Positions 1 to 25,361 of a stretch of 25,361 nt of DNA are shown piece after piece (position 1 is the first letter of the stretch; each line of letters starts with the position of its first letter). The stretch is from Shewanella sp. (GTDB lineage Bacteria > Pseudomonadota > Gammaproteobacteria > Enterobacterales > Shewanellaceae). The notes below the pieces were generated by a model. That model made no database searches and had not been told where the DNA came from. It saw only the letters and a list, made by a program, of their open reading frames with translations. The DNA is taken from contig SDWK01000239.1 of assembly GCA_004195335.1 (NCBI GenBank), forward strand, positions 1-25,361. Direction: 5' to 3'. A program made the position numbers and the translations under genes.

Positions 1-720
1 CTTCACTTCGGCATAATCACGTACTCGTCGCAATAACCGATTCGCGATCCTGGGCGTACCACGAGAACGCTTAGCCAATTCAATAGCTCCCTCTGCATCT
101 ATAGGCAGTTCGAGGACGTTCGCCGACCGAGTGACAATTGAGCATAAATCTTTAACATTATAAAACTCTAATCTCAATGGGATCCCAAACCTCGCTCTCA
201 ACGGTGACGTTAACGCGCCAGCACGAGTCGTTGCACCAATGAGTGTAAAGGGAGGCAGATCCAACTTTATTGAACGTGCAGCGGGCCCTTCTCCAATCAT
301 AATATCTAATTGGTAGTCTTCCATCGCAGGATACAAGATCTCCTCAACCACCGAACTTAAACGGTGGATCTCGTCGATAAATAGAACATCCCCAGGCTCT
401 AGGTTAGTTAATAGTGCAGCCAAATCCCCCGCTTTTTCGAGCACGGGTCCCGAGGTTGACTTGATGTTCACCCCCATCTCATTAGCCACAATCATAGCTA
501 ACGTCGTCTTACCCAGACCTGGAGGACCGTAGATAAGCATATGGTCCAGTGCTTCACCGCGATTTTGAGCCGCTTGAATAAATATTTTTAACTGAGCGCG
601 AGTATCATCTTGCCCAGTATACTCATCGAGCGTTTTAGGTCGCATAGCCCTATCAATCTGCTCATCACGCTCTTCAAATCCCTGTGGCGCAGCATGAATT
701 AAACGATCTGCTTCTATCAT
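1..720 (-). CDS. ruvB: Holliday junction branch migration helicase RuvB (3' part missing)
   Basis: RuvB is the hexameric AAA+ motor that drives branch migration of Holliday junctions together with RuvA. The visible N-terminal 240 codons begin with ATG at 718-720 (MIEADRLI) and stay open to the window edge, so roughly the last quarter of a usual ~335-residue protein is outside. Clear motifs are Walker A (GPPGLGKTT), Walker B with sensor (FIDEIHRL), the GATTRAG sensor 1 segment and the RARFG arginine-finger region. It lies 18 bases after ruvA on the same strand and is probably co-transcribed from upstream of yebC. No LexA-type box was seen in front of the cluster. Identification is secure; only completeness is limited. 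Confidence 0.97.
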
Positions 721-738
721 CTCTTTCTCAATTTAAAT

Positions 739-1356
739 TTATAACATCGACTTAAGTGACGCTTTAATCAAAGTCTCTGAGCTCATACCATCTTGGTATG
801 CAGCAGATACCGCTTTGCTGGCTTGAACCGGCTTGTAACCTAACGAAATTAACGCGGCAACGGCGTCATCTTCGGCCCTATCAATGACAGGTGAAGGTGT
901 ATAATTGGACTTGAGCATAAACTCACGCTCAGATCCCGCAGAGGCTTCCAATAAGCTTTTCAGTTTATCACGCATCTCGATAAGTAACCTTTCTGCGGTT
1001 TTCTTACCCACTCCAGGCAGCTTAACTAACGTCGCGATATCATCTCGCTCGACACACGCAACAAACTCACCAGCAGTCATACCTGACAATATGGTTAATC
1101 CAAGTTTTGGTCCCACGCCATTGGTTTTGACTAATAAACGAAACAGTGCGCGTTCTTGCTTAGTGATAAAGCCATAGAGTAACTGTGCATCTTCACGCAC
1201 CACAAAATGGGTATAAATTATCGCTTCTTGATGTAAATCAGGAAGCTCATAAAAACTTGTCAAAGGCATATGTACTTCATAACCTAAACCGGCTACTTCG
1301 AGTAGTATTTCCGGTGCCTGCTTTTCAATAAGGATCCCTCGTAAACGACCTATCAT
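739..1356 (-). CDS. ruvA: Holliday junction branch migration protein RuvA
   Basis: RuvA is the tetrameric DNA-binding partner of RuvB; it holds the four-way junction open. The 205-residue product has the normal family length. It starts [12 protein letters not shown] (N-terminal OB-fold domain) and carries helix-hairpin-helix segments in the middle, including [15 protein letters not shown] near residues 112-126. It ends with the RuvB-contacting domain III ([14 protein letters not shown]). Its ATG overlaps the ruvC stop by four bases, which suggests translational coupling, and ruvB follows after 18 bases. Nothing is unusual in it. Confidence 0.98.
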
Positions 1357-1874
1357 TTGTAACGTCCATATGTTTGTGCATTGGCTCTGCCCCCCAGCGC
1401 AATTAAGCTCTGGCTAGTATGAAAATGGCAAATGGCGACGCCTAATGCATCGGCGGCATCAGCTTGGGGAGCAGCGGGAAGTTTTAGGATCTGTTGAACC
1501 ATGTGTTGAACTTGAGATTTTTGCGCTCTACCTGTGCCAACCACAGCGCTTTTTATCTGGGTTGCAGAATATTCAGCCACGGGTAAGTTAGCGTTGGTTG
1601 CAGCGACAATGGCAGCCCCACGAGCCTGACCTAATTTAAGGGCTGAATCGGCATTTTTTGCCATAAAAACACGTTCGATTGCAAAAAGGTCGGGTTGATA
1701 TTGACGGATAATTTCTGAAACGCCATCAAATATTTGTTTAAGTCGATAAGGAAAATCTTCAGAAGCAGTACGAATACAGCCACTGCCCAAATAGATTTGG
1801 CTTCGACCATTACACTGGATCACACCATATCCGGTGATCCTTGAACCAGGATCGATACCAAGAATTATTGCCAT
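1353..1874 (-). CDS. ruvC: Crossover junction endodeoxyribonuclease RuvC
   Basis: RuvC resolves Holliday junctions by paired nicks. The 173-residue protein shows the four acidic metal-binding positions in their usual setting: GIDPGS at the N-terminus, the glutamate in FAIERVF near residue 67, and the two aspartates in [13 protein letters not shown] near 140. The start ATG (1872-1874) lies three bases after the yebC stop. The gene order yebC-ruvC-ruvA-ruvB is the common gammaproteobacterial one. The length is typical and no defect is seen. Confidence 0.98.
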
Positions 1875-1877
1875 ATT

Positions 1878-2621
1878 TTAATCTAACGATTCCATGATCT
1901 CATCCGAAATCTCTGCATTGTGATAGACCTCTTGTACATCATCGTGATCTTCTAAGTTATCGATTAAACGCAAAAACTTAGCAGCCGTACTGGCATCAAG
2001 CTCGGCTTTGATCGATGGGATCATGGTCACCTCGGCGTTTACAGACTCAAGCCCCGCCGCATCTAGTGCATCTTTAACCGCACCAAAATCTTCCGGTGTG
2101 GTAAACACATCCGTCGAACCATCATAGATTACGACATCATCGGCACCCGCTTCGAGTGCAGCATCCATAATGGTGTCTTCATCGATGCCTTCGCCATAAG
2201 AGATCACGCCACGCTTATCAAAAAGATAAGCTACCGAGCCATCTGTGCCAAGGTTGCCACCTGACTTACTAAAAGCGTTACGGACGCCAGACACAGTACG
2301 ATTTTTGTTATCCGTCATGGTCTCAACCATAACCGCAGTGCCACCTGGACCATAACCTTCATACATAATGGTTTCGAGAATTTGGCCATCGAGTTCGCCA
2401 GCGCCTCGTTTAATGGCACGCTCAACCGTATCACGGGTCATGTTATTGGATAAGGCTTTATCAATAGCGGCACGAAGTCGAGGATTAGCATCGGCGTCCG
2501 AACCCCCTTCACGAGCTGCTACCGTCAATTCACGAATAAATTTGGTAAAAAGTTTACCGCGTTTTGCGTCTTGCGCCGCTTTACGGTGTTTAATGTTGTC
2601 CCATTTACTGTGACCGGCCAT
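1878..2621 (-). CDS. yebC: YebC/PmpR family protein (translation or transcription factor)
   Basis: This is a YebC/TACO1-family protein of 247 residues beginning [22 protein letters not shown], the family's signature N-terminus. The open frame can be extended to a TTG at 2624. The ATG at 2621 is preferred because the family starts with MAGHSKW and an AAGGAA ribosome-binding site sits at a good distance upstream. Family members have been described as DNA-binding regulators and, more recently, as ribosome-associated factors that help translation of difficult sequences; the sequence cannot tell which applies here. The acidic C-terminus ([18 protein letters not shown]) is typical. It is the first gene of the ruv cluster and is separated from aspS by a terminator. 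Confidence 0.96.
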
Positions 2622-2642
2622 CAATCATTTCCTTCATATAGA

Positions 2643-2660
2643 GACAGTAAAAGACCTGTC
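2643..2660. repeat. Short inverted repeat just upstream of yebC
   Basis: GACAG (2643-2647) and CTGTC (2656-2660) form a perfect 5-bp inverted repeat with an 8-base spacer, about 22 bases before the yebC start codon. It may be a small hairpin in the leader or a protein-binding site. It is not a LexA box, because the half-sites are in the opposite order to CTGT-N8-ACAG. A 5-bp repeat can easily arise by chance. Confidence 0.3.
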
Positions 2661-2670
2661 TAAAAAGTGC

Positions 2671-2697
2671 TTAAAAAAGCCGAGATAAACTCGGCTA
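2671..2697 (-). terminator. Rho-independent terminator of aspS
   Basis: On the minus strand, 9 bases after the aspS stop codon, AGCCGAG pairs perfectly with CTCGGCT (2690-2696 with 2678-2684) around a 5-base loop. A run of six T residues follows directly. This is a standard intrinsic terminator and separates aspS from the yebC-ruv cluster. Confidence 0.92.
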
Positions 2698-2705
2698 TTT
2701 AATGA

Positions 2706-4493
2706 TTATGCTTGCTCTTCTTTGTTCTCTTGGGTTTCTAACACTTGTATGCCTAACTCAACAAGCTGAGTCGGGTTAGCGAAACCTGGGGCATTGGTTA
2801 GAGGACATGCGGCGGTCGCCGTTTTCGGGAATGCCATAACATCACGAATAGATGTCGTCCCCGTCATTAACATGACGATACGGTCTAAACCAAATGCAAG
2901 ACCTGCATGTGGCGGCGTACCATAACGCAACGCTTCAAGTAGGAAACCAAACTTCTCATTCGCTTCCTCCTCTTCAATGCCTAGAATACGGAACACAGTA
3001 GACTGCATTTCGCTATTGTGAATACGCACAGAACCACCGCCTAACTCACAACCATTTAATACCATGTCATAGGCATCTGAGATAGCAGCAGTAGGATCGG
3101 CTTCTAATTGCTCAGGTGTGATCCCCAGAGGCGCGGTGAATGGGTGATGCATTGCATGCAAGCCACCATCTGAAGTTGGTTCAAACATAGGGAAGTCGAC
3201 AACCCATAATGGCTTCCATTCACCTTCAAGCAGGTCAAAATCTTCACCGGCTTTCAGACGTAGTGCTCCCATAGCCTCGGCAACGATATTGGCTTTGTCT
3301 GCACCGAACAGGATCAGATCGCCACTCTTCGCATTAGTACGCTCAAGTAGCTCTTTAACCACCTCTTCGTTAAGGAACTTAAGTACCGGTGATTGAATGC
3401 CTTCCAGACCTTTATCAAGATCGTTCACCTTCATCCAAGCTAAACCTTTAGCGCCGTAGATGGTGACGTACTTAGCATAATTATCTAATTGTTTACGTGA
3501 TAACTTGGCACCGCCTGGAACACAAAGAACGGCAACGCGCCCATTTGGGTCGTTAGCTGGACCATTGAAAACGGCAAATTCAACCTCTTTAACGATATCT
3601 GCAACATCAATCAATTCAAGCGGGTTACGCAAGTCGGGCTTATCTGATCCGAAACGACGCATCGCTTCAGCAAATGTCATCTTAGGAAATTCACCCAGAT
3701 CGACATTTAAAAGATCTTGGAACAGACCGCGGACCATTAATTCTGTTTTCGCCATCACCTGTGCTGAGGTCATAAACGAAGTTTCAATATCAATCTGAGT
3801 AAATTCAGGTTGACGATCGGCACGTAAATCTTCATCACGGAAACATTTTACGATCTGATAATAACGATCGAAACCTGACATCATCAGTAGCTGTTTAAAA
3901 AGCTGTGGTGATTGAGGTAGCGCGAAGAACTGGCCTTTATAGGTACGGCTTGGGACTAAATAGTCACGCGCTCCTTCCGGAGTAGCCTTGGTTAATATTG
4001 GCGTTTCAATGTCCAAGAAGCCGCTGTCATCGAGGAAGCGACGAACGGCACTGGTGACTTTAGCGCGGAACACGATACGATCAGCCATCTCAGGACGACG
4101 TAAATCTAAGTAACGATACTTCAATCGCTGCTCTTCGGTGTTGTGCTGGTTCTTGTCCATGTTGATCGGCAATGGCGCAGAGCTATTTAAAATTGTCAGG
4201 CCCTTGCCTAAAATTTCAATTTCACCGGTACGCATATTCTTATTAACTTGGCTATCAGGACGTGCACGAACCACACCTGTTAGTTGAACACAAAACTCAC
4301 TGCGCAGCGTGCTAGCGACATCGAATACTTCCGGTAAATCAGGATCATAAACAACTTGAACAATCCCTTCTCTATCACGTAGATCGAGAAAGACAACGCC
4401 GCCTAAGTCACGACTACGATTTACCCAACCCACTAGGGTCACTTCTTGTCCAACGTGAGACTTATTGACGTCTCCACAATATTGACTGCGCAT
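2706..4493 (-). CDS. aspS: Aspartyl-tRNA synthetase (bacterial type, with GAD insertion)
   Basis: This class II synthetase charges tRNA-Asp with aspartate. At 595 residues it has the usual bacterial length: an N-terminal OB-fold anticodon-binding domain ([16 protein letters not shown]), then the catalytic domain with the bacterial GAD insertion. Motif 1 lies around [20 protein letters not shown], motif 2 is [18 protein letters not shown], and motif 3 is [12 protein letters not shown] near the end. In the OB fold the residue after RD is Leu rather than His. By comparison with known enzymes this suggests the discriminating form that charges only tRNA-Asp (inference). A GGAAAGAG ribosome-binding site precedes the ATG. 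The gene is probably monocistronic, with a promoter at 4557-4583 and a terminator at 2671-2697. Confidence 0.98.
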
Positions 4494-4556
4494 CTAACTC
4501 TTTCCTTTATCCGCAAACCTATGGCTGAGGATTATTTTAACCAAGACAAAAGCGGC

Positions 4557-4583
4557 ATTATAGTTAAATATTGCCGATTACAA
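4557..4583 (-). promoter_or_regulatory. Candidate sigma-70 promoter of aspS with overlapping imperfect palindrome
   Basis: On the minus strand a perfect TATAAT (4557-4562) lies about 65 bases before the aspS start codon, with TTGTAA (4578-4583) as the possible -35 element. The 15-base spacer is shorter than ideal, so the -35 assignment is weak. The -10 element sits in an imperfect 22-base palindrome (GGCAATAT ... ATAATGCC, 4554-4575), which could be an operator. Confidence 0.45.
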
Positions 4584-4664
4584 AACCACTACGCCACTAG
4601 TTGGCGAAGTATCAATCAGTTCTTTTCCCGAACAAGCTAGGCTCGTACAAAATAGCATTCATTA

Positions 4665-7463
4665 TCACGATGATTTATAGCAATTTCCACCACTTTTTTT
4701 AGCACGGTACATTAACTTATCCGCTGTTTTTAATAACTCAACAGCCGTATCACCATCTGCAGGGTAAATCGCGATACCAATACTTGGCTTCACCCCTTGG
4801 GTTGGTATGTCACCTGCAGGCTTTTTTGCCAAATTCGTTAAAATGGTTTCGGCAACTTGGCAGACGATATCCAGATTTTTAGTTCGATTCAATATAATCA
4901 CAAACTCGTCAGCGCCAAATCTTGCCACAGTATCGGATTTTCTCACGGACAGTAGCAACTCTTGCGTGATAGTAATGAGCAAATTGTCACCCATTTTGTG
5001 ACCTAGCTGTGTATTGACCTCTTTGAGGCATCCAATATTGACAAAAAGGACGGCAAATGTACTCAAGTCTCGGCTATGATGAAGCACAGCCTGCTCTAAT
5101 CTATCATCTAGCAGCGAACGGTTTGGTAAATGGGTCAAACTATCATAGTTAGCAAGATGATTAAGTTTCTCTTCTAACGTGACTCTTTTGCTAATTTCTT
5201 GTCTCATTCGATATTTGAAGAATAAGAAAAAAAGTGTGAAGGCAAATATAAGCAAACAGATAAATAACCACCACATCGGTACTCGCGACTCTTTGGGTGC
5301 CGGAGGTAATTGTTTAACCCAATGTTGATAGATCTCCTGCTGTTTTTGCTGATTTAACGTACCAATTGCCATATTTATCATCGGCACTAATTTTGCCTTA
5401 CCCGAATGGATCCCAAAATGACTGTGCTGGTCTGAAAAGTCTGCCAAGACGGACATTTTTAGTTGCCCATAATCCCCCTGTTTAAGTTCTGCGGCCATAT
5501 TAGTCACTTTTTCAACGAAGGCGTCGGCGTTCCCTTCAGATACGGCCTTCAAGCCTGCACGGGTATCGGCAACGATCAATAATTCTAGGCCCTGTTCGGC
5601 GTTCACTAAATCGGAGACCAGTTGATAACCTTCGACAATGGCAAGCCTCTGACCCGCTAACTGCTGCATATGAAACACAGAGACGCGATCTATTGGTGTG
5701 GCCAAGGCCCATGGTGATGGCCAGTAAGAATCACTGAATAGTAGTTTCTTCTTGCGCTCTTCAGTCTCTGCCACACTGCCGGCGATATCGACATCACCAT
5801 TGAGTAGTGCGGTGATTAAATCCTGCCATTCATCATAAACGACAGACTCTAATTTCAAATTCAACTTATCAGAGATAAGTTGAACGACTTCGCTGTTAAT
5901 CCCGGAAAATACTCCTTTTGAGTCGGCATACTCCATGGGTCTCCAATTGTTCAGATAGCCTACTTTTAACACATCGATAGATGCCAGATAGTCTCGCTGA
6001 GAGTCTGAAAACTCCAGTCGCGTATTTTCAACATCGAAAACACGGTCTTTACTGTTAAGTATCCATTTCTGTTCAATTTCAGCCAATTCATTTTGGTCGA
6101 TTAATTCAAAACCCGCCTTGATACGTTTGTCTAATCCTAAATTCTCGGGGCGGGTTAACACAAATATTTCGGTTTCAAATTCAAGGTCATCATACTGATG
6201 AAACTCTGACCAGACATTATTTAATACAAGATAATGTTGGGTCCATGCAGACGATGCCACGAAACTACTGATATGGCCTTCTCTTGCCGCTTGGATCATC
6301 GACTCTACTGAGTCATAGAGTTTGAGTTGTACATTGGGGATAGCCTGTTTTAACTTCCCAAGGTAAGGAGCCGTCGGTACCGCACCTATCAGTGTCCCGG
6401 CAAGTGCATCTAAGTTATCGATAGAACGGCCAAAACTAAATAATCGGCTTTTTACCCGGTATAACAATTGGCTTCTCTGGAGGCCACTCTTAAGCTCATC
6501 ACTCTCGGGGTAGCCAATATGAACATCAGATTTTCCCATTCGAACTTCATCGAGTGAGCTGTTCATATCTCCTGTCGAGAAAAAAACCGGTATCCCGGTT
6601 TTTTCAGACCACAAATGCCAAATATCCACATATAAACCATGGGGCTGTTCATCACCACCAAGCGAGACGAAAGGCTCAATATTGAGTGTCGTTGCAACCG
6701 TAATGCCTCTTTTTTCTTGATTAATGCCGAGCCAACGTTCCTCTATTGCAGCAAGGCGCTTAGTGGATATCGCCGCAAATCCTAAATTAATTTTCTTCAA
6801 TGTTTTTAAATCTGACTTAATAACGGCAGGATGCAGAGGCGATTCTTTTATCAATAGTCTACTCTTTATGGGAAAAAGGCTGACAACCTGTCGATTCAGA
6901 TTATTGTCTTTAAGATATCCTTCCATTCCGGCAAAAACATATACCTCTCCTTCAATCACCCCTTCTAATAAGCTGTGTCTGCTATTGTAGCGTTTAAAGG
7001 TTAATTTAGGTTCAAGAGCAAGCAATTCGGCTTCATGAGAAGAACCTGACACTATGCCGATTTGATAGGGGGTAAGATCTGAAAATGACGACTTATCGGA
7101 CAGATCCTTATGCAGATAAAGGTAGGTTCTGACTTCAGATATCTGTTGAGCGAAATCAAACGTCTCTGAACGCACCGATGTTTTAGCCAAACCAACATGA
7201 GCATCAGCATTACCTTGTGAGAGTTGTTTTAGTGAGTCATGCCAATGCCGTGAAACAAAAACGACGTCTGTTCCCGTTTGCTGGCTCCAAGCTTTCCACA
7301 AATCAATGAGTATTCCATGCGCCTCTCCTTTCTCATCCACAAACTGGTAAGGGTAACTATCTTCTCCCATGACTAAGACTAACGGCCTGCTCTCATCGGC
7401 GGTAAGTCCAGAGGTATAAAAACTGACAAGTAAAAATGTCAGAAGCTTAATAAATGATTTCAA
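4665..7463 (-). CDS. Membrane sensor: three SBP-bac-3-like domains, one TM helix, degenerate GGDEF domain
   Basis: The 932-residue protein has a signal peptide (residues 1-22). Three consecutive periplasmic modules resembling family 3 solute-binding proteins follow, at roughly 27-245, 253-470 and 500-720. The third is the most canonical (VGYLNNWRPMEY, GVFSGINSEVV, DIAGSVAETEERKK). One transmembrane helix (730-753) leads to a cytoplasmic GGDEF domain (about 770-930). The signature is GADEF (850-854), and the first metal-binding Asp is Asn809 (FVNIG), with Gly at 811 and Thr at 818. By PleD numbering these correspond to D327, D329 and D336. The inhibitory c-di-GMP site RxxD (R841, D844) and the D/E pair at 852-853 are kept. 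The cyclase may therefore be weak or inactive and act as a c-di-GMP receptor (inference). Translation starts at TTG (7461-7463): a stop lies two codons upstream in frame and the next Met would lose the signal peptide. The ligand is unknown, though the modules suggest amino acids or similar small molecules. The gene is divergent from cmoA. Confidence 0.88.
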   Translation of the reverse strand: MKSFIKLLTFLLVSFYTSGLTADESRPLVLVMGEDSYPYQFVDEKGEAHGILIDLWKAWSQQTGTDVVFVSRHWHDSLKQLSQGNADAHVGLAKTSVRSETFDFAQQISEVRTYLYLHKDLSDKSSFSDLTPYQIGIVSGSSHEAELLALEPKLTFKRYNSRHSLLEGVIEGEVYVFAGMEGYLKDNNLNRQVVSLFPIKSRLLIKESPLHPAVIKSDLKTLKKINLGFAAISTKRLAAIEERWLGINQEKRGITVATTLNIEPFVSLGGDEQPHGLYVDIWHLWSEKTGIPVFFSTGDMNSSLDEVRMGKSDVHIGYPESDELKSGLQRSQLLYRVKSRLFSFGRSIDNLDALAGTLIGAVPTAPYLGKLKQAIPNVQLKLYDSVESMIQAAREGHISSFVASSAWTQHYLVLNNVWSEFHQYDDLEFETEIFVLTRPENLGLDKRIKAGFELIDQNELAEIEQKWILNSKDRVFDVENTRLEFSDSQRDYLASIDVLKVGYLNNWRPMEYADSKGVFSGINSEVVQLISDKLNLKLESVVYDEWQDLITALLNGDVDIAGSVAETEERKKKLLFSDSYWPSPWALATPIDRVSVFHMQQLAGQRLAIVEGYQLVSDLVNAEQGLELLIVADTRAGLKAVSEGNADAFVEKVTNMAAELKQGDYGQLKMSVLADFSDQHSHFGIHSGKAKLVPMINMAIGTLNQQKQQEIYQHWVKQLPPAPKESRVPMWWLFICLLIFAFTLFFLFFKYRMRQEISKRVTLEEKLNHLANYDSLTHLPNRSLLDDRLEQAVLHHSRDLSTFAVLFVNIGCLKEVNTQLGHKMGDNLLITITQELLLSVRKSDTVARFGADEFVIILNRTKNLDIVCQVAETILTNLAKKPAGDIPTQGVKPSIGIAIYPADGDTAVELLKTADKLMYRAKKSGGNCYKSS

Positions 7464-7552
7464 ATGCTATTCCCAAAAGTCACGCGAGTGTAAATATCTT
7501 GTTATTAATAAGCTATTAGACAAAATTTTATGATAAATTTCCAGTACTAGGC

Positions 7553-7582
7553 TTGCTGGTTACAACTATCATTAGTTAGAAT
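7553..7582 (+). promoter_or_regulatory. Candidate sigma-70 promoter of cmoA
   Basis: TTGCTG (7553-7558) and TAGAAT (7577-7582) are separated by 18 bases and end about 30 bases before the cmoA ATG. They match the sigma-70 consensus reasonably. The 148-base gap between the divergent GGDEF gene and cmoA is AT-rich and must hold both promoters. No convincing candidate was found for the minus strand. Confidence 0.4.
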
Positions 7583-7611
7583 AAAACGTTGAAATTACCT
7601 ATGTTAATTAA

Positions 7612-8343
7612 ATGAACACATCCCAAGACACTATATATGCTCAAGCATATGAAAATATTAGCGATTTTCAATTCGATGAGAAAGTGGCTGGTGTTTTCAA
7701 CGACATGATCAGACGCTCAGTCCCCGGTTATGGTCAAATTATAAACACGCTCGGTGATTTTGCTAATACGTATGTCAGCACAGACAGCAATATATATGAT
7801 CTCGGCTGTTCTCTTGGCGCTGCAACACTCAGTATTCGCAGGCGCATAGATAATCGGAATTGCAAAATAATTGCCGTCGATAACAGTGAGTCGATGATCC
7901 AGCGTTGCAGAGAAAACCTTACTGCCTATGTGAGTGAAACACCAGTAGATCTTGTCTGCGGTGACATTAGGGACATCAAAATTGAGAACGCCTCTATGGT
8001 CGTGCTTAATTTCACAATGCAGTTTCTAGCGCAAAATGACAGAGAGAGTCTACTAAGAAACATCTATAAAGGGCTTAAACCCGGTGGGATCTTAGTGCTT
8101 TCTGAAAAACTTAACTTTACAGATGAGTCCATACAGTCACTACTCGTGGATCTGCATCTGGATTTTAAAAGGGCCAACGGCTACAGTGAATTAGAGATAA
8201 GCCAAAAGCGCAGTTCATTAGAACACGTGATGAAGCCGGATACGTTAACGCAGCATGAAGTTCGTTTGAAAAAACAAGGATTCAAGCACTTTAACGTTTG
8301 GTTTCAATGCTTTAACTTTGCATCTATGGTTGCCATCAAGTAA
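7612..8343 (+). CDS. cmoA: Carboxy-S-adenosyl-L-methionine synthase CmoA
   Basis: CmoA converts S-adenosylmethionine and prephenate to carboxy-S-adenosylmethionine, the carboxymethyl donor used by CmoB. The 243-residue protein has the family length and hallmark segments: [20 protein letters not shown] near the N-terminus, the SAM-binding loop [12 protein letters not shown], the [10 protein letters not shown] acidic loop, and [15 protein letters not shown]. It ends [14 protein letters not shown]. The ATG at 7612 fits the family start, although no good Shine-Dalgarno sequence is visible in front of it. cmoB follows after 104 bases on the same strand. That gap contains what may be a decayed copy of the cmoA 3' end (8406-8435). 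Confidence 0.97.
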
Positions 8344-8405
8344 ACTGTTAATCATAAAAGCTCGCTATCAGGTAAATTAGTATTCTTTATCGAATATCAA
8401 CCACA

Positions 8406-8435
8406 TTCCACAGCTTCAACTTTGCAGCTATTTAG
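8406..8435 (+). repeat. Possible remnant of a second cmoA 3' end
   Basis: Positions 8406-8432 match cmoA 8302-8328 at 21 of 27 bases. Read in the same frame they encode FHSFNFAAI followed by TAG, against FQCFNFASM in CmoA. This could be the leftover end of an older cmoA allele or a short duplication. The match is short and chance cannot be excluded. Confidence 0.3.
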
Positions 8436-8447
8436 GGTGACAATAAA

Positions 8448-9440
8448 GTGATCAGTTTCAGCTCTTTTTATAAACAAATTGCAGACTCCAGCCTACAGCA
8501 TTGGTTAGAAACTCTTCCGGCCATATTGGGGCAATGGCAACGTGAGCATAAGCATGGCACCCTACCTAAATGGGAAAAGGTCCTCAACAAGTTACATTAT
8601 CCAACCCCTGATACCCTCGACCTCAAAAACGGCGTTTCTATTGGTTCCGGTGAACAGCTTGCGAAAGGTGAACAGGAAAAACTCGAAAACTTATTACGTA
8701 TTTTTCAACCTTGGCGCAAAGGCCCCTTCTCAGTACATGGTATAGATATTGATACTGAATGGCGTTCAGACTGGAAATGGGAGCGCATCCTTCCACACCT
8801 TTCTCCCCTGACTAATCGCACCGTATTAGATGTAGGTTGTGGCAGTGGCTACCATATGTGGCGTATGTTAGGCGAAGGCGCCAAACATGTTGTTGGCATA
8901 GACCCCTCCACTCTTTTCCTTTGCCAGTTTGAAGCCATCAAACGCATTGCCGGAGAGCACCACCCGGTTCATCTACTGCCATTAGGCATCGAAGAGCTTC
9001 CGCCTCTGGATGCATTTGATACAGTATTCTCTATGGGGGTCTTGTACCACCGTCGCTCGCCAATTGATCATTTGTTACAACTAAGAGATCAATTGCGAAC
9101 AGGTGGTGAATTAGTTTTAGAGACCTTAGTCATTGATGGTGATGAAAATACCGTTCTCGTACCGGAAGATAGATATGGCAAGATGAATAATGTATGGTTC
9201 CTTCCTTCTGCAGCCGCATTAGAACTTTGGCTGAAAAAAGCAGGCTTTATCGATATAAAATGTGTTGATATCGATGTCACATCACTGGCTGAACAGCGAA
9301 GCACAGATTGGATGCCGAATGAGTCATTAGTCGATTACCTGGATCCGACCAACGTAGACCTGACCGTCGAAGGTTATCCGGCGCCAAAACGAGCGACGTT
9401 TATAGCGACAAAAAATCAACCCAATAAAGATTTAGATTAA
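8448..9440 (+). CDS. cmoB: tRNA U34 carboxymethyltransferase CmoB
   Basis: CmoB transfers the carboxymethyl group from carboxy-SAM to 5-hydroxyuridine at tRNA position 34, giving cmo5U, which widens codon reading. The 330-residue product carries the family core: [20 protein letters not shown] (residues ~90-110), the SAM-binding loop [40 protein letters not shown] and [15 protein letters not shown]. It ends with [14 protein letters not shown]. The start is GTG at 8448: [12 protein letters not shown] matches the family N-terminus, and AGGGTGA lies at a suitable distance upstream. It is probably co-transcribed with cmoA. No terminator is visible between cmoB and the next gene. Confidence 0.97.
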
Positions 9441-9532
9441 TTTTTCACATTGTTGATAATGACTGCCATTGAGTCGATTAAGTAAGAAATCGATATCACA
9501 CGTACTGAATACAATAGTAAATGGGAAGCACT

Positions 9533-10276
9533 ATGTTAAAGCAGATAATCTGTATTGCCGTGATCTCAACCTTAGCGGGTTGTGCTGCAACAAAAACAAC
9601 AGACAATGCACCTCAGCCAATCGATGCAATGGCATTAGAGTCAAGCCTCGCGAAGCAACAGGCAGAACTTGTGATTGCCATCGACGAGTCCAAACAAGCT
9701 CAAACCACTGGTTTTACAACGTTATCTACGCAAATCAAAGCGCTAGAAACTCAAATTTCGACAATAAGTGTTGAACCTAAAGAAAAAATAGTTCCTGTCG
9801 CAATCGACTGTCCAGCATCTCCCCTTGACGGGAAGTTCCTGCTTGGTGCGGAAGAAAATGTGTATGTTGACGAGATTAAAGCCAGTTTCAATACTCGTAT
9901 CGACACGGGTGCAGAATCGTCTTCACTCGACTCGCGAAATATCATTCTATTTGAGCGAGATGGAAAACAGTGGGTACGATTTGATGTCTTCACCGATGGT
10001 GTAGAGGCTCCAGCACAAACATTCGAATCAAAAGTCGAACGCTTTGTAAGAATAAAGCAAGACGCTGACGAGAAAAACGATCGCCGTCCGGTTATTCATG
10101 CTCATCTGAAGATAGGCAAGTATAAAGCCGAAACTGATCTCAACCTGGTTGATCGTAGTCACTTAGAATTTCCACTTTTGCTCGGACGTAAATTTATGCA
10201 AGACATCGCAGTTGTCGATGTTGGGCAAACATATATCCATGGAAAAATGAAGATCGCCACTGTCTCAAAAAAATAG
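9533..10276 (+). CDS. Lipoprotein with retropepsin-like (COG4067 / 'ATP-dependent zinc protease') domain
   Basis: The N-terminus MLKQIICIAVISTLAGCAAT is a lipoprotein signal with lipobox LAGC, so the mature protein should be anchored to a membrane facing the periplasm. The ATG at 9533 is preferred over an in-frame ATG at 9521, because GGAAG lies just upstream and the signal peptide then has normal form. A short predicted coiled coil (mature residues ~15-65, rich in A/E/Q/L) precedes a C-terminal domain of the PF05618 type. That domain has IDTGAESSSLD, where DTGA is the retropepsin-like active-site motif, and ends LLGRKFMQDIAVVDVG. The database name 'ATP-dependent zinc protease' is historical: the motif suggests an aspartic protease. 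It heads a five-gene run, with the next start 11 bases downstream. Related domains occur beside RimK-like ligases in other bacteria. The substrate is unknown. Confidence 0.88.
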   Translation: MLKQIICIAVISTLAGCAATKTTDNAPQPIDAMALESSLAKQQAELVIAIDESKQAQTTGFTTLSTQIKALETQISTISVEPKEKIVPVAIDCPASPLDGKFLLGAEENVYVDEIKASFNTRIDTGAESSSLDSRNIILFERDGKQWVRFDVFTDGVEAPAQTFESKVERFVRIKQDADEKNDRRPVIHAHLKIGKYKAETDLNLVDRSHLEFPLLLGRKFMQDIAVVDVGQTYIHGKMKIATVSKK

Positions 10277-10287
10277 GAATTTAGTTG

Positions 10288-11799
10288 ATGCATTCCAAGA
10301 AACCCTTTTACATACTCGTTGCACTGCTATTCATTTGCGGGATCTCTGCCAGTGTTTACCGTGGCGTAGAACATAAAGTGCCTTTCCTGCCTGGTAAACA
10401 AGTGCAAAGTTGGGCTGTTGATGCAAAAGTACAATTTCAAGGCACAGGTGAACCAGCCGAGGTTTCTTTTTCTCTGCCTAGCGATCCGGCATTCGAAATT
10501 CTTGTCGAAAATGCCACATCACCAGGTTACGGCTTATCAATTACTGATACTAATGATAAATCAGACCGACGTGCAATTTGGTCTGTCCGTTCGGCGCAAG
10601 GTAAGCAAGACCTTTACTATAAGGTAACCATTATTCCAACGGGTTCCACTAAGGTCATCGCCAGTGCAGAACCATCGGCACCCAAACCCTATATTTGGCC
10701 AGCAACTGAGCAGGCCGCAGCTGAACAGGCAACCCAAGAGGTCTGGGAAAAGAGTGCGACTAACCTCTCTTTTGCTCAACAGCTGAACAAAGCGTTGAAT
10801 GCACAGGAGAGAAGCCAGAATGTTGAACTTCTTTTAAGCAGCAATTCTCCCACTAAGCTTTTTTTGCACATGCTCCAAAGCAAAGGAATACCGGCTCAGG
10901 AAGTGAGTGGTCTGTTTCTGGAAGACCAACGTCGCAGACAGCAGTTGAGCACCTTTGTCGAAGTCTATAATGAAGGCGAATGGCACCTGTTCAACCCCAC
11001 AAATGGTACTCAAGGTCGAGATGACAACCTGTTACTTTGGGATCGTTCAGGAAAATCGGTACTCGATGTCATCGGTGGCGTTAACTCCCAAGTCAACTTC
11101 TCGATGCTTCAAGATACTCGCTCAGCACTCGCGACCTCTCTGGATGTAATGAATAATCAGGGCGCGTTGGATTTCTCCCTGTATCAATTGCCTCTGGAAG
11201 AGCAAAGCTTGTTCAAGGGGATTTTGTTGATCCCTATTGGCGTGCTTATGGTGGTTTTTTTACGTGTCATCGTCGGTTTGAAAACGTCAGGAACGTTTAT
11301 GCCGGTATTGATTGCATTAGCGTTTATTCAGACAACCTTATTAACCGGTCTCGTTGGCTTCATCTTAATCGTTGCCTGTGGCCTGATGATTCGCTCATAC
11401 CTGTCGGATCTTAACTTACTGCTGATCTCTCGAATATCGGCAGTCATTATCGTTGTCATCGGTATTATTGGCGTATTTACCCTCCTCTCTTATAAGTTCG
11501 GTCTGAGTGAGGGCTTAACGATCACCTTCTTCCCTATGATTATTCTCGCATGGACCATCGAAAGAATGTCTATCTTATGGGAAGAGGAAGGCCCTAAAGA
11601 GGTGGTGTTACAAGGTGGCGGCAGCTTATTCGTTGCCACACTGGCTTATCTGGCAATGAGTGCAACTTGGGTACAGCACTGGGTATTTAACTTCTTAGGC
11701 ATTCATCTGGTCATTTTGGCCGTGGTGTTGTTGATGGGTCAATATACCGGATACCGCTTGCTAGAGCTTAGACGCTTTAAGCCACTGGCCGGAGAGTAA
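10288..11799 (+). CDS. Inactive transglutaminase domain fused to a 7TM domain (UUP1-like membrane protein)
   Basis: An N-terminal membrane anchor (residues ~7-23) leads to a periplasmic region of about 280 residues. From about residue 308 a hydrophobic multi-helix domain of around seven helices follows, starting LFKGILLIPIGVLMVVFLRV and ending near YTGYRLLELRR. The periplasmic part has the transglutaminase-like core (KLFLHMLQSKGIPAQEVSGL, FVEVYNEGEWHLFNPTNG). The catalytic Cys, His and Asp positions appear replaced: Ser/Asn before PTKLFL, Ser-Thr-Phe where HxW is expected, and Asn in NPT for DPT. This agrees with the 'inactive transglutaminase plus 7TM' family. The frame also allows a TTG at 10285, but the ATG at 10288 fits the AGGAAT ribosome-binding site. 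It lies between the aspartic-protease-like lipoprotein and a RimK-like ligase, a recurrent trio. It may bind a peptide or ligase product in the periplasm (inference). Confidence 0.88.
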   Translation: MHSKKPFYILVALLFICGISASVYRGVEHKVPFLPGKQVQSWAVDAKVQFQGTGEPAEVSFSLPSDPAFEILVENATSPGYGLSITDTNDKSDRRAIWSVRSAQGKQDLYYKVTIIPTGSTKVIASAEPSAPKPYIWPATEQAAAEQATQEVWEKSATNLSFAQQLNKALNAQERSQNVELLLSSNSPTKLFLHMLQSKGIPAQEVSGLFLEDQRRRQQLSTFVEVYNEGEWHLFNPTNGTQGRDDNLLLWDRSGKSVLDVIGGVNSQVNFSMLQDTRSALATSLDVMNNQGALDFSLYQLPLEEQSLFKGILLIPIGVLMVVFLRVIVGLKTSGTFMPVLIALAFIQTTLLTGLVGFILIVACGLMIRSYLSDLNLLLISRISAVIIVVIGIIGVFTLLSYKFGLSEGLTITFFPMIILAWTIERMSILWEEEGPKEVVLQGGGSLFVATLAYLAMSATWVQHWVFNFLGIHLVILAVVLLMGQYTGYRLLELRRFKPLAGE

Positions 11800-11801
11800 T
11801 C

Positions 11802-12764
11802 ATGAGACTGTCATTTGCCAAACCTGCAGCACTGCGCAAAAATGGCGTGCTGTGCATGAATAAGCGAAACATTGATTATATTGGACGCTGTAACCCACGT
11901 AAGTTTTATAAGCGGGTAGACGACAAATTAATCACTAAACAACTTGCACTGGCTAATAACATTGCAGTTCCGGCATTAATCGGCGTCGTACGTGAACAAC
12001 ATGAGATCGAAGAGATCCCAGCAATGGTTCTTAACGAGGATGGCTTTGTTATCAAGCCATCTAAAGGTTCTGGTGGTAAAGGTATCTTGGTTATCACCAA
12101 AGTCGAAGAGGGTCGTTACTATAAACCTAACGGCCAAGAAGTGGTGCCAAGTGAGGTGTACCGCCACGTTTCAAATGTTCTCAGTGGCTTGTTCTCATTG
12201 GGGGGTTCCCCTGATGTGGCCATCGTCGAAGGACTCATTCAATTCGATCCGGTTTTCGATGGCTACTCCTATGAAGGTGTGCCGGATATCAGGTTGATCG
12301 TCTATAAGGGGTTTCCTGTCATGGGAATGCTCAGACTGTCCACTGCAGCTTCTGATGGTAAGGCTAACCTTCACCAAGGCGCCGTCGGCGTAGGGGTCGA
12401 TATTGGAACAGGAAAGGGCCTCCATGCGGTTCAATTTGACATACCTGTCGAACGACATCCTGATACGAATAAGATACTGACCGACATACAGGTCCCTCAT
12501 TGGGACTTCCTACTTCACACCGCTTCTCAAGCTTATGAAATGAGTGAAATGGGTTATCTAGGTACCGACATGGTACTAGATAAAGTCAAGGGACCACTGC
12601 TGTTAGAGCTTAATGCCAGACCGGGTCTTGCGATTCAGATCGCCAATAACCGTGGGATTTTACCCTATCTGGATCATGTCGATTCTTTGGGTAACCATAA
12701 TATGACTGTAGATGAACGTGTCGAATATGCCAAAAAGCATTTTGCTCATAGCGCTCAGCTTTAG
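11802..12764 (+). CDS. RimK-like ATP-grasp ligase (alpha-L-glutamate ligase-like protein)
   Basis: The 320-residue cytoplasmic protein has ATP-grasp features: FVIKPSKGSGGKGILVI (nucleotide-binding glycine-rich loop, residues ~76-92), GVPDIRLIVYKGFPVMGMLRL, and the metal-binding segment LLLELNARPGLAIQIANN near 265-282. It belongs to the group annotated as 'alpha-L-glutamate ligase-like' and related to RimK. Such enzymes use ATP to form an amide bond between an amino acid and a carboxylate; the real substrates here are unknown. GGAGAG lies 5 bases before the ATG, and the previous gene's stop is 2 bases upstream. Its 3' end overlaps the next gene by 53 bases (38 from the preferred start). There is no signal peptide, so it works in the cytoplasm beside the 7TM protein. 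Confidence 0.92.
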   Translation: MRLSFAKPAALRKNGVLCMNKRNIDYIGRCNPRKFYKRVDDKLITKQLALANNIAVPALIGVVREQHEIEEIPAMVLNEDGFVIKPSKGSGGKGILVITKVEEGRYYKPNGQEVVPSEVYRHVSNVLSGLFSLGGSPDVAIVEGLIQFDPVFDGYSYEGVPDIRLIVYKGFPVMGMLRLSTAASDGKANLHQGAVGVGVDIGTGKGLHAVQFDIPVERHPDTNKILTDIQVPHWDFLLHTASQAYEMSEMGYLGTDMVLDKVKGPLLLELNARPGLAIQIANNRGILPYLDHVDSLGNHNMTVDERVEYAKKHFAHSAQL

Positions 12765-14466
12765 TCTCTACCTAAGTGTCATTGCGGCGGCTCAGTCCGC
12801 CGTATCACCTCTCCCTTTACTCGTTGAGCAGTGTCTGCGGCTGCAACCAGCAGAACAAGTTCTTATCTCGTCACCGACTCCCTTGCGCAATATTGATGAT
12901 GCCGTAGCCAAAAGCCGTGCATTAGAGGCTTCAATGTTAAGCCTGTTTAATGTCAAAGATCGCCTCCGATACTATAAAAGCCAACCTATCGCCCCCGAGT
13001 ATCAAGAGAGTCTACTGCAATGCCAACTTCATCTGGCCGATCTGATGGCAGAAACGTTAACCTCACCCGTGTTAGCTCAGCTACTCAGATTCAATAATCA
13101 AGAAAACGAAGAACAGTTTCAATTAGGTTTACGCTGGCGTGGACTTGCCGATGATAACGCCAACTTAATCTACAAATCGCAACTTCATACATCGCAAGCC
13201 GCAGTGAAGCAAGGCTTAAGATCCCAAGCGCTAACATTGCAGTTCGGCAATACTAACTGTGATATCAATCATGAGAGGGAGGCTCAAAGTATTCCCCAAA
13301 CGGGAAAAAAATCCTTCGATAAAAATATTGCGGCTTATTTGATAAAACAAAAGGACTCTCGTTGCCAACAACTCGTTTGGAACGCCTATCAGGGCCGTGC
13401 TCGTGAAAAAAACGCAAAAGCTTTAGCCCGTATCATTCGATTAAAAAACGAGGCCGCCGCTCGAGTAGGTTACCGAGATCACACCGACTACTCACTATCA
13501 AAACAGTTCCTCTCAACACCGGAACTTGTAAAAGCATTTTTGAATTCAGTGACTCGACGAGTCGACTCACCGCCCTGGAAATTTGGTATCAGTCTCAGCC
13601 AAAGCCCCAAAACCGAGGTCGCGCAATTCGATTCAATTTCGATGCTGACACGTTTGTACAAGGCCGCTGAACCACTCGGCTTTAATGTTGAAATCGTCAC
13701 AGATAATATTCATCGAGTGTGGCACCAAGACAGGTTGTTAGGCGACATATTCTTCAGTGAAGCCCCCACTATTCGCGCCGACACGCTGCGATTTCCGGTT
13801 GTGGGTAGCCAGTTTGGTCAACTACAGATTTCATCTAAGCCTCTACTCAATAGCTACAGGGATCAGCAAGCGTTGATTAAGGCCACGGCATTAGCCTTAG
13901 CGACGTTAGCATCCAGCAGCCACCACTACCTTATTAATGCGTTAGGTGAAACACGAGATACTTCTCAATTAGGCAGGCTTTGGTTAGAGTACACCCTTAC
14001 AGATACTATTCTCCCCCCTTTAAATGACGACAGTCGTGAACAAAAATTAGCGTTATATGGTCGACAGCTAAAGATATTTAGAGCAAAAGTCGCACTCAAT
14101 TTTTATTCCAGTGCAGAGCCCAAGCTCTATCCCAATCTGAGCAATGAGTTTATTCGCGCATTCGGAAAAAAGTGGGGTAAAACTGAAGATTATGGCTACA
14201 ATTTTTTCGCCATTGCCGATGAGGGACCAATGTATTATCAACATATTTGGCAAGAGTCTCTAGCCAAATATGTTTATCAAAAAACCAAAAACTGTCAGGA
14301 TCAAGTCAAAGTTTTTGACATACTTATGATTAATGAACCTTCCTCTCGTCTGGAGCAGAGACTTGAGACACTCTTGGGTTCACCCATTACAGCCAAATCT
14401 CTCATTAAAAGGATAAATGATGTCACCCTTTCTCAAGATCAGCGTCCTATCACTTGCTCTCTTTAG
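12727..14466 (+). CDS. Secreted M3-peptidase-like protein lacking the zinc site (pseudoprotease)
   Basis: An N-terminal signal peptide (MPKSILLIALSFSLY...) indicates export. The preferred start is ATG 12727; an in-frame ATG at 12712 would only lengthen the n-region. Numbering from 12712, residues 220-285 resemble the M3 (thimet oligopeptidase/OpdA) helical core (LARIIRLKNEAAARVGYRDHTDY). VWHQDRLLGDIFF resembles its strand before the active site. Residues 496-565 (MYYQHIWQESLAKYVYQ, then LETLLGSPITAKSLIKRI) resemble its C-terminus. Where HEFGH is expected the sequence is KATAL (~390-394). The third zinc-ligand Glu position is Thr (~430), and the active-site His/Tyr/Tyr positions appear as Phe/Glu/His around 499-511. 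It therefore looks like a dead protease scaffold, possibly a peptide binder (inference). It overlaps the ligase gene upstream and the next gene downstream. The M3 relationship was judged by eye. Confidence 0.7.
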   Translation: MPKSILLIALSFSLYLSVIAAAQSAVSPLPLLVEQCLRLQPAEQVLISSPTPLRNIDDAVAKSRALEASMLSLFNVKDRLRYYKSQPIAPEYQESLLQCQLHLADLMAETLTSPVLAQLLRFNNQENEEQFQLGLRWRGLADDNANLIYKSQLHTSQAAVKQGLRSQALTLQFGNTNCDINHEREAQSIPQTGKKSFDKNIAAYLIKQKDSRCQQLVWNAYQGRAREKNAKALARIIRLKNEAAARVGYRDHTDYSLSKQFLSTPELVKAFLNSVTRRVDSPPWKFGISLSQSPKTEVAQFDSISMLTRLYKAAEPLGFNVEIVTDNIHRVWHQDRLLGDIFFSEAPTIRADTLRFPVVGSQFGQLQISSKPLLNSYRDQQALIKATALALATLASSSHHYLINALGETRDTSQLGRLWLEYTLTDTILPPLNDDSREQKLALYGRQLKIFRAKVALNFYSSAEPKLYPNLSNEFIRAFGKKWGKTEDYGYNFFAIADEGPMYYQHIWQESLAKYVYQKTKNCQDQVKVFDILMINEPSSRLEQRLETLLGSPITAKSLIKRINDVTLSQDQRPITCSL

Positions 14467-15514
14467 CTTTGGTATTCTTGCTAACTCAGAAGTGGCCACC
14501 AGCAAGACGAGCCCTACACCTCAAGATGACGTTTTTTATGGAATAAAAACTAATCTAGAGCAACACCTGTATCAGCTCCCCCCCAGAGTACAGGGGCATT
14601 ATGGTATTAGAATGTATCGCATGACCGGCGACGAAAAGTATGCAAATGCCGCGCTTGTCGACCTGTATGCGGTCAGCGATTCTCAGGGCTTTTACGCCTG
14701 TAACTTAGACAAGCCAAACTTTATTCAGTCTGAAGCCGAAAAAGCCATCTCTGTACTGGGAAAAGGTCCGAGAGCAAAAGCACGAAAAAAAGCCCTTGAA
14801 CCGTTTCCTGAGTTTTTGTTTTACACAGATGTGCTTCTACGTTTCTCGAGTCGTATCGATGAGTTTGGTTTAACGGGCCCGTGTAATGACAAATTAATCA
14901 AGACCCTCAAGAGTGCGGAACTCGAAGCAGGCTTAACCGATAAGGCGATGATCAAATCTTGGGCGGCGCAACTGATTAACTATGTCTACTGGGCTAAACA
15001 ACTGGGCGTAGGGGATTATTTAGAGTCCTATAAACAGGCATTTATATCTGTCTACCCGGATAACAAAGACAATGAGCTCAATAAGAAACAGTATCGTAAT
15101 AAACTCTACGGCATGACTCATTTCATCTTTGCTGCCAGTGAATACTATCAGCATGACGTCAGCCCTAAGGAGTTCGCCTGGATCCTTGACTATTTTGAAG
15201 CCAATATCGACCGAATATTGACAGATGCCACAGATGACATTATTGCTGAAGTCGGTATTAGCTTTCATCTTGCAGGTCTTTCAGATAATCCTGTTGTCGC
15301 CCGGACTCAGCAACATATCATTAATGCATTCGATAAAGAGGAGCAGATCATTCCCTCCCCGATGGGAAATCCCGCTCTAGCCATGGGGGAACACAGAAAT
15401 GTATTAGCCATGATGTTGCTCAAGTGGCCCGAAAAACTGCATAAAGGCCCCTACTTCGGTCAACTTAAGGCGACAAAAAAGTACTTGCCTAAGCAGGTCA
15501 AGGTAAAGCAATAA
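14417..15514 (+). CDS. Secreted protein of unknown function
   Basis: The 365-residue protein begins with a signal peptide (MMSPFLKISVLSLALFSFGILA) and should be periplasmic or exported. The rest looks mostly alpha-helical. Segments such as HYGIRMYRMTGDEKYANAALVDLY and AWILDYFEANIDRILTDATDD are reminiscent of alpha/alpha-toroid or tetratrico-like helical folds. There is no catalytic motif I can name; a relation to DUF3541 is possible but unverified. Start: AAAGGAT lies 4 bases before the ATG at 14417 and 7 before a second in-frame ATG at 14420, either of which could be used. It overlaps the M3-like gene by 50 bases, so the two are probably translationally coupled and may act together. It is the last gene of the five-gene run. 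Confidence 0.8.
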   Translation: MMSPFLKISVLSLALFSFGILANSEVATSKTSPTPQDDVFYGIKTNLEQHLYQLPPRVQGHYGIRMYRMTGDEKYANAALVDLYAVSDSQGFYACNLDKPNFIQSEAEKAISVLGKGPRAKARKKALEPFPEFLFYTDVLLRFSSRIDEFGLTGPCNDKLIKTLKSAELEAGLTDKAMIKSWAAQLINYVYWAKQLGVGDYLESYKQAFISVYPDNKDNELNKKQYRNKLYGMTHFIFAASEYYQHDVSPKEFAWILDYFEANIDRILTDATDDIIAEVGISFHLAGLSDNPVVARTQQHIINAFDKEEQIIPSPMGNPALAMGEHRNVLAMMLLKWPEKLHKGPYFGQLKATKKYLPKQVKVKQ

Positions 15515-15558
15515 TCTACTTGAGAAAAATAAACCAGTTTTACTCCTGAGCGTACATG

Positions 15559-15590
15559 ATCAATGGCTTGAATAGCAGCAGGCCATTGAT
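15559..15590. repeat. Inverted repeat between the envelope operon and the LysR gene
   Basis: ATCAATGGC (15559-15567) and GCCATTGAT (15582-15590) form a perfect 9-bp inverted repeat with a 14-base spacer. It lies 44 bases after the last operon gene and 51 bases before the LysR-type start. There is no T run on either side, so it is not a standard intrinsic terminator. It could be a hairpin that slows transcription or protects the mRNA end, or an operator for the LysR protein. Confidence 0.45.
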
Positions 15591-15640
15591 GTAATCAGCT
15601 GAAATTTAAGTAATATCAATAAACGTGGATTAAGTTAATT

Positions 15641-16543
15641 ATGGATAGAGCCAAATCAACACTCGAGCAATGGCGAACATTACAAGCAGTCGTCGATTAT
15701 GGCGGCTATTCACAAGCAGCAGCAAAACTCAATAAGAGTCAATCCTCTCTGAATCATGCGGTAGCAAAACTCCAGACACAATTGGGTATAGAACTGCTCG
15801 AAGTCAAAGGTCGAAAAGCCTATTTAACCGAGCAAGGCGAAGTACTCTTGAGGCGGTCACGCCACATTACTAAATCTGTGGCTGAGCTCGAATTACTCGC
15901 AAATAATTTGGAGAATGGTTGGGAACCGAGCCTCACTATTGGACGAGAGATCATCTATCCGATGGACAAGTTAGTCGATGCATTATCAGCCTTTCAGCCG
16001 GAGAGTCGGGGGACACGCATAACGATTGTCGACTCAGTCATCACAGGCACTCATGAACTGATTAAAGGTCAACTCGTCGACATTGCAATCTCAGGTGGCG
16101 TTCCACCTAAAGGCTTTCTAAGTGAACCCTTGTGTGAATTAGATTTTTTATTAGTCTGTCACCCAAACCATCCACTGGCCAGTGCCCCCAATATTGAAGA
16201 TGATCGGACATTAGCCGAACACCTTCAAATCGTGATTAAAGACACGGGACAGGAATCTAATATCGATCTTGGCTGGCTAAAGGCTGAACAGAGGTGGACT
16301 GTCTCAAATTTTCATGAAGCCTTAGCCATACTAAACCGCAATATCGGATTTTGCTGGGTTCCGAAGCACTTAGTGGATTCATTAATCGAAACCGGAAAAT
16401 TATGCCAACTCCACCTCAAGGGGAATAGCCATAAAAAGGTCATGATGAGCCTGATTATCCCCAATAGAGATAGGCAAGGTCCGGCAAGTGAACGACTTGA
16501 GCAATTGATTATGGCTCAACACAGTAAAAATGAATATTTATGA
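15641..16543 (+). CDS. LysR-type transcriptional regulator
   Basis: The 300-residue protein has a typical N-terminal winged helix-turn-helix (residues ~8-66: LQAVVDYGGYSQAAAKLNKSQSS, then LETQLG-like LQTQLGIELLE). A linker and a substrate-binding-like effector domain follow (SLTIGREIIYP, VDIAISGGVPP, FLLVCHPNHPLA). The DNA-binding part follows the family pattern closely. Targets cannot be told from the sequence. It stands 126 bases after the five-gene operon on the same strand, with the inverted repeat 15559-15590 in front, and ends 16 bases from a convergent gene. The usual divergent partner gene is absent. Confidence 0.93.
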   Translation: MDRAKSTLEQWRTLQAVVDYGGYSQAAAKLNKSQSSLNHAVAKLQTQLGIELLEVKGRKAYLTEQGEVLLRRSRHITKSVAELELLANNLENGWEPSLTIGREIIYPMDKLVDALSAFQPESRGTRITIVDSVITGTHELIKGQLVDIAISGGVPPKGFLSEPLCELDFLLVCHPNHPLASAPNIEDDRTLAEHLQIVIKDTGQESNIDLGWLKAEQRWTVSNFHEALAILNRNIGFCWVPKHLVDSLIETGKLCQLHLKGNSHKKVMMSLIIPNRDRQGPASERLEQLIMAQHSKNEYL

Positions 16544-16559
16544 ATTAACTGACGTAGGT

Positions 16560-17441
16560 TTAAACGCTAAAGCTAAAGGAGCTGGCAGGTTTGTTCTCGG
16601 GCAGGTACTTTGCGAGTAAGGTATCAGAGAGGTATCCTTCAGTTTGATCTTGACTGCTTAATAGCTCAAATGTGGGTTCAGGGAAGGCCTTTAACTGCCC
16701 GTTTATCGTCTCTATGGTTTGTCCCACCACATTATTTTCTTCAGGCTGCGCTCTTCGTATGGCTCCGGTGCTATCGACCTCACCGGCTATCGACATCTCA
16801 GGAGGCTCTGGCGGTGTAAACCCATCGATGATGGCTTGGGCATCGATCAGAGGAGCCATATCTTTAATGGTCATGACTTCACTCTGCCTCATTACAGCCA
16901 GTTCCGATTGTGCCTGATTCATCTTTCTCATCGCATCGCTCGCCACACGAATATCGGCCATAGACGGGTTAGCCGGAGCCATTGCCGCCGCATATACCCG
17001 CCTCATCTTGTTTACCGTCGCTAATGGATCTCCCCGCACGACGGAGATATCTATCGACACTTCACCGTCTACAGCATAACGCTTACCATCACTTCCCTGT
17101 TCATAACTAAATCGTGGACTCTGGGCTAAATTGCCTCCCACGGATGAATGAGCCTGCTCATGACCCTTAACTTCGGTATCTCGTTTAGACAGTTCTGCCA
17201 GAATTTGTTGCTCAATAATAGCGTTACTGTCGCTGCCCTGCTCTTGAAATGCTCTCTTGCTCATCTCAGAGGGTTCAAATATTGAGCCCGTCACTTTTTC
17301 CTCTGGATCAGGACGCTCTTTTGCAAAAATGTTCTGTGCAACATGTTCAGGCTTAGCTGATGGCTTACCGCTGGCATCGCCAGCTGTCGGTGAAGCATTG
17401 GTATCTGTAGCTACATTGCTGACGGTATTAGTGTTTGCGGG
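16560..17441 (-). CDS. SprA-like putative metalloprotease, C-terminal part (separated from its N-terminus by a frameshift)
   Basis: This frame is open from 17441 down to 16560. It carries the conserved domain of SprA-related putative metalloproteases (the 'CJM1_0395 family'). Its HEQAH motif fits a zinc-binding HExxH (in VKGHEQAHSSVGGN) and is followed by YEQGSDGKRYAVDGEVSIDIS and ATVNKMRRVYAAAMAPANPS. No ATG lies upstream in this frame; the first usable start would be a GTG at 17294. However, codons 17295-17441 read as sensible protein (NTNTVSNVATDTNAS, then KPEHVAQNIFAKERPDPEEK). That is best explained as the continuation of the ORF at 17411-17917 after a one-base frame change. Function in the family is unproven. 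It is convergent with the LysR gene. Confidence 0.75.
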   Translation of the reverse strand, partial: PANTNTVSNVATDTNASPTAGDASGKPSAKPEHVAQNIFAKERPDPEEKVTGSIFEPSEMSKRAFQEQGSDSNAIIEQQILAELSKRDTEVKGHEQAHSSVGGNLAQSPRFSYEQGSDGKRYAVDGEVSIDISVVRGDPLATVNKMRRVYAAAMAPANPSMADIRVASDAMRKMNQAQSELAVMRQSEVMTIKDMAPLIDAQAIIDGFTPPEPPEMSIAGEVDSTGAIRRAQPEENNVVGQTIETINGQLKAFPEPTFELLSSQDQTEGYLSDTLLAKYLPENKPASSFSFSV

Positions 17442-17917
17442 TTAAAAGCCGGCTCACTTAATCCAATAGCAGGGGTAGATACTTGCGTATTAATTAAACC
17501 AGCTACCGACAAGGGTCCCTGAGTGAGGCTAAAAGATGCCTCAGGCTGACTCACATTGATGTTTAATGCATCAATCGTTACAGAAGCCAAATCCGGGCCG
17601 GGTGCAGCCAACGGTCGCGAATGAGCAGCTGATATATTTTGAGAAGTGAGCACCGCAGAGTTTGTCACTGGCGCAAACACATTAGGAGAGATGCCAACCG
17701 TATCCGGCGAAGTTTGAATGCTGGAAGGTTTAACGGGTTTTGGCCCGCCAGATGAACGGGATATTGAAGCGGAGCTTATTGCGGGGCTAGTTGCAGAGTG
17801 ACTTGAAGGACGAGTCGATGAGCCACTCTTGAGTGCAACTGAAGTAACCGAAGGCGAAGCAGGTAACGAGGGCTCCTGCCTTCTGTTAATGTCAGGCGAA
17901 GAGGTGACGCCTAACAT
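17411..17917 (-). CDS. SprA-like putative metalloprotease, N-terminal part (low-complexity, frameshifted)
   Basis: This 168-codon frame begins MLGVTSSPDINRRQEP and is rich in Ser, Pro, Ala and Thr, as expected for a disordered N-terminal region. It ends after LSEPAFNPQTLIPSAM at a TAG (17411-17413). The other frame takes over within 17411-17441. One extra C in the CCC run (17439-17441 on the minus strand) would give AFNPANTNTV and a single protein of about 452 residues ending in the HExxH domain. The start lies 5 bases after the stop of the small gene at 17923-18183. Whether the frameshift is real, a sequencing error or programmed cannot be decided from the sequence. Alone, this piece has no recognisable domain. 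Confidence 0.65.
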   Translation of the reverse strand: MLGVTSSPDINRRQEPSLPASPSVTSVALKSGSSTRPSSHSATSPAISSASISRSSGGPKPVKPSSIQTSPDTVGISPNVFAPVTNSAVLTSQNISAAHSRPLAAPGPDLASVTIDALNINVSQPEASFSLTQGPLSVAGLINTQVSTPAIGLSEPAFNPQTLIPSAM

Positions 17918-17922
17918 AATAC

Positions 17923-18183
17923 CTACACCTCAAGATTGATAATGGTGCCGATAGTCTCAGAAGAGGTTTCTAGCACTTCAACCGAGGCTTCACCTTGATT
18001 TTTCGCTTCAATTGCTGAAACTAACGCTTGTGTCTTATCTACATTTTCTACGGGTCTGGCCTCTAAGCTTGCTTCAGGCTGGGGCTGCGCTGGCTTTGCC
18101 ACGTCTACCGTTGCTTGAGTCAAACCAGACTGCGCATTTTGTAATCCAGACAGTCCAGAGGAAAAACTGGGAGGGATTTGCAT
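17923..18183 (-). CDS. Small hypothetical protein
   Basis: This 86-residue protein has no signal peptide. Its N-terminal segment (FSSGLSGLQNAQSGLTQATVDVAK) looks like the amphipathic N-terminal helix of flagellar rod/hook-type or flagellin-like proteins, and a Pro/Ala/Glu-rich remainder follows. The likeness is short and may only reflect amphipathic composition, so no function is assigned. GGAG lies 8 bases before the ATG, supporting translation. It sits 5 bases upstream of the SprA-like gene and is probably co-transcribed with it. The 235 bases between it and thiH hold no other gene; the only possible terminator there is a weak 4-5 bp hairpin followed by five Ts near 18240-18260. Confidence 0.7.
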   Translation of the reverse strand: MQIPPSFSSGLSGLQNAQSGLTQATVDVAKPAQPQPEASLEARPVENVDKTQALVSAIEAKNQGEASVEVLETSSETIGTIINLEV

Positions 18184-18418
18184 AGCTATTGCTCCAAAAA
18201 CTGAGTCCTATGTTCAATTATTAACCATTGGCAACAAAAAGTACAGCACCCTCAGTGCCTGAAGACAATGAAAACAGATATATTCACTGTAACCACGATC
18301 CGGTTTTTAATTGAGATTAATAACCACTGCATGCTTGTGCATACCTTTATACGTACGCGCTCCCAGCCATGCGATCAAAATATGGCGATAATACTCAAGT
18401 AACAACAACCCCCATGAA

Positions 18419-19543
18419 TCACGCAGAATTAGTTGAAATCCAAGCCGACTCCCAATCTTTCCAAACAGGGTTTAAACCCTTGGCTTTCATCGCAGCACTG
18501 ACCTCCAGCGCCGATCGCTCATCACTAATATCGAACTGGTTTAACTGACTACTAGGGTTGACATAACCACCGGGTTGAGTCGAACTTCCGGCACTGATAT
18601 TGGTGATCCCAAGTTCAAACAAATTATCCCGCAATTGGGCAGATTCGCGTGTCGAGAGACTGATCTCAAGCTGTTGATTAAACAGCCTGAACGCACAAAT
18701 AAGCTGCACCAGCCCTTTATCTGTCAATTCAACTTTGGGCGTAATGCCTCCCGTGCAGGGCCTTAACCTGGGCAGTGAGACACTGTAACGAGAACGCCAA
18801 TACCTTGATTCGAGATAAGACAAATGATGGCCCAATAACAGTGCATCCAAGCGCCAATCATCCAAACCCAGCAACACGCCGATCCCAATTTTATCGACGC
18901 CGGCTCTGGCCACTCTTTCCGGCGTATCCAGTCGATAGGCAAAGTCCTGTTTTTTACCTCTGGTGTGATGTTTTGCGTAGGTATCCGGGTTATACGTTTC
19001 TTGATAAACCATCACCGCATCTAACCCTAAGCCGACCAAATCACAGTATTCGCTCTCTTTAAGCGGTTGAACTTCCATCGCAAGATAACTGAAATGTTGT
19101 TTTACTCTCGGTAAGACACTTTTAAAATAGTCTATTCCGACCTTTGTTTCGTGTTCTCCCGAAACCAACAGTATCGAGTCGTAACCAGTTTGCTTAATCA
19201 CTTCCATCTCGGCATCGATATCTTTAAGCCTCAGGGTTACTCTTTTGAGCTTATTACTCATGCTAAAACCACAATAATCACACTCGTTAGCACATAAATT
19301 TGACAAGTAAAGAGGCAGATACATACCCACATTTGCGCCAAATCGTTGTCTTGTCAGGATTGATGAGCGCTTTGCCATCTCTTCGAGAAAATCCTCTGCC
19401 GCCGGTGAAAGTAAAGCCAATAGACTGTCGAGTGACCCACTAGGTGATATGAGTGCTTTTTCAACATCCCGCTTGCTCGTTGAATAGAGCCTGAGTTTCA
19501 GTTTCTCCCGATCAAGTTTTTGCAGATAAGCTAAGAAGCTCAT
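18419..19543 (-). CDS. thiH: 2-iminoacetate synthase ThiH (radical SAM tyrosine lyase)
   Basis: ThiH splits tyrosine by radical SAM chemistry to give dehydroglycine (2-iminoacetate) for thiazole formation, with p-cresol as by-product. The 374-residue protein has the CX3CX2C iron-sulfur motif (CANECDYCGF, residues ~84-93). The ThiH-specific segments GYDSILLVSGEHETKVG, MEVQPL, VYQETYNPDTY and LPRLRPCTGG follow. AGGAG lies 6 bases before the ATG. It is the last gene of the thi operon, 36 bases after thiG. Use of ThiH rather than the glycine oxidase ThiO fits a facultative anaerobe. Confidence 0.97.
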   Translation of the reverse strand: MSFLAYLQKLDREKLKLRLYSTSKRDVEKALISPSGSLDSLLALLSPAAEDFLEEMAKRSSILTRQRFGANVGMYLPLYLSNLCANECDYCGFSMSNKLKRVTLRLKDIDAEMEVIKQTGYDSILLVSGEHETKVGIDYFKSVLPRVKQHFSYLAMEVQPLKESEYCDLVGLGLDAVMVYQETYNPDTYAKHHTRGKKQDFAYRLDTPERVARAGVDKIGIGVLLGLDDWRLDALLLGHHLSYLESRYWRSRYSVSLPRLRPCTGGITPKVELTDKGLVQLICAFRLFNQQLEISLSTRESAQLRDNLFELGITNISAGSSTQPGGYVNPSSQLNQFDISDERSALEVSAAMKAKGLNPVWKDWESAWISTNSA

Positions 19544-19579
19544 GAGCGACTCCTGTGCATCGAATTTGAAATGTTCGCC

Positions 19580-20344
19580 TTAGTCATTGAGGAACCCCGT
19601 TAACGGACTCGTTTGCTCGGCGCGAACACTAACCTGACCTAAACCAGCCAGATATGCCTCTCTCCCGGTTTTAACTGCTTGAGCAAAACAGCGAGCCATT
19701 GAGATGGGATCCAGACTGCTGGCGATTGCAGTGTTGACCAACACCGCATCGGCGCCTAACTCCATAACATGTGTGGCCTGAGACGGTGTACCGATACCAG
19801 CATCGACCACCACCGGAACACCGGCTTGTTCAATGATTATTTTCAGAAACGTTTCAGTTGTTACGCCCTGATTTGAACCAATGGGACTCGCCAGAGGCAT
19901 TACAGCAGCACATCCGACTTCTTCCAGGCGGCGGCACAATACCGGATCGGCATGAACATAAGGCAAGACAATGAAGCCTCTATCACAGAGGATCTTGGCG
20001 GCCTCTAACGTCTCAATCGGATCGGGCATTAGATATTTGGGGTCGGGGTGTATCTCAAGTTTGACCCAATTAGTATTCAGTACCTCTTTCGCCAACTCAG
20101 CGGCAAAAACGGCTTCCTTGGCATTTCTTGCCCCTGACGTATTGGGAAGTAATTTGATGCCACTTCTCTGTAAGGGTAATAAAATCTCATCGCTACCACC
20201 GGCCAGATCTAACCTTTTCATCGCCATAGTCACAAGTTGAGAATCTGAAGCTTGGATCGCCTCCAGCATCAATTTGGATGTTGAAAACTTTCCGGTACCG
20301 GTAAACAGTCTGGAATTAAACTCATAATCTGCAATTTTTAACAT
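19580..20344 (-). CDS. thiG: Thiazole synthase ThiG
   Basis: ThiG forms the thiazole phosphate ring from 1-deoxyxylulose 5-phosphate, ThiS-thiocarboxylate and dehydroglycine. It is a TIM-barrel protein of 254 residues from the chosen start [20 protein letters not shown]. The frame extends to an ATG at 20377, but AGGAGG sits right before the ATG at 20344, and the extension would lie inside thiS. Family segments are [19 protein letters not shown] (with the imine-forming Lys region), [21 protein letters not shown], and [10 protein letters not shown]. One base separates the thiS stop from this start, so the two are tightly coupled. Confidence 0.97.
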
Positions 20345-20345
20345 G

Positions 20346-20591
20346 CTAACCTCCTGCCACAACGGCAAAGATTTCAAAACTATCGCCTTCCACGCATTCT
20401 TGCTCAGCCCAAAGTCCTTTGGTTACAACTTTGGAATTGCACACTAGCGCAACTGAATTAATGGCAATGTTTTGCGCCAATAAAAGCCCTTCTATGGAGA
20501 GTATTTCGGGAATAATATGGGGAACGTCATTGATAGAGACTGTGATGGTGCTGACATGTTTGGGCTCAAGAATAGGTTTAGGTGGGTGCAT
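20346..20591 (-). CDS. thiS: Sulfur carrier protein ThiS
   Basis: ThiS is the ubiquitin-like sulfur carrier for thiazole synthesis. Its C-terminal Gly-Gly (AVVAGG) is adenylated by ThiF and converted to a thiocarboxylate. The open frame reaches 20666, but the ATG at 20591 ([11 protein letters not shown]) is preferred because GAGGAA lies at a suitable distance, giving 81 residues. That is longer than the ~66 typical of ThiS, the extra being an N-terminal Pro/Lys-rich lead before [11 protein letters not shown]. The longer frame simply reads through the repeated 3' end of thiF in another frame. The gene overlaps thiF by 14 bases and is followed after one base by thiG. Confidence 0.92.
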
Positions 20592-21411
20592 GGCAGGGTT
20601 CCTCATTGAAAGACTCTTCATTAAAAGATGGTTCATTACAAGCTTGGTTATTACGAGACTGGTCATGTTTCAGACCACAGACATCGCACTGCGGGTCTTG
20701 GCTCAGTGATGCTTCTCTCCACTTAAGAGTTAAGCCATCAAATCGCATCAACTTTCCAGAGCATTGCCCGATGCCGAGCAAGTGATTGATGGCCATTAAT
20801 GCTTGCATAGAGGCCATGACGCCAACCATAGGACCAAGCACGCCCACGTTGCGGCAGGTTTCTGATACCTTTGAATCATTAGGAAATAAACAACGATAGC
20901 AGCCGGACTCGGGCGCAGACTTCAGGTCAACCATAAATATTTGGCCGTGAAAATGTGCCACAGAGGCGGTGACCAGAGGACGCTGCGCATCGACGCAATA
21001 TTTGTTCACTTGCTGACGAGAGATAAAATTATCGGTGCAATCAATGACCACATCGGCCATTTTGACCATAGATGCACCATTGTCTTGACCAAATTTATCG
21101 GTGATCGACACGATGTTACATTGCTGGTATGCCAAAGCCAGCTTATCTCTCGCCGTTATCGCTTTATACTTTCCGATGTCACTGTCATTGAACAGCAGTT
21201 GTCTGGGCAGATTAGATAACTCAACCCGGTCATGATCCACCAAGGTCAGCTTGCCAACCCCGGAGGCGGCGAGCTGTTGACTCACCAACGAGCCTAATCC
21301 CCCCACACCGATAACAATAATGTGACGTGACAATAGCGATGTTTGGCCAGACTCCCCCACCTCATCGAGCAGGATCTGCCTTGAATATCGGATGAAATCT
21401 AAGTCACTCAT
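20578..21411 (-). CDS. thiF: ThiS adenylyltransferase ThiF
   Basis: ThiF is an E1-like enzyme that adenylates the ThiS C-terminus. The preferred start is the ATG at 21411 (MSDLDFIRYSRQILL), with 21414 also possible; both lie inside the end of thiDE. The longer frame to 21435 has no family support. Motifs are the nucleotide loop GVGGLGS, DHDRVELSNLPRQLLF, DCTDNFISR, the conserved Cys in ETCRNVGVLGP, and two CxxC pairs (CYRC, CDVC) for zinc. An odd C-terminal tail of about 25 residues (NEPSF, NEESF, NEEPC) comes from four imperfect 15-bp tandem repeats and is not part of the usual ~250-residue enzyme. Confidence 0.95.
   Translation of the reverse strand: MSDLDFIRYSRQILLDEVGESGQTSLLSRHIIVIGVGGLGSLVSQQLAASGVGKLTLVDHDRVELSNLPRQLLFNDSDIGKYKAITARDKLALAYQQCNIVSITDKFGQDNGASMVKMADVVIDCTDNFISRQQVNKYCVDAQRPLVTASVAHFHGQIFMVDLKSAPESGCYRCLFPNDSKVSETCRNVGVLGPMVGVMASMQALMAINHLLGIGQCSGKLMRFDGLTLKWREASLSQDPQCDVCGLKHDQSRNNQACNEPSFNEESFNEEPCHAPT
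20603..20662. repeat. Four imperfect 15-bp tandem repeats at the end of thiF
   Basis: Units begin at 20603 (TCATTGAAAGACTCT), 20618 (TCATTAAAAGATGGT), 20633 (TCATTACAAGCTTGG) and 20648 (TTATTACGAGACTGG). The period is five codons, so the repeat keeps the thiF frame and extends its C-terminus. It lies just upstream of the thiS start. Confidence 0.75.
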
Positions 21412-23056
21412 CATCGATACTCTCCCATGCTGCAACCAGCGTTTGATACGCCACGGTGGGATCCTCGGCTTCTGTCACCGCACGAACAACAGCGATATCA
21501 TCGACATTCGTTCGTTTCACTGCGAAGAGCCGATTGAAATTGATACCACCAATTGCAACGATGGGATAATGCCCCTTTAACAGATCGACATAATGTTTAA
21601 GCTTATAGAGTCCTTGAGGCTGGGATGGCATCATCTTGGTCGTTGTCGGGAAGATATGTCCTAGCGCGATATAAGAAGGCTTAAATTGCGAGGCGAGTAA
21701 CAGCTCAAAATAACTATGACTCGAGACTCCAAGTGCTAATCCTGATTGGGCAATTTTTTGTAGGTCAGCATCATAGAGATCCTCTTGACCTAAGTGTACG
21801 CCAAAGGCCTGATATTTAACCGCAAGTTGCCAGTAATCGTTGATAAAGACCTTCGCCTGATAATCCCGGCCTAACTGAATTGCCGAGATGATCTTCGCTT
21901 CGAGTTGAGGATCATCAGGATCCTTTATTCTCAGCTGAATGGTTTTAGCCCCGGCATCTAACAATCTTTGCAAAATAGCGAGTTCGGTTACTACCGGATA
22001 AACACCGAGGCGTTCATCGAGGACCTTAAAGTTTACATCGTCAGGAAGTGAAGCTCCGCCATCTAATGAAGAGATGTGCGCAAAACCGTCAAGTTCGTCT
22101 GGCCAACCTGTACGTGCAAGAGGGCCTGGTCCCTTTCCTACCCGATAGCCCTGCTTTATTCCCTCAGTTACATAGGCTTTCGCAACCGCAATGGCATCAT
22201 GAAGCACGAAACCGCAGGCCATCACACTGGCGATTGCCGAGCTTAAGGTACAACCACTGCCATGGTTATTGATACTCTCCACTCGCGGGCTTGAGAATAA
22301 AAAGCTCCTTTGCTGATGAATTAACGCACTACCGGGAGCCCTGACACAAACAAATATATCCTTAGCCGTTTCTGCTTCCCAAGCTGCGCCCTTATCTCCC
22401 CCCTTCGCCAGCACGTTGCAGTCCAGCGTCTCGGATAGGACTCTGGCGGCATCATGACAATCACTCATATTAGTCAGCCTGCGCCTTGCCAATACGCTGA
22501 GCTCTGCCATATTTGGCGTAATGAGGGTAATCAGACCTTTCAAGGGCAAAAAATCCAATTGACCCGAGGCCCAATGACTCGAGTGCATATCAGAGTTTTT
22601 ATCTAATCCTTCATCTAATCCTTCATCTAATGCTTCAGTTTTGGATTGAGTGTTAAAGCGGGCCCCACAACTGGCAACCATCACAGGGTCGAGAATGACA
22701 CTGACATGGATGCCGCTGCGCTTTTTATACTGACACAAAGAGGTGTCGAGCCACTCGCTAAGTGTGAGGATCTGCGCTTGACTCGCTAACAGCCCTACCT
22801 TAATTGCCTTGGGCGGTAAGTCATCGAGTAATGCATCTAGCTGAGCCAGTAGCATCGCCTCAGAGACAGGTTCAACCAGAGTGACGCTCACAGAATTTTG
22901 AGCGGTCAAGCAAGTGATCGCACTACAGGCATGACAGCCAAGATCTTGAATAGTCGCAATATCGGCCTGTATGCCTGCGCCGCCACCACTGTCCGAGCCT
23001 GCAATAGTCCAAACCACAGGCTTTAAAGCTGGCGATGCCAGCTCTAAATTCTTCAT
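21404..23056 (-). CDS. thiDE: Bifunctional HMP(-P) kinase / thiamine phosphate synthase ThiD-ThiE
   Basis: This is a fusion of two thiamine enzymes in 550 residues. Residues ~14-310 are ThiD, which phosphorylates hydroxymethylpyrimidine to the diphosphate: TIAGSDSGGGAGIQADI, ILDPVMVASCG, LITPNMAEL, and the anion-hole Cys in NHGSGCTLS at 269. Residues ~345-545 are ThiE, which joins pyrimidine and thiazole: QLRIKDPDDP, FINDYWQLA, HLGQEDLYD, LGHIFPTTTK and IVAIGGI. The linker is about 35 residues. Within ThiD, between CGARF and the LITPN strand, residues ~140-170 form an acidic insertion coded partly by three 12-bp repeats (22601-22636). AGGAG lies 6 bases before the ATG, and thiC ends 3 bases upstream. 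Confidence 0.96.
   Translation of the reverse strand: MKNLELASPALKPVVWTIAGSDSGGGAGIQADIATIQDLGCHACSAITCLTAQNSVSVTLVEPVSEAMLLAQLDALLDDLPPKAIKVGLLASQAQILTLSEWLDTSLCQYKKRSGIHVSVILDPVMVASCGARFNTQSKTEALDEGLDEGLDKNSDMHSSHWASGQLDFLPLKGLITLITPNMAELSVLARRRLTNMSDCHDAARVLSETLDCNVLAKGGDKGAAWEAETAKDIFVCVRAPGSALIHQQRSFLFSSPRVESINNHGSGCTLSSAIASVMACGFVLHDAIAVAKAYVTEGIKQGYRVGKGPGPLARTGWPDELDGFAHISSLDGGASLPDDVNFKVLDERLGVYPVVTELAILQRLLDAGAKTIQLRIKDPDDPQLEAKIISAIQLGRDYQAKVFINDYWQLAVKYQAFGVHLGQEDLYDADLQKIAQSGLALGVSSHSYFELLLASQFKPSYIALGHIFPTTTKMMPSQPQGLYKLKHYVDLLKGHYPIVAIGGINFNRLFAVKRTNVDDIAVVRAVTEAEDPTVAYQTLVAAWESIDDE
22601..22636. repeat. Three 12-bp tandem repeats within the ThiD domain
   Basis: ATCTAATCCTTC occurs twice in a row (22601-22612, 22613-22624), and a third unit differs at one base (22625-22636). 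On the coding strand they give the peptide EALDEGLDEGLD. The repeat is in frame and lies in a loop insertion, so copy number could vary without breaking the protein. Confidence 0.85.
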
Positions 23057-23059
23057 GGT

Positions 23060-25229
<2,170 letters not shown>

Positions 25230-25270
25230 ACTATCAAAATTTACCGCAAAGATTTAGCGTAATTATCATG

Positions 25271-25352
25271 CTTGTTTCCTTCGCGGGTACTAACCCGATC
25301 AGGTTCAACGGATCCCGAATAAACGGTCTCAGCCCTAAGGCACTCCGACAAG
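25271..25352 (-). promoter_or_regulatory. TPP riboswitch (THI element) of the thi operon
   Basis: Read on the minus strand, the sequence has the conserved THI-box parts in order: GGAGTGCC, GGCTGAGA, GGGATCCGTTGAACCTGATC, GGTTAGTACC and GCGAAGGAA. The ends CTTGT (25348-25352) and ACAAG (25271-25275) form the closing helix P1. It lies 252 bases upstream of the thiC start on the same strand and should switch off expression when thiamine pyrophosphate is plentiful. The promoter must lie beyond the right edge. Confidence 0.96.
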
Positions 25353-25361
25353 ATGCCGAGA

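Follow-up and report, generated by a model that had tools for sequence, protein, structure and literature searches.

A Shewanella rlo-type operon with a DUF3541 protein linked to it by occurrence and an M3-like pseudopeptidase that persists without it

The window, i.e., the whole stretch of 25,361 nucleotides of Shewanella DNA analyzed here, contains an operon encoding a retropepsin-like lipoprotein, an inactive-transglutaminase protein with seven transmembrane (7 TM) helices, and an ATP-grasp ligase, followed by genes for two exported proteins. This raises the question of whether the latter two are working parts of one system with the first three, as the original prediction had held, with one of them binding a peptide on a dead protease scaffold.

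Gene organization of the locus

The relevant features, all on the plus strand, are as follows.

8448..9440, + strand: cmoB, outside the system and used as a locus marker; above the cut-off of the NCBIfam CmoB equivalog model
9533..10276, + strand: rloA-type gene; lipoprotein N-terminus with LAGC, linker, and C-terminal retropepsin domain (residues 104-238) with DTGA
10288..11799, + strand: rloB-type gene (ATG at 10288, alternative TTG at 10285); putatively inactive transglutaminase domain and 7 TM helices
11802..12764, + strand: rloC-type gene; ATP-grasp, alpha-L-glutamate ligase-like
12727..14466 (or from ATG 12712), + strand: gene for an exported M3-like pseudopeptidase, overlapping the 3' end of rloC
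14420..15514 (or from ATG 14417), + strand: gene for an exported DUF3541 protein; predicted (alpha/alpha)6 toroid
15641..16543, + strand: gene for a LysR-type regulator (PF03466, PF00126), the usual right neighbor

The predicted packing of the five genes on one strand was confirmed by a check of the open reading frames and sequence: gaps of 11 bases (rloA/rloB) and 2 bases (rloB/rloC) are followed by overlaps of 53 or 38 bases (rloC/M3-like) and of 50 or 47 bases (M3-like/DUF3541), depending on the start codon. We compared the locus across 71 Shewanella genomes, 62 rlo-bearing and 9 rlo-less, in all of which cmoB is the left neighbor. The order rloA-rloB-rloC-M3 is intact in all 62 rlo-bearing genomes, indicating that the arrangement is not due to chance, and DUF3541 comes next in 56 of them. 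The RloC and M3-like frames overlap in 57 of 60 measurable genomes and the M3-like and DUF3541 frames in 53 of 55, both counts being upper bounds, as the starts of the longest frames were used. A scan for operon signals returned 22 promoter-like sites (16.1 expected) and 6 terminator-like sites (8.2 expected), counts that are uninformative. The last two proteins were judged to be secreted by their hydrophobic N-termini, seen in 69 of 70 M3-like and 56 of 56 DUF3541 sequences.

The rloABC-type core

The first three genes identify the locus as an rloABC-type operon, a kind already described in Pseudomonas, here joined by two exported proteins. RloA matches PF05618 (4.3e-35) and the solved structures 9g59 and 9g58; all 62 Shewanella sequences possess DTGA or DSGA along with a lipoprotein-type N-terminus (a strict pattern picked out 53, and visual inspection the remaining 9). 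RloB matches PF14400 (5.1e-53) and PF14402 (6.5e-108), and its transglutaminase domain is probably inactive, going by the Pfam family. RloC matches PF14397 (3.1e-94) and, at 438.8 bits, exceeds the TIGR02291 cut-off of 314.2. The NCBIfam cut-offs for RloA (best model RloA2, 100.2 versus 250 bits) and RloB (323.7 versus 900 bits) were not reached; hence, we regard the operon as rlo-type, lying outside those narrow models.

In P. aeruginosa, where the operon was named rloABC and encodes a retropepsin (RloA), an inactive-transglutaminase/7TM protein (RloB), and an ATP-grasp protein (RloC), there is genetic evidence that the three act in one process (mBio 2025, PMC12239564), which bears out the expected recurrence of these families as one system. 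There, polyglutamate chains 8 or 10 residues long are cut by RloA in vitro. A strain without any of its three RloA proteases is rescued, fully or partly, when rloB or rloC is also deleted, which suggests that what RloB and RloC produce does harm if RloA is not there to act on it; the operon has effects on cell shape, biofilm, and osmotic survival and on how cells tolerate wall-acting antibiotics (PMC12239564). In Shewanella, the evolutionary rates of the core proteins covary (Spearman 0.35 for RloA-RloB and 0.38 for RloB-RloC).

DUF3541 and its association with rlo

The fifth product, originally taken as a secreted protein of unknown family, belongs to PF12060, i.e., DUF3541 (4.7e-146; 486.2 bits against a gathering score of 28.2). 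No paper on DUF3541, PF12060, or IPR021928 was found in the literature searched. It is present in 58 of the 62 rlo-bearing Shewanella genomes and in none of the 9 rlo-less ones, all 58 carriers having RloB. Outside the genus, RloB is likewise found in 9 of 9 genomes with DUF3541 (G081, G084, G090, G105, G108, G113, G120, G301, and G482, the last with a short fragment), in 6 of which DUF3541 is unlinked to rlo. Altogether, 67 of 67 DUF3541 genomes carry RloB, counting the one fragment and the unlinked cases from several families. Thus, by occurrence, DUF3541 belongs with the rlo system; among the 71 Shewanella genomes it is restricted to rlo-bearing ones, and it likely acts on the same product. 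The converse dependence does not hold: DUF3541 is missing from 4 of the 62 Shewanella genomes with rlo, and just 3 of 79 RloB genomes in a gammaproteobacterial sample have it, indicating that rlo does not need DUF3541.

This rarity, along with the presence of DUF3541 away from rlo in two Shewanella genomes (G018 and G057) and in other families, would also fit a neighbor with its own function, whose co-occurrence with rlo stems from shared ancestry, lifestyle, or genome content. Correction for ancestry leaves 4 independent pairs, in which DUF3541 changes in the same direction 2.6 times on average and in the opposite direction 0.0 times; with so few independent losses, significance is not reached. 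We nevertheless consider an independent function unlikely, given that even the unlinked genes occur with RloB and that the losses strike genes on both sides of the M3-like gene. The rate of DUF3541 covaries with that of RloA (0.32), and no covariation was seen with RloC (0.04).

DUF3541 is predicted to adopt an (alpha/alpha)6 toroid fold, whose inner helices were assigned from the alternation of conserved helices, a good but imperfect pattern, as helices 117-126 (0.80) and 253-269 (0.72-0.75) are also fairly conserved. Of its 17 conserved charged residues, 11 are basic, which would suit an acidic ligand, a guess from residue chemistry. A different reading has DUF3541 as a glycan-active toroid enzyme and RloC as a ligase that, instead of building polyglutamate, decorates peptidoglycan or an envelope glycan with a short peptide or an amino acid. 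In comparisons with the toroid families GH15, GH88, GH105, and LanC-like proteins, the DUF3541 fold matched many unrelated enzymes at similar Z; the toroid is common to terpene cyclases and LanC-like proteins, which reach the same Z, a point against the glycan reading. Further, it sits poorly with polyglutamate cleavage by RloA in vitro and with the lack of complementation by two mutants whose changes lie in those contact residues closest to the active site (PMC12239564). Hence, we regard it as improbable.

As VxrB controls rlo in V. cholerae (PMC12239564), we considered a link between DUF3541 and the VxrAB cell wall sensor. In G090 and G113, the immediate neighbors of DUF3541 encode a GGDEF protein and an EamA-type transporter or methyltransferase. 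In G090, a histidine kinase/response regulator pair, which may or may not be VxrAB, lies 5.6 kb away (L093:16490-18542); the G113 genes checked around DUF3541 encode a TRAP transporter and include no such pair. The link is thus unsupported but conceivable. A separate source (PMC4398505) concerns, in its accessible part, an unrelated gene.

The M3-like protein: loss of the zinc site and retention without rlo

The fourth protein has the thimet oligopeptidase fold, with the M3 fold spanning its whole length, and falls short of the PF01432 gathering score (23.6 versus 27 bits). HExxH is absent from all 70 M3-like homologs and from all 69 whole Shewanella frames (the fragmented M3 frames of G035 and G055 were left out of the column counts); none of the four zinc site residues is kept in 63 of the 69 and one is kept in 6. 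The Shewanella proteins thus lack the combination of HExxH and a third-ligand Glu by which we recognized active M3 peptidases, and the missing zinc ligands contradict the database entries that label them as M3 or M2 metallopeptidases. The proposal of a dead protease therefore holds for Shewanella; it does not extend to the ortholog in the same operon slot of Gallaecimonas, which keeps the zinc motif. An intact HExxH...E is present in 5 of 5 proteins from Gallaecimonas and close relatives, which share cysteines with the Shewanella family.

This orthology draws on mixed evidence. Ten M3 peptidases that carry HExxH, nine of them encoded in Shewanella genomes and one in Gallaecimonas and all with lipoprotein-type N-termini, gave a weak hhalign match (85%) to the Shewanella M3-like family, a gap that the Gallaecimonas operon proteins bridge (98.8% and 97.8%). 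As a single query, the Gallaecimonas operon protein scores higher against the other M3 protein of its own genome (57.6 bits) than against the Shewanella proteins (42.9), which argues against orthology, whereas profile scores (76.1 versus 35.4 bits), the cysteines, and the gene slot favor it.

The M3-like gene is found in all 71 Shewanella genomes, including the 9 without RloB, RloC, and DUF3541, where it stands alone between cmoB and the adjoining LysR gene (9 of 9); it is whole in 8 of these, and in G055 both its frame and that of cmoB are in pieces. In all 9, rloABC on its left and DUF3541 on its right are gone, so that a single deletion does not explain the pattern. Of 6 pairs of rlo-less genomes, 3 could be measured, all drawn from G002, G006, and G029, and gave a dN/dS of 0.099 to 0.145 for the M3-like gene; the 18 pairs that could be measured out of 19 with rlo gave 0.088 to 0.239. 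The gene is thus under purifying selection in rlo-less genomes where this could be measured. Such retention makes a separate function likely.

These results bear on whether all five genes form one machine, in which the dead M3 scaffold would bind the product peptide on behalf of RloA and DUF3541. The tight gene order with its frequent overlaps speaks for such a machine, as does Gallaecimonas, where M3, rlo, and DUF3541 are present together in 3 of 5 genomes and absent together in 2. However, the M3-like gene survives in every rlo-less Shewanella genome (fragmented in G055), with purifying selection in the three measurable pairs (dN/dS of 0.10 to 0.15), and its rate does not covary with those of RloA, RloB, and RloC (0.07, 0.17, and -0.22). 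Accordingly, a single machine has in our estimate a small chance of being correct. In terms of the original prediction, neither extra gene occurs mostly without the first three across the 71 Shewanella genomes, and DUF3541 stands as a system part by occurrence; the M3-like protein does not need the core and is not upheld as a working part. As a separate observation, the strongest covarying pair was the M3-like protein and the MT7612 methyltransferase (0.39), for which we have no explanation.

Proposed function

Taking these findings together, we find the best explanation, which we hold at roughly even confidence, to be an rlo-type operon on whose product DUF3541 likely acts, alongside a zinc-less M3-like protein that has probably become independent of it. 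Assuming that the Shewanella product is the same as that of P. aeruginosa, the predicted output of RloC is an acidic amide of the glutamate type; RloB would present it or carry it over the inner membrane, and the lipoprotein RloA would cleave it in the periplasm. There DUF3541 likely acts on the same product, possibly binding or cleaving it in a basic central pocket. The intact Gallaecimonas M3 oligopeptidase might digest short peptides released by RloA. The Shewanella protein, a zinc-less oligopeptidase relative that likely no longer needs rlo, could have a separate periplasmic role, such as peptide binding.

The locus joins a known operon type to DUF3541, a system-linked accessory on which no paper was found, and to a decoupled pseudoprotease. 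We tentatively raise the possibility, which we regard as doubtful, that DUF3541 is a new periplasmic enzyme or receptor for an acidic amide polymer of RloC exposed via RloB, and the first dedicated downstream factor besides RloA, and that the protease of the M3 slot, which served the system as an oligopeptidase in Gallaecimonas, became zinc-less in Shewanella and later persisted as a free-standing pseudoprotease after the system was gone. DUF3541, being tied to rlo by occurrence, offers a handle on the rlo product. The M3-like gene forms a natural series, from an active enzyme bound to the system through a dead one next to it to a dead one without it, which lends itself to the study of a pseudoenzyme gaining independence.

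Comparison with known systems

An rloB-like gene affects vesicle release in a Shewanella strain: disruption of hm2192 in Shewanella vesiculosa HM13 yields 1.9-fold more vesicles, which are larger and uneven in size (J Bacteriol 2025, PMC12096838). Each Shewanella genome with rlo carries a single PF14402 gene (split into two pieces in G001), so that hm2192 is likely the rloB of that strain, a judgment made from gene content rather than from the hm2192 sequence. In its accessible part, the report treats hm2192 alone, the mutant being a single-crossover insertion, and describes complementation for two other genes only; hence, effects on downstream genes are possible.

The RimABK system, which modifies ribosomes, similarly combines an ATP-grasp ligase with a polyglutamate-cutting retropepsin. 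It differs in that RimB is cytoplasmic and an RloB-type membrane protein is absent (PMC12239564), whereas the Shewanella retropepsin has a lipoprotein-type signal; the Shewanella proteins score below the cut-offs of the RimK family (TIGR00768, 34.1 versus 143.4 bits) and RimB (54.7 versus 200 bits) models. Unlike the M3 oligopeptidases thimet oligopeptidase and neurolysin, the Shewanella M3-like protein lacks HExxH and has conserved cysteines. Pseudomonas rloABC shares the three families in the same order, namely, a secreted retropepsin, an inactive transglutaminase with 7 TM helices, and a cytoplasmic ATP-grasp protein; the RloC proteins are likened through the adjacency of a TIGR02291-type ATP-grasp gene, the TIGR02291 match itself being from the Shewanella side only. 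Unlike the Pseudomonas operon, that of Shewanella encodes an RloA with a lipoprotein-type N-terminus and a linker preceding the protease domain, and it extends into the M3-like pseudopeptidase and DUF3541.

The five-gene locus in Shewanella

Within the window, one contig of a 5.9-Mb genome, five plus-strand genes lie between cmoB and a LysR-type gene, and the gaps and overlaps of the original prediction were reproduced from the open reading frames in the sequence:

8448-9440, cmoB, left flank
9533-12764, +, gene 1 (retropepsin lipoprotein, PF05618), gene 2 (inactive transglutaminase with seven transmembrane helices, PF14400 and PF14402) and gene 3 (ATP-grasp, TIGR02291)
12727-14466, +, gene 4, M3-like protein, scoring slightly below the Pfam cut-off
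14420-15514, +, gene 5, DUF3541 (PF12060)
15641-16543, LysR-type gene, right flank

The first three constitute an operon type that is already known, its genes being named rloA, rloB and rloC in Pseudomonas aeruginosa (PMC12239564). Adjoining the LysR-type gene is a minus-strand gene (16560-17294) whose product has an HExxH motif (HEQAH) close to its N-terminus and matched none of the NCBIfam models searched. A common left neighbor of the locus (4665-7463, minus strand) encodes a 932-aa diguanylate cyclase, parts of which resemble amino-acid solute-binding proteins.

DUF3541, RloB, RloC, the M3-like protein and the retropepsin were searched for in 118 relatives, 71 of them Shewanella (the window's own genome included), and gene order was read at all 71 Shewanella loci. 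The order rloABC and then the M3-like gene was found in 62 genomes, i.e., every one with RloB; the DUF3541 gene follows immediately in 56 of these, lies at another genomic site in two (G018 and G057) and is missing from four (G017, G036, G043 and G066). RloB, RloC and DUF3541 were not found in the other nine genomes, yet each of these carries the M3-like gene, flanked by cmoB on one side and the LysR gene on the other (cmoB and the M3-like gene are both fragmented in G055). The same rlo-less state was seen at 9 of 49 titled Shewanella loci, a set overlapping with the 71, including those of S. oncorhynchi, S. hafniensis, S. xiamenensis, S. morhuae and S. profunda. PF05618 retropepsins, some with frames of 464-467 aa, are present in one to five copies in all rlo-bearing genomes, and none was found in eight of the nine rlo-less ones (G050 has two); hence, paralogues are missing together with the operon. 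RloB or RloC frames are broken in G036, G001, G003 and G035 (loci L103, L142, L120 and L168); G036, one of the four genomes from which DUF3541 is missing, clusters with species that have no rlo and looks like a case of ongoing decay of the operon.

DUF3541, but not the Shewanella M3-like protein, tracks the rlo operon

The original prediction took the five genes as one envelope peptide system, with the last two encoding exported parts. Its observation holds and its interpretation is half right: all 64 DUF3541-bearing genomes among the 118 relatives have RloB, but in Shewanella the M3-like gene persists alone where rlo is gone. Likewise, among 369 evenly drawn gammaproteobacterial genomes, DUF3541 is present in three (in one, G482, as a short fragment), all with RloB, which itself occurs in 79 (78 above the cut-off). 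In three of five Gallaecimonas genomes, RloB is accompanied by two DUF3541 genes and a close M3 gene, and in the other two all three are absent.

Linkage alone is insufficient to explain this pattern, as DUF3541 is distant from rlo in six of nine non-Shewanella genomes (on a separate contig in G090 and G113). Nor does a single deletion suffice, since the Shewanella losses fall on both flanks of a retained M3-like gene. On a quick tree of CmoA-type and CmoB proteins from 77 genomes, at least five state changes are needed for rlo and seven for DUF3541; in four independent pairs, too few to reach significance, DUF3541 changed in the same direction in 2.6 on average and never in the opposite one. 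DUF3541 is plainly optional for rlo and a good candidate for a new component of the system. For Shewanella, the M3-like protein should be removed from the proposed system. In a branch-rate test, the highest covariation of any pair was that of the M3-like protein with the MT7612 methyltransferase (0.39).

In the sister genomes G018 and G057, DUF3541 directly precedes a gene for an M14 zinc carboxypeptidase, a class that includes deglutamylases, with a hydrophobic N-terminus. The pairs are as follows:

L098:8033-10686, DUF3541 and M14 zinc carboxypeptidase (PF00246, 8.3e-15)
L100:4439-6925, DUF3541 and M14 zinc carboxypeptidase, 76% identical to that in L098

A PF16683 transglutaminase-type protein is encoded close to the L098 pair, and in G090 a histidine-kinase/response-regulator pair (L093:16490-18542) lies 5.6 kb from DUF3541.

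We propose that RloC likely makes a glutamate-type amide product, which RloB would present or move to the periplasm, where it would be cut by RloA and bound or trimmed by DUF3541. Short fragments would, in Gallaecimonas, be finished off by an intact M3 oligopeptidase; the Shewanella version has lost its zinc site and likely acquired an rlo-independent role.

Parallels with characterized systems

PMC12096838 describes hm2192 of Shewanella vesiculosa HM13 as an inactive transglutaminase with seven transmembrane helices, whose disruption yields larger and 1.9-fold more numerous vesicles. We infer that hm2192 is rloB, because each of the 62 rlo-bearing Shewanella genomes has a single PF14402 gene (in two pieces in G001). 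Downstream genes may contribute to the effect, as the mutant is a single-crossover insertion and the paper describes complementation for only two other genes. In P. aeruginosa, PMC12239564 reports that survival under hypo-osmotic conditions, biofilm, tolerance to antibiotics and cell shape all depend on RloA and its paralogues, that deleting rloB or rloC rescues a triple rloA mutant fully in osmotic growth and partially in the other traits, and that in vitro RloA cleaves polyglutamate chains 8 or 10 residues long.
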